From Paucidesulfovibrio longus DSM 6739 (GTDB lineage: Bacteria > Desulfobacterota > Desulfovibrionia > Desulfovibrionales > Desulfovibrionaceae), in the NCBI RefSeq assembly GCF_000420485.1, contig NZ_ATVA01000012.1, forward strand, positions 310,001 through 374,000: a stretch of DNA of 64,000 nucleotides, in the 5' to 3' direction. Position 1 is the stretch's first letter; the number at the start of each line of letters is the position of its first letter. Shown piece by piece: positions 1 through 64,000 of the stretch. Below the pieces are notes generated by a model. That model saw only the letters and a program-made list of their open reading frames with translations, had not been told where the DNA came from and did not search any database. The translations under genes were made by a program, and so were the position numbers.

Positions 1-1142
1 ACGCCTCCGCGCTCAAGGAGAGCCTGGCGCCTTTCCTGGCCAAGGACGCCGAGGGCAAGCCCCTGGGCTCCATCGAGGTGGACGTGCACACCAACTCCCT
101 GATCGTGAACAGCATCCGTTCGGACATCGACCGGCTCGTGCGCATGATCACCCGGCTGGACGCTCCGCGCGCCCAGATCAAGCTCAAGGCCCACATCGTG
201 GAAACCACCCAGGACACGGCCCGCGCCCTCGGCATCCAGTGGGGCGGTTCCTACCAGGGCAACGTCTACGACGGCTCCAACCTGTACATCTCCCCCGGCG
301 GCACCACGGGCTCCACCACCAGCGCCTCCACCAACGAGGGACGGGCGGGAACCTACAATCCAACGCTGGGAACCTCTTCCAGCGGCAAGGGCGTCGGCAT
401 CAACCTGACGCCGAGCGGATTCGACTCGGCGGGCACGGGCCTTTCCCTGGGGCTGGGCTTCGGCACCGTGGGTGAAAACCTGCTCGAGATGCAGCTCAAG
501 GCCCTGGAACAGGACAACAAGCTGCGCATCATCTCCTCGCCGTCCATCACCACCATGGACAACCAGAAGGCCTACACGGAATCCGGCGAGCGCGTGCCCT
601 ACGCCACCACCGAGACGAGCGGCGGCGTGGTCACCACCACGGTCAAGTTCGAGGAGGTGGTCCTGCGTCTGGAGATCACCCCGCACATCATCGACGACCA
701 GTACATCAAGCTGAACATCCTGATCCAGAAGGACGAGGTGGACGAATCCCGCGATGTGGACGGCAACTACTTCATTCTCAAGAAGAAGACCGAGACCACG
801 CTCATCGCCCGCGACGGCGAGACAGTGGTCATCTCCGGCCTGAGCAAGCAGCGCTCCTACCGCAACGAGAACGGCGTGCCCTACCTCAAGGATCTGCCGG
901 GCGGCAACCGCCTCTTCGGCAGCGAGAGCAAGCAGGACACCATGGACGAGTTCATGATCTTCATCACCCCGGACGTGCTTTCCAAGTGGCGTCCGGGCGA
1001 GCGCCAGAAGACCCTGGACGAGATCGAGAAGGAGCTGGAAGAAAGGCGCAAGGCGGAAGCGGCGGCGCAGGAGGGCAAAGAGGCCGGAGGCACGGACACG
1101 CAGCAGGAGGCGGGCGCGCCCGCCGAAGGAGCCGGGCAATGA
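1..1142 (+). CDS. mshL: Type IV pilus/MSHA secretin, C-terminal part (MshL/PilQ/GspD family)
   Basis: The gene enters from the left edge in the frame starting at base 3, so only about 379 C-terminal residues are visible. They are the outer-membrane ring-forming secretin domain. The sequence shows LGIQWGG near its start, the LRIISSPSITTMDNQKA block, and the classic C-terminal secretin signature around GVPYLKDLPGG followed by LFG. The tail is Glu/Ala-rich and ends in a low-complexity stretch. The protein should form the channel through which the pilus leaves the cell. The stop codon overlaps the next start (ATGA), so it is translationally coupled to the MshM-like ATPase. The N-terminal short domains and signal peptide lie outside the window. 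The choice of MshL over PilQ or GspD rests on the neighbours. Confidence 0.9.
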   Translation, partial: ASALKESLAPFLAKDAEGKPLGSIEVDVHTNSLIVNSIRSDIDRLVRMITRLDAPRAQIKLKAHIVETTQDTARALGIQWGGSYQGNVYDGSNLYISPGGTTGSTTSASTNEGRAGTYNPTLGTSSSGKGVGINLTPSGFDSAGTGLSLGLGFGTVGENLLEMQLKALEQDNKLRIISSPSITTMDNQKAYTESGERVPYATTETSGGVVTTTVKFEEVVLRLEITPHIIDDQYIKLNILIQKDEVDESRDVDGNYFILKKKTETTLIARDGETVVISGLSKQRSYRNENGVPYLKDLPGGNRLFGSESKQDTMDEFMIFITPDVLSKWRPGERQKTLDEIEKELEERRKAEAAAQEGKEAGGTDTQQEAGAPAEGAGQ

Positions 1143-2737
1143 AGTATTTCGAGCGGCTCGGCCTGGTCCGGGAACCCTTTTCCAGTTCGCCGGATCCGGG
1201 CTTTCTGTTCTATTCCAGGCAGCACATCACCTGCCTTCAGGAGCTGGAGATCGCGGTGCGCCTGCGCCGCGGGCTGAACATGGTCATCGGCGACATCGGC
1301 ACGGGCAAGACCACGCTCTGCCGGCGCTTCGTGCGCAACCTGAGCCGGAACAAGTCCATTTCCGTGCACCTGCTGCTGGACCCCGGCTTTTCCTCGGCCC
1401 GCGCCTTTTTGCGCGTGCTCTGCACCCAGCTCTGCGGCGAGCTTCCGGACAGCCGCCTGAGCCTCTGGTCGCTGAAGGAGATGATCAAGAAGGCGCTGTT
1501 GCGCATGGGCATGCGCGAGGACAAGACCATCGTCCTGATCATCGACGAGGGCCAGAAGATGAGCCGCGAGTGCCTGGAAATCCTGCGCGAGCTGCTCAAC
1601 TACGAAACCAACGACGCCAAGCTGCTCCAGATCGTGATTTTCGGCCAGCGGGAGCTGGAACCCGTGGTCGCGGGAATGCCCAACTTCCTTGACCGCGTGA
1701 ATTTCTACCACAAGCTCAGCCCGCTGAGCTTCCGCGAGATGCGCTCCATGATCGAGTACCGCGTGGGCAAGGCCGTGGGCGAAGGCTGCTTCCCGCCTTC
1801 GCTCTTCAGCGGCCCGGCCCTCTGGACCATTCACCGGGCCACGGGCGGGTACCCGCGCAAGGTGGTGCGCCTTTGCCACAAGAGCCTGCTGCAGATGCTC
1901 ATCGCAGACAAGAGCGTGGTCACGCGGGGGACGGTCCGCCGCGTCCTGCGCGAGGAGGCGCAGCTTCGCCGTCCGTCGCGCTGGGGCTGGGTCGCGGCGG
2001 GAACGGCCGCCGTGGTCCTGGCGAGCGGGCTGGCGGCCGTGCGCTACGTGCCGGAATTCCGCGCGCTGATCCCCGGACTCGAATCCGCGCTCGCGTCCAT
2101 GTCCGACTCCGGGGACGTGCTCGTCCTGCCGGAGAATGGGCCGCAGAGCCTGCGTCTCGGCTCCGGCCTGACCGTGGGCGACGGCGGAGCCGTGGAACCC
2201 TTCATCCCGTCCAGCGAAATGCCGGAATATTTCGGGGGCATGCACCTGGCCAAGGGCGAGAGCCTTTCCGAGGCGGTGCGGCTGGTCTACGGCGTCTACG
2301 ACAAGGACAACCTCAAGCGCGTGCTGGCCGCGAATCCGGGCCTGCGCGACCCGGACAACGTGCCGGGGGCGACGGAACTGCGCTTCCCGCTCGTTGTTCC
2401 GCGCGGGGACGCGTTGCCCGGCGGCTTGATCTGGGTTCGCCTGGGTTCCTCGTCGAGCCTGGAGGAGGCCCACGCCAAGCTGCGTCAATTCGCCTTTTTC
2501 GGGCTGGACCTCCGGCTGCTCCCGCAGTTCTCCCGCGTGGGCGGGCTGCGCTTCCAGATCGTGCTGGAAGAGCCGGAAACGAGCGAGCAGGAAGCGCTGT
2601 CGCGGCTCGAAAAGCTGCCCCTGGCCCTGCAGAAGACCGCTGATGCGTATCGCCCCCTGGAAGGGGTGGTGCTGCTCGGCCAAACCAACGCCGCCGCGCG
2701 CAAGGCTCTGGCGCGGGCGGAAGAAGCCGTCCGCTAG
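1139..2737 (+). CDS. mshM: MshM/ExeA-like AAA ATPase with LysM-like C-terminus
   Basis: This is a 532-residue protein of the ExeA/GspA/MshM family, which helps secretin assembly and interacts with peptidoglycan. The N-terminal AAA domain has a Walker A motif GDIGTGKTT (Lys57) and a Walker B motif IIDEG (about 133-138). A single membrane segment lies near residues 284-304. A periplasmic C-terminal part contains a LysM-like stretch (about 365-420) with the pattern KGESLSEAV, then NPGLRDPDNVPG. The start was set at 1139 because the family start MKYFERLGL lies there, overlapping the secretin stop, and an upstream in-frame extension is low-complexity. It is the second gene of the mshL-mshM-mshE-mshG run. 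A paralogous ATPase sits in the EPS locus at 36847. Confidence 0.87.
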   Translation: MKYFERLGLVREPFSSSPDPGFLFYSRQHITCLQELEIAVRLRRGLNMVIGDIGTGKTTLCRRFVRNLSRNKSISVHLLLDPGFSSARAFLRVLCTQLCGELPDSRLSLWSLKEMIKKALLRMGMREDKTIVLIIDEGQKMSRECLEILRELLNYETNDAKLLQIVIFGQRELEPVVAGMPNFLDRVNFYHKLSPLSFREMRSMIEYRVGKAVGEGCFPPSLFSGPALWTIHRATGGYPRKVVRLCHKSLLQMLIADKSVVTRGTVRRVLREEAQLRRPSRWGWVAAGTAAVVLASGLAAVRYVPEFRALIPGLESALASMSDSGDVLVLPENGPQSLRLGSGLTVGDGGAVEPFIPSSEMPEYFGGMHLAKGESLSEAVRLVYGVYDKDNLKRVLAANPGLRDPDNVPGATELRFPLVVPRGDALPGGLIWVRLGSSSSLEEAHAKLRQFAFFGLDLRLLPQFSRVGGLRFQIVLEEPETSEQEALSRLEKLPLALQKTADAYRPLEGVVLLGQTNAAARKALARAEEAVR

Positions 2738-2759
2738 CCGGGCTGGGGAGTCGGATCAG

Positions 2760-4472
2760 GTGCCGAAACGCGAGCGCAAACGGCTGGGCGACCTGCTCAT
2801 CGAAGCGGGCGTCATCACCCAGGCCCAGCTCAAGGAGGCTTTGACCGGACAGAAGCAGTCCGGCCTGAAGCTCGGCCAGTACATGATCCAGACGGGCATG
2901 ATCAAGGAAGAGGTCATGCTCACGACGCTTTCGGCCCAGCTGCGCATCCCCAAATACCAGCCGGACAAGCATCCCTTCGAGGAAGGCGTGAGCAGCCTCG
3001 TCTCGGAGCAGATCGCCCGCAAGAACCGCATCGTTCCCCTCCAGCGCAAGGGCTCCCTGCTCATCGTGGCCATGCCCGACCCCATGGACATCAACGCCCT
3101 GGACACGGTCGAAATCGCCTCGAACATGGAAGTGGAGCCCGTCATCTGCTCGGAGAACGACTTCGAGATGCTCTTTTCGTCCATCTACGGCCGGGGCATC
3201 GTGCCCGACGCGGCCTACGAGGGCATCGCCGAGGAGGCCGGAGTCCAGGACGAGGGCGAAATCAGGCGCGACGCCGAAGTCAATGTGGACGCGCTTACGG
3301 ACATGGCCGAGCAGGCCCCGGTCATCCGCATGGTCAACTCCATCCTCAACCAGGCCGTGCGCGAAAAGGCCAGCGACATCCACATCAGCCCGGAACGCGA
3401 CTTCGTGACCGTGCGCTACCGCGTGGACGGCAAGCTCCGCTCCGTGCCCGCCCCGCCGAAATCCATCTTTCTGCCCCTGGTCTCGCGCCTGAAGATCATG
3501 GCCAACATGGACATCGCCATCAGCAAGATTCCCCAGGACGGGCGATTTTCCTTCCATACCCAGAACCATGAGTTCAACGTGCGCGTGTCCTCCCTGCCGA
3601 CCATCTACGGCGAGAACCTCGTGCTCCGCCTGCTCGACCGCAACGCCCACGGCCTGACCCTGGACGAGCTGGGCTTCTCCGTGCACGACCGCCCCAAGGT
3701 GGACCTGGCCATCCGCCAGCCCTACGGCATGATCCTGGCGGCAGGCCCCACGGGCAGCGGCAAGACCACCACGCTCTATTCGTTCCTGCGGGCCATCAAG
3801 AACGACGAGATCAACATCCTGACCCTGGAAGACCCGGTCGAATACCGCATCGACAAGATCCGGCAGGTGCAGCTGAACACCAAGGCGGGCATGACCTTCG
3901 CCTCGGGCCTGCGCTCCATCCTGCGCCAGGATCCGGACGTGGTGCTCGTGGGCGAGATACGCGACCAGGAAACAGCGGCCATCGCAACCCAGGCGGCGCT
4001 CACGGGCCACCGCGTGCTCTCGACGCTGCACACCAACGAGGCCGCCGGAGCCATCACCCGTCTCGTGGAGATGGGCCTGGAGCCGTTCCTCGTGGCTTCG
4101 GTGCTGCTGCTCTCCGTGAGCCAGCGGCTCGTGCGCAAGGTCTGCCCGTTTTGCCAGGAGCCCTACGATCCGCCCGAATATCTCATCAAATCCTTCGGCC
4201 TCTGGAACGTGCGCGACCGCGTGACCTTCATGCGCGGCAAGGGCTGCCCCCAGTGCGGCCAGTCCGGATACAAGGGCCGTCTCGCGCTGTTCGAGATTCT
4301 CCAGGTGGACGAGATGATCCAGGACATGATCCTGCGGCGCGCCTCGTCCCAGGAAATGTCCCGCGCGGCCGTGCGCGGCAAGACCATGCGCACCCTGAAG
4401 ATGGACGCCGCGCGCAAGATCGCGGCCGGACTGATCACCCTGGAGGAGGCCGCCTCCTCCATCATGCTCTAG
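2760..4472 (+). CDS. mshE: Pilus assembly ATPase MshE (GspE/PilB family) with MshEN c-di-GMP domain
   Basis: This 570-residue hexameric secretion ATPase powers pilus extension. Residues 8-61 match the tandem MshEN pattern RLGxxL-xxG-x6-L-x3-L-x2-Q followed by LGQYMIQTG, which in Vibrio MshE binds cyclic di-GMP. The ATPase core has Walker A GPTGSGKTT (Lys335), the Asp-box LEDPVEYR, and Walker B-type VGEIRDQETA. A zinc knuckle is formed by Cys462, Cys465, Cys496 and Cys499. The start is GTG at 2760, preceded by a GGGGAG ribosome site. An earlier in-frame ATG overlaps the preceding gene and encodes no conserved sequence. The intact nucleotide-binding motifs point to an active assembly motor that may respond to the diguanylate cyclase encoded at 9207. 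Confidence 0.92.
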   Translation: MPKRERKRLGDLLIEAGVITQAQLKEALTGQKQSGLKLGQYMIQTGMIKEEVMLTTLSAQLRIPKYQPDKHPFEEGVSSLVSEQIARKNRIVPLQRKGSLLIVAMPDPMDINALDTVEIASNMEVEPVICSENDFEMLFSSIYGRGIVPDAAYEGIAEEAGVQDEGEIRRDAEVNVDALTDMAEQAPVIRMVNSILNQAVREKASDIHISPERDFVTVRYRVDGKLRSVPAPPKSIFLPLVSRLKIMANMDIAISKIPQDGRFSFHTQNHEFNVRVSSLPTIYGENLVLRLLDRNAHGLTLDELGFSVHDRPKVDLAIRQPYGMILAAGPTGSGKTTTLYSFLRAIKNDEINILTLEDPVEYRIDKIRQVQLNTKAGMTFASGLRSILRQDPDVVLVGEIRDQETAAIATQAALTGHRVLSTLHTNEAAGAITRLVEMGLEPFLVASVLLLSVSQRLVRKVCPFCQEPYDPPEYLIKSFGLWNVRDRVTFMRGKGCPQCGQSGYKGRLALFEILQVDEMIQDMILRRASSQEMSRAAVRGKTMRTLKMDAARKIAAGLITLEEAASSIML

Positions 4473-4481
4473 GTCGTTGCC

Positions 4482-5717
4482 ATGCCCGTATTCAGCTACA
4501 AGGCCATGACCGGGGAAGGGTCCAAAGTTTCCGGTACGCTGGAAGCGGAATCCCTGGAACTGGCCTATGAAAAGGTGCTCAACCTGGGCTACCTGCCTTC
4601 GAGCGTGAAGCAGGGCGGGAAGGTGAAGACCCGCACGGAGACCGATGCGGGCGGGCTGACCATGCTCTTCACCAAGGTCAAGGCCCAGGACGTCATCCTC
4701 TTCACCAAGCAGCTCAGGACCATGCTCAACGCGGGCATTCCCGTGCTCCAGTCGATGCAGACCCTGCTCGCGCAGATCGAGAATCCCAGGCTCAAGGCCG
4801 CCGTGGAAGAAATCGCCAAGGACATCACGGGCGGCCAGTCCATGTACCGCGCCTTCGGCAAGCACAAGAAGATCTTCAGCCCGCTCTACTGCAACATGCT
4901 CCGCGCCGGCGAAATTTCCGGTACGCTGATCCAGGTGCTCGACAGGCTGATCTACATCATCGAGCACGAAAACAAGGTCCGCAAGGACATCCAGAGCGCC
5001 CTGACCTACCCGATCATCGTGGTCGTGGCCCTTGTGGCGGCCTTCGTGGTGCTGATCGTCTTCGTGCTCCCGAACTTCATCAAGCTCTTCAAGGACCAGG
5101 GCGTGGCCCTGCCCTGGCCGACCCAGGTCTGCGTGCGGCTGCACGAGATCATTTCGGGATACTGGCCCATCATCGTGCCTGCGATCCTCGGCACGCTGTT
5201 CGCCCTCTGGTATTGGAGCAAGACCGACCGCGGCAGGCTTTTCTTCGACACGCTCCTGCTCAACCTGCCCATACTCGGCCCCGTGTTCGTCAAGGCCGCC
5301 ATGTCCCGCTTCGGCAGCATCTTCGCCATACTCCAGTCCAGCGGCATCACCGTGCTGGAAAGCGTGGACATCATTTCCGGCACCATCGGCAACGCCGCCG
5401 TGTCCAAGCAGTTCGAGGGCGTGCGCGAGCTGCTGGAACAGGGGCGCGGCCTGGCGTATCCGCTCAAGAAAGCGAAATATTTTACGCCGATGCTTGTGAC
5501 CATGGTCGCCATCGGCGAGGAGTCCGGTCAGCTGGAGGAAATGCTCAAGGAAGTCGCCCAGCACTACGACTACGAGGTCGAGTACTCGGTGGCCAAGATG
5601 AGCGAACTGCTCGGTCCGGTGCTCGTGGCCTGCCTCGCGTGCGTGGTCGGCTTCTTCGCCCTGGCCGTGATGCTGCCCATGCTCGACCTGATGAGTTCCG
5701 CCCTGGCAGGGGCCTAG
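4482..5717 (+). CDS. mshG: Inner-membrane platform protein MshG (GspF/PilC family)
   Basis: This 411-residue polytopic membrane protein is the platform on which the assembly and retraction ATPases act. It has the two repeated GspF domains: the first around residues 70-190 (FTKQLRTMLNAGIPV, then GQSMYRAFGKHKKIF), the second around 270-395 (FGSIFAILQSSGITV, then GEESGQLEEML). Three hydrophobic segments are visible near 170-195, 225-245 and 380-405. The length is normal for the family. It begins 9 bases after mshE and ends the ATPase-platform block before the pilin genes. Confidence 0.93.
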   Translation: MPVFSYKAMTGEGSKVSGTLEAESLELAYEKVLNLGYLPSSVKQGGKVKTRTETDAGGLTMLFTKVKAQDVILFTKQLRTMLNAGIPVLQSMQTLLAQIENPRLKAAVEEIAKDITGGQSMYRAFGKHKKIFSPLYCNMLRAGEISGTLIQVLDRLIYIIEHENKVRKDIQSALTYPIIVVVALVAAFVVLIVFVLPNFIKLFKDQGVALPWPTQVCVRLHEIISGYWPIIVPAILGTLFALWYWSKTDRGRLFFDTLLLNLPILGPVFVKAAMSRFGSIFAILQSSGITVLESVDIISGTIGNAAVSKQFEGVRELLEQGRGLAYPLKKAKYFTPMLVTMVAIGEESGQLEEMLKEVAQHYDYEVEYSVAKMSELLGPVLVACLACVVGFFALAVMLPMLDLMSSALAGA

Positions 5718-5773
5718 CAATGCGGCATTCGTGTGGATTACGGCAATAAGGACTTGGGCTGCGAAAGCGCGTG

Positions 5774-5789
5774 TGGTATGCCTGGAGCA
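5774..5789 (+). promoter_or_regulatory. Weak sigma-54 promoter candidate upstream of the first pilin
   Basis: The 16 bases TGGTATGCCTGGAGCA carry GG-N10-GC, the obligatory -24/-12 spacing of sigma-54 promoters, 67 bases before the pilin start. Only the core dinucleotides and a few flanking bases match the TGGCACG-N4-TTGCW consensus. Sigma-54 control of major pilins is known in other bacteria, but this match could be chance. Confidence 0.3.
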
Positions 5790-5855
5790 GCGAATACTTC
5801 ATCAACGTCTACCGAGCGGAGCCGGGAAAAGCGGTTCCGTGAGGGGGGGAGAAAC

Positions 5856-6275
5856 ATGGAAATCAGGAAAAGACAGCGCAGGGAAGGCGGCTTCACGCTC
5901 ATCGAGCTGATCACCGTCATCATCATCCTCGGCATTCTGGCCGCCGTGGTCACGCCCCGGTACTTCAGCATGGTCGGCGACGCCAACGACGCCGCAGCCA
6001 ATGGTGCCCTGGCCGAAGGCGCGGCCCGCCTGAATCTGGCCTTTGCGCAGCACATCATGAACAATGCCGGAACGCCTCCGGCGAACCTCGGCGTCATCAA
6101 TGCCGCTGGCGGCACTCTGGGAGCCAACCCCGTGGACATCGGCGACTACCAGGTTTCCTACTCGCAGACTGGTACCAGTGTCACCATTTCCTTGTTTGAA
6201 GACGACGGCACTACGGCCGTAAACTGGGCGGCCGGCGGTGCCGCAACCAAGGTCGTGCCCTGGCCCGGCTCCTAG
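5856..6275 (+). CDS. Type IV major pilin, MshA-like
   Basis: This 139-residue prepilin has a basic leader of twelve residues ending in Gly, followed by the canonical mature start FTLIELITVIIILGILAAVV. Glu5 of the mature chain is present and a Pro-Arg-Tyr-Phe follows the hydrophobic helix, as in MSHA-type pilins. No cysteines are present, so the usual C-terminal disulfide loop is absent. The chain ends in VPWPGS, exactly like the second pilin at 6372. The ATG at 5856 was chosen because it sits behind a GGGGGGAGA ribosome site and gives a normal leader length; the upstream in-frame ATG would add 41 residues. It is the likely main pilus subunit, given its strong ribosome site and first position. 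Confidence 0.9.
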   Translation: MEIRKRQRREGGFTLIELITVIIILGILAAVVTPRYFSMVGDANDAAANGALAEGAARLNLAFAQHIMNNAGTPPANLGVINAAGGTLGANPVDIGDYQVSYSQTGTSVTISLFEDDGTTAVNWAAGGAATKVVPWPGS

Positions 6276-6320
6276 CCATTGGCTGACACACGCGGCGATC
6301 CTCTGATCGCGCGTCGAAAC

Positions 6321-6340
6321 GGGGGAGCTTCGGCTCCCCC
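6321..6340 (+). terminator. Hairpin between the two pilin genes
   Basis: GGGGGAGC and GCTCCCCC form a perfect 8-bp stem closed by a TTCG tetraloop, 45 bases after the first pilin stop. No clear U-run follows, so it may act as a partial terminator or as an mRNA stabiliser that lets the first pilin be made in excess of downstream genes. Confidence 0.65.
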
Positions 6341-6371
6341 CGGAAATTTCTCGGCAGGAGAGTGAAACGGC

Positions 6372-6803
6372 GTGGGCAGCTTCCCCTATCCGCATGGCCG
6401 GAGTCAGCAGGGCTTCACGCTCATCGAGCTCATCACCGTGATCATCATCCTCGGCATTCTGGCCGCGGTGGTCACCCCCCGCTATTTCAGCATGGTGGAC
6501 GATGCGCGCGTCGCCGCCGCGCGCGGCGCCGTGGCCGAGGGCGCGTCCCGGTTCTACATGACCTTCGCGGACTACACGCTGAATAATTCCCATACCACGC
6601 CCGCAGGGCTCTCGGACATCTCCGGAGCCGCCTACCTCGGCCTCGACGGCGGCAACCGTCTGGTGGTGGGGGACTTTCGCCTGACCTACGGCGGCGGCGC
6701 GGACGGCGCGGACGTGACCATCGACGTGGAGGACCGGGGCGGCGACGGCGGCTGGAGCGAGGTGGACGCCGCCTCGGCCACGGTTCCCTGGCCCGGTTCC
6801 TGA
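6372..6803 (+). CDS. Second type IV pilin, close paralogue of the first
   Basis: This 143-residue prepilin starts at GTG 6372 behind a GGCAGGAGAG ribosome site. The leader is short and uncharged at its start (fourteen residues ending QQG), then FTLIELITVIIILGILAAVV, identical to the first pilin for at least thirty residues of the N-terminal helix. The globular part differs and is Asp/Gly-rich, yet the last six residues VPWPGS are the same. No cysteines are present. The two genes look like a tandem duplication followed by divergence of the surface domain. It could be an alternative major subunit or a minor subunit; the sequence does not decide which. Confidence 0.87.
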   Translation: MGSFPYPHGRSQQGFTLIELITVIIILGILAAVVTPRYFSMVDDARVAAARGAVAEGASRFYMTFADYTLNNSHTTPAGLSDISGAAYLGLDGGNRLVVGDFRLTYGGGADGADVTIDVEDRGGDGGWSEVDAASATVPWPGS

Positions 6804-6834
6804 ACCTGAATCACGCTCGGCAAAGAGATCGCAG

Positions 6835-7899
6835 ATGGCCCAGATCAACGCTTTTTTCAAGATGCTCCACGAACTCGGCGGCTCGGACCTGCACCTGAGC
6901 ACGGGCGCGCCGCCCATGCTCCGGCTGCGCGGCGATCTCCAGCGCATCAAGCACAAGCCCTTCAGCGACGAAGAATTGAAGAAGCTGATCTACGAGATCA
7001 CGCCGGAAGCCAAGATCAAGGAATTCGAGGAGAGCGGGGACATCGACTTCGCCCACGAGGTGCCGGGTCTGGCCCGCTACCGCGTGAATTTCTTTCGCCA
7101 GCATCGCGGGGTGGGCGCGGTCTTCCGCGAGATTCCCCAGTTCATCCTGAGCATGGAGCAGTTGGGCCTGCCTCCGCAGCTCGCGGACCTGGCCATGCTC
7201 GACAAGGGCATCGTGCTCGTGACCGGCCCCACGGGCAGCGGCAAGTCCACGACCCTGGCGGCCATGATCGACCACGCCAACCGCAACCGCCGCGACCACA
7301 TCCTGACCATCGAAGATCCCATCGAGTTCGTGCACAAGTCCCAGGGCTGCCTCGTGAACCAGCGCGAAATCGGGCGGCATACGCGGGGCTTCAAGGCGGC
7401 CCTGCGCGGCGCTCTGCGCGAGGATCCGGACATCATCCTCGTGGGCGAAATGCGCGACTACGAAACCATCGCCCTGGCCCTGGAAGCGGCGGAGACGGGC
7501 CACCTCGTGCTTTCGACGCTGCACACCGTCTCGGCGGTCAAGACCATCGACCGGATCATCGAGGTCTTCCCGGAAGACATGCAGGCCCAGGTCCGCTCCA
7601 GCTTTGCGGACTCCTTCAAGGCCGTGGTTTCCCAGACCCTGATGAAGCGCGCGGACGGCAAGGGCCGCGTGGCCGGGCTGGAGATCCTGCGCGGAACCCC
7701 GGCCGTGCGCAACCTGATCCGCAAGGGCGAGAACCATCAGATCCCTTCCGTGATGCAGACCAACAGGCATCTCGGCATGCAGCCTCTGGACGACCACATC
7801 CGCGAGCTGCTGGAAAAGGGGCTCATCGATCGGGAAACCGCCCGCAGACATGCCCTGGACCGCAGCAAATTCGAGGACGGCGGCAGGGACGCGCTCTAG
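6835..7899 (+). CDS. pilT: PilT-like retraction ATPase
   Basis: This 354-residue twitching-motility ATPase depolymerises pili. It has Walker A GPTGSGKST (Lys137), the Asp-box TIEDPIEFVHKS, Walker B VGEMRDYETI, the His-box LSTLHTVSAVKTIDRII, and the PilT C-terminal motif AVRNLIR with the following helix. The length matches PilT (about 345). The ATG start at 6835 opens directly on family sequence (MAQINAFFKMLHELGGSDLHL). It precedes a second PilT-like gene by 21 bases, as pilT-pilU pairs often do. Confidence 0.92.
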   Translation: MAQINAFFKMLHELGGSDLHLSTGAPPMLRLRGDLQRIKHKPFSDEELKKLIYEITPEAKIKEFEESGDIDFAHEVPGLARYRVNFFRQHRGVGAVFREIPQFILSMEQLGLPPQLADLAMLDKGIVLVTGPTGSGKSTTLAAMIDHANRNRRDHILTIEDPIEFVHKSQGCLVNQREIGRHTRGFKAALRGALREDPDIILVGEMRDYETIALALEAAETGHLVLSTLHTVSAVKTIDRIIEVFPEDMQAQVRSSFADSFKAVVSQTLMKRADGKGRVAGLEILRGTPAVRNLIRKGENHQIPSVMQTNRHLGMQPLDDHIRELLEKGLIDRETARRHALDRSKFEDGGRDAL

Positions 7900-7920
7900 G
7901 ATTCGAGGAGGGTTCGCCAG

Positions 7921-9087
<1,167 letters not shown>

Positions 9088-9157
9088 AATCGCAGTCAGG
9101 CCGTCCAGTTCGCCGCTGCGGCCCTTGCCGCGCCCGAACACAATTCAGAATGGAATA

Positions 9158-9179
9158 AGTCCGGCAACGAGCCGGAACT
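9158..9179. terminator. Short hairpin between convergent pilU-like and cyclase genes
   Basis: TCCGGC-AACGA-GCCGGA forms a 6-bp stem extended by flanking AG/CT bases with one bulge, in the 119-bp space between two convergent genes. No strong U-run is present on either side, so termination strength is uncertain. Confidence 0.35.
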
Positions 9180-9206
9180 GGACAGGATCGGCCCTTTGTC
9201 GCGGGG

Positions 9207-10172
9207 TCAGTCCGCGTTCTTGTGGCTGAAGCAGCAGATGCGGTCGCGTCCGGCCTCCTTGGCCTGGTAGAGCGATTCGTCGCTCGCGGCCACCAGGACC
9301 GAGGAGTCGCCGTCCGGCCGGGGAACCAGGGTGGCCTTGCCCATGCTGACGGTCACGAGGTCGGACACCGAGGAATCGGGGTGGGGCAGGGCCAGGTCGA
9401 GCAGTTCCTGGCGGATGCTCTGGGCCACCTTCAAGCCGCCTTCCGGCGAGGTGTCCGGCAGCAGCGCCGCGAATTCCTCGCCGCCGTAGCGTGCCAGGAA
9501 GTCGCCGGGCCTGCGGAAGGCCGTCTGGATGGCCTGGGCCACCTTCTTGAGGCACTTGTCGCCTTCGATGTGGCCGAGGGCGTCGTTGTAGCGTTTGAAG
9601 AAATCGATGTCGATCATCAGCAGGGTCAGGGGCATGGAGTCGCGCGCGCAACGCTGCCATTCCTGTTCGAGCACCTTGTCGAACTGGCGGCGGTTGGCCA
9701 CGCCCGTGAGCCCGTCCTGACTGGAGAGCGTCTCCAGCTCGCGGGTCATGCGTTCCAGCTCGTGCTCCCGCGCCTTGCGGCTGTCCATCTCCAGCTTGAG
9801 CCGGAGAGCCGAGCCGACGCGCGCCCGCAGCTCCACGCGGTGCACGGGCTTGGTGATGAAGTCTCCGGCCCCGGCGCGAAAAGCCTCTTCGAGATCCTCC
9901 AAGCGGTCGCTGGCCGTGATCATGATCACTGGAATGTCCGCAAAGCGCGGAGCCGACTTGAACAGCTTGGTGGCTTCGATGCCGTTGATGCCGGGCATCT
10001 CCAGATCCATGAGCAGCACGTCCGGGAGCTTGTCGTCGGGCAGGGCCAGGAGCATGTCCAGGGCCTGCGCCCAGGAGGAGGCTCCCGCGAGATCCTTGAA
10101 GCCCTCTCCGCGCAGCACTGTTTCCAGAAGCAGCCGGGAGGTTTCGGAATCGTCGATGATCAGCAGTTGCAT
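9207..10172 (-). CDS. Response regulator with diguanylate cyclase output (REC-GGDEF)
   Basis: This 321-residue protein has an N-terminal receiver domain (phospho-acceptor Asp56 in LLMDLEMPG, Lys in TKPV near 107) and a C-terminal GGDEF domain. The active-site loop GGEEF is at 230-234 and an inhibitory RPGD I-site precedes it, so it should make cyclic di-GMP with product inhibition. The arrangement resembles PleD or WspR without an extra domain. A sensor kinase is not visible nearby. It lies convergent to the pilT genes and divergent from the pilin-bactofilin gene, in the same locus as an MshE ATPase bearing a c-di-GMP-binding-type domain. Confidence 0.92.
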   Translation of the reverse strand: MQLLIIDDSETSRLLLETVLRGEGFKDLAGASSWAQALDMLLALPDDKLPDVLLMDLEMPGINGIEATKLFKSAPRFADIPVIMITASDRLEDLEEAFRAGAGDFITKPVHRVELRARVGSALRLKLEMDSRKAREHELERMTRELETLSSQDGLTGVANRRQFDKVLEQEWQRCARDSMPLTLLMIDIDFFKRYNDALGHIEGDKCLKKVAQAIQTAFRRPGDFLARYGGEEFAALLPDTSPEGGLKVAQSIRQELLDLALPHPDSSVSDLVTVSMGKATLVPRPDGDSSVLVAASDESLYQAKEAGRDRICCFSHKNAD

Positions 10173-10380
10173 TCAGTCGCTCTTGATGCTTGCCGCTTCC
10201 GGCAGCATGGAACCCAGCTTGTTCAGGAAAGGCGGCGAAGCCGCCGGGGGGGCCGCAAATCGTCGTTGTCGCGATGCAGCGCCTCTGTAGCTGAAAGTCT
10301 TCTATTTTAAATATAGGCTTAGGTGATGAATCCCGTCAATAGGTTAGATTCACGAATAAGAAATTGTAACCCAGGGGCCG

Positions 10381-10436
10381 AAAGGTCGAAAAGACCGATG
10401 AAGTAGGCCGACCGGGCGACCTGCAACGGCCAGGAT
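10381..10436 (+). ncRNA. Structured 5' leader of the pilin-bactofilin gene (unassigned)
   Basis: The 279-bp divergent intergenic region is AT-rich near 10300-10375, then becomes structured. GGTC (10384-10387) pairs with GACC (10393-10396) around GAAAA, and GGCCG (10406-10410) pairs with CGGCC (10427-10431). CCTG (10420-10423) can instead pair with CAGG (10431-10434), which competes with the second stem. The position close to a start codon suggests a regulatory leader. It lacks the conserved bases of the c-di-GMP-I riboswitch, and no other class was recognised. Confidence 0.25.
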
Positions 10437-10451
10437 CAGACGGGAGAACTT

Positions 10452-12014
10452 TTGCGCCTGATTGCGCGGCAGTTCCTATTTATGTATGTTTGCTGCGTGT
10501 ACGACACCCAGGCCATAGACCGCCGATCCGGCGAACGCGGAAACACCCTCATCTACATCGTGGTGGCGCTCGTTGCCTTCGGCGTCATCGCATCGGTCAG
10601 CGCGACGCGCTATGCAACCACGACGTCCGCGGTCATGCGTCCGAACTGCGCCCTGCAAGCCGAGTACATGGCGGAATCCGGCATGCGCTACGCAATGGCG
10701 CGCCTGCGGGCCTGCGCGAGCGAGAGCGCCGTCACGGATGCCGTGCTGGACATGAACGGGAAGACCTACGTCGTGGACGATGGCACGGGGATGTCCTTCA
10801 CGCTCGCCGTCACCTACTCGAGCGGGGCCGCAACAGTAAACTCCACCGGAACAAGCTGCTCCACGGCTGAACCGGCCACAGCGTCCACGGGCAACCTGAC
10901 CTTCAACCTGCCGGCCGCTTCCGGCGGCGGGTCGGAAGGCGGCGACGGAGCCGCCGTCCTCGGCGGCATATACGGCGGCACGGCCGCAACCATCTCCGGC
11001 GACGTCATCGGGGACGTCATCACGCAATCGGTCACCATCAGGGGCGGCAGCAGCATCAGCGGCTCGCTCACGTTCCTCGGAACGTCCACCTGCCTCTCGA
11101 TTTCCGGCGGCGCGCGGGTGGGGACGCTTGGCGAGAACAACACCCTCTGCTCGCTTACCTGCGTCGTCGTCAAGGGCGGCGCAACCGTGAACGGCGACCT
11201 GAACGCGCAGGGCGATGTCTCCATAAACAGCGGCACCGTGAACGGCGACATCCGCTCCGCAGGCGGCGTGACCAACTCGAACGGCACCGTGAACGGATCC
11301 ATCTACGCGCAGGACTCCGTGAGCATCACCGGCACGGTGCACGGCGACGTCTACTCCGGCGGCGACGTCTTCATCGGGTGGGGCGGCACGGTGACCGGCG
11401 ACATCTACTGCACCGGCACGGCCACGTCTCCGGGCGGCTTCCGCGGCAGCGTGACAACGGGCTACGACAAGGCCGAGATCGCCCTTCCCGAAATCTGCCA
11501 GAGCTATACGTTCCCTGAGCACAAGACCGTGGCCAGCACCCAGGCCCTCGTCATCAACGCGGACAAGGTCTTCACCGGCGTGGCCGACCTGGGCGACACC
11601 TCCAACGCCTATACCTCCATCACCTCGTCCGGCTGGCACAAGATATGTTTCGATCTCTCCACGCCCGGCACCTACATCAACATCTTCTGCAGCGGCGACA
11701 TGTCCTTCCACGGCGAACTCTATGTGCGCACCTCGTCGAGCGTTCCCTGCTTCTCGGCGTCGAACAGGGTCTCCAGCACCAGCTTCGCGGAATACGCAGA
11801 GGCAAGCCGCGTGTACATGGACGTGAAGGGGAACGTGAGCTTCGGCGGCGGGGTGAGCTGGTTCGGCACCATTTACGCCGGCGGCGACATCCGGCCCGGC
11901 AGCGGCGGGAGCTACATCGGCGGACTGTACGCCAACGGGGAGCTGAACCCCGGCAACAGTTGGTTCTCCTCGCGGTTTGTCGCTTCAGACTACATCGGGG
12001 CTTTCTGGCCCTGA
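10452..12014 (+). CDS. MshP/PilX-like pilin N-terminus fused to bactofilin-like beta repeats
   Basis: This 520-residue protein is probably started at TTG 10452 (GGGAGAA five bases upstream) or at ATG 10482. Near residues 28-52 it has a pilin-like helix preceded by RGN: TLIYIVVALVAFGVIASVSA. This is followed by an AEYMAESGMRYAMARL segment typical of PilX/MshP-type proteins. Residues about 165-330 are Gly/Ser/Thr-rich repeats such as GTVNGDIRSAGGV, GTVNGSIYAQDSV and GTVHGDVYSGGDV, which have the spacing of bactofilin-like right-handed beta-helices; more follow at 440-510. It may sit at a pilus tip or at the base of the apparatus. The C-terminal half is Ser/Gly-rich with several Cys. It converges on the minor-pilin operon. 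Confidence 0.7.
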   Translation: MRLIARQFLFMYVCCVYDTQAIDRRSGERGNTLIYIVVALVAFGVIASVSATRYATTTSAVMRPNCALQAEYMAESGMRYAMARLRACASESAVTDAVLDMNGKTYVVDDGTGMSFTLAVTYSSGAATVNSTGTSCSTAEPATASTGNLTFNLPAASGGGSEGGDGAAVLGGIYGGTAATISGDVIGDVITQSVTIRGGSSISGSLTFLGTSTCLSISGGARVGTLGENNTLCSLTCVVVKGGATVNGDLNAQGDVSINSGTVNGDIRSAGGVTNSNGTVNGSIYAQDSVSITGTVHGDVYSGGDVFIGWGGTVTGDIYCTGTATSPGGFRGSVTTGYDKAEIALPEICQSYTFPEHKTVASTQALVINADKVFTGVADLGDTSNAYTSITSSGWHKICFDLSTPGTYINIFCSGDMSFHGELYVRTSSSVPCFSASNRVSSTSFAEYAEASRVYMDVKGNVSFGGGVSWFGTIYAGGDIRPGSGGSYIGGLYANGELNPGNSWFSSRFVASDYIGAFWP

Positions 12015-12043
12015 CCAAGGGGGCCGAATGCCCCTCTTGTCGC

Positions 12044-12060
12044 GGCGCACGGTGCGCCGG
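12044..12060. terminator. Hairpin downstream of the pilin-bactofilin gene
   Basis: CGGCGCA and TGCGCCG pair around a CGG loop, 30 bases after the stop at 12014, in the space between convergent genes. Confidence 0.4.
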
Positions 12061-12146
12061 CAAAGGCTCCGCCCTGCGGCAGCCCGCCCGGAAGGCTCGC
12101 TCTCTTCCCCCCCACGAGCAGCACGGTTTTGCTGAAATGCGGCTTG

Positions 12147-12170
12147 CCTCGCAGCGAATGCGCTGCGAGG
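12147..12170. terminator. Strong hairpin downstream of the minor-pilin operon
   Basis: CCTCGCAGCG and CGCTGCGAGG form a perfect 10-bp stem with an AATG loop, between the convergent genes ending at 12014 and 12224. A run of T in GGTTTT lies 20 bases away on the plus-strand numbering side, so it may end the minus-strand operon. Confidence 0.5.
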
Positions 12171-12223
12171 TTCGGCGGTGTTTCCCGTTTCGCGGAAATG
12201 CGGGAGCGGCAGGGCGCTTCCCG

Positions 12224-12748
12224 CTACAGCCGGATGAACTCGCGGGGCGTGACGTTGAGTTCGTAGGTTGCGCCGGTTCCGCCGATGCGGAAGCCGATGT
12301 TGATGGAGGAGATTTCCTGGTTGGCGGCGTCGCCGTCCGTATCGTTCTGCTCCACCTGGAGGGTGAAGTCGGTCACGTCTTCCAGGAGCAGGTAGTCCGT
12401 GCCGTCCACCGCTATGTACAGATTGCCGCCGGAAAGGAGCACCTGCCGGGTGCCGGAGAGGTTGGCGTCGGAGCTGGTGTATCGCAGCGAGGTGTTCGCC
12501 GCGAGGATCACGGTATTCGAACCGCCGATGCCTTGGGCCGATTTGAGTTCGATGCCCAGGCGGATCAGGGCGTTGTCCGCTCCCTGGGCCGATCGGACTG
12601 CCGCGTCGGTGATGAGATAGCTGTTCATGGCCAGGGAGATGAACATGGTTCCGGCGATGGCGATGATCGAGAAGATCAGCAGCGAGACGACCAGTTCGAT
12701 GAGCGTCACCCCGCGCTCATGGGCGTTATCCCGCGGTGCGCCGCGCAT
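12224..12748 (-). CDS. Minor pilin, PilW/MshO-like
   Basis: This 174-residue prepilin has a 13-residue leader ending RG, then VTLIELVVSLLIFSIIAIAG with Glu5 present. The following LAMNSYLITDAAVRSAQGADNALIRLG is typical of PilW/GspJ-like minor pilins, which help start pilus assembly. It is the last of three minor-pilin genes on the minus strand; its ATG overlaps the preceding stop (TGATG). The order C-D-O of Vibrio msh genes suggests MshO, but identity is set only by position and length. Confidence 0.8.
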   Translation of the reverse strand: MRGAPRDNAHERGVTLIELVVSLLIFSIIAIAGTMFISLAMNSYLITDAAVRSAQGADNALIRLGIELKSAQGIGGSNTVILAANTSLRYTSSDANLSGTRQVLLSGGNLYIAVDGTDYLLLEDVTDFTLQVEQNDTDGDAANQEISSINIGFRIGGTGATYELNVTPREFIRL

Positions 12749-13209
12749 CAGTAGTTCACCGCGGCGTTGCTCTGGGCCGTGACGCGGCTGTGCGCCAGCA
12801 GGCTGATCATGCGGTAATGCTGGTGGCCCGCGCCGTCGTCGATGTAGACGGTGATCCTGAGCGTGTCCGTCGGGCTTGCGGAATTCTGTACCGCCCCGGC
12901 CGCGCTGAAGGTGATGTACTGGACATCCGTGGAAACGCCGTCCTGATCGTAGTCGCCGTTGGCCTCGTTCTGCACGATGGCGGCCAGGGCGTTGTCCGGA
13001 GCCGCGCCGTTGATCTCTTCCAGATAATCCGCCTGAACCCGCTCCATGGTCCGCTGCACGAGCCCCTCGTTGCGCGCATTGGTCACGACTTCGGGCGTGG
13101 CTGCCAGCCGGGGGCCGATCATGGTCACGAGAAACGCGCCCAGAATGCCCACGAGCACCACGAGGAGAATGGTTTCCAGCAGGGTGAAGCCGCCGCAGTG
13201 CTTGTTCAT
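12748..13209 (-). CDS. Minor pilin, MshD-like
   Basis: This 153-residue prepilin has the short leader MNKHCGG followed by FTLLETILLVVLVGILGAFL, with Glu5 present. The globular domain is short and has no Cys after the leader. Its start overlaps the stop of the upstream MshC-like gene by four bases (ATGA) and its stop overlaps the downstream start, so the three pilins are made as a coupled unit. The MshD assignment is positional. Confidence 0.8.
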   Translation of the reverse strand: MNKHCGGFTLLETILLVVLVGILGAFLVTMIGPRLAATPEVVTNARNEGLVQRTMERVQADYLEEINGAAPDNALAAIVQNEANGDYDQDGVSTDVQYITFSAAGAVQNSASPTDTLRITVYIDDGAGHQHYRMISLLAHSRVTAQSNAAVNY

Positions 13210-13685
13210 TGGACGTATCCTGTTTCGGGGATGACGGAGAGGCTCGCCGTGGAGCCGGCGTTGCCCGCGGACTGGACCGTGATGTCCAGGTTCGCGTTCA
13301 GCAGGACGCCGCCTGCTGTTTCCGGCCTGCCGTAGGCGTCGTAGATCACCGTGAAGGCTGTGATGCCCACTCCCTTGTTCGCAAGAACCACGTGCATGGC
13401 CTCCTCGCCGGGGAGCGGCCTTTCCTTGGTCGCATCATTGGGATTGGTTCCCGTGAACATCCAGTATTCGGTTCCGGAACAGCTCAGGCCCCAGGGGCTG
13501 CCGGATTTGAGCGCGCGGGACTGGGCGTGGAGCAGGTGGGAGCGCAGGGCATCGGCCTGGCCTGCGGCGCGGATGTCCAGCGAGCTGACCCTGGAGACGA
13601 TCACTGCGGACACGATGGCCAGCACGATGAGTACGACCACGAGTTCGATTATGGTGAAGCCGGACGGGCGCAAGGCTGCGCGCAT
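13206..13685 (-). CDS. Minor pilin, GspH/MshC-like
   Basis: This 159-residue prepilin starts at ATG 13685 behind GGGAGGTGTCC; the GTG two codons earlier lies inside that ribosome site. The leader is MRAALRPSG, then FTIIELVVVLIVLAIVSAVI with Glu5. The C-terminal domain (about 35-155) has the GspH/FimT-type pattern with SHLLHAQSRALKSGSPWGL. It is the first gene of the three-gene minor-pilin operon. Confidence 0.83.
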   Translation of the reverse strand: MRAALRPSGFTIIELVVVLIVLAIVSAVIVSRVSSLDIRAAGQADALRSHLLHAQSRALKSGSPWGLSCSGTEYWMFTGTNPNDATKERPLPGEEAMHVVLANKGVGITAFTVIYDAYGRPETAGGVLLNANLDITVQSAGNAGSTASLSVIPETGYVQ

Positions 13686-13878
13686 GGACACCTCCCGGAA
13701 TTCCCAAGCCTTTTCGATTCATAGCAGAAGGGCCTGGGAGCGTAAAGCGCGCCCCGCGTAACCGCCTTGAAACAGGAGTTTAACCCCTCCGACGCAGTCC
13801 GACGCGGACTCGTCACGGTTCTGGAGTATCAACGGGCAAGTATTTCACATCTTTCCAAGCCATAAGGAGGGTCGATAC

Positions 13879-15402
13879 ATGCGGAAACAAGCCCGGAACT
13901 TCACGCTGGCACTGCTGGTCGCGTTGGCGGCCATGCTGGCTTTGAGCGCCTGCAAGCAGGAGGAGAAAAAGGCCGAGGCCGAAGCGCCCGTCGCGGTTGC
14001 CACTGCCGAGGCTCCCAAGGCCAAGTACGTCTTCTTCTTCATCGGCGACGGCATGGGCCTGCCCCAGCGCGCCGCCACCACCCAGTACCTCGGCCGCAGC
14101 CTGGTCATGGACGGCTTCCCGGCCCAGGGCATCACCACCACCTCGGCCGCCAACCGCTTCATCACGGGCTCGGCCGCCTCGGCCACGGCGCTCTGCACCG
14201 GCGTGAAGACCAACATCAACTACATCGGCGTGGATCCGGACCTGAAGCCCCTGAAGACCGTCGCCGAGATGGCGCGCGACAAGGGCATGAAGGTCGGCAT
14301 CATTTCCAGCGTCTCCATCGACCACGCCACTCCGGCCGCCTTCTACGCCCACGTCAAGACCCGCAAGATGTACCATGAGATCGATCACGCCCTGGTGGCT
14401 TCCGGCTTCGATTTCTTCGGCGGCGGCGGGCTCAAGGATCCGGACGGCGCCAAGAAGCGCAAGAAGGATCCCGAAGCCCCGATCCTGGGCGACGCTCTGC
14501 AGAAGGCCGCCGAGAGCGGGTACAAGTACGTCAACGACAAGGCTTCCTTCGAGGCCCTGACCCCTGCGGACGGCAAGGTCATCGCCGTGAACGCCTGGCT
14601 CCAGGACGACGAGGCCATGCCCTACAGCCTGGACCAGAGCGAAAGCGACATCACCCTGCCCGAATTCACGAAGAAGGCCGTGGAGATGCTCGACAACGAC
14701 AAGGGCTTCTTCCTCATGGTCGAGGGCGGCAAGATCGACTGGGCCTGCCACGCCAACGACGCGGCTGCGGCCGTGACCAACAACGCGGCCTTTGACGACG
14801 CCGTGCGCGTGGCCGTGGACTTCGCCAAGCAGCACCCGGACGAGACGCTCATCGTGGTCACGGGCGACCACGAGTGCGGCGGCCTGACCCTGGGATTCGC
14901 CGGAACCCACTACGAGAGCTACTTCGACGTGCTCGGCAAGCAGGAGGTTTCCTTCCAGAAATTCACCGACGAGATCCTGCCCGCCCTGAAGGCTTCCGGT
15001 GCGGATTTCGAGGCCGTCAAGCCCGCCATCACCGAGAACTTCGGGCTCAGGTTCGAGGGCGACGCCGGGGATCACATGCTCCTGGCCGACTACGAGGTCG
15101 CCATGCTCCAGGAAGCCTATGCGCGTTCCCTGGCGGGCGATACGGAAAAGGCCGAGGGCGACGAGTACCTGCTCTACGGCGAATACGATCCCCTTTCCGT
15201 GACCCTGACCCACCTGCTCAACCGCAAGGCTGGTCTGGGCTGGACCTCCTACAAGCACACCGGCGTGCCTGTGAGCACGTCCGCCATGGGCGCTGGCCAG
15301 GAGCTGTTCAACGGCTTCTACGACAACACGGACGTGGCCAAGAAGATCATGCGGAGCATGGGCCTGCCCGACCAGCCGCAGTACCTCGTCGTGTCCAACT
15401 AG
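13879..15402 (+). CDS. phoA: Alkaline phosphatase lipoprotein, PhoA family
   Basis: This 507-residue phosphomonoesterase carries a lipoprotein signal peptide with lipobox LSAC (Cys25), so it should be anchored at the cell envelope. Metal and catalytic features are visible: FFIGDGMGLPQRAA for the first metal-binding Asp, GSAASATALCTGVKT with nucleophile Ser98, SIDHATPAA, DHECGGLTL near 331-339, and a C-terminal YKHTGVPV stretch. The residue before the nucleophile is Gly97 where E. coli PhoA has Asp101. The start follows AAGGAGGGTCGATAC. No clear Pho box was recognised in the 190 bases upstream. Confidence 0.9.
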   Translation: MRKQARNFTLALLVALAAMLALSACKQEEKKAEAEAPVAVATAEAPKAKYVFFFIGDGMGLPQRAATTQYLGRSLVMDGFPAQGITTTSAANRFITGSAASATALCTGVKTNINYIGVDPDLKPLKTVAEMARDKGMKVGIISSVSIDHATPAAFYAHVKTRKMYHEIDHALVASGFDFFGGGGLKDPDGAKKRKKDPEAPILGDALQKAAESGYKYVNDKASFEALTPADGKVIAVNAWLQDDEAMPYSLDQSESDITLPEFTKKAVEMLDNDKGFFLMVEGGKIDWACHANDAAAAVTNNAAFDDAVRVAVDFAKQHPDETLIVVTGDHECGGLTLGFAGTHYESYFDVLGKQEVSFQKFTDEILPALKASGADFEAVKPAITENFGLRFEGDAGDHMLLADYEVAMLQEAYARSLAGDTEKAEGDEYLLYGEYDPLSVTLTHLLNRKAGLGWTSYKHTGVPVSTSAMGAGQELFNGFYDNTDVAKKIMRSMGLPDQPQYLVVSN

Positions 15403-15477
15403 AGTCTTTTCCCTCTCCATCCTCCACCAGGGGAGGGGCGGACCGTCCGTCCCTCCCCGTCTACCCCAAGGAACGCC

Positions 15478-16635
15478 ATGCGGGGCACGTCGTTACGGGA
15501 CGCCGACAAGCTTCTTTCCCTGATCTTCATCGGCCTTTGCCTTGCGCTCTGGTTCGTGCCCACGGGCTTCGAGGCCCGCGTGGACAACGAGGCCGTGCGC
15601 TGCAAGGCCGAGGTTCTGGACACGGACGACCACGACCTGCAACGCCTGGGCATGGTCCTGGCGGGCGAGCAGGGAGTGACCCTGCGCGTGCTGGACGGTC
15701 CCTTCCAGGGGCGGGTTCTGCGCGGCGTCAACCCGCTGCTCGGCCAGATGGACCGGGACAAGGTCTTCCGTCCTGGAGACTCGGCGCTGGTCGTCTTCAC
15801 GCTGAACCAGGACGGGTCCATACGCTACGTCAACCCGCAGGAGCACTATCGGCTGGACCTGGAGCTGCTCCTGCTGGGCATGTTCGCCGTGCTGCTGCTG
15901 GCCTTCGGCGGCTGGACAGGCGCCAAGGCGCTGCTCTCCTTCGCCTTTGCCGCGCTGATGATCTGGAAGGTGCTCGTGCCGCTGCTGCTGGTCGGGGTCG
16001 ATCCCGTGCCCCTGTCCCTGGGGATCACGGCGCTGCTCTGCGCGGCGATCATCTTCCTGGTGGCCGGGCTGACCCGCAAGGGGCTGACGGCCTTTCTGGG
16101 CGCGTTTCTCGGCGTCCTGGCGAGCTGCGTCCTGGCCGAGGTCTTCACCTCCGCCTTCCACCTGCACGGCGCCATCCTGCCCTTTGCGGAAACGCTGCTC
16201 TATTCGGGGTATGCGCACCTCGACCTGACGGCCATCTTCATCTCGGCGGTATTCCTGGCCTCCAGCGGCGCGGTCATGGATCTGGCCATGGACGTGGCCG
16301 CGAGCATGGCCGAGGTCGTGGACAAGAAGCCCGGCATCGGCCGCGGGGAGGCTTTCGTCTCGGGCGTCCGGGTGGGCCGGGCCGTGGTCGGGACCATGAC
16401 CACCACGCTGCTGCTGGCCTATTCCGGCGGCTACGTCACGCTGCTCATGGCCTTCATGGCCCAGGGCGTGCCTCTGGCCAACACGTTCAACCTGATCTAC
16501 GTGGCCGCGGAAGTGCTCAAGACCCTGGTGGGCAGCTTCGGGCTGGTGCTGGTGGCGCCGTTTACGGCCGCTGCGGGCGCGCTGCTCCTGGCGGGGCACG
16601 GCGGCGGGCGGAGCGAAGACCCCGCGCGCAACTGA
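15478..16635 (+). CDS. YibE/F-family integral membrane protein
   Basis: This 385-residue protein has an N-terminal membrane segment (about 14-33), an extracytoplasmic domain (35-130), and about seven further hydrophobic segments from 133 to the C-terminus. The YibE/F pattern is clear in RKGLTAFLGAFLGVL, then GAVMDLAMDVAASM, then TTTLLLAYSGGY. The family has no proven biochemical role, though it is linked in some bacteria to metal or pH homeostasis. It lies 75 bases after phoA and is followed by a strong bidirectional terminator. Confidence 0.85.
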   Translation: MRGTSLRDADKLLSLIFIGLCLALWFVPTGFEARVDNEAVRCKAEVLDTDDHDLQRLGMVLAGEQGVTLRVLDGPFQGRVLRGVNPLLGQMDRDKVFRPGDSALVVFTLNQDGSIRYVNPQEHYRLDLELLLLGMFAVLLLAFGGWTGAKALLSFAFAALMIWKVLVPLLLVGVDPVPLSLGITALLCAAIIFLVAGLTRKGLTAFLGAFLGVLASCVLAEVFTSAFHLHGAILPFAETLLYSGYAHLDLTAIFISAVFLASSGAVMDLAMDVAASMAEVVDKKPGIGRGEAFVSGVRVGRAVVGTMTTTLLLAYSGGYVTLLMAFMAQGVPLANTFNLIYVAAEVLKTLVGSFGLVLVAPFTAAAGALLLAGHGGGRSEDPARN

Positions 16636-16665
16636 TTTTCAAGCTTTGGAACAGGGGCTCAAAAG

Positions 16666-16708
16666 CGGACAGGCCCGGCGGAGTGGAATGCTCCGCCGGG
16701 CCTGTCCG
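16666..16708. terminator. Bidirectional intrinsic terminator
   Basis: A perfect 18-bp stem (16666-16683 with 16691-16708) closes a 7-base loop. TTTGTCT follows on the plus strand and CTTTT follows on the minus strand, so it can end both the yibE/F transcript and the convergent amphi-Trp gene. Confidence 0.88.
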
Positions 16709-16749
16709 TTTGTCTCGGAGTGGCTTGGGCCGGTTCAGGTCGCGGCGGG

Positions 16750-17280
16750 TCAGGATTCCGGGGTCGCGGCCTCGCCCTTGTCGCGCTGGGCGGCCTTGGT
16801 TCCGGCGGCTTCGCCGCAGGAATGCGGCTCCGAGGTGCTCGTCTCGGCGCAGCTCCCGGCCTTGGGCGCATGGTCGGCTTTGGGTTCGGGTTCGTCCCTG
16901 GTGTCGGCGGCGATGTCCGCCTCGGGCGCGCCCCGGTAGACCGGCTCGTCGTCCAGGGTGGCGTGGTCCTCGTCCAGGCGCGACCAGGACACGGTCATCT
17001 TGATGCTGCTGGTGCTCTGGGCGCGCTTGCCGCGGATGGTCAGCTTGAGCAGGCTGCCGGGATAGAAGACCATCTCGTCCTCCTCGTCGGCGAGGATGAC
17101 GCGGCCCCGGTCGATGCCTTCCACCACGTGCAGCAGGAGCTGCTTCACGGTTTCGGGATCATCCAGCGTCTCGAAGAAAATCTTCTCCTCGTGCAGCATG
17201 TGGCTGCCCTTGGAGCGGAACCTGTCCATCAGTTCTGCGGACTTTTCCTTGGCCGCGCGGGCGGCTTCCTTCATGTTCAT
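16750..17280 (-). CDS. Amphi-Trp domain-containing protein
   Basis: This 176-residue cytoplasmic protein has the amphi-Trp domain spacing at about residues 30-105: EKIFFETLDDPETVKQLLLH, VVEGIDRGRVILADEEDEMV, then YPGSLLKLTI and a closing MTVSW with the name-giving Trp. The domain is widespread but has no assigned biochemical role. The C-terminal 70 residues are acidic and low-complexity with two Cys. The start follows GGAGTGCGCC. It is monocistronic between two terminator regions. Confidence 0.7.
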   Translation of the reverse strand: MNMKEAARAAKEKSAELMDRFRSKGSHMLHEEKIFFETLDDPETVKQLLLHVVEGIDRGRVILADEEDEMVFYPGSLLKLTIRGKRAQSTSSIKMTVSWSRLDEDHATLDDEPVYRGAPEADIAADTRDEPEPKADHAPKAGSCAETSTSEPHSCGEAAGTKAAQRDKGEAATPES

Positions 17281-17423
17281 GGCGCACTCCTTGCCCCGCT
17301 GTCAGGGGGTCATCCCGTTGATTCGGAACACATTTCGGCAGGCAGGTCAACCAGCGCGAACGGTCCGGAAACCGAAGTCTCCGGGCCGTTCGTAAAAAAC
17401 ACCTGCCGCGGGGCGGGGCGTGC

Positions 17424-18164
17424 CTAGAGAATCTGCTCCAGGAACTGCTTCAGCCGGGGGTGTTCGGGGTTTTCGAAGAAGTGGCGGGGCGTGCCCTGCT
17501 CGATGATCTGTCCCTGGTCCATGAACACGATCTGGTCGGCCACCTCGCGGGCGAAGCCCATTTCGTGCGTGACCACGACCATGGTCATGCCCTCTTTGGC
17601 CAGGGTGACCATGACCTCGAGCACCTCGCCGATCATTTCCGGGTCGAGCGCGCTGGTGGGCTCGTCGAAAAGCATGATCTTGGGGTTCATGGCCAGGGCG
17701 CGGGCAATGGCCACGCGCTGCTGCTGGCCTCCCGAGAGCATGGTCGGGTAGACGTCGGCCTTTTCCTCGATCCCGACCTTGTTCAGGAGGCTCATGGCGG
17801 TCTTTTCCGCTTCGGCCTTGGACATGCCCTTGAGCTTGATGGGGGCCATGGTCAGGTTCTGGAGCACGGTCTTGTGCGGGAAGAGGTTGAAGTTCTGGAA
17901 GACCATGCCCAGTTCCATGCGGATCTTGTTGATGTCGTTCTTGGGATCCATGACATCCTTGCCGTCCACAATGATCTGGCCCAAGTCGATGTCTTCCAGG
18001 CGGTTGATGGAGCGCAGCAGGGTGCTCTTGCCCGAACCCGAAGGTCCGATGATGACGAATTTCTGGCCGCGCCCGATTTCCAGCGACACGTCCGTCAGGG
18101 CGCGCAGCTGGCCGAAGAACTTGTGAACGTTCTTGATCTCGATGATGGGCTTAGTCTCGGACAT
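17424..18164 (-). CDS. Amino-acid ABC transporter ATPase (GlnQ/HisP family)
   Basis: This 246-residue ATPase energises uptake of a polar amino acid. Walker [12 protein letters not shown] (about 38-48), Q-loop FQNFNLFPH, signature [15 protein letters not shown], Walker [13 protein letters not shown] and the H-loop VVVTHEMGF are all intact. The length is typical of GlnQ. Its start overlaps the end of the permease gene by 14 bases, and it is the third gene of the binding protein-permease-ATPase operon. Confidence 0.95.
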
Positions 18165-18981
18165 AGTAATTCAACCTCGATTCCATGTAGCTCACGCCCT
18201 TGGAAAGGATCAGCGTGATGATGAGGTACACCAGGGCGACCATGGTGTAGGCCTCGAAGTAGTTGAAGGAGACGCTGGCGAACTCGCGCCCGCGCCGCAA
18301 AAGGTCGGCGACCGCCAGGATGGAGACCAGGGAGCTGTCCTTGAGCAGGGCGATGAATTCGTTGCCCACCGGAGGCAGGATGGTGCGCCAGGCCTGGGGC
18401 AGGATCACGTAGCGCATGGTCTGCGAGCGGTTGAAGCCCAGGGAGCGGGACGCTTCGGACTGGCCCCTGTCGATGGACTCGATGCCCGCTCGGAAAACCT
18501 CGCCCATGTAGGCGCCGTAGCAGATGCTCATGGCCGAGACAGCGGCCACCAGGGGCGGCATGTTCTTCAGGAAGATGAAGACGAAGTTCGTCTCCGGCAG
18601 TTCGCGGAAGAGCTGGCCCAGGGCGAAATAGATGTAGAAGAGCTGCACGAGCAGCGGGATGCCGCGCACGACCTCGACGTAGGTCGAGGCGATCAGGTTG
18701 ATGGGCCGGACGCGGGAGATGCGTCCCAGTCCGGTGATCAGGCCGAGGATGAGCGCGCCGATGATGGAAAGGATGGTGACCTCGAAGGTCACGAGCACGC
18801 CGTCGGGCAAAAATTTGAGAATGTCCAGGTAGGGGTCGGGCTTGGTGGTGATGAGGAACAGGATGATGCCCAGTCCCCCGATGAGTGAGATCCACCAGGC
18901 GTTGAACAGGCCGCGGTCCTTCTTGTCGGGAATGGCCGCGCCGTCGCCCACGTTGATATTGACGAACTTGTTGTCTTTCAT
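18151..18981 (-). CDS. Polar amino-acid ABC transporter permease
   Basis: This 276-residue permease of the HisM/GlnP family has five to six membrane segments and the EAA loop near residues 182-200 ([20 protein letters not shown]). Only one permease gene is present, so it probably works as a homodimer. The ATG at 18981 was chosen over a TTG ten codons upstream because AGGGG stands nine bases before it. An 11-bp hairpin lies between it and the upstream binding-protein gene. Confidence 0.93.
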
Positions 18982-19015
18982 GCTTTGCTGCCCCTTGGGG
19001 GTCGTCTTCAACAGG

Positions 19016-19042
19016 CCGGGGCCGCGATGAACGCGGCCCCGG
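19016..19042 (-). terminator. Intra-operon hairpin after the binding-protein gene
   Basis: CCGGGGCCGCG and CGCGGCCCCGG make a perfect 11-bp stem with loop ATGAA, 34 bases past the binding-protein stop. No U-run follows. This position is classic for attenuators or stabilisers that keep binding protein in excess of the membrane components. Confidence 0.7.
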
Positions 19043-19075
19043 TATTGTCGTTTGGAATTCAGCGCCGATCAGCGG

Positions 19076-19906
19076 CTATTTGAACCACTTGGCGTAGATC
19101 GTGTCGTACTCGCCGGAAGCCTTGACCTTGGCCAGGGCCTCGTTGAGGATCTTCACGGTTTCGGTGTCGCCCTTTTGCACGGCGAAGCCCAGGTATTCCT
19201 TCTGGTCGGTCTCCAGGACGAAGGCCAGGCTCAGGGTGTCCTTGTACTTCTCGTTCTGCAGGGCGTAGTCGTAGGCCACGGCGTCGTCGCAGATGGCGGC
19301 GTCGATGCGTCCGTTGTAGAGGTCTTCCACGGCCAGGCCGACTTCGTCGTAGCTCTTGGCCTCGGCGCCGTCGATCTGCCCGGCGGCGAAGTAGCCGGTG
19401 GTGCCGATCTGCGCGCCGATGACCTTGCCCTTCAGGTCTTCAACAGTGGCGATGCCGGAGTCCTTCTGGACCAGCACGCCCTGCTTGACTTCGAAATAGG
19501 GGTCGGAGAAGTCCATGGTGGCCTTGCGTTCCTCGGTGATGGACACGGAGGAGCTGATGGCCTGGTACTTTCCGGCGGCCAGGCCGGCGAAGATGCCGTC
19601 CCAGGCGGTGTTCTGGATCACGGGCTTGAAGTTGCCGGCCTTGCCCATGGCTTCGAGCAGGTCGGGGCTGAAGCCCACGATGTTCTTGTCGGCGTCCAGG
19701 AATTCCATGGGCGGCCAGGTGCAGTCGCTGGCGAAGGTGATTTCGACCATCTCCGGCGCGGGAGCGGGCGCGGCGGCCTGCTCGGCGGCGGGCGCTTCGG
19801 CCTTGGGAGCCTCTTCGGCCTTCTTTTCCTCGGCCTTGCTGCAACCCAGCATGAACATCATGCCCAGGGCAGCCATGACGACAAACAGTTTCATCCAGTT
19901 TTTCAT
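19076..19906 (-). CDS. Amino-acid-binding lipoprotein of the ABC transporter
   Basis: This 276-residue SBP_bac_3-family protein has a lipoprotein signal (lipobox MLGC, Cys22) and an Ala/Glu/Pro-rich linker (about 23-50). The family core begins EITFASDCTWPPMEFLDADK and includes GFSPDLLEAMGKAG and ISSSVSITEERKATMDFSDPY. The last sets the usual GlnH/HisJ fold. The exact ligand cannot be read from sequence. The start at 19906 follows GGAGGGATTGAG; an earlier in-frame ATG lies outside this site. It is the first and probably the most expressed gene of the transporter operon. Confidence 0.93.
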   Translation of the reverse strand: MKNWMKLFVVMAALGMMFMLGCSKAEEKKAEEAPKAEAPAAEQAAAPAPAPEMVEITFASDCTWPPMEFLDADKNIVGFSPDLLEAMGKAGNFKPVIQNTAWDGIFAGLAAGKYQAISSSVSITEERKATMDFSDPYFEVKQGVLVQKDSGIATVEDLKGKVIGAQIGTTGYFAAGQIDGAEAKSYDEVGLAVEDLYNGRIDAAICDDAVAYDYALQNEKYKDTLSLAFVLETDQKEYLGFAVQKGDTETVKILNEALAKVKASGEYDTIYAKWFK

Positions 19907-20000
19907 CTCAATCCCTCCGTTTTGTATCGACTCGGTCGGGCTTTCCGGCCCGTTTGGCAACTGCGCCCTGCGTCCTCCCAGCAGGAGAACGCCAGTGGCC

Positions 20001-20030
20001 GTTATGGTACAGAATCACGCAAGTTGTCAA
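20001..20030 (-). promoter_or_regulatory. Sigma-70-type promoter of the ABC transporter operon
   Basis: On the minus strand a perfect TTGACA lies at 20030-20025 and a -10-like TACCAT at 20009-20004 (15-base spacing), or CATAAC at 20006-20001 (18-base spacing). The flanking DNA is AT-rich. The rest of 19907-20231 shows no gene. Confidence 0.55.
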
Positions 20031-20231
20031 ATTTTTTCATTCATTCGCGAGAGAACCCCGGAGTCTTGGAGAAAATACTGAACGTGGTCAAGGCAGATGG
20101 GGGAGACGAGCGGGTTTGTTCAGGCAAAGGGAATCCGCGCCGTCTGAAAGAGCGTCCGGCGCGATGCGTGCGGAACCGCGCGGGTCGGAATGAACCGGCA
20201 CGCGGATAAAAAAACAGGATGCGAAGCGGGA

Positions 20232-21110
20232 TCAGGGCCGCAGTTGGGAGAGGACCATGCCAGCGAGCATCAGCCCGCAGCCCGTCAGCTCGCGCACGCC
20301 GAGCAGCTCGCCGAGCAGCATCCAGCCCGCCACGGCCGCGAAGAGCGCTTCCAGGCTGAGGATGATGGAGGCGTGGGCCGGGTCGGCCTGGCGCTGGGCC
20401 ACGACCTGGAGCGTGTAGGCCACGCCCGTGGACATCAGCCCGCAGTAGAGGATGGCGTCCGCCGCGCCGAGCATGCCGGACCAGGTGATTTCCTCGAAGA
20501 CGAGGCCCACGGCCAGGCTGAGCAGGCCGCAGACCATGAACTGGGCCTGGGCCAGGGCCAGGGGGTTCATGCGCGGAGCGAGCCAGCCGATCACGAGCAT
20601 GTGCGTGGCCCAGAAGAGCGCGCCCACGAGCACGTAGAGGTCGCCCCGGGAAATGGTCAGGTCGCCGTGGATGGAAAGCAGGTAGAGCCCGGCCACGGCC
20701 AGCGCGCCGCCCGCCCAGGTGCCCCAGCCGGGCCGCTGGCGGAAGAAAAGGCCCAGGAGCGGCGTCAGGATCACGTACAGCCCGGTGATGAAGCCCGCGT
20801 TGGCTGCGGTGGTGGTCACGATGCCGAGCTGCTGGAGCGCGGCTCCGCCGAAGAGCACGCAGCCCGCGATGAGCCCGCCCTTGAGGTAGGTGCCGAAGCC
20901 GTGCGGCTGCTGGTATTCCGCCGGGGCCGTGCGCCGCAGCGAGAAGACCACCAGCGGGGTCAGGGCCAGGGAGCCGAGCACGAAACGGATGCCGTTGAAG
21001 GAGAAGGGACCGAGGTGCTCCATGCCGGTCTTCTGGAAAACGAAGGCCGTGCCCCAGATCAGGGCCGTGAGCAGGAGCAGGGAGTCGGATTTGAGCGTGG
21101 CGAGTTTCAT
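20232..21110 (-). CDS. EamA/DMT-family transporter
   Basis: This 292-residue membrane protein has ten hydrophobic segments in two EamA repeats (about 10-140 and 152-288). It has the typical start LLLLTALIWGTAFVFQKTG and the second-repeat ending GWMLLGELLGVRELTGCGLM. The family exports amino acids or other small metabolites; the substrate is not predictable. The ATG at 21110 was chosen because GAAGGAG precedes it. Confidence 0.88.
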   Translation of the reverse strand: MKLATLKSDSLLLLTALIWGTAFVFQKTGMEHLGPFSFNGIRFVLGSLALTPLVVFSLRRTAPAEYQQPHGFGTYLKGGLIAGCVLFGGAALQQLGIVTTTAANAGFITGLYVILTPLLGLFFRQRPGWGTWAGGALAVAGLYLLSIHGDLTISRGDLYVLVGALFWATHMLVIGWLAPRMNPLALAQAQFMVCGLLSLAVGLVFEEITWSGMLGAADAILYCGLMSTGVAYTLQVVAQRQADPAHASIILSLEALFAAVAGWMLLGELLGVRELTGCGLMLAGMVLSQLRP

Positions 21111-21198
21111 GGGGCTCCTTCGGGTAGGTGAAGGCAGCCACATAGCAGACCAAAGGCCCGCTTGGGAAGTGGGGGAGGCCGGAGCGCGCGGGCGGGGT

Positions 21199-22149
21199 TC
21201 AGGCCAGGGCCGCCGCCTCTTCCGAGGAGGGCTCGCCGTATTCGTCCAGCTCTTCGAGCAGTTCTGCGATCACTTCGTCGGCCAAGTGGTTCGCCACCTG
21301 GCATGTGCCCACCTGGAAATGGCCGCCGCCGCCGTAGCGCAGCATCAGCCTGCCCACGTTGGAGCGGCAGGTGCGGTTGAGGATGGAGTGGCCCACGGAG
21401 AGCACGGTGTTCTGCTGCGAGCGGCCCCGCAGCACCTGGATGGAGGCGTTGCACTCCGGGAAGAGCGAATACATGGTGAAGCGGTTGCCCGGCGGCACCT
21501 CGTCCATGCCCCGCGTGTCCAGCACGATCACGTTGCCGTGGATCGTGATGCGCTCCAGGAGCATGTTGCGGAAATGCGTCTCCTGCATGAAATAGCGTTC
21601 CACGCGCTCGGCCACGTCGGGCTGCTCCAGGATTTCGTCCACCGGCATGGTCCGGATGTAGCCGATGAGGTCTTCCATGAGCCGATAGTTCGAGATGGTG
21701 AAGTAGCGGTAGCGGCCCAGGCCGGTGCGCGGGTCCATGATGAATCCGAGCAGCACCCAGCCCTCGGGGTGCAGGACTTCCGTCAGGTTCAGGTCGCCGG
21801 AATCGACCTTGTCCACGTAGTGGAGCATCTCGTTGAAGCGGGAGCCGAAGCGCTGCTCCCCGCCGTGGTATTCCCAGACCAGCCGCGCGCAGCTCGGCGC
21901 GGGGCGCGCCGCGCCCTTGAAGTCCGCCCCTCCGGCCAGCCGCTGCTCTTCCGAGGAGTGGTGGTCGAACCAATACCCGCATCCGGGAATGTACGGCACG
22001 TTGCAGACCACGTCGTCGGGCAGGCCCGGATATTTGCCGTCCTGAACGTCTTTGGGGTGCACGAAGAGCCAGTTGTCCATGAGACCCAGTTCCGTGAGCA
22101 GCACGGCGCAGGCCAGACCGTCGAAGTCGGCGCGGGTGACGAGTCGCAA
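21199..22149 (-). CDS. DHH-family phosphoesterase
   Basis: This protein has 316 residues from a TTG start at 22149, supported by GGGAGGG four bases upstream and by the immediate family sequence RLVTRADFDGLACAVLL. The DHH motif appears as WFDHHSSEEQR near residues 56-66, and further metal-ligand regions include DKVDSGDLNLTEVL and the C-terminal DHHA1-type CRSNVGRLMLRYGGGGH. Relatives hydrolyse short RNAs, cyclic dinucleotide products or polyphosphate, and this one is usually annotated only as exopolyphosphatase-related. Longer in-frame starts lack a ribosome site. Confidence 0.78.
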   Translation of the reverse strand: MRLVTRADFDGLACAVLLTELGLMDNWLFVHPKDVQDGKYPGLPDDVVCNVPYIPGCGYWFDHHSSEEQRLAGGADFKGAARPAPSCARLVWEYHGGEQRFGSRFNEMLHYVDKVDSGDLNLTEVLHPEGWVLLGFIMDPRTGLGRYRYFTISNYRLMEDLIGYIRTMPVDEILEQPDVAERVERYFMQETHFRNMLLERITIHGNVIVLDTRGMDEVPPGNRFTMYSLFPECNASIQVLRGRSQQNTVLSVGHSILNRTCRSNVGRLMLRYGGGGHFQVGTCQVANHLADEVIAELLEELDEYGEPSSEEAAALA

Positions 22150-22306
22150 GGTTCCCTCCCTCAGGCTGCGAAAAGCGCTTTCATGGCGAGCTGTTGCGGA
22201 AGCGACCCTCCTTCGCGTCCGCAGCGCTCCTGCCGCCGCCCAGAGGGCGGGAAAGCGGGTATGGCTGAGAATAGGGGATTCGTGCGGCGAAGGCAACGCC
22301 CCGCGA

Positions 22307-22708
22307 TTATTTCGCAGGATTTCGCAAGACGCCGCTGCGAACGGAAATGCGCTCCACGAGCCGGCGGTAGTAGTCGTCGTCCTTTTCCAGCTCCATGCTG
22401 CGGCCCCGCTGGGCGTTGAGCTTGGAGACCAGCAGGTTCAGCTTCTGGATCTGTCGGTAGCGTTCCTGTTCGTCCCGCATCTCGTCGAGCAGGTCCAGGG
22501 CGGTGACGATTTCCTTTTGCGTGGCCAGAGCGGGAGGCAGGCAGTTCGCGTTCTTGAGGATCTTGTAGGCCATGCGCAGGTCGGCCGGGATCATGGAATC
22601 GTCTTCCAGGGCCAGGGGACGGCCCGCGCCTTCCAGGTTCTCGAAGGCCCCTTCGCGCTGGGCCTTGCGGATGGCCTCTTCGGCCTGAAGCTCGATGAAA
22701 CGGAACAT
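22307..22708 (-). CDS. DUF1992 (DnaJ-C28-like) protein
   Basis: This 133-residue protein matches DUF1992 across residues 4-75: IELQAEEAIRKAQREGAFEN, GAGRPLALEDDSMIP, then RMAYKILKNANCLPPAL. The C-terminal half is a charged helix. The function is unknown; the domain also occurs in the conserved-oligomer-associated protein DNAJC28. It stands alone, 93 bases from the end of the EPS arm. Confidence 0.8.
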   Translation of the reverse strand: MFRFIELQAEEAIRKAQREGAFENLEGAGRPLALEDDSMIPADLRMAYKILKNANCLPPALATQKEIVTALDLLDEMRDEQERYRQIQKLNLLVSKLNAQRGRSMELEKDDDYYRRLVERISVRSGVLRNPAK

Positions 22709-22801
22709 GGCCGCAACCTATGCCCGGCCCTGCGGCCCGGTCAAGAGGTGCGGGCAGGTCTTGCGGGTGGGGGCTTTCGAAACCGGATTAGCGGAACCGC
22801 A

Positions 22802-23929
22802 CTAGCGGGACCGGAGCATGGTTTCGTAAACGTGCAGGGTTTCGCGCGTGATGCGGTCCCAGTCGTATTCGGCCAGCACGTGTTGCCGGGCGCGTTCGCC
22901 CAGGCGTTTCAGGTCGTGCGGCGCAAGGGCGTGCAGAGCGCGGTCCAAGGCGAGGTTCAGCGCCGGGGCGTTCCCGCAGGGAAAGTCCAGAGCCAGGGGC
23001 TCTTCACCGTCGGGCCGGACGACCTCCAGGCATTCGGGAATGTCGCTGACCAGGGCCGGGCAGCCGTAGCTCATGGCCTCCAGCAGGGCGATGGGCATGC
23101 CTTCCAGCTCCGAGGGCAGGCAGAACAGCCGGGCGTTGCTGAAGGCCTCGTCCTTGTCCTCGCCGAAGAGCGGACCGGGAAAGACGATGCGCGGGTCGTC
23201 CCCGGCCAGGGCGCGCAGCCGCGCCGGATAGTCCCCGGCCAGGGCAGGATCCCCGGCGATGACGAGGCGCAGGTTCGTATCCAGGCCGCGAAAGGCTTCG
23301 ACGAGGGTGTGCAGCCCCTTTTCCGGCACGAGGCGGCCCAGGGAGAGCAGGTACGCTCCCGGTTCCAGCCCGAAGCGTCGCAGCCGGTCCAGCTCCCGTT
23401 GCTCAGGCGGGTTCACCCCGTTGGGAATGTAGGTCGTGGGGCGATCGTACACTTGCCGATAATGCTCCCGCAGCTCGCGTGAAACCACGATGGTGGCGTT
23501 GGGGCAATGGGCGGAAGTCCAGGCTCCGGCGCGCAGAATCAAGGACGCCAGCCCGCCCCACTTGGCCCTGCGCCAGTCCAGGCCGTGCACCGTGACCGCC
23601 ACCTTGCGCCCCGCGAGGCGCGGAACCCAGGAGAGCAGGGAAGGGCCTGTGGCGTGGAAGTGGACCACGTCGTACCCCGCGAGCACGAAGGGCTGGCAGA
23701 GCGCGGTGTGGCTGATGGCTTCCAGGTGTTTGGAGCGGATCGCGGGGAGTTTTTTCAGGCGCACGCCCCGGTAGCGCTCTTCGGGGTGGGTTTCCCAATA
23801 CGAGCGGCAGAACACGGTGACCTCGTGGCCCAGCGCGGCCATGCGCACGGAAAGCTCGCGCGCGTGGCGCTCGATGCCGCCGGACACGCCTTCGGCGATG
23901 CCGCGCAGGCCGAGGAAGGCTATTCGCAT
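22802..23929 (-). CDS. Glycosyltransferase, GT4 family (EPS arm, last gene)
   Basis: This 375-residue retaining glycosyltransferase opens with MRIAFLGLRGIAEGVSGGIE, a glycine-rich acceptor-side motif. Its C-terminal nucleotide-sugar domain holds YLLSLGRLVPEKGLHTLVEA, PGPLFGEDKDE and the EX7E-type LPSELEGMPIALLEAMSYG. The start overlaps the end of the upstream GT-radical SAM gene by 10 bases, so it is translationally coupled. An upstream extension in frame is shadow sequence without domain character. It is the final gene of the minus-strand EPS operon. Confidence 0.88.
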   Translation of the reverse strand: MRIAFLGLRGIAEGVSGGIERHARELSVRMAALGHEVTVFCRSYWETHPEERYRGVRLKKLPAIRSKHLEAISHTALCQPFVLAGYDVVHFHATGPSLLSWVPRLAGRKVAVTVHGLDWRRAKWGGLASLILRAGAWTSAHCPNATIVVSRELREHYRQVYDRPTTYIPNGVNPPEQRELDRLRRFGLEPGAYLLSLGRLVPEKGLHTLVEAFRGLDTNLRLVIAGDPALAGDYPARLRALAGDDPRIVFPGPLFGEDKDEAFSNARLFCLPSELEGMPIALLEAMSYGCPALVSDIPECLEVVRPDGEEPLALDFPCGNAPALNLALDRALHALAPHDLKRLGERARQHVLAEYDWDRITRETLHVYETMLRSR

Positions 23930-26286
23930 CCGCAGCTCCCGCCGCAGGAACCCCCGTCGCCGCCGCAGCTTCCGCCCGTGCCGCGCGGGGCGGCGACGGG
24001 GAAGGTCCAGTCGATCTCCTGTCCGCGCAGCAGGCGCAGCTTGTTGCGCGCTATCCAGGTCGCGGGCACGGAGAGGCGTTTCTTCATGGCCGGAGCCACG
24101 GAGCCGATCATCCAGCACTGGGCGTCGCAGCAGCGGACCCGCGCGCGCACGGCGTCCGCTTCGGGCGAATTCCAGATTTCCTCGAAGGAGGCGTTGCGGA
24201 TGCTGCCCATGCTGGCCTCCATGCCGTTGCAGGGCCGCACTTCGCCGAAGGGGTCGAGGAAAAAGAGGTCCGAGCCCACCTCGCAGGGCAGAAGGCGCTT
24301 GCCCCCGCGCACGTAGTTGGCCAGGCCGTAGTTGAACCAGGCCCGGAACCAGTTCTTGGGCCGCCGGGTCTTCAGCAGCCGCACGGCCAGCCGCCGGAAC
24401 TGCTCCGAGATCAGGTCGGTGTCGGCGAAGCTGTTGTCGAATTTGTGGAAATAATAGTTGTTGTGCATGGCCGCCGTGGCGAACTCCAGGCCCATGGCCT
24501 CGGAAAGCTCGTAGAGGTCGAGCATGTCCAGGGCGTTCTTGTCCGAGACGGTGATGCCGAAGCCGATGTCGCAGACGCCCATGGCCCGCAGCCGGAGCAG
24601 GGTGCGCAGCCCGTGGTCGAAGCCGTCCTTAAGTCCGCGCAGCTTGTCGTTGGTGGCGGGCAGGCCCTCCAGGCTGACGCGCACGCCGACCTTTTCGGGG
24701 AAGCGCTCCATCAGCCCGGTGATGCGGTCCGTGAACCAGCCGTTGGTGCTGATGACCACGCGCTCGGTCTTGGGCAGCACGGTTTCGACCACTTCGGCGA
24801 TGTCCTTGCGCAGGAAGGGTTCGCCGCCGGTGAGGTTGATGAACTTGAACCCGCCGGGCAGCTTTTCCAGGTCCGCCGGTCCGATCTCGTCCTTGGGATC
24901 GCTGGGGAAGTCCCAGATGTTGCACATGTGGCAGTGGGCGTTGCAGCGATAGGTCAGGCAGACGAGGCCCTCCCTGGGCAGGGGCCTTGCCTGGGGCGCG
25001 GAGGCGGCGGGATCGGCGGGCATGTTCGTTTCCTTGCGTGAAAAGGTGATGCGCGTGCGGTTGGGCGCGGGCGCGGGCTGGGCCAGCAGCTCTTCGTAGA
25101 GCTCCACGACCTGCCGCATGTGCCGCTCCAGGGTGTAGCGCTCCTCGGCGCGGGCGCGGGCCGCGAGGCCCATCTCCCTGCGGAGCGAGGGCGTGACCCA
25201 GAGACGTTCCATCTTGCGGCAGAGGTCGTCCGCGTCTCCGGGCCGGAAGAGCAGCCCGCTCACGCCGTCCTCCACCAGCTCGGGAATCCCGCCGATGTTC
25301 GCGCCGAGCACGGGCTTGGCCAGGCTCATGGCCTCGAGCACGACCATGGGGCAGTTTTCGTACCACTCCGAGGGCACGGCCACGTATGAGGCGCAGTCCA
25401 TGAGCGCCACGACCTCGTCCCAGGAGCGCTGGCCCAGATATTCGGCGAAGGGATAGCGGGTGCGCAGGGCGTCCTCCTCCGGGCCGGAACCCACGACCTT
25501 GAGCGGAATGGACGCGCCCATGCGGTTGTGGGCCTCCAGCAGGGTGGGGATGCCCTTTTCCCGCGAGAGGCGGCCGATGTAGAGGGCGTAGGCCGCGTCC
25601 GTGCAGGAGGGGGAGAAGCGTTCCACCTCGATGCCGTTGGGGATCACCCGGACCTTGCGTCGGGGCAGGACGTGGCGGGTCACGGTGTCGCGCAGGAAGC
25701 GGCTCGGCGCGATGAAGGCGTCCACGCCGTCGTAGCTTCCGAGCCAGTGGTGCAGGGAGCGCTCCGCGGCCAGGAGCAGGCCCTTGAAGCGCGAGCCCTG
25801 GCAGTTGGCGGTCAGGGGCTTGTAGAAGCGGTGCGGCTCGCACTTGCGGCAGATGTTCCCGTCCTTGTCCAGCATCACGTAGGCCGGGCAGACCGTCTTG
25901 TAGTCGTGCAGGGTCATGACGACCTTGATTCCGAGCCGCTTCAGGGCCGGGATGATGGACGGGGTCAGGTGGTGGTAGATGTTGTGCAGGTGCGCGATGT
26001 CCGGCTTTTCCCGCTCGGCCAGGGCCGTGATCCTGCGGACGGCCTCGGCGCAGTGCACGAAATTCGCGCCCAGGCGCAGCTTCTCGCCGAGGGAGCCAGG
26101 GGGCGCGCCGAAATCGCGGTGGGAGAGGAAGTCGTCCGCGTAGGGCGAGGGCTCGTTGCGCGGGTCGCTCATGGAGAAGTCCACGACCTCGTGCCCGTGC
26201 TCCAGGAGCCAGGCGCGTTCCTGGAAAAGAACCCGCTCGGAGCCTCCCTTGTTGTAGAAGAACTTGTTGGCCTGAAGGATTTTCAT
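23920..26286 (-). CDS. Fusion protein: GT4 glycosyltransferase plus radical SAM/SPASM-like enzyme
   Basis: This 788-residue open frame joins two enzymes. Residues 1-400 are a GT4 glycosyltransferase (MKILQANKFFYNKGGSERV, ALYIGRLSREKGIPTLLEAH, EWYENCPMVVLEAMSLAKP). Residues about 440-750 are a radical SAM enzyme with the CX3CX2C cluster motif at Cys448, Cys452 and Cys455, GGEPFLRKDI, and SPASM-like cysteines in LPCEVGSD, VRPCNG and CCDAQCW. An internal ATG at 25023 (residue 422) is preceded by AAGGAAACGAAC, so the second enzyme might also be made alone (367 residues). The chain ends in a Gly/Cys tail with Cys774, 781, 785 and 787. The substrate of the radical step is unknown. Confidence 0.82.
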   Translation of the reverse strand: MKILQANKFFYNKGGSERVLFQERAWLLEHGHEVVDFSMSDPRNEPSPYADDFLSHRDFGAPPGSLGEKLRLGANFVHCAEAVRRITALAEREKPDIAHLHNIYHHLTPSIIPALKRLGIKVVMTLHDYKTVCPAYVMLDKDGNICRKCEPHRFYKPLTANCQGSRFKGLLLAAERSLHHWLGSYDGVDAFIAPSRFLRDTVTRHVLPRRKVRVIPNGIEVERFSPSCTDAAYALYIGRLSREKGIPTLLEAHNRMGASIPLKVVGSGPEEDALRTRYPFAEYLGQRSWDEVVALMDCASYVAVPSEWYENCPMVVLEAMSLAKPVLGANIGGIPELVEDGVSGLLFRPGDADDLCRKMERLWVTPSLRREMGLAARARAEERYTLERHMRQVVELYEELLAQPAPAPNRTRITFSRKETNMPADPAASAPQARPLPREGLVCLTYRCNAHCHMCNIWDFPSDPKDEIGPADLEKLPGGFKFINLTGGEPFLRKDIAEVVETVLPKTERVVISTNGWFTDRITGLMERFPEKVGVRVSLEGLPATNDKLRGLKDGFDHGLRTLLRLRAMGVCDIGFGITVSDKNALDMLDLYELSEAMGLEFATAAMHNNYYFHKFDNSFADTDLISEQFRRLAVRLLKTRRPKNWFRAWFNYGLANYVRGGKRLLPCEVGSDLFFLDPFGEVRPCNGMEASMGSIRNASFEEIWNSPEADAVRARVRCCDAQCWMIGSVAPAMKKRLSVPATWIARNKLRLLRGQEIDWTFPVAAPRGTGGSCGGDGGSCGGSCGCE

Positions 26287-26360
26287 CGGGTCCGGTCCGC
26301 GTCCTTGCTGTGCTTTGCGCTGCGCGGCTTGGGGGCGCGCGGCGTTCGGGTTTGTGGGGC

Positions 26361-28706
26361 TCAGCGCTTGTAGAGCACCGGCATGTCGCGCGGGGGCGTG
26401 ACCACGCGGGTGCCGTCCGGCATCTCGTCTTCGAGCAGGGACCAGACTCCGGGGTCGTAGCCCCGGCTGCCCAGGAATTCCTTTTCCGTGACGCGCGGCC
26501 AGAAATTGCCGTTGGCCAGGGTCAGCCGCTGCACGTTCTTGAACGAGAGCAGCACCTCGCCCGGAGGCGCGGCCGCATTGCCGCCCGTGCCGAACAGGTT
26601 CAGCTCGCGCACGTTCTCGGCCCGGAGGATGGGCAGGTGTCCCTCGCCCTTGAGTCCGTAGATCTCGACCTTGCCCGCGTCGCGGATTTCGCTCTGATAC
26701 GTGCCTTTGGCGTGCTCGATGTCGAGCTGGTAGAAGCGCAGCGGTCCGGGCGTGCCGCGCACGAGCAGGTGGCGATAGTCCTTGCCGTGGCCGGAGTGCC
26801 CTTCATGGAAGTAGTTGTAGATCGCCCCGCCGCCGTGCCCCTCCACGAGGAACAGGGGCAGTTGCCGGTCCGGGAAGTTCTTGTCGTTGACCTTGAAGCC
26901 CTTGAGCGAACGGTTGTGGATGAGGATGTCCTTGACCATGCTCCGGCCGCCCGAGCGCCAGTCCAGGGCGATGGTCTTGTCCGCCTCCACGGGCAGGTAG
27001 AAGCCCACGTGCACGATGCTGGTCCGGCAGTCCTGGGCGTCCGCTGTCACGACCATGGCGTGGGGACCGGGGCCGTTGACGATGCCGGGCTCGTTCTTGT
27101 CCACGCAGAGGAAGGAGAGGTTCTTGGCCGCGCCCAGGAGCCGCGTTTCAGGCCGCAGAACAAGGGGGCGCGTCAGCCGGAAATAGCCCTTGGGCAGGAA
27201 CACGTCGTCGTGCTCGTCGATGGCCTTCTGGATGGCGGCCGTGTCGTCGGTTCGGCCGTCCCCCTTGGCCCCGTAGTCGAAGACGTTGGCGATGCCGGGA
27301 ATTTCGATGGGCGGGACTTGATGCGGCCAGAGATGACGGCCCACCAGGTCTTCGGTCAGCGCCGGGCCGGAGGCCGGTCCGGCGAGCTCCATCGGGTCGG
27401 CCTCGGCGTAGTTCGCCCTGGGCTGGGCCTTGCCGTTCAGGTAGACGGGGCACTTGAGGAAAAAGAGCTTCTTGGTCACGGGATTGATGCCGTGGGCGTA
27501 TTCGCGCACGGTCAGCCTGCCGCCCGCAGCCGCGGGAAAGCCGATGGCGTCCGGGTGCTGCACCGGGATGGTGGCTCCGTCGAAAACCACGTTTTTCAGA
27601 TAGAGCGAGCGCTCCGCCTCGATGGCCGTGCCGCCGCGCGGCATCTCGATGCGTGCGTCGATGATGTCCATGGGGCCGATCATGGGCCCCCATTGCTCGG
27701 CGTTGCTCTTGATCAGCGGGCCGCTGGCCCTGCTGCGCACCTCCAGCCCGACGGCCACCAGGGTGTTCATGCCGCTGTAGAGGATGGCGTGCTTGCGCTG
27801 GTCCAGAAGACGCATTCCCGCGACCAGGGGCACGGGGTCCGTGAGCCGCAGGTCCAGGCCGATGTCGCCACCCGTGACCGTGACGCCGTAGTGGCTGCCG
27901 CCCGCGCCCGTGCCGCCTTGCAAGCCGATGTGGCCCGGTCCGGCGTCGATGGCGCAGTCCTGCACGCCGGAGCCCTGCGCGGCCCAGAGAACCACGCCGA
28001 TGGCCCCGGTGTCGCCCTCGCCGATGCGCACGTCCACGTTCATGAGCATCTGGTTGAAGTTGATGCTCGACGAGAACTGGCTGGGCACGGGCCCTTCCTT
28101 GGAGCGCTTGCGCGCCAGGAAGCGGATCACGGCCTTGGGCTTGCGCGGATTGTCGAAGCCGTCGGCAAAGGGCGCCAGCTCGATCACGGGCCGGGGGCCT
28201 TTGCCGCTGCCCTGGATCACGCAGGGGAAGTAGCGCGCTCCGAAAACCTGTCCGTTGCTGCGCAGGTAGTATTGCTGGATGCAGTCCAGGGTGTCGGAGA
28301 CGCGGTAGGTGCCGGAAGGCAGAAAGCAGACCAGCTGGTGGTCGCGGGCGTAGTTGATGGCTTTCTGCAGGGCCTGGGTGCTGTCCTGCTTGCCCGTGGG
28401 GTCGGCCAGGAAGGGCGCGCGGGTCACGTCGAGATAGCCCAGCCGGGTCAGGTCGGTCTGCACGTCGGGCGCGGGCGCGTCCAAGGCCAGGGGGCCGTCC
28501 TGGTAGGGTTTCATGACCGGCGGCGCGATCATGGAGGAGAGTCTCTCGGCCGCGTGGACCGGGGCCAAAGCGGCCAGGGCCAGGAAAAGGGCCGCCGCAA
28601 GCGCGGAAATACGGTGCAGGGAAGCGTGCCAGGGGGCTACAGGCCGGGAAGATTCGGGCCGGGAGGCTCCGGGCCGGGACCGTGGGCTTGGGTGTCGCTG
28701 CGTCAT
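26361..28706 (-). CDS. Secreted protein with two pectate-lyase-type beta-helix domains
   Basis: This 781-residue protein has an unusually long signal region (hydrophobic core about 34-51, cleavage predicted after VHA). Two Pectate_lyase_3-type modules follow: one near residues 85-330 starting FLADPTGKQDSTQALQKAIN, the other near 480-740 starting FDYGAKGDGRTDDTAAIQKA. Such right-handed beta-helices usually bind or cleave polysaccharides. The ATG at 28706 overlaps the sulfotransferase stop (TGATG). Its place inside the EPS operon suggests it trims, modifies or anchors the secreted polymer; catalytic residues were not identified. Confidence 0.78.
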   Translation of the reverse strand: MTQRHPSPRSRPGASRPESSRPVAPWHASLHRISALAAALFLALAALAPVHAAERLSSMIAPPVMKPYQDGPLALDAPAPDVQTDLTRLGYLDVTRAPFLADPTGKQDSTQALQKAINYARDHQLVCFLPSGTYRVSDTLDCIQQYYLRSNGQVFGARYFPCVIQGSGKGPRPVIELAPFADGFDNPRKPKAVIRFLARKRSKEGPVPSQFSSSINFNQMLMNVDVRIGEGDTGAIGVVLWAAQGSGVQDCAIDAGPGHIGLQGGTGAGGSHYGVTVTGGDIGLDLRLTDPVPLVAGMRLLDQRKHAILYSGMNTLVAVGLEVRSRASGPLIKSNAEQWGPMIGPMDIIDARIEMPRGGTAIEAERSLYLKNVVFDGATIPVQHPDAIGFPAAAGGRLTVREYAHGINPVTKKLFFLKCPVYLNGKAQPRANYAEADPMELAGPASGPALTEDLVGRHLWPHQVPPIEIPGIANVFDYGAKGDGRTDDTAAIQKAIDEHDDVFLPKGYFRLTRPLVLRPETRLLGAAKNLSFLCVDKNEPGIVNGPGPHAMVVTADAQDCRTSIVHVGFYLPVEADKTIALDWRSGGRSMVKDILIHNRSLKGFKVNDKNFPDRQLPLFLVEGHGGGAIYNYFHEGHSGHGKDYRHLLVRGTPGPLRFYQLDIEHAKGTYQSEIRDAGKVEIYGLKGEGHLPILRAENVRELNLFGTGGNAAAPPGEVLLSFKNVQRLTLANGNFWPRVTEKEFLGSRGYDPGVWSLLEDEMPDGTRVVTPPRDMPVLYKR

Positions 28707-29641
28707 CAGTAATACCCGTATTCCTTGAGGTTCAGGGCGTAGCGCTCGTCGAGGGCGCGGTTGTCCTCGCGGCATTCCTCAAGGATGCGCGCGGCCAGGA
28801 CGCCGGGCTTGCCCGTTTTCCCTCCCTTGTACCCGAAGGGCCAATATTCGTGCAACAAGGTCACCGGACTGACCAGGGAGAATTTGCCGTTCTTCAGGCG
28901 CGGCACGCCCGGCACGAGCCCGGCCGGGTTGAGGTAGCTGCGGAAGAAGTGGTTCAGCACGCGGGTAACGCCCAGGCCGAAGGGGCCGAGCCGGGTGGCG
29001 TTGTCCTTGCGCTTCGGCAGGGGCGGCAGGGTCACGTCCAGAAATTCGGAAATCCGGCCCAGGTAGGCGTCCGGGTCGCGGACCAGCTCTTCGTAGGCCA
29101 GCAGGAGCAGGCCTTGGGGGAACAGCTCCTCCACCCGCCGGACGTAGGGCAGATAGCGGAAGCGGTCGCGGTTGAAGAGCGGCTGGTGCGGGGTGTTCGC
29201 GGCGAAGCCGTAGTAGCGCTCCACGCCACGCGTGCCGCCGCTGCGCAGATATTGGCGGTAGAGGCTGCGGGCCAGTCCGTCCTGCCGCCGCAGGGTCAGG
29301 ATCACGCGGGCGTCGGGAAACGCGGCCGCGAGGTTGCGCAGGACCGCGTCGCGGTGGTCCAGGCCGTATTCCAGGTCGCCGGAGTGCAGCGGGCCGGAAA
29401 AGCCTTCGTTGCTGAGCAGGTTGGGCTTGTCCGGTCGGAGCATGCCCGCGAGCAGGGCGTGGGCCTTTTGCGGCTCGAAATAGATGGGGTCGCTGTAGGC
29501 GGCGTAGCGATAGAACGGCAGGAAGCCGTCGTTGTCCGTGCAGAGGAAGTTCAGTTCCGGACAGGCCGGAAAGACGCGGTTTTGCAGGGTCGTGGTTCCG
29601 GTCTTGTGCAGGCCGATGTGAATGGTGACGGTTCCGGTCAT
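28706..29641 (-). CDS. Sulfotransferase (EPS arm)
   Basis: This 311-residue PAPS-dependent sulfotransferase has a 5'-phosphosulfate loop HIGLHKTGTTTLQ at residues 6-18 and a 3'-phosphate-binding region ARVILTLRRQDGLARSLYRQ. The ATG at 29641 follows GGAGGAAAGACC; family sequence begins immediately. It should transfer sulfate from PAPS to a sugar hydroxyl. A second sulfotransferase lies at 32878 and a PAPS-synthetase-like protein lies on the divergent arm, so sulfation of the EPS is the natural reading. Confidence 0.85.
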   Translation of the reverse strand: MTGTVTIHIGLHKTGTTTLQNRVFPACPELNFLCTDNDGFLPFYRYAAYSDPIYFEPQKAHALLAGMLRPDKPNLLSNEGFSGPLHSGDLEYGLDHRDAVLRNLAAAFPDARVILTLRRQDGLARSLYRQYLRSGGTRGVERYYGFAANTPHQPLFNRDRFRYLPYVRRVEELFPQGLLLLAYEELVRDPDAYLGRISEFLDVTLPPLPKRKDNATRLGPFGLGVTRVLNHFFRSYLNPAGLVPGVPRLKNGKFSLVSPVTLLHEYWPFGYKGGKTGKPGVLAARILEECREDNRALDERYALNLKEYGYY

Positions 29642-29669
29642 GGTCTTTCCTCCATCAGGATTCTTGGCC

Positions 29670-31142
29670 CTAGGCCTGCCCGCGCTCGGCGAGCAGCCGC
29701 CGGATGCGCGTGAGGTAGAAGAACGCGAAATACGCGGCGAGCAGCAGCCCGGCCAGGGGAAGCTCCAGCCAGTGGCGGTCGAGGTTCCCGGCGAGACTGC
29801 CCAGAAGGGGCCGCGCCCCGAAAAATACCGCGCCGAGCACGGCGGCCGCCCCCAGCGGGGCGAGAGTGCGGCGCAGCAGGTCGCCGGGGGCGACCCCGGC
29901 CTTGCCCGTGACCCAGAAAATCCGGGCCGCAAGCACCAGGGAACTGCCTGCGGAAAGGAATATCAGCGCGGTGGCCGCGTCGCCCTGGGCCGCTCCGAGG
30001 GCGAAGGCGGCCAGGGAGACCGCGAGTTGCAGCAGACTGAAGAGGAAGCGCTCGCGCTGCAATCCCAGGGTGTCCAGCAGGGTGCCCGTGAACAGCGAGA
30101 TGAAGGTCAGCAGGAACACGGGCAGGAGGATGCGCACGTAGCTGCCGGATTCCTGCCATTCCCCGCCGAAGACCAGCCCGAACAGCTCCGGGGCGAAGGC
30201 CCAGAGAATCACGGCCGGAAAAAGATAGAGGATCAGGTTGAATTCCAGCACCCGGAGCACGAACTTGCCGATGGGGCGGCCCTTGTTCAGCTGGTCCGCG
30301 GTGTGCTGGAAGAAGCTGCGGCCGATGGCCTGGCCGATGACCATGCTCGGCTGCTTGAGCATGCGCACCGCGAGGTTGTAGAGCCCGACCTTGACCGGAT
30401 CGTAGTAGAAGGCCAGCAGAAAGGTGGGCAGCTCCATGTTCAGCATCAGCACGAGGTCCGTGCCGCAATATTTGGGAAAGCCCGCATAGGCGCGGGCCAC
30501 GGCCGGAACGCGCTTCCAGGTCGGCGCGCCGAAGACCTGCCGCAGGAAGCTGCGGAAATCCCCTGCCACCAGGGTCACGAGCAGGAAGAGGTCGTTCAGC
30601 GGCTTCATGGCCACCAGAACCACGGGCGCGGTCAGCCCGGAAAGCCCGGCCAGGATGACCAGGGTCCGGCTGGTCGCGGCTCCGGCGAACTGGGCCGCGG
30701 CCTGGCGGCGAAACTGCTTCAGGCGCAGGTTGCGGATTTGCAGAACCAGAATGCCCCCGCTGAACAGGCAGCCGAGCGGGATCAGCTTCAGGGTCGTGGG
30801 CGAGGCCACGCCGAGCAGCCCGCGCAGGGTTTCCGGCAGGAGCAGCACGACAGCCAGGGCCAGCGCGCTGAACCCGGCCACGAGGCAGAGGGCCAGCAGG
30901 GTCAGGGCGTGGGAGTCCTCCTCGTCCTTGGGCAGCATGATGGGCGAGTTGTAGCGCAGGTGCGAGATCGAGGCCAGGACCGTGATGCAGGAGAAGGCCA
31001 GGGCGAATTCGCCGTAGGCTTCGGGCGGAAAGAGCCGGGTCAGGATCGGGGTGCAGCCCACGGTCACGGCCTGGGCCAGGATGTTCCCGCTCATGAGCGT
31101 GAGCACCGAGCCCACGAAGCCCTTGTCCTTGGCCGCGCTCAT
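29670..31142 (-). CDS. Polysaccharide flippase, Wzx/MOP superfamily
   Basis: This 490-residue membrane protein has about twelve to fourteen hydrophobic segments and begins with VGSVLTLMSGNILAQAVTVG, a typical start for lipopolysaccharide or EPS flippases. The loop LTRLFPPEAYGEFALAFSC is the family's conserved first loop. It should flip lipid-linked repeat units to the periplasmic face. Its start overlaps the stop of the upstream glycosyltransferase (ATGA). Confidence 0.9.
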   Translation of the reverse strand: MSAAKDKGFVGSVLTLMSGNILAQAVTVGCTPILTRLFPPEAYGEFALAFSCITVLASISHLRYNSPIMLPKDEEDSHALTLLALCLVAGFSALALAVVLLLPETLRGLLGVASPTTLKLIPLGCLFSGGILVLQIRNLRLKQFRRQAAAQFAGAATSRTLVILAGLSGLTAPVVLVAMKPLNDLFLLVTLVAGDFRSFLRQVFGAPTWKRVPAVARAYAGFPKYCGTDLVLMLNMELPTFLLAFYYDPVKVGLYNLAVRMLKQPSMVIGQAIGRSFFQHTADQLNKGRPIGKFVLRVLEFNLILYLFPAVILWAFAPELFGLVFGGEWQESGSYVRILLPVFLLTFISLFTGTLLDTLGLQRERFLFSLLQLAVSLAAFALGAAQGDAATALIFLSAGSSLVLAARIFWVTGKAGVAPGDLLRRTLAPLGAAAVLGAVFFGARPLLGSLAGNLDRHWLELPLAGLLLAAYFAFFYLTRIRRLLAERGQA

Positions 31143-32287
31143 GCGCGCGCCTCCGGCCTGCCGCCTTCCACGAGGCGCAGGGCCTTGGCCAGGGCTCCGG
31201 CGAAATCGTCGTGACCGGCCATGCGCGAGGGCGTGCGCCGCGCGCCTTCGGAGAGCCGTGCGCGCAGGCCGGGATCGGAAAGTACGGCCTTGAGCCGCTC
31301 GTGCAGCTCGGATTCGCAGTCGGAGCGGAAGAGCAGGCCGTTTTCCCCGTGCTTGACGAAAAATGCAAAGGGGCCGAGGTCGGGCGCGATGACCGGGATG
31401 CCGAAATGCAGGGCCTCGGTGGCGGCCATGGGCCGCCCTTCCGGAAAGGTCGATCGGGTCGGGGTGGCCGCGGCCCAGGCGGTTTCCAGCCGCGCCGCGA
31501 TTTCCCGGTGGGGCACCCGGCCCGCCAGCTCCACGCGTGCGCCGAGTCCCAGGGCGACGACTTCCGCGCGCAATTCCTCCAGGGCCGGGCCGTCGCCCAC
31601 GTAGACCAGACGCAGGTCCGGGTCGTGCTCCAGCAGGGGGCGCATGGCCCGCAGCAGGTCGAAGACGCCTTTTTCCCGCTCCACGCGGCCCACGAAAAGC
31701 ACGCTGCGGGGCTGCTCCGCCGGAGGGGCGTAGGAGGGCTCGGGCAGGTCGTCCATGCCCCGGTCAAAGGTCAGGATTCCCGCGTCCCCGCCCCGGATTT
31801 CGGCCATCTGCCGCGTCAGGAACGGGCCGTGGCAGATGCAGGCGTGCATGCGCCGCAGGCAGAAGGCGTTCAGCCGGACCATGAGCCTGTGGCGCAGGCG
31901 CGGGCTCGCGGGTTCCAGGGTGTTGTGGCTGGAAAAAATCGTGCGCGCGCCCGTGAGTTTCGCGGCCAGCAGGGTCGCCAGCAGGGGCAGGTTGCGTTCG
32001 CCGCAGACGATTGTTTTCGGGCGTGCGCGCAGCAGGGCCGCGAAAATGCGCAGGCTGCGGCGCGCGCTGCCTCCTCCGGCCACGCCTCTGAGCCGGGTGG
32101 CTCCGTCCTCGATGGGCGGGAGCGCGCGGGCCGAGGCCGTGCCGAGCACGAGGCGGGCGCGGCCCTCGGTGGCCTCCAGGAACTGGGTCAGGTAGACCAG
32201 GGGCCCGCCGTCGCGGTCGCCGCCGGACGTGCGGATTTTCATGTATTCGGTCAGCACGTCGCCGGATTTGACGTAGGCCACGCTCAT
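31139..32287 (-). CDS. Glycosyltransferase, GT4 family (EPS arm)
   Basis: This 382-residue glycosyltransferase has the nucleotide-sugar domain signature SVLFVGRVEREKGVFDLLRA (about 223-242) and the EX7E-type FPEGRPMAATEALHFGIPVI. The N-terminal half begins MSVAYVKSGDVLTEYMK. The start at 32287 overlaps the upstream acetyltransferase stop by four bases. A much longer in-frame reading upstream is shadow sequence of other genes. The sugar donor cannot be told from sequence. Confidence 0.87.
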   Translation of the reverse strand: MSVAYVKSGDVLTEYMKIRTSGGDRDGGPLVYLTQFLEATEGRARLVLGTASARALPPIEDGATRLRGVAGGGSARRSLRIFAALLRARPKTIVCGERNLPLLATLLAAKLTGARTIFSSHNTLEPASPRLRHRLMVRLNAFCLRRMHACICHGPFLTRQMAEIRGGDAGILTFDRGMDDLPEPSYAPPAEQPRSVLFVGRVEREKGVFDLLRAMRPLLEHDPDLRLVYVGDGPALEELRAEVVALGLGARVELAGRVPHREIAARLETAWAAATPTRSTFPEGRPMAATEALHFGIPVIAPDLGPFAFFVKHGENGLLFRSDCESELHERLKAVLSDPGLRARLSEGARRTPSRMAGHDDFAGALAKALRLVEGGRPEARA

Positions 32288-32865
32288 GCCGGACCTGCTT
32301 TGCGCGTGGCGGCGTCGTGCTCTCCTGCCTCCGGTTCCTCGGCCCCCTCGGCCTCCTCGGTCCGGTCCAGGGGGCGCACCTGCGCGGGCACGCCCACGGC
32401 CAGGCAGCGGGGCGGCACGTCGCGCAGGACCACGGCGTTGGCCCCGACGACCGCGCCGTCGCCCACGCTGACCGCGCCGAGAATCTTGGCTCCGGCGCCC
32501 ACGTTGACCCCGTTGCCCAGGCGCGGCGCGTCCAGGGGGCGGTCCGGCCGCTTGTTGCCGATGCTCACGCCCTGGCGCAGCAGGCAGTCGTCCCCGATGA
32601 CCGCGTTGCCGTGCACGATGATGCCGCCGAAATGCTCGATCTGCACGCGGCGGCCGATTTCGGCGCGGCAGTGCAGACTGATGCCGAAAAATATCTCGCA
32701 GAGCTTGTGCAGCACGAGATGCAGCGCGCCCCAGGGCTTGCGGACCCACCAGGACGAGTAGCGGAAGCGGCGGTGGCCGAAACGGTACACCGTGAGCGCC
32801 CAGAAGCCCTGGGCCAGCAGCCCTTCGCGGTGGGCGCGCAGATCCTCTCGAAACGTTTCCAGCAT
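32284..32865 (-). CDS. Serine O-acetyltransferase-like hexapeptide acyltransferase
   Basis: This 193-residue left-handed beta-helix protein has N-terminal helices (MLETFREDLRAHREGLL) and a hexapeptide repeat region about 75-165 with IEHFGGIIVHGNAVIGDDC and VSVGDGAVVGANAVVL. It resembles CysE/SAT but lies among EPS genes, where such enzymes commonly acetylate sugars. The C-terminal 30 residues are acidic. Cysteine synthesis is a less likely role. Confidence 0.82.
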   Translation of the reverse strand: MLETFREDLRAHREGLLAQGFWALTVYRFGHRRFRYSSWWVRKPWGALHLVLHKLCEIFFGISLHCRAEIGRRVQIEHFGGIIVHGNAVIGDDCLLRQGVSIGNKRPDRPLDAPRLGNGVNVGAGAKILGAVSVGDGAVVGANAVVLRDVPPRCLAVGVPAQVRPLDRTEEAEGAEEPEAGEHDAATRKAGPA

Positions 32866-32877
32866 GCGGTGCTCCGG

Positions 32878-33876
32878 TCAGGGGTCCAGGTTCTTGGCGG
32901 CCTCGCCCTTGCCCGCGGCGTCCGTGGCCAGTCCCAGGCGCGAGGCGAGCCCCAGGCGCAGGGCCGTGGAGGCCACGCGCGAAAGCCGCGCGGGCACGCC
33001 CCAGGAAAGGGCCAGCCCGGCGCGCAGCCGGTCCAGGGGGCCGGGGGGCGGTCCGGGGTCGTAGCCCAGCTCCGCCAGGGTCCGCCCGGCAACGGCCTGG
33101 AATGCGCGGATGTCCGCCGGGGCCATGCGCCGTTCCCACTTGCGGACGTTGTCCGGGGCGATGGGTTGAAAGATGCGTTCGGAATGGTGCGAGCCGATGT
33201 ACTTGCCGCTGGTCTTCCAGAAGTCGAGCATGGCCGGGTCGAAGGGCAGCTCCAGCAGCGCGCAGATCGCGCGCAGGCGCTCCTCGGGCGCGGCCAGGAG
33301 ATCCTCGTAGCGCAGCTCGCAGACCCGTTCCGGCGGCAGTGCGGCCAGGTCGCGGCGCGCGCGGGTCACCTTGTGCGTCCATTCCAGGGCGTCCACGGCC
33401 AGCCCGGAGCTGACGCCCATGCTTTTCAGGCTCAGGTGGATGTCGCGTCCGTCGCGCAGGATGTGGATGAACCGCGCCTGCGGAAAGAGCGTCGCGAGCG
33501 CCGGGACCATCCGGAAGAAGCTGGGAGTCTTGTCCCCGGCGCGGGTCTTGCCGCGCGAGCGGGCGTAGGCCGCGTAGAAGATCTCCATCAGCCGGGCCGG
33601 GGTCAGGTTCGGTTCGGCCAGGGCCTGGGCGCGCGCCTCGGCGTCGTCCAGCCCCCAGAGGCGGAACTGCGAGTTGGCGCGCACGTAGTCGAGCAGGTTG
33701 GCCAGCTCCCGCCCCTGGAGAACCGCTTCGGGCCGGTTTCCGTGGGAACGCAGCAGCGGCATCCAGAACGTGCCCTCCTCGGGCACGGCCAGTTCCGGAT
33801 GGGCGTTGAGCATCAGCCGCAGCAGGGTGGTGCCGGAGCGCTGCGCCCCGATGAGGAAGAACATGCCCGCGCTCAT
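32878..33876 (-). CDS. Sulfotransferase (EPS arm, second)
   Basis: This 332-residue sulfotransferase has the phosphosulfate loop FLIGAQRSGTTLLRLMLNAH at residues 7-26 and the 3'-phosphate site FIHILRDGRDIHLSLKSMG. It differs from the enzyme at 28706, so the two probably act on different sugars or positions. The start at 33876 follows GGGAGGCGGC and overlaps the stop of the upstream glycosyltransferase. An in-frame alternative start lies four codons downstream. Confidence 0.87.
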   Translation of the reverse strand: MSAGMFFLIGAQRSGTTLLRLMLNAHPELAVPEEGTFWMPLLRSHGNRPEAVLQGRELANLLDYVRANSQFRLWGLDDAEARAQALAEPNLTPARLMEIFYAAYARSRGKTRAGDKTPSFFRMVPALATLFPQARFIHILRDGRDIHLSLKSMGVSSGLAVDALEWTHKVTRARRDLAALPPERVCELRYEDLLAAPEERLRAICALLELPFDPAMLDFWKTSGKYIGSHHSERIFQPIAPDNVRKWERRMAPADIRAFQAVAGRTLAELGYDPGPPPGPLDRLRAGLALSWGVPARLSRVASTALRLGLASRLGLATDAAGKGEAAKNLDP

Positions 33877-35141
33877 GCCGCCGCCTCCCTGGCCCGCGTG
33901 CGCGGGGGCAGGCCCAGGAGCCGCCGATAGACCGCGTCCACCCGGTCCGCGATGGACGAGTAGGTGCGGTTGGCGAGCACGTATTCGCGGCCCCGCAGGC
34001 CCATGCGCCGGGCCTCGCCCGGATCGGCCAGGAGCCGCAGCATGGCCTCGGCAAAGGCGGCCTCGTCGTAGGGCGTGCAGAGTCCCGCGCCGCTTTGCTC
34101 GATGACGAGGCGCTGCTCCGGATGGTCCGTGGCCACCACGGGCCGGGCCAGGGCCATGTATTCCACGAGCTTGGTGGGCGAGGTGGAGTTGAGGATGGGC
34201 GCGGGGTAGAACGGAGAGAGGCAGACCAGGGCGCGGTTCAGCCGTTTCCAGGCTTCGCTGGGGGGCAGGAAGCCCGTGAACTCGCAGCGCTCGGCCACGC
34301 CCAGCTCGCGGGCCAGGCCGACGAGGCTTTCGCGGTCGTCCGGGGAGTCGCCCTCCCCGACCACGAGCAGCCGTGCGCCGGGGCGTTTCGCCGCCACCAG
34401 CGCGAAGGAGCGCACCAGGAAATCCATCCGCCGCACGCGGGAAAGCGAGCCGAGGTAGGCCACGCATTCCTCGTCGGCTTCGCCCTGGTCCGGCTCGGCC
34501 GGAACCATGTCGTCGGCCACGCCCATGGGCACGGGCGTGCACTTTTCCGGGGCGATGCCCCTGGCGGCCACGTCGCGTCGCATCTGCTCGCTCTGCACGA
34601 AGACGTGGTCCGCGGCGCGCAGCAGCACGCGGTAGAGCAGAAAGCCGTTGAAGCGGCCGCGCAGCGCGTAGAGCAGCGGGTATCGGGCCGTACCCTGTCG
34701 GACCTTTTCCAGATCCTCGTCCGGCATGGGGAAGGACATCCAGAAGAAGAAGCGGGTCCGGGTCAGCCTCGCGGCCAAAAGCCCCAGGAGTCCGCTGAGA
34801 AATTTGTCGCGGACCTGGATGAAGTCGTAGCGGTTGCGGAAGGGCAGCCAGAGCACGCGGCAGTCGTTGCAGAAATCGAGGCAGCGCTTGCGCAGGCGGT
34901 GGATGAAGCCCGTGCCGTTGTCCGTGGGGCCGAGCAGCACCCGGCCCGGTCCGGGAACGAGTTCGACGACGCGGAAACGGGATTCGTCCGGCGCGGACTG
35001 GAGCAGAAAGTCGATGTCGTGGCCGCGCGCGGCCATCTCGCGGCAGAAGAGGATGGAGACGTCCACCCGGTTGGGCGGGTAGCGGTTCGGTGCCAGGAAC
35101 AGGGAGCGCGGTCCGCGTGGGTTGTCGGGTGTGTTGGTCAT
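33873..35141 (-). CDS. Glycosyltransferase, GT4 family (EPS arm)
   Basis: This 422-residue GT4 enzyme has an N-terminal half with RYPPNRVDVSILFCREMAAR. The C-terminal domain shows CVAYLGSLSRVRRMDFLVRS and the EX7E-region equivalent YPAPILNSTSPTKLVEYMAL followed by ARPVVATD. The start at 35141 lies after GAGGACCAGAGC. A 157-bp gap without a gene separates it from the polymerase gene upstream; that gap contains a short GCCCC/GGGGC hairpin at 35224-35242. Confidence 0.86.
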   Translation of the reverse strand: MTNTPDNPRGPRSLFLAPNRYPPNRVDVSILFCREMAARGHDIDFLLQSAPDESRFRVVELVPGPGRVLLGPTDNGTGFIHRLRKRCLDFCNDCRVLWLPFRNRYDFIQVRDKFLSGLLGLLAARLTRTRFFFWMSFPMPDEDLEKVRQGTARYPLLYALRGRFNGFLLYRVLLRAADHVFVQSEQMRRDVAARGIAPEKCTPVPMGVADDMVPAEPDQGEADEECVAYLGSLSRVRRMDFLVRSFALVAAKRPGARLLVVGEGDSPDDRESLVGLARELGVAERCEFTGFLPPSEAWKRLNRALVCLSPFYPAPILNSTSPTKLVEYMALARPVVATDHPEQRLVIEQSGAGLCTPYDEAAFAEAMLRLLADPGEARRMGLRGREYVLANRTYSSIADRVDAVYRRLLGLPPRTRAREAAA

Positions 35142-35298
35142 GCTCTGGTCCTCGGCAAAGCTGCCTTGTCGCCGGAAAGGAGGAGAAATATCAGATCACT
35201 CCTTCCAGCTTACGCGAGCGTCGCCCCGCACGGCAAGGGGCAATCGCGCGGGCGCGCATATGGGCTCCGCCGCCGCCTGCCTCGGCAGTTCCAGGGGC

Positions 35299-36783
35299 TC
35301 AGGACCGGAAATAGCGGTTGTAGAGCGAGGAGCCGGATTCCTTGACGATGACCAGCCGTTCCGGGGTGGAGTGGCCCGGAGTCCGGTCCTGCGGGGCTGC
35401 GGGCTCGTCGCCCTTTCCCGTGGCGGCGGAATCGGGCGTTCCGTTCTTGCCCTGCTGCGCGGGCTCCGCGTCGAGGCCCTGCTCGGCCTGGCGCCGCAGA
35501 AATGCCGCCCTGGCCTCGTTCAGTCCCATGCTGATGAAAATGACGTGGGGCATGTAGCCGTGCATGATGCCGTTGAAGAGGCAGTTGTTGAGCACGAGCA
35601 GGATCAGCAGCATCTGCCAGCGGATCGGGCCGTCCGTGCGCGCCAGATCGGTCATGCGCGCGGCATGGCTGAGGATGAAGAGCATGTAGAACATGTAGCC
35701 TATGACGCCGCTGTATTCGAGCCATTCCACGTGGAAGTTGTGCTGGGTGATGACCTGCTCGCCTCGGTAGAGGCCGACGCCGAGGAAGGGGCGTTGCAGG
35801 AAGCTGTTCAGGCCCGCGCTGAACTGGGAAACACGTCCGTAGATGGATTTCTTCCAGTTTTCCACGCTGGTCAGGCGCTCCTCGGTGCGGCGTTCCTCGG
35901 GGGTGAAGATGGTCCGGTCCGGCTGGACGTAGTGGGCATAGAGGAGCAGGGCCAGGGTCAGCAGCAGGGTGGCGATGAAAAAGCCGAGATAGAGCGTCAC
36001 GCTCTTGCCCTTGCGGATGAGGACGTGACAGAGGGGCGCGACCGCCAGGATGACCAGGAACACGCGCGAGAAGGTCAGAAACATGGCCAGGAGGCAGAAG
36101 AGCGCGAGGCCGGTGCGAAATCCCTTGGGCACGCTGTCGCTGCCCATGATCAGGCAGATGGCGAAGACCATCAGGGTCGCCGTTCCGATGGGCGGGGTGT
36201 CCAGCGGGGTGGCGCGCATGCCCGTCTGCGCCCAGGAGGCCACGGCCATGCCCGCGAAGACGACCAGCCCGACGATCATGAAGCGCGTCAGGGTGCGGTA
36301 TTCGGCTTGGTCGTCGATCAGCAGGCGGATGATGTAGAACGAAAGGACGGGCAGAAAGATGAAGTTGTAGGCCAGAAAGCCGCTGTCGGCCACGTCGGCG
36401 CTGCGCAGGGTGCCGAGCAGGTACACGGCGCTGACTCCCATGAGCAGCAGGTCCGTGAAGCTGAGGGGGAGCTGGACGCGGCGCAGGACGAAGCGGAGCA
36501 GGCCCACGAACGCGAAGAAGAGCAGGCCCAGCGAATAGGGGTTGAAGGTGACGATGCCCAGTTCCACGCTGGGGCCGCCCCAGCTGAACGGGAAGTAGGT
36601 GAAGACCAGGGAGAGCATCAGCAGCGGGTTGACCAGTACCGTTCCCAGGCCGAGAACGCCGAAAAGCGGGCCGACCAGCGCGATGTGCTCGCGGAAGCCC
36701 TCCAGCCCCCAAACGGAATACATCATTCCGCCGATGAGCAAGAGCAGCCCGAAAAGGTAGGCCACCACCACGCTGCGCATCAT
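35299..36783 (-). CDS. O-antigen ligase/polymerase-like membrane protein
   Basis: This 494-residue protein has about eleven hydrophobic segments and a large periplasmic loop near residues 255-350 (VQPDRTIFTPEERRTEERL, then FLQRPFLGVGLYRGEQVITQ with HNFHVEWLEYSG). That H-containing loop is the hallmark of Wzy/WaaL-type proteins. It likely polymerises the flipped EPS units. The C-terminal 65 residues are a charged cytoplasmic tail. Confidence 0.82.
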   Translation of the reverse strand: MMRSVVVAYLFGLLLLIGGMMYSVWGLEGFREHIALVGPLFGVLGLGTVLVNPLLMLSLVFTYFPFSWGGPSVELGIVTFNPYSLGLLFFAFVGLLRFVLRRVQLPLSFTDLLLMGVSAVYLLGTLRSADVADSGFLAYNFIFLPVLSFYIIRLLIDDQAEYRTLTRFMIVGLVVFAGMAVASWAQTGMRATPLDTPPIGTATLMVFAICLIMGSDSVPKGFRTGLALFCLLAMFLTFSRVFLVILAVAPLCHVLIRKGKSVTLYLGFFIATLLLTLALLLYAHYVQPDRTIFTPEERRTEERLTSVENWKKSIYGRVSQFSAGLNSFLQRPFLGVGLYRGEQVITQHNFHVEWLEYSGVIGYMFYMLFILSHAARMTDLARTDGPIRWQMLLILLVLNNCLFNGIMHGYMPHVIFISMGLNEARAAFLRRQAEQGLDAEPAQQGKNGTPDSAATGKGDEPAAPQDRTPGHSTPERLVIVKESGSSLYNRYFRS

Positions 36784-36846
36784 GGGCGTCTGTCCTCCGT
36801 TTCGCGCGCGGAACGCCTGCGGTGCTCCGCGCCCGTGGTTCCGGTC

Positions 36847-37824
36847 CTAGGCATCGCTGAGCGCGGCCTTCTGCCGGGTCAGCTGCCGGGCGAGTTGGCG
36901 CACGGTCTGTTCCAGGCGGGCCACCCTGCCGCGCAGTTCGGAGAGTTCCTCCGGCTGCGGAGGCGCCTCCGGGCTGATGAGCTTGCCGCTCGGCGTGAGC
37001 AGGATGCCGTCCTTGGCCTTGTCCTTGATGATCTCCTGGGCGATGCGGCCGTCGATGACGGTCTTCTCGTCGGCGAAGGCATAGATCAGGGCGAGGTTGC
37101 AGAGAATGTTCATGACCCTGGGAACGCCTGCCGAGGCTTCGTGGATCAGGGCCACGGCCTCGTCCGTGAAGAGTCCTGCCGGGGACTTGTGGCCCGCCAC
37201 GGAGAGGCGGTGCTCGATGTAGGGGCCGGCCTCGGAGATGTCCAGCGAGGTCAGGTGGCAGGAAACCGCGATGCGCTGGGCGAGATAGGTCTTGCTGCGC
37301 TCCATGATCCGCCTGCGCAGTTCGGGCTGGCCGATGAGCAGCACCTGGAGGAGGATGTCCTCCCCGGACTGGAGGTTGGAGAGCATGCGGATCTCTTCCA
37401 GGGTCCGGTCGGGCAGGCTCTGGGCCTCGTCCAGCACGAGCAGCACGCGCTTGTCGCGCTTTTGCTGCCGCAGGAGGTATTCGTTGAGGATGCGCACCTG
37501 CATGGCCGAGGTCTCGGTGCCTTCGAGCTGGACGCCGAGCTCCTGGAGGATCGCGCTCACGAGCGTGTCCTCCACCAGGGAGGTGTTGGGAATCTCGATG
37601 ACGTCCAAGGCGTTCAAGCGCCTCAGCTTATCCAGCAGGTAGCGTGTCAGGGTGGTCTTGCCCGCGCCGATCTCCCCGGTCATGAGGATGATCCCGCTGC
37701 GGTCCACCAGCCCGTACTTGAGGAAGGTCAAGGCCGCCTTGTGGCTTTTCCCGAGGTAGAGATACCTTGGGCTGGCCGCCAGGGAGAACGGCTTTTCCGC
37801 GAGTCCGAAGAATTGATTGTACAT
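36847..37824 (-). CDS. Exosortase/EPS-associated AAA ATPase (ExeA-like)
   Basis: This 325-residue ATPase opens MYNQFFGLAEKPFSLAASPR, a motif shared with the MshM/ExeA family and with the ATPase found next to exosortase and tyrosine autokinase genes in PEP-CTERM loci. Walker A GEIGAGKTT and Walker B LLVLDEAQSL are intact. The C-terminus (about 280-325) is a probable coiled coil (ELSELRGRVARLEQTVRQLA). It sits between the polymerase and the kinase-like gene, 18 bases after the latter. Confidence 0.87.
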   Translation of the reverse strand: MYNQFFGLAEKPFSLAASPRYLYLGKSHKAALTFLKYGLVDRSGIILMTGEIGAGKTTLTRYLLDKLRRLNALDVIEIPNTSLVEDTLVSAILQELGVQLEGTETSAMQVRILNEYLLRQQKRDKRVLLVLDEAQSLPDRTLEEIRMLSNLQSGEDILLQVLLIGQPELRRRIMERSKTYLAQRIAVSCHLTSLDISEAGPYIEHRLSVAGHKSPAGLFTDEAVALIHEASAGVPRVMNILCNLALIYAFADEKTVIDGRIAQEIIKDKAKDGILLTPSGKLISPEAPPQPEELSELRGRVARLEQTVRQLARQLTRQKAALSDA

Positions 37825-37842
37825 GGTCTTGCCTGTCCTTGG

Positions 37843-38604
37843 CTACACTGTTTCCTTGGCCTTGTTCAGGACCATGCCGAGCAATTTGCTTCTGTCGACC
37901 AGGTCCACGGCCTGGCGAATCTGTCGGCGGGTGGTCCTGCCGGCTTCGTTGACCAGCAGGATCTGGTCCACGTAGGAGGAGAAGACCAGGGCGTCGGGAA
38001 CGCGGAGCAGGGGCGGGCAGTTGAAGATCACGTATCGGTCCGGGTAGCGTTCCTTCATCTCGCGCACCAGGGTGCGCATCTTGGGAGATCCCAGGATTTC
38101 CGTCGAGCCGGTGATGGTCCGGCCCACGGGAAGCAGGGCGAGCTTGTCCAGGTCCGTGCGGATCATCAGGTCGAAGATGGGCACCTCGCTGACGAGGTAG
38201 TCGGACAGCCCGCGTTTGGTGCTGATGCCGAAGTACTTGTCGATGACCGGGTTGCGCAGGTGCGTGTCCACGAGCAGGGCGAACTGGTTCAGCTCCCGCG
38301 CGATGCTGATGGCCAGGTTGATGGCCGTGAGCGAGGCCCCCTCGCCGGGAATGGCCGAGGTGACCATGATGACGTTCTTCTGCTCGCCGCGGGTGCGCTG
38401 GAGCACCTGGGTGCGCAGCAGGTTGTAGTAGTCCAGGATGCGCGGGTCGGTGATGCCGCCGATGACCATGTGCTTGGCCATGTGGGCCTTGTTCAGCTTG
38501 ATGGTCTTGGAGCTTCCCCCGTCCTTGCCGCCAGCCCTGGGGCCGCTCGACAGCGTGTCCGATGAATCTATGGCCTTGAGCATGGCCTTTGCGAGTTTGT
38601 TCAT
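37843..38604 (-). CDS. CpsD/BY-kinase homologue with lost catalytic residues
   Basis: This 253-residue protein is aligned throughout with bacterial tyrosine autokinases of EPS loci, but its ATPase motifs are altered. The Walker A region reads SAIPGEGASLTA, with Ala90 where Lys is required. The Walker A' region reads LLVDTHLRNP, with Asp113 kept but His115 in place of the second Asp. The Walker B region reads VIFNCPPLL, with Asn195 in place of Asp. No C-terminal tyrosine cluster is present. The fold is expected to persist as a partner of the chain-length protein encoded just upstream, without normal kinase activity. Confidence 0.83.
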   Translation of the reverse strand: MNKLAKAMLKAIDSSDTLSSGPRAGGKDGGSSKTIKLNKAHMAKHMVIGGITDPRILDYYNLLRTQVLQRTRGEQKNVIMVTSAIPGEGASLTAINLAISIARELNQFALLVDTHLRNPVIDKYFGISTKRGLSDYLVSEVPIFDLMIRTDLDKLALLPVGRTITGSTEILGSPKMRTLVREMKERYPDRYVIFNCPPLLRVPDALVFSSYVDQILLVNEAGRTTRRQIRQAVDLVDRSKLLGMVLNKAKETV

Positions 38605-38637
38605 GGCGTCCTCTCTGTGAATCCTTGTGGTTTGGTC

Positions 38638-40383
38638 CTAGAAGACGGACTGGATCAGTCTCATGACGATCAGGTCCAAGGGCTCCACGAAGAAGTGGAT
38701 CGCCAGGAGCGCCGCCGCGAGGGAAAGCAGGATCACGACAGGCAGGCGCTGTTTCGCCTTCTTGCCTCCTGCCATGTTGTCCAGGTCGCCGAGCTGCGGA
38801 ATCACGGCGAGCACGGGGACGCGGGAGACCGAGAAGAGCTCTTCCGCGTCGTGCACCGTACGGTCCAGCAGATGGGAGGTGAAGCCCACGCCCGCTCCGA
38901 GGGAAACCGACAGGATCAGTCCCAGGGCGAAGAGCAGCGGCCGGTTCGGGCTGTAGGGCTCTTCCGGCAGCACCGGCGGATCGACCAGGGTGAACTTCTC
39001 GCCCAGGCCGGATTCTTCAAGACCCTTGGATTCCTTGGCCGCGAGCATGCGCCTGAGCAGTTCCTCGCGTTCGGTCTTGAGCGTTTCCAGCTCGGAGTTG
39101 AGGATGTTGTATTCCACCTCGACCTGGGGCGCGGTATCGATGCGGTGCTGGATCTCGGTCTGCTGCTTGAGCAGGCCCTCTACGTCCTTCCGGAGGCGTT
39201 CCACGTTGATCCGGCTGGTCTCGACCTCGTTCTTGGCCTGGACCCACTGCGGGTTGAGTTCCATTTCCTTGTGCTTGGGCTTGATCAGGAACCGCTCGGA
39301 AATGGAATCGATGTCCTTGTGCAGCTGGGCGACCTCGCTCTTGAGGCGTCTCACGTCCGGGTGCTGGTCGGTGTACTTCTCCAGCAGCACCTTGAGCTCG
39401 TTTTCCTTCTGTTCCAGCTCGGTGGAATAGTCGTCCAGATCCTGGCGATACTTGACCTGCTCTTCCAGCGCGTCCACCTGCTTCTGCAGGTTGACCACGT
39501 CGGGGTGGTCGTCGGAGTGGTTGGCCTTGAGCGCCACGAGATCGCGGCGCATGCGGTCGAGTTCCTCCTCCGGGGTGATCAGCCGCTGTCCGCCCGTGGT
39601 CCGCACCTGGATGAACTGCGGGCGGGAGGCGAGCACGCCGAGCCAGTACTGGAGCTTGGCGTCGCTCTTTTCGAGGTCGTCCTCCTTGAAGCGGAGGTTG
39701 CCCTCGACGCGGTCAAGCAGGCGGATGTTCATGGGCACCAGCTCCGGCAGGAAGAACTTGTTTTTCTCCTTGAATTCGGAGATGCGCTTTTCCACCTCGC
39801 TGATCTGGGTGCCGAGGTCCTCGAGCCGGCCTTCGAGGTATTGGTAGGCGGAACGGGTCTGGCCTTCGCGGTTCTTGATGTTGGCTTCGAGGTAGAGCGA
39901 GACGAGCCGGTTGGCGACCCGGAGAACCTTTTCCGGTTCCTTGCCGTCGAAGGAGAGGGTGAACGCGTACGTCGCCACGCCCGAACGCGCCTGCGCGGCG
40001 TCGTGGACCTCCGTGGTGACCATGTCGACGTTGATGTCGTTGCGCATGGAGTCGATGATCTCGCTCATGGTCATGCGCTGGCGTTCACTGCTGTAGAGGT
40101 TGAACTGCTCGATGATCTCCAGCAGCTGCGAGCGGCTGAGCACCGTCCGGTTCAGTCCCTGAAGGCGTTCCTCGATGAGTCCCGTGATGGTGCTCTGCAC
40201 GAGGTCTTCAGGGATGTCCTGGGTCTCGATGAGTACGAGTGCCGAGGACCGATACACGGACGGGAGAAAGAGTGCGAACATCGTGCAGATGACCATCGCG
40301 CCGATGGCGGGCACGATGCACTGCCACTTTCTGCGTTTGAAAACGCGAAGGTAAAATTGCAGATCGTTCTGAAATTCCATCAT
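38638..40383 (-). CDS. EPS chain-length determinant (Wzz/GumC type)
   Basis: This 581-residue inner-membrane protein has membrane segments near residues 25-45 and 505-525 with a long coiled-coil periplasmic region between. The domain pattern (YLRVFKRRKWQCIVPAIGAM, then repeated Glu/Lys/Leu heptads) matches the chain-length proteins found with exosortase systems. It ends in a second hydrophobic stretch near 555-575. The start is ATG 40383 or the adjacent ATG 40380, both behind GGTGGG. It is the first gene of the minus-strand EPS arm, about 325 bases from the predicted sigma-54 start. Confidence 0.88.
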   Translation of the reverse strand: MMEFQNDLQFYLRVFKRRKWQCIVPAIGAMVICTMFALFLPSVYRSSALVLIETQDIPEDLVQSTITGLIEERLQGLNRTVLSRSQLLEIIEQFNLYSSERQRMTMSEIIDSMRNDINVDMVTTEVHDAAQARSGVATYAFTLSFDGKEPEKVLRVANRLVSLYLEANIKNREGQTRSAYQYLEGRLEDLGTQISEVEKRISEFKEKNKFFLPELVPMNIRLLDRVEGNLRFKEDDLEKSDAKLQYWLGVLASRPQFIQVRTTGGQRLITPEEELDRMRRDLVALKANHSDDHPDVVNLQKQVDALEEQVKYRQDLDDYSTELEQKENELKVLLEKYTDQHPDVRRLKSEVAQLHKDIDSISERFLIKPKHKEMELNPQWVQAKNEVETSRINVERLRKDVEGLLKQQTEIQHRIDTAPQVEVEYNILNSELETLKTEREELLRRMLAAKESKGLEESGLGEKFTLVDPPVLPEEPYSPNRPLLFALGLILSVSLGAGVGFTSHLLDRTVHDAEELFSVSRVPVLAVIPQLGDLDNMAGGKKAKQRLPVVILLSLAAALLAIHFFVEPLDLIVMRLIQSVF

Positions 40384-40719
40384 CCCACCCTGCACCGGAA
40401 AATAATTCCGGCCCGGTTACGACGTGCTCCCTCCGAGGCGGCGGGAGCCATGCGCGGCGCTCCCGATCTTTTCACCTGCCCCCCCTGGCGTGCCATTCAT
40501 AATGATGGTCCGCCCTGGAAACTCCGTCATTAATTTGGCGCATCGTGCGTCCGAAATGACGTTGCGTGCCGATACACTGTTGCTTCTTCGGCACTTTCTC
40601 CGCACTCCTTAACGGTTGCGGAGGAATCTTGGCCCGCTTCGCTCCGTTGCGTTCTTCAGGTGAAGAAACATCATCGGTCCGACCGCAATGTGGCGGCATC
40701 GCGGTGCCGGAACTTGTAT

Positions 40720-40735
40720 AGCAATGTTCGTTCCA
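40720..40735 (-). promoter_or_regulatory. Sigma-54 promoter of the minus-strand EPS arm
   Basis: On the minus strand the bases read TGGAACGAACATTGCT. They differ from TGGCACG-N4-TTGCW at one position, with the required GG-N10-GC spacing. Transcription would start near 40709, giving a leader of about 325 bases before the chain-length gene. Confidence 0.72.
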
Positions 40736-40829
40736 AAAAGGTTCTGCTTTTTTGGCCGGATGCGGAGGGAGGAGGCGCGAAGGCCTCGTGGGAGGGGGTG
40801 ACATGCCCAGGATATCGTTGCTGAACCTT

Positions 40830-40854
40830 GTTTACCCATGAAGTCGTAGTAAAC
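40830..40854. promoter_or_regulatory. Inverted repeat between the divergent sigma-54 promoters (activator-site candidate)
   Basis: GTTTAC and GTAAAC are exact inverted halves separated by 13 bases. The repeat lies about 85-100 bases upstream of both promoter candidates, the usual distance for a sigma-54 activator. T-rich DNA that could bend lies on both sides. The binding protein is not in the window. Confidence 0.45.
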
Positions 40855-40915
40855 CGAAGCGGTCAAGCTGTAAAGGGTGTTTTAGACTTTTTTTAGAAAT
40901 CTATAGCGCAGCTCC

Positions 40916-40931
40916 CGGCACTCTTCTTGCT
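40916..40931 (+). promoter_or_regulatory. Sigma-54 promoter of the plus-strand EPS arm
   Basis: CGGCACTCTTCTTGCT has GG at 40917-40918, GC at 40929-40930 and a TTGC core, matching TGGCAC-N5-TTGCW except at the first base. Transcription would start near 40942, 82 bases before the export gene. The rest of 40384-41023 holds no credible gene; its GC content drops well below that of the flanks. Confidence 0.75.
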
Positions 40932-41023
40932 TGTCTGGGTCGGCAGCGTCGGAAAAACGTAAAGAAAACCGACTCTCGGGCCGATAGGGCCTACGACCCC
41001 GATAAATGGACGAGGAGGGTGTC

Positions 41024-41626
41024 ATGAAAAAGATCGCTATGATGATGTTGTTGTCGCTGTTCATGGTCGGCATGGTCGCCGACCAGGCCGCGCAGGCCGA
41101 GGACCAGCAGGACCTGCGCAAGATGTTCGAATCCGTTTCGCCCGGCGGCTATCATGTCGGCGCGGAAGACGTGCTGCAGATTTTCGTCTGGGGGGACGAA
41201 ACCCTTACGCAGCAGGTCATGGTCCGTCCCGACGGATACATTTCCCTGCCGCTCATCGGCGAAGTGCTCTGCCTCGGCCGCACCGTGGAGGACATCCGCA
41301 AGGAGGTGGACCGCCGGTACAAGCAGTACATCTCGGATACGCCCGTGAGCATCATGATCGTGGAGCTGAACAGCCCCAAGGTCTATGTCATCGGCAAGGT
41401 CAACCGGCCGGGCGTCTACATCATGCCGCACCCCATGACCGTGACCCAGGCGCTCGCCCTGGCGGGCGGGTTCAACCCGTTCGCGGACGAGGCGAACATT
41501 CTTCTCGTGCGCGGCCTCGGACCGGATCAAAAGGTCTACGTCTACGACTACGCGGACATTTCCCTGGGCAAGAACATGCATCAGAACGTTCTGCTCAGGC
41601 CCAACGACACCATCGTGGTGCCGTAA
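41024..41626 (+). CDS. Outer-membrane polysaccharide export protein (Wza/EpsE-like)
   Basis: This 200-residue periplasmic/outer-membrane protein has a signal peptide (cleavage after AQA near residue 25), a Poly_export domain (YHVGAEDVLQIFVWGDETLT) and an SLBB domain (PKVYVIGKVNRPGVYIM, then VTQALALAGGFNPF). Its short length fits the export proteins paired with exosortase-type EPS loci. The ATG at 41024 follows GGAGGGTGTC; an in-frame ATG six codons earlier overlaps that site. It is the first gene of the plus-strand arm. Confidence 0.9.
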   Translation: MKKIAMMMLLSLFMVGMVADQAAQAEDQQDLRKMFESVSPGGYHVGAEDVLQIFVWGDETLTQQVMVRPDGYISLPLIGEVLCLGRTVEDIRKEVDRRYKQYISDTPVSIMIVELNSPKVYVIGKVNRPGVYIMPHPMTVTQALALAGGFNPFADEANILLVRGLGPDQKVYVYDYADISLGKNMHQNVLLRPNDTIVVP

Positions 41627-41638
41627 AGGAGCGCAGCC

Positions 41639-42802
41639 GTGAACGCCAGAGCCTTTTCCATCTTGATCATTGCCGTGGCGGCGACGGCCCTGTCAGCGTC
41701 CGTGGCCCTGGCCCAGAGCGCGCAGGTCATCGTCACGCCCAAGGCGGCCTATCGGATCGTCTATGACAACAACGTCAACAACACCAAGGACGGGGACATC
41801 GAACACCAGCTTCGCCCCGCGCTTCAGGTGGACGTGAACACCGAGCGCAGCAAGAACACCGTCGAGGCCGCCGTCACGATGCATCGTTACAACGACCTCG
41901 ACCAGCTCGACCGCACGGAGCAGGAATACACCTTCTCCTCGCGCAACGAGCTGACCGAGCTGCTCCGCTTCAACCTGACCGGCTCCTACGAGGACGACTA
42001 CACCATCAGCAAGATCGCGGAAGAACTTGCCGAAACGGCGTCCAAGACGGCCCGCCGCCGCCTGACGCTGTCGCCCCGGCTGGAATACGTGGTCACGGAG
42101 CGCAACCTGGTCGGACTGACCTACACCTACGGCAGCACGGACTATGACCGCGCCGAATACGTGGATTACGACTATCAGAACCTGAGCGCGGACTGGACCT
42201 ACATCTGGACCGAGCGTTTCCGCGTGCGGGCGAGCACCGGGGCCAGCTGGTACGACAACAAGTACAGCGACGGCGACGGCGCCTACTCGGATCTTTCGTT
42301 CATGGTCGGCTTCGACTACGACATCAACGAGATTTGGACCTGGTCCGTCATGAGCGGCCTGCTCCAGAGCAAGACCACGGTGGACCGTCCTGGCCTGGAC
42401 GTGGACAAGGAAGGCGACGGCTACGTGGGCAGCACCCGCCTGACCTGGGACTATCCCCGGTCCGACGGCTACATCGAGTACGGCCGCGACAACACCATCG
42501 GCCTCTCCGGCGAAACCCTGACCCGCGACCGCTTCCATCTCAAGGAAACCTATCTGCTCACCGAACGCCAGCGCCTGAAGCTCGACTCCGTGATCACGCT
42601 TTCCGAGTCGGACGGCACCATCTCCGAGCGCGACTCCGCCTACTACCGCATCCGTCCGAGCTACGAGTACGACCTCGACGAGAACTGGACCTGGGAGGTG
42701 GGTTGCAGCTACGAGTACGTGGAGGACCGCGTGAACTCCTCCAACTACGACCGCAGCAAGGCCTACATGGAAATCCGCTGGTCCCTGCCCGAAGAGCTTT
42801 AG
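41639..42802 (+). CDS. Outer-membrane beta-barrel protein of the EPS locus
   Basis: This 387-residue protein starts at GTG behind AAGGAG. It has a signal peptide (cleavage after ALA near 25) followed by about fourteen to sixteen alternating aromatic/polar strands such as NLVGLTYTYGSTDYDRA and RFRVRASTGASWYDNKY, with a final strand ending in WSL. This pattern fits the outer-membrane beta-barrel that accompanies exosortase EPS loci. It likely forms part of the export channel with the Wza-like protein encoded 12 bases upstream. Confidence 0.83.
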   Translation: MNARAFSILIIAVAATALSASVALAQSAQVIVTPKAAYRIVYDNNVNNTKDGDIEHQLRPALQVDVNTERSKNTVEAAVTMHRYNDLDQLDRTEQEYTFSSRNELTELLRFNLTGSYEDDYTISKIAEELAETASKTARRRLTLSPRLEYVVTERNLVGLTYTYGSTDYDRAEYVDYDYQNLSADWTYIWTERFRVRASTGASWYDNKYSDGDGAYSDLSFMVGFDYDINEIWTWSVMSGLLQSKTTVDRPGLDVDKEGDGYVGSTRLTWDYPRSDGYIEYGRDNTIGLSGETLTRDRFHLKETYLLTERQRLKLDSVITLSESDGTISERDSAYYRIRPSYEYDLDENWTWEVGCSYEYVEDRVNSSNYDRSKAYMEIRWSLPEEL

Positions 42803-42874
42803 TCGGGGAGGCGCGTTGACCTGACCTCCGAACTGGGGCACATGTGTGCCGAGTCCTTCAGAATCGGAGACTGT

Positions 42875-44566
42875 ATGAACAAGGAAACCGGCGTCCTGCT
42901 GCTTCCCTCCGGGGAAGCGCAGGCGCTTCGGCGCAGAATCCCGGAACTGCCCGGCTGGGACCTCGGTCGGCGCGGGCTCTGCGATCTCGAACTGCTGATG
43001 CAGGGCGCTTTTGCGCCGCTGGGCGGCTACATGAGCCGGGAGCAGTACGAGTCCGTGCTGGCCGGGATGCGGCTGCCGGACGGGCGGCTCTGGCCGCTGC
43101 CGATCTGCCTGGCCCTGCCCGAGGCCGTGGCCGGGGCGCTGGAACCCGGGGCGGAGCTGGCGCTCAACGACCGCGAGGGCTTTCCCCTGGCCGTGTTGCG
43201 CGTGGAGGAGCTTTGGCGTCCGGATCGGCGGGCCGAGGCCCTGGCCCTCTTCGGCACGGACGACCCCTCCGGCCATGCGGGAGTGCGACGTTTCTTCGAG
43301 GAACCCTGCGATTACTACGTCAGCGGGCCGCTCCTGGGCCTGCACCTGCCCGTGCACCACGACTTCCTGGATTTGCGCCGTTCTCCGGACGAACTGCGGA
43401 CAAGCTTTCGGCGCATGGGCTGGAGCCGCGTCCTCGGCACGCATCCCCACAGACTGCTGCACCGCATGGACCGTGAGGTGCTGCTCGGCGCGGCCCGCCG
43501 GGCCGACGCGAACATCCTGCTCATGCCCGCCGCGGACCAGCCTTTTCTCGTGGACGACGACCATTTCCACAAGGTCCGCTGCCACCGCGCGTTTTTCCGC
43601 AACCTGCCCGAAGGCATGGCGCAGCTGGGCCTTCTGCCGTTGGCCTCCCGGGGGGCCGGCCCGCGCGAGGCCATGCTTCAGGCGCTGGCGCTCAAGTCCT
43701 GCGGCTGCACGCATTTCCTCGTGGACGCGTCCCAGGGCGAGCCGCAGCCGTGCAACGGGGCGCACGCCTACCCGCCGCGGGCGGCCTTCGAGCTGCTGGA
43801 GCGCCACGCGGACGAACTGGGCATCGAGCCCGTGCTTGCGGAGAGTCTGCGCTACCATTCCCGGCGCAGGTGCTTTTTGCCCGCGGCGCAGGTGCGGCCC
43901 GAAGAATCCGTTGCACCGCCGACTCCCGAAGAGCTGGACACGCTGCTGGAGTTCGGACGCGACATTCCCTCCTGGTACGTCTTTCCGGACGTGCTCGAAG
44001 AGATGCGCCGCGCCCATCCGCCCCGGCACCGCCAGGGCTTCAGCGTGTTCTTCACGGGGCTTTCCGGCGCGGGCAAGTCCACCCTGGCCAAGATCCTCTA
44101 CGTGCGCTTCATGGAGGAGGGCTCCCGCCCGGTCACGCTGCTCGACGGCGACATCGTGCGGCGCAACCTTTCCAGCGAGCTGGGCTTCTCCCGCGAGCAC
44201 CGCGTGCTCAACGTGACCCGCATCGGCTTCGTGGCCTCGGAGATCGTCAAGAACCGGGGCATTGCCATCTGCGCGCCCATCGCGCCCTATGAGGAGGCCC
44301 GCCGCGCCAACCGCGAGCTGATCTCCCAATACGGCGGCTACGTCGAGATTCACGTTTCCACCTCCCTGGAGGTCTGCGAACGGCGCGACCGCAAGGGGCT
44401 GTACGCCAAGGCCCGCGCCGGGCTGAAAAAAGGCGTCACGGGCGTGGACGACCCCTTCGAGCCGCCGCAGCACGCGGACCTGAGCCTGGACACGTCCGGG
44501 CTGAGCCCGGAGGAGGCCGCCCGCAAGGTCTTCCTCTTGCTGGAACAGATGGGCTACGTGCGTTGA
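42875..44566 (+). CDS. PAPS-synthetase-like protein: degenerate ATP sulfurylase plus APS kinase
   Basis: This 563-residue protein has a sulfurylase-like N-terminal part (about 1-365) and a well-kept APS kinase C-terminal part (about 385-563). The kinase shows Walker A GLSGAGKST (Lys401), LDGDIVRRNLSSELGFS, RIGFVASEIVKNRG and APIAPYEEARRANREL. In the sulfurylase half the catalytic QxRNPxHxxH block is replaced by GTHPHRLLHR at 188-197, losing Gln, Arg and Asn. The likely net activity is APS to PAPS. The start is ATG 42875 behind GGAGACTGT. PAPS is the donor required by the two sulfotransferases of the opposite arm. Confidence 0.87.
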   Translation: MNKETGVLLLPSGEAQALRRRIPELPGWDLGRRGLCDLELLMQGAFAPLGGYMSREQYESVLAGMRLPDGRLWPLPICLALPEAVAGALEPGAELALNDREGFPLAVLRVEELWRPDRRAEALALFGTDDPSGHAGVRRFFEEPCDYYVSGPLLGLHLPVHHDFLDLRRSPDELRTSFRRMGWSRVLGTHPHRLLHRMDREVLLGAARRADANILLMPAADQPFLVDDDHFHKVRCHRAFFRNLPEGMAQLGLLPLASRGAGPREAMLQALALKSCGCTHFLVDASQGEPQPCNGAHAYPPRAAFELLERHADELGIEPVLAESLRYHSRRRCFLPAAQVRPEESVAPPTPEELDTLLEFGRDIPSWYVFPDVLEEMRRAHPPRHRQGFSVFFTGLSGAGKSTLAKILYVRFMEEGSRPVTLLDGDIVRRNLSSELGFSREHRVLNVTRIGFVASEIVKNRGIAICAPIAPYEEARRANRELISQYGGYVEIHVSTSLEVCERRDRKGLYAKARAGLKKGVTGVDDPFEPPQHADLSLDTSGLSPEEAARKVFLLLEQMGYVR

Positions 44567-44607
44567 TCCCCGCGACGCTGGCAATGGTGCGGGAAATCGG
44601 ATAAGCA

Positions 44608-46140
44608 ATGCCTATGGACATTTCCCGCGAAAACCGCACGCTGGCGGCGGCTCTGCTCTTTTGGCTGGTCTGCGCCTTCGTCCTGTTCGGTCCCCACCTG
44701 GACGGACTGCTCGGACGTTGGAACGCGGAGGACAATTCCTATTGCTACCTGGTGCCCCTGGTCTTCGGGTACATGGTCTGGCAGGGGCGGGCCGTTTTCT
44801 TTCCCGCCTGTCCCAAGGGCAGCGCGCTGCCCTCGCTCCTGCTTTTCCTGCTGCTGGCCTGCTCCTACCTGGCCGGGCTGCTGGGCTCCCTGGAAACCCT
44901 GGTCTATGGCGCCGTCTGGCTGGGCGTCGCCGGGCTGACAGCGGCCTTCGGCGGCTGGCGCGGCCTGAAGCGGCTCTGGTTTCCGCTGCTGATCCTGCTC
45001 TTCGCCGTGCCCCTGCCGCCGTTCCTGAACCGGCTGCTGACCTTCCGGCTGCGGCTGTTCTCCACGGAGCTCTCGGTGCGCCTGCTGGAATGGCTGCGCA
45101 TTCCGGCCTATGCCGACGGCAACATCATCGACATGGGCGTGACCAAGCTTCAGGTCGTGGACGCCTGTAGCGGCCTGCGCTACCTGATGCCCTCCCTGCT
45201 CATGGGCCTGCTGCTCGGATATTTCTTCCATACCCGCATCTGGAAGCGCCTTTTCCTGATGGTGCTCAGCGTGCCCGTGACCATCGTGGCCAACGCCTTC
45301 CGCATCGCCATGACCGGCGTGCTCGTGGCCTACGTCTCGCCGGAATTCGGCCAGGGCTTCCTGCACGATTTTTCCGGCTGGCTGGTCTACATGATTTCGA
45401 TCCTGCTGCTGGGGGCGACCAGCTTCGGGCTCAAGAAAGTGCACCGCGCCCCGCCGAGGCCCGAACCGGAGCCTCGGTCCTGCCGTCTGGAGGCTTCGGT
45501 CTGGCCGCGCATCGTCATCGGCGGCGCGGTCATGCTCCTGGCGGCAGGTGCCGGGGAGCATCTGCTGCACCGGCAGGCCGCGCCCGAACGGGCCAGCTTC
45601 GAGAGCTTTTCCATGCACCTGGGCGAATGGCGCGGCAAGCGCTTCTACCTCGATCAGGAGATTCTGGACGAGCTTTGGGCGGACGACTACGTGACCGGCA
45701 ATTTCCGCAACGAGAGAACGGGCAACGTGCTGCATCTGCTCGTCTCCTACTACGAGCGCCAGACCACGGAACACACCGCGCACGCGCCCACCTCCTGCCT
45801 GCTCGGCGGCGGTTGGGATCTCGCGGCCAAGAGGCCCCTGCCGCCCGCGCCGGAGCGAGGCCGGAAATTCCCGGTCATGCAGCTCCAGCTCCAGAAGCCG
45901 GGCCTGGTCGTGCTTTCCAATTTCTGGTTCCAGCAACGGGGCCGGATCATCACCAGCGAATGGATGAACAAGATCTGGCTCGTGGCGGACTCGCTTTCCC
46001 TGGGGCGTTCGGACGGCGCGCTGGTGCGCGTGGAGCTGTACCTCAATCCGGACCAGAGCCTCGCCGAGGGGCAGGCCCTGCTCGACGATTTCGACGCGCT
46101 GCTTCAAGAGCGCCTGACGGCCCATATTCCGGGACGCTGA
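44608..46140 (+). CDS. Exosortase fused to an EpsI domain (XrtD-like)
   Basis: This 510-residue protein has an N-terminal exosortase domain of eight hydrophobic segments with the Cys-Arg-His triad: Cys187 in VVDACSGLRYL, Arg232 in ANAFRIAMTG, and His253 in FLHDFSGW. The C-terminal periplasmic part (about 305-510) is an EpsI/DUF3485 domain (FESFSMHLGEWRGKRFYLDQ, then APTSCLLGGGWDL). Exosortases process proteins bearing PEP-CTERM-like tails; the EpsI fusion is typical of the XrtD type, by recall of the family. No clear target tail was found in this window. The start is ATG 44608, with ATG 44614 possible. Confidence 0.9.
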   Translation: MPMDISRENRTLAAALLFWLVCAFVLFGPHLDGLLGRWNAEDNSYCYLVPLVFGYMVWQGRAVFFPACPKGSALPSLLLFLLLACSYLAGLLGSLETLVYGAVWLGVAGLTAAFGGWRGLKRLWFPLLILLFAVPLPPFLNRLLTFRLRLFSTELSVRLLEWLRIPAYADGNIIDMGVTKLQVVDACSGLRYLMPSLLMGLLLGYFFHTRIWKRLFLMVLSVPVTIVANAFRIAMTGVLVAYVSPEFGQGFLHDFSGWLVYMISILLLGATSFGLKKVHRAPPRPEPEPRSCRLEASVWPRIVIGGAVMLLAAGAGEHLLHRQAAPERASFESFSMHLGEWRGKRFYLDQEILDELWADDYVTGNFRNERTGNVLHLLVSYYERQTTEHTAHAPTSCLLGGGWDLAAKRPLPPAPERGRKFPVMQLQLQKPGLVVLSNFWFQQRGRIITSEWMNKIWLVADSLSLGRSDGALVRVELYLNPDQSLAEGQALLDDFDALLQERLTAHIPGR

Positions 46141-46155
46141 CCAGGAGCGCATGAA

Positions 46156-47574
46156 ATGTTCGCACAGCAGGTCCACATCGTCGTCACCTTCATGATCCTG
46201 GTCGAGGGATTGATCGTGATCGGCTGCGGCTATCTGGCCGCCTACCTGCGCTGGGTCGTCAGCGGCTATCTCTGGCGTCCCGACCCCACCGCCCTCGTGG
46301 GCATCATTCTCTTCCTGATGTTCGTGAACTCCTTTTCCATGGGCCGGATGGGCCTTTACAGCGACCGGCGGCCCGGATCGCTGCTGAACGTGGCCTGGAG
46401 GCTGGCGGTCGTCGTGCTCATCGACTTCGCCTTGCTTTTCGTGGGCCTTTTTTCCCTGAAGTATTACGACATCGGCCGACTGTTCCTGCTGATCTACGCG
46501 GCGCTGCTCTACGCGTCCCTGCTCTTCGGGCGGGCCTTTCTGGATGTCTACATGAACCAGCGCAGCAGCAAGGGCTTCAACCGCCGCCAGGTGCTCATCG
46601 TGGGTTCGGACGAGCGGGCCGCCAAGGTGGTCGAGGCGCTCAAGGAGCAGCGCAGCTGGGGCCACGCCGTGGTGGGCTGCCTGCGTCCGGACGCGGAAGC
46701 CGAGAACTGCTGCCAAGGCGTGCCGGACCTGGGCGTGGCCGGGAATTTCATCGACGTGGTCCATTCCCACAGCGTGGACGAGGTCATCTTCGCGCTCCCC
46801 CGCGACGGCGACATCGGCGTCATGATCGAGGAATGCCGACGCCTGGGGCTTTCCTACCGGGTGGTGCCCTCCATGTACGACCCGCAGGAACCCACGCCCA
46901 TGTCCGTGGAGCGCATCCAGAACATCCCCACGCTGGCCTGGAATTCGGTGCGCATCGACGCCAGCGGGCTGCTCTACAAGACCATTCTCGACTACATTGC
47001 CGGACTCGTCGGGTTCTGCATCTTCCTGGCCGTCTATCCCTTCGTGGCCGTGGCCATCAAGCTCGACTCGCCCGGACCCGTGATGTTTCGCCAGCCCCGC
47101 GTGGGCCAGAACCGCCGCCTCTTTCATATCTACAAGTTCCGGAGCATGTTCGTGGACGCGGAGGCGCGCAAGAAGGAACTCATGGCCGGGAACCTCATGG
47201 GAGGGGAAAACGGGCTGATGTTCAAGATGGAACGCGACCCCCGCGTGACCAGGGTGGGCGCCTTCCTGCGCAAGACCTCCCTGGACGAGCTGCCCCAGTT
47301 CATCAACGTGCTCCGCGGCGAGATGAGCCTCGTGGGCACGCGGCCGCCCACCGTGGACGAGGTGGAGCGCTACGACAACTGGCATTATCGCCGCATGAGC
47401 ATGAAGCCCGGCATCACCGGACTCTGGCAGATTTCCGGACGCAACAAGATCAACGATTTCGACGAGGTCGTGAAGCTTGATTTGAGCTACATTGACAATT
47501 GGCATTTTTTCTATGATCTGGTCATCATCTGGAAGACAATATTCGTGGTGCTCAGGCGCAAGGGCGCGCTCTGA
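46156..47574 (+). CDS. Priming undecaprenyl-phosphate sugar phosphotransferase
   Basis: This 472-residue membrane enzyme has four N-terminal hydrophobic segments, a CoA-binding-like middle domain ([20 protein letters not shown]), a fifth segment near 280-300 and a C-terminal bacterial sugar transferase domain. Signature pieces include [35 protein letters not shown] and [14 protein letters not shown]. It should transfer the first sugar phosphate of the EPS repeat onto undecaprenyl phosphate. The type matches the sugar transferase linked to PEP-CTERM systems. It begins 16 bases after the exosortase gene, behind CAGGAG. Confidence 0.93.
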
Positions 47575-47619
47575 TTCCACGGTTTTTTTCGCAACCCTCA
47601 GACCTGTATGGAAGGCGAA

Positions 47620-49992
47620 ATGCGCAAGTTTACGGTATTCGCGGTCATTGCTTCGCTGCTGCTCGTTATGGCGGGCTGCGGCAGTCCCGAAGAGCGGCGG
47701 GACGAGTTCTACAACAGCGCCAAATCCCTCTACGAGGAAGGCCGCTACGACGAAGCCAAGGTCCAGGTGAAGAACGCGCTCAAGGTGGAGCCGGAATACG
47801 CCAAGGCCGAGCTGCTGCTCGGACAGATCAACGTCAAGCTGGAACAGTGGCGGAGCGCCTTCAACAACTTCACCCGCGCCCTCGAGGAGGACAAGACGCT
47901 CCACGAGGCCCGCCTGGGGCTGGCCCGCTTGCAGCTGATGAACAACGACGTGGAGGAAGCTCGCAAGTTCGTGGCCGAAATCCTTGCGGACCAGCCGGAC
48001 AATTCGGACGCGCTGCTGCTCTCCGCCGTGATCCGTTCCCGCGAAGGCGACATGGAAGCTGCCGAGCGCGAGACGCTGGCCCTGCTCGAGAAGAAGCCGG
48101 AACTGGAGGAAGCCTGGGCCTTTGCGGCCTTGCTGCGGATGCAGGCCGGCGATGACGACGGCGCGGTCAAGACGCTGCGCCAGGGCCTGACCCATCTGCC
48201 CAAGAGCCGCAACCTGCACCTCCAGCTGGCGGGCACCCTGACCCGCATGGAGCGCTGGGACGACGCGGCCGCCGTGTATCAGGCCCTGGCCGCCGAGGAC
48301 AAGGACACGCCGGAAATGCGCCGCTTGCTCGGCGACTTCTACCTCAAGGCCGGAAGGTTGGACGACGCCGCGAAGGTGGCCGAGGACTTGATCCGTTCCT
48401 TCCCGGACGATCCCAAGCACCGCCTGACCATGGCCGCGGTGCAGCGGGCCCGCAAGGATGCGGCCGCCGAGGAGAAGGCCCTGCGCGACGGCATCGACCA
48501 GGTGCAGGACAACGGCAGCCTGAAGATGGCCCTGGTCGCCTTCCTGCGCCGCGAGGGGCGCATCGACGAGGCGATGACCCTGGCGGAACAGACCGCCGCC
48601 GCGGACCCCGAAGGGGAGTCCGGACTGGGGGCGCGCCGCGCCCTGGCCGAGATGTATTACTCCCGCCTGGACTACGACAAGGCCATCGCCGAACTGGACA
48701 AGGTCTTCGCGGTGCAGCCCAAGGACATCGAGAGCAAGGCCCTGCTGGGGCGCATCCGCATGGCCCAGGGCAAGCCGGAGCTGGCCGTCATCCTCTATCG
48801 GGAGGTGCTGCGCGAGTCGCCGGAAATGCTTCCGGTCTACGGCTTCCTGGCCCAGGCCCACATGGCGGCGGACGAGTCCGGACTGGCCAAGCAGGCCCTG
48901 GAGCAGGCCCTGGAGCAGGATCCCACCTATGCTCCGGCCCGCCGTGCCCTGGTCAGCATGTACCTGGCCGAAAAACGCTACGACGAGGCCATGGCCCAGC
49001 TGCGCAACGGGCTCAAGCATGAGCCGGGCAATCCCGCGATCCAGGCGGCCATCGGCGACGTCTACAGTCTCCAGGGCAAGCTCGGCGTGGCCGAGATGGA
49101 ATACCGCAAGCTGCTGGAGAATCCGCGCACTGCCGGTTTCGGAGCCTTCAAGCTCGGCCAGCTGGAGATGTCGCGCAAGAATTACGATACGGCCCTGAAG
49201 TACTTCAAGGCCCTGCACGATTCCAACCCCGCGAACTTCACGGCGGCCGAGGCCGTGGTCGCGGCGTATCTCGCCAAGAACGACGCGGCCGGGGCACTGG
49301 CTTTCGCCGAAAGCCTCAAGGACGTGCTGCCCGGCGCGGGCGCGTATCAGCTCCTGGGGCGCATCGAGGCCGCCCGCGGCAATTTCGCCAAGGCGGAGGA
49401 GCAGTTCCTGGCCGGCGGCGAGGCCGCGCCCGGATTCAACGCCTACCAGCGCATCGGCGGCATGTATCTGGCCGCGGGCAAGGTCGATCTGGCCAAGGCG
49501 CGGTTCGAGGAGGCCCTGTCCAAGAACCCCGACGACACGGGAAGCGCCTTTGTCCTGGGCATGATGCTCCAGGAGCAGAACGACCTGGACGGCGCGGAAA
49601 AGATGTATTTGAAGGTGCTGGCGGAAAACCCGACCTTCATTCCCGCCCAGAACAACCTCGCCTACCTCTACGCGGAGAACTCCACGGATCCGGCCAAGCT
49701 TTCGAAGGCCCTGGAACTTGCGTTGCAGGCTGCCGGAAAAGGCTCGCCCGAGGCCCTGGACACCCTGGGCTGGGTCTACCACAAGAGCGGCAACCAGCAG
49801 ATGGCTCTGGCCTCGCTGATGCAGGCCGTAGAGAAAAAGGACGACGATCCCACGCTGCTCTACCATCTGGCCGAGGTGCAGCGCTCCCTGGGCAACAACG
49901 ACCAGGCCAAGGGATACGCCGGACGGGCCGTCGAGCTGGACCCGGAGGGGGCTGTCGGCCGGAAGGCCAAGGCCCTGATCGACGAGCTGTAG
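47620..49992 (+). CDS. prsT: TPR lipoprotein of the PEP-CTERM/EPS system (PrsT-like)
   Basis: This 790-residue protein starts at ATG 47620 behind GGAAGG. It has a lipoprotein signal (lipobox MAGC, Cys20) and about twenty tetratricopeptide repeats covering almost the whole mature chain, such as AKSLYEEGRYDEAKVQVKNA. Its length and repeat density match the large TPR lipoprotein of exosortase EPS loci. TPR scaffolds of this kind organise periplasmic EPS export. It is the last gene of the plus-strand arm and is followed by a strong terminator. Confidence 0.9.
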   Translation: MRKFTVFAVIASLLLVMAGCGSPEERRDEFYNSAKSLYEEGRYDEAKVQVKNALKVEPEYAKAELLLGQINVKLEQWRSAFNNFTRALEEDKTLHEARLGLARLQLMNNDVEEARKFVAEILADQPDNSDALLLSAVIRSREGDMEAAERETLALLEKKPELEEAWAFAALLRMQAGDDDGAVKTLRQGLTHLPKSRNLHLQLAGTLTRMERWDDAAAVYQALAAEDKDTPEMRRLLGDFYLKAGRLDDAAKVAEDLIRSFPDDPKHRLTMAAVQRARKDAAAEEKALRDGIDQVQDNGSLKMALVAFLRREGRIDEAMTLAEQTAAADPEGESGLGARRALAEMYYSRLDYDKAIAELDKVFAVQPKDIESKALLGRIRMAQGKPELAVILYREVLRESPEMLPVYGFLAQAHMAADESGLAKQALEQALEQDPTYAPARRALVSMYLAEKRYDEAMAQLRNGLKHEPGNPAIQAAIGDVYSLQGKLGVAEMEYRKLLENPRTAGFGAFKLGQLEMSRKNYDTALKYFKALHDSNPANFTAAEAVVAAYLAKNDAAGALAFAESLKDVLPGAGAYQLLGRIEAARGNFAKAEEQFLAGGEAAPGFNAYQRIGGMYLAAGKVDLAKARFEEALSKNPDDTGSAFVLGMMLQEQNDLDGAEKMYLKVLAENPTFIPAQNNLAYLYAENSTDPAKLSKALELALQAAGKGSPEALDTLGWVYHKSGNQQMALASLMQAVEKKDDDPTLLYHLAEVQRSLGNNDQAKGYAGRAVELDPEGAVGRKAKALIDEL

Positions 49993-50016
49993 ACCGCGGC
50001 GAACGAGAACGACGCA

Positions 50017-50049
50017 GGGCGCGTCCGGGAAACCGGGCGCGCCCTTTTT
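50017..50049 (+). terminator. Intrinsic terminator of the plus-strand EPS arm
   Basis: GGGCGCGTCCGG pairs with CCGGGCGCGCCC (one G-U) around a GAAA loop and is followed by TTTTT. Confidence 0.92.
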
Positions 50050-50081
50050 CCTGCCTGACGAAACCGGGCTGCGGAAAACAG

Positions 50082-50107
50082 AAAGGCTCCCGAAAACGGG
50101 AGCCTTT
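50082..50107. terminator. Bidirectional terminator between the TPR and helicase genes
   Basis: AAAGGCTCCCG pairs with CGGGAGCCTTT around AAAA. The stem ends in a T-run on either strand, so it can end the convergent helicase transcript as well. Confidence 0.88.
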
Positions 50108-50153
50108 CATGCGCGCAGAGCGCGATGGCCGCAAGGCGCGGAACCAAGGGGGA

Positions 50154-51815
50154 TCAGCTCTCGGAGCCGCCGCCGTTGCTTTGCGCGTTGCCGCCGTTCT
50201 GACCGCCTTGTCCGCCGCCCGAAGGCTTTCTCCGGCGGCGGCGCTTCTTCTTGGGCTTGGGAGCGTCGTCCGGGCGCGCGGGCGGGGCGTCCGCGCGGGG
50301 CGCTTCGTCCCGGGGTTCGGAGCGTCTCTCGCCTACGGAGTCTTCCCGTCCGCCCTTGGGGGCGCGGGGACCGGGCTTGCGGCGCTCGGCGCCGCGTCCC
50401 ATGCGCCCGCTGGAATCCTGCTTTTCCGGCAGGGGAACGCCCTTGGTGTGGACGTTGTCGTGGTAGAATTCGTCCAGGAGCGTGGCGATGAGCGTTGCTC
50501 CGTCTTCCGACTCGGCCAGCTCCTTGGCCAGGGGCAGGAAGCGGCTCATGCGCTCGCGCGAGATGGGCAGCAGCGCGCGGACCTTGGCTTCGAGCAGGGC
50601 CGTGGCCCGCTGGGCCAGAACCCCGCGCAGGGTCTCGTCGTCCGGAAGGGGGCGCTGCTCCAGCTCGATGCTGTATTGCGTGGCGATGCGCTTGAGCTCC
50701 AGCTTCTGGATCACGTCCACCAGGGAGAGCACTTCGCCCGCGGCACCGGCGCGTCCGGTTCTTCCGGCGCGGTGGATGTAGGATTCGTGGTCTTCGGGCG
50801 GCTCGTAGAGAAAGACGTGGGAGAGGGCCGGGATGTCGATGCCGCGTGCGGCAACGTCCGTCGCGGCCAAAAAGCGCAGCGACCCGGCGCGGATGCGGCT
50901 CAGGATCTGCTCGCGCCGCGACTGGGAGAGGTCGGACGAAAGGGCGTCGGCGTCGTAGCCGAACTGGCGCAGCACCTCGGACACGTAATGGCAGTTCGCC
51001 TTGGTGTTGCAGAAGATGATGGCCGAGGTGGGGTTTTCCACCTCGATGATGCGCATCAGCGCCCGGTCCTTGCCCATGGCCGGGACTTCGTAATAGGCGT
51101 GGGTGACCTCGGCCACGTGGACCTGCTTGCCGGAAAGGCTGATGAACAGCGGGTCGTTGAGGAACTCCTCGGAGAGCCGCAGAACCAGGGGCGGGAAGGT
51201 GGCCGAGAACATCAGGGCGTTGATCCGGCGCTTGGGCAGGTAGCGCTGGACCTGCTTCATGTCCGGGTAGAAGCCGATGGAGAGCATCCGGTCGGCTTCG
51301 TCGAAGATCAGGGTCTCGAGCTTGTCCAGGGAAAGGGAGCCCTTGAGCAGGTGGTCGAGCACGCGGCCGGGGGTTCCGACCACGAGATGCGCGCCCTGCT
51401 TGAAGGCCTCCATCTGCGGGCCGTAGCTCGTGCCGCCGTAGACGGCGATGGTGCGGATCTTCCCGCCGGAGAGCATCTCGGCTTCGTGGGCGACCTGCTT
51501 GGCCAGCTCGCGCGTGGGCAGCAGCACCAGGGCTTGGCAGTGGTTCTTGTTCGGGTCGATCCGCTCGATGAGCGGAAGGACGAACGCGCCGGTCTTGCCG
51601 CTGCCCGTGCGGGCCTGGACCATGATGTCCTGCCGCTTGAGCATGTAGGGCATGGACTTGGACTGGACGGGCATGAGCCCCGACCAGCCGGCGCGGGCGC
51701 AGGCCTCTCGCAGGGCTTCGGGAAGCTCGTCAAAGGTGATTTCAGGCAGGGCGTCTTCGGGAGACACCTCGGCCGGGCCGTCGGATTCTCTTTGGATGTA
51801 TTTTGATTCTGTCAT
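50154..51815 (-). CDS. DEAD-box RNA helicase
   Basis: This 553-residue helicase has Q motif features, Walker A ARTGSGKTGAF, DEAD box LIFDEADRML, SAT motif MFSATFPP and the arginine finger HRAGRTGRAG. The C-terminal part (about 375-553) includes a Lys/Arg-rich stretch KPKKKRRRRRK and a Gly/Asn/Ser-rich tail. That fits RhlE/CsdA-like enzymes used in ribosome assembly or RNA turnover, often at low temperature. The length is near CsdA rather than RhlE. The Shine-Dalgarno site is weak. Confidence 0.92.
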   Translation of the reverse strand: MTESKYIQRESDGPAEVSPEDALPEITFDELPEALREACARAGWSGLMPVQSKSMPYMLKRQDIMVQARTGSGKTGAFVLPLIERIDPNKNHCQALVLLPTRELAKQVAHEAEMLSGGKIRTIAVYGGTSYGPQMEAFKQGAHLVVGTPGRVLDHLLKGSLSLDKLETLIFDEADRMLSIGFYPDMKQVQRYLPKRRINALMFSATFPPLVLRLSEEFLNDPLFISLSGKQVHVAEVTHAYYEVPAMGKDRALMRIIEVENPTSAIIFCNTKANCHYVSEVLRQFGYDADALSSDLSQSRREQILSRIRAGSLRFLAATDVAARGIDIPALSHVFLYEPPEDHESYIHRAGRTGRAGAAGEVLSLVDVIQKLELKRIATQYSIELEQRPLPDDETLRGVLAQRATALLEAKVRALLPISRERMSRFLPLAKELAESEDGATLIATLLDEFYHDNVHTKGVPLPEKQDSSGRMGRGAERRKPGPRAPKGGREDSVGERRSEPRDEAPRADAPPARPDDAPKPKKKRRRRRKPSGGGQGGQNGGNAQSNGGGSES

Positions 51816-51951
51816 GTCGATGTGGGTTGAAGGAATGCGTCTGCCGTGGCGGCCGAACGCGGTGCGCCTGAACCAGACGCTTGCAATGGATACAGGTCAA
51901 TGACGCCCAGGTCAACCTGCACTTGACAGTGGCGTGTTCGCGGTGCACGCA

Positions 51952-52866
51952 ATGTTGATGAGTCGTCGCCATATCGCTGGGTTATGCGTTTCTCTTTTGT
52001 TGCTGGCCGCGTGCGTTCTTGCGGTCCAGGTTCGGACCGCGGCCGCGCAAGAGAGCGGCACCGTGGTCTGGCCCTATTTTTCCTTTCCCCCGCATGTGAT
52101 CGTGGAGCCGGACGGAACCCTTTCCGGCGCGAGCGTCGAGCTTCAGCGTCTCATGGCCAAGGCCTTGCCGGAGTATCGCCACGAGCGCATCAATTCCCCG
52201 GTGAACCGCAGCATGATGGCGGCGCAGGAGGGGCAGCCCTACTGCTTGACGGGATTGCTCAAGCGCCCGGACCGCGAGCGGATCCTGTCCTATTCGCTGC
52301 CCTGCCGTCTCGTTCCCCCCCAGGTCGCCGTGACCGTCCAGGGCCTGCTCGACGCGCATAAAAACGCGGACGGACAGGTATCCATGAAGAGCCTTCTTCA
52401 GGACGGACGGCTGACTTACGGACACATCAAGGGCTTCAGCCACGGGCAGACGCTCGATCGGATCATCGAGGAGAACTACTGGCGCGAAAACGTCTTCGAG
52501 ATCCTGGACATGAAGACCCTGGGACGGCAGTTGGAGTTGCTGCTGTCCGGGCGCATCCAGTATTTCATAACCACGCCGGAACAGGCGTGGTACGCTCTGC
52601 GGGAGCAGAGGCTCTTCGACCATCTGGAAATGATTCGCGTTGCCGAGGCGCAGGAGTGGAACTTCGGCTACATCGCCTGCACGCAGGGCGAGTGGGGCAG
52701 GGAGGTCGTGGGCAAGATCAACGCGGCCATCAGAAGGAGCCTTCGCAACGGTGAACTGAAGCGCATCTACCGGAGGAACCTTCCCGCGCAGATGTGGCCG
52801 GAGTTCGACGCCGCCTGGGAAAGGATGATGACGCCCATCGCGGAAGAAGCCGAGGCTGCGGACTGA
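51952..52866 (+). CDS. Periplasmic solute-binding protein (SBP_bac_3-like)
   Basis: This 304-residue protein has a signal peptide (hydrophobic core about 8-25, cleavage near RTAAA). The mature part begins TVVWPYFSFPPHVIVEPDGT, resembling the TIGR02285-type extracellular solute-binding proteins rather than a typical transporter. Such lone proteins often serve as sensory inputs. It has no neighbouring permease. The start is ATG 51952 or the ATG at 51958; no good ribosome site distinguishes them. A TGAC-N6-GTCA repeat lies at 51901-51914 upstream. Confidence 0.75.
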   Translation: MLMSRRHIAGLCVSLLLLAACVLAVQVRTAAAQESGTVVWPYFSFPPHVIVEPDGTLSGASVELQRLMAKALPEYRHERINSPVNRSMMAAQEGQPYCLTGLLKRPDRERILSYSLPCRLVPPQVAVTVQGLLDAHKNADGQVSMKSLLQDGRLTYGHIKGFSHGQTLDRIIEENYWRENVFEILDMKTLGRQLELLLSGRIQYFITTPEQAWYALREQRLFDHLEMIRVAEAQEWNFGYIACTQGEWGREVVGKINAAIRRSLRNGELKRIYRRNLPAQMWPEFDAAWERMMTPIAEEAEAAD

Positions 52867-52890
52867 CCGTTTCCCAGGTTCTCTTCTGGC

Positions 52891-53265
52891 TCAGCTCTTG
52901 GCCGCGAAGCAGCGGCGGATGCTTTCCTGGAGTTCCTCCTGGATCAGGGGCTTGGCCAGAAAGCGCGTGGCCCCCAGTTCCAGCAGCGAGGAAATGTCGC
53001 TGACGCCCACCACGGCGGACATGATTATCACGGGCATTTCCCGCAGTTCCGTGTCTCCGCGCAGCGTCTGGATGAGCTGCCGCCCGTCCATCTCCGGCAT
53101 CATGATGTCCGTGATCAGAAGATCGAACGAGTTTTCCGCCTTGAGCGCCTCGTAGGCGTGCTTTCCGTTGGGGCTCACGAACGCTGTGTGCCCGAAAGAC
53201 TCCACGATGGTCTTCGCGAGCCGCTGTGATATGCGGTCATCTTCGGCGATCAGTATCCGTTTCAT
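52891..53265 (-). CDS. Single-domain response regulator (CheY-like)
   Basis: This 124-residue receiver domain has Asp53 in LLITDIMMPEMDG, acidic pocket EDD near residues 8-10, and Lys in FLAKPLI. No output domain is attached, so it must act through protein contacts or phosphotransfer. The ATG at 53265 follows GGGAGGG; an upstream in-frame ATG lies outside any domain. It is convergent with the solute-binding gene and downstream of pckA on the same strand, 55 bases away. Confidence 0.9.
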   Translation of the reverse strand: MKRILIAEDDRISQRLAKTIVESFGHTAFVSPNGKHAYEALKAENSFDLLITDIMMPEMDGRQLIQTLRGDTELREMPVIIMSAVVGVSDISSLLELGATRFLAKPLIQEELQESIRRCFAAKS

Positions 53266-53320
53266 CGAGTGGCCCTCCCCGAAGTTCCCGCATATCACAG
53301 CTCGGTCGCGTTCGACAATG

Positions 53321-55054
53321 CTAGCGAGCGGTATTCATTGACTCCAGAAGCTCTTTCAGCAGCTCGGGCTTTTCCGTGAGGTCGGAGCTTTCCAGGAAGG
53401 CCTTGCGCTGCTCCACCCGGTCGCGAAGGGTCGCCAGGTACTGTTCGTGGTTCTCGACCTTGGCGTGGTCGTAGCGGTCGTAAAAACCGGGCAGCAGCTT
53501 TTCCGCGCTTTCGCGGGTGGGAATCTGCGATCCCGCCAGCAGGGGCCAGTCCTCCCACTCCAGCTGATCGGTGAGGATCGCGGTCTGGAGCGTCAGCGAG
53601 GTCTGGAGGGGAATGCCGGTCAGCTCGTCGGCCGAGGTCTTCCAGAATCCGCTGGAGTTGAACATGAAGCCCGTGGCGCCGTTTTCAAAGACCTTGATGA
53701 AGGCCTCGACGTCCTTCCAAAGCTCGTAAACCCGGAAGGGGTTGGCAAAGGGCACGAAGACCAGCTTCTTGAGCTCCTCCTCGGAGACGTTTTCCGCCAC
53801 GTTGCGCTTGGTCATCAGGGACGCGCCCATGGCCACCGCGAGCTTCACGTCGGTGAAGCGCATGATCGGCGGCATGGTGGTGTCCTTGGTCAGCCAGCAG
53901 AGCGTGGAGGGGAAGGAGCAGCGGTTCACGTACTTGCCGAGCAGGGCGCGGTCGAGCAGGGCGCGGCCGTTGCCGTTGCGCACGTCCTGGCCCAGCGGCA
54001 GGTTCTTGCCGTCGACCATGATCTGGCCGTGGTTCATGACCGAGATGATGTATTCCCAGTCGGGATGGCCGATGGGCCGGGAATCGGTCTTGTCGAAGAG
54101 GGTCGGCTCCCAGACGCGGCAGATCTTTTCCTCGATGTCGATCTGGAAGGCGTCGTCGTGCAGCACGACCTTGTCGAAGCCTTCGGGCATGGTGCCGCCG
54201 TTGTCCGAGGAATTGGTGTGCGAGCTCTTGCCCGTGCCGGAGAGGCCGAAAAAGGCGATGGAGCGCTTGCCGAGCTTTTTGCAGGCGTCGTCCTTGCAGC
54301 CGGCGAAGTCGATTTCCTTGATGCCGCCGTGGCAGGCGGCCATGCCCAGGCGCATGCCGGAGGTCCAGGCCAGGGTCAGGGTGCCTTTCTTGCGCTCGCC
54401 GAAGTAGCGCATGCCGAAATTGAAGATGACGTTGGCGTCCACATCCACCAGCGCCAGCTGCGGGAAGCCCTGGTTGTGGTAGAAGGGATCGTTGTTGCGC
54501 CATTCGTTGTCGGCGATGACGATGATGTCCTGGATGGGCAGCTTGGGGCTGCTTTCATACTGCTCGGCCAGCTCCGCGTAGGGCGTGAAGTTGACCAGCC
54601 AGTTGAAGACGTTGACCGCGTCGTTCTCGTGGCCCACGATGGTGGCCTTGATCATCAGATCCTTGTCCAGGCCGATGAGCGCGTGCGCCTTGATCAGGGG
54701 GCGGGTCTGGAGGTCGGAGACGGCCTCGAGCAGGTCGCCGAGCACCTTCTTGCGTTCCGGCGCGTTCAGCGCGTGCCAGAAGCGGCGGGCCATGGCCGTG
54801 CGGCCCACGATCTTCCCGTGGCAGTTGTTGAGCACCTTGGCGCCCTTGGGCAGTCCCAGGCGTTCCGCTGCCGGGGCGTAGATCGGAAGATCCGTTTCCT
54901 GGACGTCCCACTGCCGCCGGGCCAATTCATAGGCCTCGGCCGGGCTGACCGTACGGATTTTGTGGTCCAGCACCAGCGTATCCGCAATGGCCCGGAGGGG
55001 GGGAAGTTTCTTGATGTCGTCTTTGTAGAATTCGTAACTGGATTTACTCGCCAT
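53321..55054 (-). CDS. pckA: Phosphoenolpyruvate carboxykinase (ATP)
   Basis: This 577-residue enzyme interconverts oxaloacetate and PEP. The ATP-binding loop is FGLSGTGKSSHTNS, departing from the usual GLSGTGKTTLS after the Ser; the metal region GGIKEIDFAGC, the DDAFQIDIEEK stretch and VWEPTLFDK are present. It is somewhat longer than E. coli PckA (540). Standing directly downstream of the oad genes on the same strand, it links C4 and C3 metabolism. The unusual P-loop leaves some doubt about nucleotide preference. Confidence 0.8.
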   Translation of the reverse strand: MASKSSYEFYKDDIKKLPPLRAIADTLVLDHKIRTVSPAEAYELARRQWDVQETDLPIYAPAAERLGLPKGAKVLNNCHGKIVGRTAMARRFWHALNAPERKKVLGDLLEAVSDLQTRPLIKAHALIGLDKDLMIKATIVGHENDAVNVFNWLVNFTPYAELAEQYESSPKLPIQDIIVIADNEWRNNDPFYHNQGFPQLALVDVDANVIFNFGMRYFGERKKGTLTLAWTSGMRLGMAACHGGIKEIDFAGCKDDACKKLGKRSIAFFGLSGTGKSSHTNSSDNGGTMPEGFDKVVLHDDAFQIDIEEKICRVWEPTLFDKTDSRPIGHPDWEYIISVMNHGQIMVDGKNLPLGQDVRNGNGRALLDRALLGKYVNRCSFPSTLCWLTKDTTMPPIMRFTDVKLAVAMGASLMTKRNVAENVSEEELKKLVFVPFANPFRVYELWKDVEAFIKVFENGATGFMFNSSGFWKTSADELTGIPLQTSLTLQTAILTDQLEWEDWPLLAGSQIPTRESAEKLLPGFYDRYDHAKVENHEQYLATLRDRVEQRKAFLESSDLTEKPELLKELLESMNTAR

Positions 55055-55123
55055 TCATCTGCTCCTTTCCGGTCCTCTCTCTCTATTGTTACGACTCCGT
55101 AACCACGCGCGAAGTCTCATATC

Positions 55124-56251
55124 CTATTTTGCCAAAACTGACCACAGAATACCGGCCGCGACAGCCGAACCGATCACCCCGGCCACGTTCGGGGCCATGG
55201 CGTGCATAAGCAAGTGGTTTGACGAATCTTCTTCGCGGCCAACCGCCTGGACCACCCGGGCGGAATCCGGCACGGCGGAAACCCCGGCCGCGCCGATGAG
55301 CGGGTTGATCTTGTCTTTGAGGAAAAGATTCATGAATTTTGCGAAGAGCACCCCCGCGGCGGTGGCGACCACGAAGGAGGCCGCGCCCAGCGCGAAGATC
55401 AGGACGCTTTCGTGCCGCAGGAAGGTCTGGGCCTGGGTGCTCGCGCCCACGGAAAAACCGAGCAGGATGGTCACGATGTCGATGAGCGAGGTCCGGGCCG
55501 TGGCCGCGAGCCGCTCCGTGACGAGGCTCTCCTTGAGCAGGTTGCCGAAGAAGAGCATGCCCATGAGCGGCACGGCTCCGGGCGCGATGAGCGACGTGAT
55601 CAGGAACCCGCCCACGGGGAAGAGGATCTTTTCGCGCCGGGAGACCGTGCGCGCGGGCTTCATGCGGATGCGCCGCTCGGCCCGGGTGGTCAGGAGCTTC
55701 ATCACGGGCGGCTGGATCACCGGGACCAGGGCCATGTACGAATAGGCGGAAATGGCGATGGCGCCCAGCAGCCGCGGGGCCAGCTTGGCCGAGAGGAAGA
55801 TGGCCGTGGGGCCGTCCGCCCCGCCGATGATGGCGATGCTGGCCGCTTCCTCGGCGGGAAATCCCAGCCAGAGCGCGCCCAGCAGCGTGAGGAAGATGCC
55901 CGCCTGGGCCGCCGCGCCGAGCAGCACCAGCCTGGGGCTGGAGAGCATGGTGGAGAAGTCGGTCATGGCCCCGATGCCCAGGAAGATCAGGGGCGGGAAG
56001 ATGCCCTGGCGCACGCCGTAGTAGATGTACGAGAGCACCGAACCGGGCTCGTAGACCGAGAGCTGCATGCCGGGAGGGGTGGGAATGTTGCCCACGATCA
56101 TGCCGAAGCCGATGGGCAGCAGCAGAAGCGGCTCGTAGTTCTTGACGATGGAAAGGGCGATGAAGGTCGCGCCCACGGCGATCATGGCCGCGTTGCCCCA
56201 GGTCATTCCGGCGAAGCCGGTGGACGTGAAATACGCGGCCAGCACGTCCAT
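55124..56251 (-). CDS. oadB: Sodium-ion-translocating decarboxylase beta subunit
   Basis: This 375-residue membrane protein has about nine to ten hydrophobic segments and the family stretches LLLLPIGFGMIVGNIP, LIFLGIGAMTDFSTMLS, and IIGGADGPTAIFLSAKLAP. The subunit couples carboxyl-biotin decarboxylation to sodium export. It follows oadG by one base and precedes pckA by 69 bases, matching a decarboxylase pump operon. Confidence 0.93.
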   Translation of the reverse strand: MDVLAAYFTSTGFAGMTWGNAAMIAVGATFIALSIVKNYEPLLLLPIGFGMIVGNIPTPPGMQLSVYEPGSVLSYIYYGVRQGIFPPLIFLGIGAMTDFSTMLSSPRLVLLGAAAQAGIFLTLLGALWLGFPAEEAASIAIIGGADGPTAIFLSAKLAPRLLGAIAISAYSYMALVPVIQPPVMKLLTTRAERRIRMKPARTVSRREKILFPVGGFLITSLIAPGAVPLMGMLFFGNLLKESLVTERLAATARTSLIDIVTILLGFSVGASTQAQTFLRHESVLIFALGAASFVVATAAGVLFAKFMNLFLKDKINPLIGAAGVSAVPDSARVVQAVGREEDSSNHLLMHAMAPNVAGVIGSAVAAGILWSVLAK

Positions 56252-56252
56252 G

Positions 56253-56600
56253 CTAGTTCTCGGGGGTTCGGGCGGGTTTCAGGTTCAGGCCGAGCAGCGC
56301 GGCCAGGCCCGGATCGTGATGCAGGACGGCCACGGCCATGAGCGCGGCGCGCGCTTCCTCGTCCGGGGCGAGCGCCTCGCCCGCCACCTCGACCCGCGCC
56401 GCCGGGGGCGTTCCGGCTTCGGCGCCGGGACGCAGCGCGTCCCAGGCCGCCAGCAGCTTCGGCAGCAGCCCGATGAACAGGCTGATGCAGAGCAGCGCGA
56501 GGAACACGACGCTCATGCCTGCCAGGGCCAGGGACGGCCCTCCGGACGCGAGCACGTTGTCCAGGCCCATGCGGGCGCTCTCCATGCCGGACGGGGTCAT
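56253..56600 (-). CDS. oadG: OadG-like gamma subunit
   Basis: This 115-residue protein has one membrane segment (about 24-45, GMSVVFLALLCISLFIGLLP) and an Ala/Pro-rich linker. It matches the small gamma subunit of oxaloacetate decarboxylase that holds the alpha and beta subunits together. Its start overlaps the oadA stop by four bases (ATGA). Sequence conservation in OadG is low, so the assignment rests mainly on topology and position. Confidence 0.78.
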   Translation of the reverse strand: MTPSGMESARMGLDNVLASGGPSLALAGMSVVFLALLCISLFIGLLPKLLAAWDALRPGAEAGTPPAARVEVAGEALAPDEEARAALMAVAVLHHDPGLAALLGLNLKPARTPEN

Positions 56601-58417
56601 GCGCCGCTCTCCAGCCGGGCCATTTCATCGCCCTCGGCCACCTGGCGTCCCAGGTCCGCCGTCAGGGAGACGAGCCTGCCCGCTTCGGGCGCGCGCACCT
56701 CGACCTCCATCTTCATGGCTTCCAGAACCAGCAGGGGCTGGTCCTTGGAGATCTCCTCGCCCACCTTGGCCAGCACGCGCACCACCACGCCGGGCATGGG
56801 CGCGTTCACGGCGCGGCCCCTGGGCGCGTCCTGCGCGGGGGCGGCCGCCTTGTCCGAGGCGCGGGCCGCGCCCGGAGCGACCGTGACGTCGAAGGCCTTG
56901 CCGTCCACGCTGAAAATTCCGTCCCGCACCGTGACCTCGTGGGCGCGGCCGTTGACGCTGACGCTGAACCGTCCGAAGTCCTTGGGAGCGGGCGCGGGCG
57001 CGCATTCCATGTCCTTTTTCCAGCGCACGCCGAGCTTGGCCGAACCGTTGAGGAAGGCCACGCCCTTGTCCTTGCAGGTGGCCGCGATGAAGAGGTTCTC
57101 CTCGCTCTCGGCGATGTTCCCGGCGCGCAGCAGCCTGCGCGCGGCTTCCAGCCCCTTGGACGGGTCCGCGTCGTTCAGCTCCAGCGGGGTCTTGTCCGTG
57201 GGCGCGAGGCCGAGCTGGGACGAGGCCAGCCGGATCACGTCCGGGTCGGGCGGGACGGGGGTGCGGCCGAAATAGCCGAGGACCATCTTGCCGTAGCCGT
57301 CCGCGATGCGGGCCCACGGGCCGAACATGACGTTGTTGAAGGCCTGCTGGAAGTAGAACTGGGAAACCGGGGTCACGGACGTGCCGAAGCCGCCCTTGCG
57401 GACCACCTCGCCCATGGCCGCGATGATTTCCGGGTACTTGTGCATGATGCCGTTGTCCCGGAGCATCTGCGTGTTGGCCGTGAGCGCGCCGCCGGGCATG
57501 GGGCTGAAGGGCAGGGTCGGCTCCACCCCGCGGGCTTCGGGCGGCAGGAAATAGGCGCTCATGCAGTCGGCGAAGACCTCCTCGGCCTTGAGCACCTTTT
57601 GGATGTCCACGCCCAGGTCGTAGTCCGTGCCGCGCAGCGCATGCCAGAGCGTGGCCACGTCGGGCTGGCAGGTGCCGCCGGAAACCGGGGCCAGGGAGAG
57701 GTCCACGGCGTCCGCGCCCGCCTCGATGGCCGCGAGGTAGCAGGCGATGGAGATGCCCGCGGTCTCGTGGGTGTGGAAATGCAGCTGCGCGGATTCCGGC
57801 AGCAGCTTGCGGGCGCGCTTGATGGTTTCGTGGACCTTGCCGGGCGTGGACGTGCCCGAGGCGTCCTTGAAGCAGACCGAGTCGAAGGGGATGCCCGCCT
57901 CCAGGATGCGGCGCAGGACCATCTCGTAGAAGTCGGGGTCGTGCGCGCCCGTGCTGCCGGGCGGCAGTTCCATCATGCTCACGCAGATCTGGTGGTTCAG
58001 GCCGTGCTTCTTGATGCAGCGCCCGGAAAAATCCAGGTTGTGCACGTCGTTGAGCGCGTCGAAATTGCGGATGGAGGTGATGCCGTGGCGGGCGAAGAGC
58101 TTGGCGTGCAGCTCGACCACGTCCGAGGACTGGGACTCCAGGCCGACCACGTTCACGCCGCGCGCCAGGGTCTGGAGATCCGCGTCCGGCCCGGCCGCCT
58201 CGCGGAAGGCGTCCATCATGGCGAAGGCGTCTTCGTTGCAGTAAAAATAAAGCGCCTGGAAGCGCGCTCCGCCGCCCGCCTCGAACCAGTCGATCCCGGC
58301 CTCGGCAGCGGCGCGCACCGCGGGCAGGAAATCCTTGGTGAGCACGCGCGCGCCGTAGACGGACTGGAACCCGTCCCGGAAGGCCGTGCACATGAAGCGG
58401 ATGCGTTTTTTGCCCAC
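56597..58417 (-). CDS. oadA: Oxaloacetate/pyruvate carboxyltransferase alpha subunit with biotin domain
   Basis: This 606-residue protein has an N-terminal carboxyltransferase barrel (metal and catalytic region CTAFRDGFQSVYGARVLTKD, FKDASGTSTPGK, and FHTHETAGISI), a PYC_OADA middle domain, and a C-terminal biotinyl domain with the biotin lysine at Lys569 in EAMKMEVEV. The Ala/Lys-rich linker is at about 510-540. The start is GTG 58417, behind GAGGAGCAGCGCC; a longer in-frame upstream sequence overlaps yjbQ and is not domain sequence. With OadB and OadG it should form a sodium-pumping decarboxylase. Confidence 0.9.
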   Translation of the reverse strand: MGKKRIRFMCTAFRDGFQSVYGARVLTKDFLPAVRAAAEAGIDWFEAGGGARFQALYFYCNEDAFAMMDAFREAAGPDADLQTLARGVNVVGLESQSSDVVELHAKLFARHGITSIRNFDALNDVHNLDFSGRCIKKHGLNHQICVSMMELPPGSTGAHDPDFYEMVLRRILEAGIPFDSVCFKDASGTSTPGKVHETIKRARKLLPESAQLHFHTHETAGISIACYLAAIEAGADAVDLSLAPVSGGTCQPDVATLWHALRGTDYDLGVDIQKVLKAEEVFADCMSAYFLPPEARGVEPTLPFSPMPGGALTANTQMLRDNGIMHKYPEIIAAMGEVVRKGGFGTSVTPVSQFYFQQAFNNVMFGPWARIADGYGKMVLGYFGRTPVPPDPDVIRLASSQLGLAPTDKTPLELNDADPSKGLEAARRLLRAGNIAESEENLFIAATCKDKGVAFLNGSAKLGVRWKKDMECAPAPAPKDFGRFSVSVNGRAHEVTVRDGIFSVDGKAFDVTVAPGAARASDKAAAPAQDAPRGRAVNAPMPGVVVRVLAKVGEEISKDQPLLVLEAMKMEVEVRAPEAGRLVSLTADLGRQVAEGDEMARLESGA

Positions 58418-58428
58418 GGCGCTGCTCC

Positions 58429-58818
58429 TCAGCCTTGAAATTTGACCCAGACTTCGCGGGGCCGGGGGCCGTCGAACTCGCAGAAGAACACGCCTTGCCA
58501 CGAGCCGAGCTGGAGCTGGCCGTTTTCCACGATGATCTGGAGCGAGTTTCCCGTCAGGATGGACTTGAGGTGGGCGTCGGGATTGCCCTCGTGCAGGTAG
58601 CCCTGGTCCGGAGGCAGCAGCCGTTTCAGGCTGCGCATCAGGTCGCCGCCCACCTCCGGGTCGTGCCCTTCGGAGAGGGTGATGGATGCGCTGGTGTGGG
58701 GGCAGAAGAGCGTAAGGATTCCGTCGCGCCATGCGCGCTGCGTGACCAGCCCCTGGGTCGGGGCCGTGATGTTGACCATCTGCTCCGTGGAGGAGGTGGT
58801 GACCAGCAGCCTGTCCAT
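58429..58818 (-). CDS. YjbQ/UPF0047 family protein
   Basis: This 129-residue protein shows the YjbQ pattern: GILTLFCPHTSASITLSEG near residues 33-52, then the metal-region PDQGYLHEGNPDAHLKS and the C-terminal LGSWQGVFFCEFDGPR. Relatives have a weak thiamine-phosphate synthase activity, though the true role is unsettled. The ATG at 58818 follows ACAGGAACGC. It is 11 bases upstream of oadA and may share its transcript. Confidence 0.88.
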   Translation of the reverse strand: MDRLLVTTSSTEQMVNITAPTQGLVTQRAWRDGILTLFCPHTSASITLSEGHDPEVGGDLMRSLKRLLPPDQGYLHEGNPDAHLKSILTGNSLQIIVENGQLQLGSWQGVFFCEFDGPRPREVWVKFQG

Positions 58819-59008
58819 GCGTTCCTGTCGGTGTGTGCGCCCTGCCTCCGCGAACGGTCCGGCCTTGTCGGCGCCTGGGGCGCCGGAGCCGGAAAACGGC
58901 TCGCGGACCGGTACGATCGAAAGGCTCCCAAGACACGGCGGGCGCGGACTTTCGCCCCCTCCGTCAGATTTCTTGTACATAAGGCCACCGGATTGGGCAA
59001 CCTTGTGA

Positions 59009-59037
59009 TTGACAATGATTTTGAAATTCATTATCAA
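59009..59037 (+). promoter_or_regulatory. Promoter with Fur-like palindrome in its spacer
   Basis: TTGACA (59009-59014) and TATCAA (59032-59037) are 17 bases apart. The bases 59010-59036 form a palindrome with halves TGACAATGA and TCATTATCA (one mismatch), resembling Fur boxes. A repressor bound there would cover both promoter elements. The start codon of the DUF2325 gene is 48 bases downstream. Confidence 0.6.
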
Positions 59038-59085
59038 CAATACAAGGGCAAGGGATGATCCTCTGCCGCAACCCCGGAGGTCGAT

Positions 59086-59358
59086 ATGTGTGCAGCGCTC
59101 GTGGGCGGAATGGACCGGCTCAAAAGGGAATACATCGACGTGGCCAAGAAGGGCGGCGTGAAGCTCAAGGTCTTCACGGGCAAGGAGAACCGGGTCGCCG
59201 ACCAGATCGGCAGCTGCGGGCTGGTCATCGTCTTCACCAACAAGGTTTCGCACAAGGCCCGCATCGAGGTCGCGGCGCATGCCAAGTCCAGGGGAATCCC
59301 CATGAAGATGCTGCACTCCTGCGGCGTCTCCACCCTGCGCAAGGCGTTGGAGGCATAG
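59086..59358 (+). CDS. DUF2325 protein
   Basis: This 90-residue protein matches DUF2325 along its length: ALVGGMDRLKREYIDVAKKG, LVIVFTNKVSHKARIEVAAH, then MLHSCGVSTLRKALEA. It contains a Cys pair (Cys2, Cys44) plus Cys79. The family has no proven function but often lies near iron-uptake genes in sulfate reducers (recall). The Fur-like operator in its promoter points to iron control. The start follows GGAGGTCGAT. Confidence 0.82.
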   Translation: MCAALVGGMDRLKREYIDVAKKGGVKLKVFTGKENRVADQIGSCGLVIVFTNKVSHKARIEVAAHAKSRGIPMKMLHSCGVSTLRKALEA

Positions 59359-59359
59359 T

Positions 59360-59377
59360 GGGCCGGGCTTCCGGCCC
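59360..59377. terminator. Hairpin between convergent DUF2325 and Cys-rich genes
   Basis: GGGCCGG and CCGGCCC form a 7-bp stem with a GCTT loop just past the DUF2325 stop. Confidence 0.55.
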
Positions 59378-59381
59378 GGAG

Positions 59382-59621
59382 CTAGCCGCGATCCTTTCCG
59401 CACTGGCCCGGAGGGCAGGACTGCGCGTTCTCTTCCTGAGCCTTTTTCGCAATGGGGCAGCCCTTGCAGCCCGCAGCGGGATCCTGGGGGTCGGCGTCGG
59501 AGCAGCCGCACCCGAAAGGGGCTTCCTCGCCCCGGTCCTTGTCGTTGAGGTACTTGGACAAGGCAAAGAGCGCGCCGAGCGCCAGGACTACGCCGAGTCC
59601 GAGAAGATCGTTCCAGCCCAT
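59382..59621 (-). CDS. Small Cys-rich membrane protein (FeoB-associated type)
   Basis: This 79-residue protein has one N-terminal membrane segment (about 6-24) and a Cys-rich tail: GCGC, CKGC and CPPGQC. The layout resembles FeoB-associated Cys-rich membrane proteins thought to help ferrous-iron handling. It starts behind GGAGGTGACTTC. No feoB is in the window, but the convergent neighbour has a Fur-like promoter. A similar protein is encoded at 61039. Confidence 0.68.
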   Translation of the reverse strand: MGWNDLLGLGVVLALGALFALSKYLNDKDRGEEAPFGCGCSDADPQDPAAGCKGCPIAKKAQEENAQSCPPGQCGKDRG

Positions 59622-59712
59622 GAAGTCACCTCCGTATCAATCGAGCCTAGTCTCTTGCCGGGCGAAAGAACAGCTCCTTAGAGCGCCGGGCAATTCCAGG
59701 ACAAGAACAATA

Positions 59713-59742
59713 AAGCCGGGACCAGGGGCCTGGTCCCGGCTT
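59713..59742 (-). terminator. Intrinsic terminator of the peroxiredoxin gene
   Basis: AAGCCGGGACCAG pairs with CTGGTCCCGGCTT around GGGC; on the minus strand it is followed by TATTGTT. Confidence 0.85.
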
Positions 59743-59761
59743 GCAGGGCGTCTGATCCGGT

Positions 59762-60373
59762 CTATTCAAAGGCCATGGATACCTTCCATTTTTCCCAGAC
59801 CTTGCCGACAAGGTCCACGCCGGGCTTCAGCGTCTGCTTGCCGGGCCGCCAGCCCGATGGCGCAACCTCGCCGCCGTTGGTATTGCGCACCAGCTGGAAG
59901 GCTTGAATCTGGCGCAGTGTTTCGGAAACGTTGCGTCCCACGGGCGGAGCGAGCACCTCAAATCCCTGGATCACGCCGTCCGGATCGATCAGGAAACGGC
60001 CGCGCACGTCCACTCCGGCGTTTTCATCGTAGACCCCGTAAGCCTCTCCCACTTTGCCCCCGCCGTCCGAAAGCATGGGGAAGGGCACGGTTCCGGCGGT
60101 GATCATCTTGGAAAGCTCCTGATCCACCCACATCTTGTGCACGAAGATGCTGTCCGTGCTCATGGAGAACACCTGCACGCCAAGGGCTTCGAATTCGTCG
60201 TTCTTCTCGGCGACCGCCGAGATTTCCGTCGCTCAGACAAAGGTGAAGTCGCCCGGATAGAAGCAAAGCACCACCCATTTCCCGAGATGATCGGAGAGTT
60301 TCGCCGTGGTGAGCTTGCCGAGATGATAGGCTGGAGCCACGAAATCAGGCGCTTTTTGTCCGATACGGATCAT
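59762..60373 (-). CDS. prxU: Selenocysteine-containing peroxiredoxin (in-frame UGA)
   Basis: This 203-residue AhpC/TSA peroxiredoxin is read through TGA at 60235-60233 as selenocysteine 47. The UGA sits exactly at the peroxidatic Cys of DFTFVCPTEI: upstream is PGDFTFV, downstream [19 protein letters not shown], both in one frame. The rest of the fold is intact to [11 protein letters not shown] and [16 protein letters not shown]. The usual resolving Cys in EVCP is replaced (EVAPSGW), so it should act as a one-selenocysteine enzyme. The start at 60373 follows AAGGAGG. An in-frame ATG at 60490, also with AGGAGAGG, would add 39 residues with Cys9. A SECIS-like hairpin lies at 60205-60222 and the stop is followed by a terminator. 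Confidence 0.87.
60205..60222 (-). promoter_or_regulatory. Bacterial SECIS-like hairpin
   Basis: On the minus strand TCTCGGC pairs with GCCGAGA around a GGTC loop. It starts 11 bases after the in-frame TGA, and the loop begins 17 bases after it. A short stem with GGU in the apical loop at that distance is the form recognised by bacterial SelB. Confidence 0.75.
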
Positions 60374-60689
60374 GGGTCGTCCTCCTTTGGGGGCGTCGTT
60401 CACGGTCGAGTTGGTGTTCGTGGCCTCGGTCTTGGCTGAAGTGGGGCCGCTTGCGGGTCGGGAGCACCCTGCGGCTGCCTCGTTCGTCATTTGCCTCTCC
60501 TGATTCGAAGTTTTGTATTGTAATCAGCTATGTCGTCATGCTGGTCGAATAGACGATTAAAATGGCTATACCCCGAACGGGCGAGGGTGTCATCTCCGTG
60601 AGATGAAAAATCGTGCGGCGTCATGCGGGATTTTGTGGCAGGCCAGGGGGTGGAGGACAGAATCTTGTGCGGTGCGCAGGAAATGCAAA

Positions 60690-60709
60690 AGGGGCGCGAT
60701 CGCGCCCCT
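60690..60709 (-). terminator. Terminator of the small gene at 60752
   Basis: The perfectly self-complementary AGGGGCGCGATCGCGCCCCT is followed on the minus strand by TTTGCAT. Outer ATGCAA/TTGCAT bases extend the stem. Confidence 0.7.
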
Positions 60710-60751
60710 GGTCTTGCATGGCATGTGGTTCGGCGGGCAAGGCCGCCCGTG

Positions 60752-60949
60752 CTACGCGCCCAGTTCGATCTCGGCGTCCACGATTTCCTTGCCGCGGGCC
60801 ACGGCCATTTCCTCGGTGTTGCCTGCGGTGTTCAGATGCTTGACCCGCCCCTGGGGGGAGGTCAGCTTCAGCGAAAAGCTGGCGCAATAGTCGCCTTCCG
60901 GGCGCAGTTCCAGGGTCCAGCCCTTGTATTGCTTGGTGATGTTCGACAT
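60752..60949 (-). CDS. Small protein of unknown function
   Basis: This 65-residue soluble protein starts at ATG 60949 behind a strong GGAGGTGCCAT site. It has the sequence features YKGWTLELRPEGDYCASF, then KLTSPQGRVKHLNTAG and a charged C-terminal helix EEMAVARGKEIVDAEIE. A single Cys is present. The balanced composition, good ribosome site and own terminator support it as real. No family was recognised. Confidence 0.7.
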   Translation of the reverse strand: MSNITKQYKGWTLELRPEGDYCASFSLKLTSPQGRVKHLNTAGNTEEMAVARGKEIVDAEIELGA

Positions 60950-61038
60950 ATGGCACCTCCGTTTGTTGCTCTATATAAAAAGATAATCACGAACCGGCGA
61001 ATGTCAAACCGCCTCCGGCGCGCGGCCCGGCTGCGGGC

Positions 61039-61251
61039 TCAGCGCTTCCGTTCGGAGGGGCAGCCGCTGCAATTCGCGTCCTTGCCGGGGTCGTAGTTTC
61101 CGAGTCCGGTCGGGGCGCTCTTGCAGCCCTCGCAGCCGCCGGAGCAGCCGCAGGCAGAGCCGGAGGCGCGATATTGGCGCACGAGCCGCCGGATGACGAA
61201 GAATGCGGCTACGGCCACGATGACGAGTACGATGAGGGTGTCGGGACGCAT
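61039..61251 (-). CDS. Small Cys-rich membrane protein (FeoB-associated type)
   Basis: This 70-residue protein has one membrane segment (about 5-22) and six Cys in its tail (ACGCSGGCEGCKS and NCSGCPSE). The ATG at 61251 follows GGAGGATAGAC, two bases after the stop of the permease gene. Its place in the ArsR-controlled operon suggests a metal-related role alongside the permease. It resembles the protein at 59382. Confidence 0.72.
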   Translation of the reverse strand: MRPDTLIVLVIVAVAAFFVIRRLVRQYRASGSACGCSGGCEGCKSAPTGLGNYDPGKDANCSGCPSERKR

Positions 61252-61253
61252 GT

Positions 61254-62360
61254 CTATCCTCCGAAGGGAGTGCTTGAGCCGCCGAAGCAGCGGCGACGGC
61301 AGCGGTTGATGAGATTTCCGGCGAAGGGCGCGGCCAGCAGCGCGGCCAGGACCAGGGCCGAGATCCAGTGCAGCGGTCCCTGGGTTTCCGCCTGGAGGGG
61401 ACGCGCCCAGGCCGTGGTGGAAAAGCCCAGGGCGGCGTAAAGCTCGTTGGCTGCCAGTCCGAGCAGGAGCGAGCAGATCAGTATCGAGCCGAGGTAGACC
61501 AGGGCGGCGCGCCTGCCGATGATCTTCGAGACCATGCCGAAGGAGGCCAGGTTCGTGGCCGGTCCGGCCAGGAGAAAGACCAGGGCCGCGCCGGGCGAGA
61601 GGCCCTTGAGCGCGAGCGCCGCCACGATGGGCGTGGACGAGGTCGCGCAGACGTAGAGCGGAGCGGCCACGACCAGCGCGGCCAGGAGCGGCAGCAGCCC
61701 GTCGCCGAGGTAGCGTTCGATGAGCCCGGGGGGCATCAGGGCCGTGAGCGCTCCGGCCAGGAGCACGCCGAGCACGAACCAGCCGCCGATGTCCGGAAGC
61801 AGGTCCGTGAAGGCGTAGCGAATGCCGCTGCGCAGCTTGTGGGCGAGTCCCGGCTTGGCCGTGGCGCAGGAACCGTCGCAACCGCAGCCGGAGCAGGACG
61901 CTTCAAGAGGATTGTCCCCTGCCGGGGCGGATTCGCCGGAACCGGGGCGTTCCAGGGCGTTCACGCCGATGCCCGCCACGGTCGCCGTGATGAGGGCGGC
62001 CAAGGGCCGCAGCAGGGTCATGACCGGGTCGAGCAAGGCCCAGGTGATGGCCAGGGAATCCACGCCTGTTTCCGGGGTGGAGATCAGGAACGCGGCTGTG
62101 GAGCCGCGGCTCGCGCCCTGCCTGCGCAGTCCCGCAGCGGCCGGAGCCACGCCGCAGCTGCAAAGGGGGATGGGCGCGCCGAGCAGCGAGGCCTTGAGCA
62201 CTCCGGAAAGCCGGGAGCCGCCCAGGTGGCGGGAAACCAGGTCGGCGGGCAGAAACGCCCGCAAAAGCCCCGCGGCCAGGAAGCCGAAGAGCATGTACGG
62301 CGCGGATTCCAGAAATACGTCCCACGAAGCCGCAAGGATGTTCAGGATGATGTCGGGCAC
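61254..62360 (-). CDS. SO_0444-family metal-efflux permease
   Basis: This 368-residue permease has about ten hydrophobic segments with the family motif IPLCSCGVAPAAAGLRRQGA near residues 63-82 and a repeat form PLYVCATSSTPIVAALALKG. A cytoplasmic loop holds a CSGCGCDGSC cluster. Family members export copper or zinc (by recall), and related permeases export arsenic. The start is GTG 62360 behind AAGAAGGTAAAC; the longer reading from TTG 62396 would run through the operator. It lies 54 bases after the ArsR gene. Confidence 0.82.
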   Translation of the reverse strand: MPDIILNILAASWDVFLESAPYMLFGFLAAGLLRAFLPADLVSRHLGGSRLSGVLKASLLGAPIPLCSCGVAPAAAGLRRQGASRGSTAAFLISTPETGVDSLAITWALLDPVMTLLRPLAALITATVAGIGVNALERPGSGESAPAGDNPLEASCSGCGCDGSCATAKPGLAHKLRSGIRYAFTDLLPDIGGWFVLGVLLAGALTALMPPGLIERYLGDGLLPLLAALVVAAPLYVCATSSTPIVAALALKGLSPGAALVFLLAGPATNLASFGMVSKIIGRRAALVYLGSILICSLLLGLAANELYAALGFSTTAWARPLQAETQGPLHWISALVLAALLAAPFAGNLINRCRRRCFGGSSTPFGG

Positions 62361-62377
62361 GTTTACCTTCTTACGTG

Positions 62378-62391
62378 TGAGCAAATGTTCA
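62378..62391 (-). promoter_or_regulatory. ArsR operator candidate before the permease
   Basis: TGAGCAAATGTTCA (plus-strand reading) is an inverted repeat TGAGCA/TGTTCA with two central bases, 18 bases upstream of the permease GTG. Confidence 0.6.
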
Positions 62392-62414
62392 TGCAATAAG
62401 GCCCAAAAAAAGGG

Positions 62415-62771
62415 CTAGCCGTGGCGCACGTGGTCCAGACCTTCGGCAATGAGCCCGCGCACGTGATCGTCGTCCAGGCTGTAGAAGACCACCTTGCCCT
62501 GCTTGCGGAAGCGCACCAGCCGGGAGGTCCGCAGCACCCGGAGCTGGTGGGACACCGCGGAAGGGGTCATCTCCAGCAGGGCGGCCAGGTCGCAGACGCA
62601 CAGCTCGCCCGGAAAAAGCGCACGCAGGAGCCGCACGCGGGTCGGGTCGGCCAGCACCTTGAACAGCTCCGCGAGGCGGGCCACTTCCTGGTCCGGCAGC
62701 ATGCCCTGGCGGGCGGTTTCCACGGCCTGGGCGTGCACGCAGTCAATCGAGCAGACCGGATTGGGCGTCAT
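62415..62771 (-). CDS. ArsR/SmtB-family metal-sensing repressor
   Basis: This 118-residue winged-helix repressor has the CadC-type metal motif ELCVCDLA (Cys58, Cys60) in the recognition region and Cys7/Cys11 at its N-terminus, typical of Cd/Pb/Zn sensors. The DNA-binding helix MTPSAVSHQLRVLRTSRLV is well kept. Two matching operators (62378 and 62789) flank the gene, so it probably represses itself and the permease. The ATG at 62771 follows GAGGAACGACGA. Confidence 0.92.
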   Translation of the reverse strand: MTPNPVCSIDCVHAQAVETARQGMLPDQEVARLAELFKVLADPTRVRLLRALFPGELCVCDLAALLEMTPSAVSHQLRVLRTSRLVRFRKQGKVVFYSLDDDHVRGLIAEGLDHVRHG

Positions 62772-62788
62772 TCGTCGTTCCTCATGCG

Positions 62789-62820
62789 TGAATAGTTGCT
62801 CATTCGTTCCTTTCTGTCAA
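62789..62820 (-). promoter_or_regulatory. arsR promoter with operator
   Basis: On the minus strand TTGACA lies at 62820-62815. TGAATAGTTGCTCA (plus reading, 62789-62802) lies where the -10 element is expected and has the same TGA-TCA dyad as the site at 62378. Confidence 0.58.
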
Positions 62821-63084
62821 GTCGGGGTTGCCAGAGGGCTGGGAAGCGGATAAGGTTTCCTTTCGTGTTCAGCCAGCAGGGCTTCGCCCCTGTCCGACAC
62901 TTGAATACTCCCGTCGTCGGCGCTGTTGTTGAGAGCGCATTTCTCGCGCGGTGAAACGCGCAGCGGAACCCGCTTTCGGGAGGTTCCGGCCGTGAGGGTT
63001 TCTGTCGGTCCGAGTTGCTGGCTCCCGTTTACAGCCGCAGGGATCCGGTCCCTGTTTTTTTTTGCAATGCCTATCAGAATGGGG

Positions 63085-63522
63085 ATGACCGTGGAAAAGA
63101 CGTATCAGGCGGGCGAGGCGATCGAATCCAAGTGCAACCGCTGCAAGGACGTGCGCATGCACGTCATCGTGGCCATGGACGAGGGCGAGATCGTCAAGGT
63201 CCAGTGCAAGACCTGCGGCAGCCTGCACAAGCACCCCAAAGCCAAGAAGGCTGCCGTTGCAAGGCCGCGCGGCGCGCGCGCCGTGGCCAAGACCGTGAAG
63301 GCGCTCAAGAGCGCCGCCGAACAGGTCCAAGAATGGGAAGGCGCGCTCAACGGAAAGGACATGGGCGCGGCCAAGCCTTTCGGCTCTGCGGATTCCGCAG
63401 TGGAAGGCGGGCTCATCGACCACCCCAAGTTCGGAGTCGGCGTGGTTCAGAAGCTCGTGGCGCCGGACAAGATGGAAGTGCTCTTCCGCAACGGGTCCAA
63501 GCTGATGGTCCGCTCCATCTAG
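63085..63522 (+). CDS. Zinc-ribbon protein, function unknown
   Basis: The protein is about 145 residues. Two CxxC pairs lie in CNRCKDVRMHVI and VQCKTCGSLHKHP (residues about 16-50), forming a zinc ribbon. A basic, Ala/Lys-rich linker follows, and the C-terminus (about 110-145) is a small domain with DHPKFGVGVVQKLV and MEVLFRNGSKLMV, similar to CarD-like or chromo-like beta folds. The start is uncertain among ATG 63067, ATG 63085 and GTG 63091; GGGGATGACC best supports the last two. It may bind nucleic acid, but no function is known. Confidence 0.65.
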   Translation: MTVEKTYQAGEAIESKCNRCKDVRMHVIVAMDEGEIVKVQCKTCGSLHKHPKAKKAAVARPRGARAVAKTVKALKSAAEQVQEWEGALNGKDMGAAKPFGSADSAVEGGLIDHPKFGVGVVQKLVAPDKMEVLFRNGSKLMVRSI

Positions 63523-63561
63523 CGCACGACCTAGCCCGGCCGTTCCGGCGGCCCGGAATGA

Positions 63562-63587
63562 AAAAGCCCCTCGCACGAGGGGCTTTT
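63562..63587. terminator. Bidirectional intrinsic terminator
   Basis: AAAAGCCCCTCG pairs with CGAGGGGCTTTT around CA. Runs of T follow in both directions, ending the zinc-ribbon gene and the convergent gene at 63689. Confidence 0.9.
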
Positions 63588-63688
63588 CTTTTGGCGTTGG
63601 CGATGCCCGGCCCGACCAGAACACCATCCTGAACGCCGTCCGGAACGCCCGGCCACATCGCCCGGCCCAGGTCCGGACCTTTCGGCGG

Positions 63689-63976
63689 CTAGTCGCGCTT
63701 CCGGCGGCTCGCGCCCCAGGCGAGCAGGCCGCCGATGCCCACGATGTAGCCGATGCCGCCCGCCACTTCCGTGGGGGTGACGCCTTCGTCCTGCATCATG
63801 GCCAGGGTCCGGTTCACCGGAGCGAGCCGCTTGGCCACGCCTTTTTCCACGATCTGCTCGATGGCCGCGAGGTCGTCCTGGTCCAGGGTGGCGGAGAAGG
63901 CCGCAGCCGGGGAAAAGGCGCAGGGCAGCAGCAAGGCCGCGCCCAGCGCGATGGCGGAAAGAGTCTTGCGCAGCAT
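63689..63976 (-). CDS. Small exported protein with C-terminal membrane segment
   Basis: This 95-residue protein has a signal peptide (cleavage after AAA near residue 26), a charged helical middle (DDLAAIEQIVEKGVAKRL), and a C-terminal hydrophobic segment (about 72-89) ending in GASRRKRD. That layout, a membrane helix plus Arg tail, recalls exported proteins anchored at the C-terminus, but no PEP-like motif precedes it. It is reported here as hypothetical; any exosortase link is conjecture. Confidence 0.6.
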   Translation of the reverse strand: MLRKTLSAIALGAALLLPCAFSPAAAFSATLDQDDLAAIEQIVEKGVAKRLAPVNRTLAMMQDEGVTPTEVAGGIGYIVGIGGLLAWGASRRKRD

Positions 63977-64000
63977 CGTCCGGCTCCTCTACTTGTATTC

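Follow-up and report, generated by a model that had tools for sequence, protein, structure and literature searches.

A selenocysteine peroxiredoxin gene of Paucidesulfovibrio longus with a candidate resolving cysteine in an N-terminal arm and two probable translation starts

The prxU locus and its product

The window considered here is the whole 64,000-nt stretch of Paucidesulfovibrio longus DNA that was analyzed, and all positions refer to it. On its minus strand, a frame from 60490 to 59762 encodes a protein of 242 residues (the long form) and contains a single internal TGA, which is codon 86 (60235-60233) and falls within the sequence PGDFTFV-U-ATEIS. The same frame can also be read from an internal ATG at codon 40, giving a short form of 203 residues (60373-59762) whose delimitation relies on the sequence and on a conserved start and ribosome-binding site. 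Translation of the complete frame yields Pfam matches to AhpC-TSA (8e-37), Redoxin, and 1-cysPrx_C, the last at residues 197-233. The NCBIfam equivalog model for PrxU, NF040737, scores 405.3 bits against a cut-off of 270 and is covered over positions 2-233 of its 233, far ahead of the AhpC model TIGR03137, which reaches 190.7 bits and stays under its own cut-off of 272. Kinship with PrxU of Eubacterium acidaminophilum, proposed in the initial annotation, is borne out by this membership.

The active-site motif of peroxiredoxins, PxxxTxx(C/U), is present as PGDFTFVU. In the AlphaFold model, the core has a pLDDT >90 and the first 39 residues, referred to here as the arm, a pLDDT of about 55-65. 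The best Foldseek matches are of the Prx1/AhpC types, with TM scores of about 0.9 by target length; no solved structure covering the arm was found, these types being the nearest folds. The protein thus shares the fold and the PxxxTxx(C/U) motif of typical 2-Cys peroxiredoxins (AhpC/Prx1) but differs from them in having selenocysteine (Sec) for cysteine, Ala210 in place of the C-terminal resolving Cys, and an N-terminal arm. By its sequence, prxU is a selenocysteine peroxiredoxin of the PrxU type, a kind of enzyme that is already known and that would be anticipated in an anaerobe able to decode Sec.

A 13-bp hairpin resembling an intrinsic terminator lies just past prxU (59742-59713, minus strand) and a second at 60709-60690; both are pattern matches, and about one of the two in the region would be expected by chance. 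Because of these two hairpins, prxU is probably a single-gene unit. No conserved operon partner of prxU was found, and flanking genes vary between loci. Small, one-helix, Cys-rich proteins are encoded nearby at 59382-59621 and 61039-61245 (both minus strand); the product of the latter matches FeoB_associated (PF12669), and the former has a similar layout and no Pfam match. An ArsP-type permease gene (PF03773, 61254-62396) adjoins one for an ArsR-family regulator (PF01022, 62415-62771, minus strand), a pair that is likely concerned with metalloid or metal export. A DUF2325 protein (PF10087) is encoded on the plus strand at 59086-59358, in convergent orientation to the stretch that follows prxU.

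Selenocysteine decoding

The TGA at 60235-60233 occupies the peroxidatic position (PxxxTxxU). Sec peroxiredoxins are widespread (PMC1794560; PMC1088965; PMC13188914), and a scan with the pattern YP(G/A)DFTFVU found at least 118 matching DNA stretches in many phyla. Within the order of P. longus, 297 genomes were searched, scores of which possess a prxU gene; 70 copies were read, all in full, and every one has TGA at the peroxidatic codon. The best stop-free matches of this survey were a contig piece that does not span the codon and ordinary Cys peroxiredoxins with at most 47% identity. The genome also holds the complete decoding machinery, as judged by profiles: selA (PF03841, 530 bits), selB (TIGR00475, 368 bits), selD (TIGR00476, 324 bits), and selC, the tRNA-Sec gene (RF01852, 86.3), which has a tca anticodon (UCA tRNA).

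Other in-frame stops were encountered along the way. The TAG codons seen in some peroxiredoxins of one genus in the order survey (g3) were rejected as recoding candidates, being terminal stops as judged by alignment end points, and a second peroxiredoxin match with TGA in the P. longus genome itself is a thiol peroxidase that terminates at that TGA. The selD of the same genome (L010, C18:686-1612) is a selenoprotein gene too, with an in-frame TGA in the context KRAKSAGUAAK.

Bacterial SECIS elements are stem-loops directly after the UGA with a G in a small apical loop (PMC1088965; PMC9312934). Position, loop G, and conserved pairing are all found in prxU. Just as initially described, an apical stem-loop of 7 bp with a GGUC loop (TCTCGGC-GGTC-GCCGAGA, 60222-60205, minus strand) begins its stem at the 11th base past the UGA. 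Folded as a single sequence, the hairpin is no better than shuffles (z -0.70), so the case for it rests on comparative evidence. Among 54 distinct sequences, 99.2% of the cells are paired, and 43 cells show double changes versus 11.2 ± 5.0 in shuffles; every slid control is far worse than the true register. The variable pairs are mostly at third codon positions, and eight Cys homologues have neither the stem nor the loop. No Rfam SECIS model matched the hairpin at gathering or relaxed thresholds. Judged by this comparison, the hairpin is a covarying SECIS.

The loop has a pattern of its own. Its codons, GCN GTN, would permit 16 combinations of wobble letters, yet 139 of the 143 extended Sec genes use two, namely G..C (87 genes) and A..U (52 genes), with other letters in four. 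The outer loop letters (60212-60215, minus strand) are therefore coupled, as if the four-base loop were under an extra constraint for SelB.

Taken by itself, the lone in-frame stop would resemble an error, and the frame could be thought broken or the codon really one for Cys. A chance stop is unlikely since TGA stands at the same codon in 70 of 70 homologues from the order, and the intact frame, the covarying hairpin, and the full Sec machinery make a pseudogene or sequencing error so improbable that it is refuted in practice. By every available sequence test, it is close to certain that the UGA is decoded as Sec86 and that prxU is a genuine selenoprotein gene, as the initial annotation had held.

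Cysteines of the N-terminal arm and the missing resolving cysteine

The arm (residues 1-39, 60490-60374, minus strand) is predicted to be disordered. It contains Cys9 (60466-60464), a candidate resolving Cys by its conservation in homologues, in the motif C-x-R/K-P. In the 63 extended homologues from the order, Cys9 and Pro12 are invariant, and the rest of the linker varies freely. In a set of 144 extended genes drawn from many phyla, these positions are written with either Cys codon and with any of the four Pro codons, and therefore selection on the arm acts on the protein. This conservation indicates that the 39-residue extension, which the initial annotation had left in question, is real coding sequence under protein-level selection. 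A further Cys, Cys76 (60265-60263, in the strand LCFYP), is invariant in all extended homologues.

The absence of the usual resolving Cys was correctly recognized at the outset. At codon 210 (59863-59861), where typical enzymes have VCPxGW, the protein reads VAPSGW, and residue 210 in the 63 relatives of the order is Thr in 51, Ala in four, and Cys in eight, so that 55 of the 63 have Thr or Ala. The accompanying claim that the enzyme would rely on selenocysteine alone is not established, given the presence of Cys9 in all 63 extended homologues of the order and of Cys76 in every extended form. Neither is PrxU of E. acidaminophilum a clean Sec-only precedent, because its gene shares both the arm and the two starts.

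A survey of 189 relatives compared armed with unarmed forms. Cys is found at a C-terminal resolving position in 18 of 145 armed forms versus 33 of 44 unarmed ones. Uncorrected for phylogeny, the complementary distribution of arm Cys and C-terminal resolving Cys has a Fisher probability of 7e-15, a value not used here as proof because the tree supports well only two independent pairs. The association between Cys9 and the lost resolving Cys may thus be one ancient coincidence. Cys76, for its part, is tied to the arm as strictly as Cys9 is, and it could be the true partner of Sec86 instead. Taking these points together, the sequence comparison somewhat favors Cys9 as a replacement for the C-terminal resolving Cys.

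Several relatives depart from the common pattern. For example, one genome has, besides a Sec copy of prxU (L221), a second copy (L235, G568:C1:2345319-2347232) whose peroxidatic codon is TGC; this second copy keeps the arm Cys and has no C-terminal resolving Cys. Seven related Sec/Cys peroxiredoxins (L236, L238, L239, L249, L251, L252, and L254) possess both a Cys just past the initiator Met region (e.g., MCVRPG) and a C-terminal resolving Cys. Certain unarmed Sec/Cys forms (L138, L141, L240, L241, L244-L248, and L250) instead have two Cys, one about 111 and the other about 143 residues past the active site, rather than one at the usual resolving position. Finally, two PrxU homologues (L081 and L082) have N-termini like signal peptides and are apparently exported; the arm Cys is retained in both (SC.xPA.GP), and neither has an internal Shine-Dalgarno (SD) sequence. 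A lipoprotein reading of the N-terminal Cys was rejected, as no hydrophobic signal precedes the Cys, and in L081 and L082 it lies well downstream of the signal-like stretch.

Two translation starts

Two in-frame starts, each with a ribosome-binding site, had been pointed out initially, and both are found: AGGAGAGG (60501-60494) before the long-form start at 60490, and AAAGGAGG (60388-60381) before the ATG at 60373-60371. An SD sequence stands at both starts in 117 of the 144 extended genes. Among the 110 armed genes having an internal ATG, 89 show an SD match of at least five letters at the right distance, compared with 35.7 ± 4.2 when codons are replaced by synonyms according to the codon usage of the gene concerned and 12.7 ± 3.3 when codons are shuffled; this null treats related genes as independent, and its z-values are therefore inflated. 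Three separate sets gave 42/52, 50/61, and 27/27, where 20.7, 16.4, and 16.3 were expected. At other in-frame ATGs, such an SD occurs in 39 of 677 cases. About one fifth of armed genes have no clear internal SD.

The core AGGAG of the internal site falls in either of two reading frames; 40 genes spell it as Q/K-G-x and 70 with K-E-type pairs. It is thus kept though the encoded amino acids change, and therefore the mRNA sequence itself is conserved. Since unarmed homologues begin exactly at the position of the internal ATG, this codon is probably the ancestral start. The two homologues with signal-like N-termini and no internal SD are what one would expect if a short form confined to the cytoplasm served no purpose for an exported protein, although two cases are only suggestive. 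The evidence points to two isoforms of 242 and 203 residues; to the initial question of which start is used, the sequence answers "probably both".

Known relatives

According to the reference as cited in PMC8533274, the characterized PrxU comes from Peptoclostridium (Eubacterium) acidaminophilum (doi 10.1515/BC.2001.123). Its prxU (EAL2_RS15245, NF040737) is 62.9% identical over residues 1-242, with the UGA at the same position. It has the same arm, MPQDFKPGCARP, an SD at both starts (the internal one textbook), and no C-terminal resolving Cys. It differs in its host phylum, in an arm of 37 residues, and in having two ATGs in the internal start region. We know of no functional difference between that protein and the product of prxU in P. 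longus.

Two other kinds of peroxiredoxin invite comparison. Human peroxiredoxin 4 also has a flexible, not necessarily homologous N-terminal extension carrying a Cys, but it keeps the C-terminal resolving Cys, lacks Sec, and can dispense with the extension Cys for catalysis (PMC3824332). The 1-Cys peroxiredoxins of the Prx6 type share with prxU the absence of a C-terminal resolving Cys; unlike them, the prxU product has additional invariant Cys at positions 9 and 76 and an active-site Sec, and its sequence is nearest AhpC/Prx1.

Proposed mechanism and alternatives

Delivery of Sec-tRNA to the UGA would almost certainly fall to SelB, held by the SECIS hairpin just behind the codon. Peroxide reduction at the peroxidatic residue is established peroxiredoxin chemistry, and Sec86 would accordingly reduce peroxide and be converted to a selenenic acid. 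Cys9 on the arm of the long form, whether in the same subunit or a neighboring one, would then attack the oxidized selenium to form a selenenylsulfide. A thioredoxin-type reductase would reopen the Sec86-Cys9 bond, with Cys9 taking the place of the C-terminal resolving Cys that was lost, a step that is given slightly better than even credence. It is likely that ribosomes also initiate at the internal ATG, which would yield an armless form of 203 residues, so that the cell would contain subunits both with and without the arm. The reading as a whole, a PrxU with a resolving Cys9 in its long form and a second, armless isoform, is the one preferred, if by a narrow preponderance of belief.

An ordinary 1-Sec peroxiredoxin is a less probable explanation, and an unlikely one, although it has several points to commend it. 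An outside thiol or thioredoxin would reduce Sec86 directly, and the arm Cys would have another role, either structural, in an interdimer disulfide like that of Cys51 in Prx4, or in partner docking. The lack of a C-terminal resolving Cys and the match to the 1-cysPrx_C domain agree with such an enzyme, as do 11 unarmed family members that are also without a resolving Cys. A role for the arm Cys as an interdimer link is retained within this alternative because in human Prx4 the extension Cys joins dimers, and mutating it left decamerization and catalysis unchanged (PMC3824332). What this account leaves unexplained is a near-absolute Cys9-x-R/K-Pro on a variable linker in many phyla, and a distribution complementary to that of the C-terminal Cys. 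Resolution by Cys9 has its own difficulties, however: 18 armed forms retain the C-terminal Cys, and the AlphaFold model, in which the arm is disordered, gives it no contact with Sec86. In favor of such resolution, the arm Cys is retained in L235, whose active-site residue is Cys.

Use of one start only is rather unlikely. The short form might be made alone, with the upstream codons a vestige or leader, or the long form alone, with the internal SD a relic of the ancestral start seen in unarmed homologues. The E. acidaminophilum enzyme purified in a 2001 study is said to have had 203 residues and a mass of about 22 kDa; if so, it was the short form exactly. A long form of 240 residues is annotated by NCBI for E. 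acidaminophilum, whose short form would have 203 residues, and is listed for Clostridium sticklandii, with Sec84 (PMC3091704). Calculated masses of the two E. acidaminophilum forms are about 26.6 and 22.4 kDa. A relic SD would decay, though, whereas the internal site exceeds the synonymous expectation in all three sets and has persisted through a switch of coding frame in place. Nor would a leader need Cys9 and Pro12 to be kept with all their codons in use, and in the two homologues that are apparently exported and require their signal peptide, the internal SD has weakened or disappeared.

Implications

Within the open-access papers searched, no report was found of an N-terminal resolving Cys in any peroxiredoxin, or of dual starts or an arm Cys in PrxU. 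As far as these papers show, the arm Cys and the dual start of PrxU are undescribed. Gene calling from stop to start would conceal the Sec as well as the second N-terminus. The two-isoform, arm-Cys reading can be tested directly in a culturable anaerobe, and, if true, it would account for the 240-residue annotation despite a possible shorter product.

More tentatively, PrxU genes across phyla may be two-in-one genes, in which an internal start selected at the mRNA level yields a 1-Sec subunit lacking the arm alongside an armed, Cys9-resolving one. The ratio of the two forms could then set the recycling and over-oxidation of a presumably ring-shaped enzyme, a generalization that is possible rather than probable. 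Should the preferred reading hold for prxU, a resolving thiol would have moved to a flexible N-terminal arm, and a second isoform without that arm would arise from the same mRNA, an unusual way of tuning a peroxidase.
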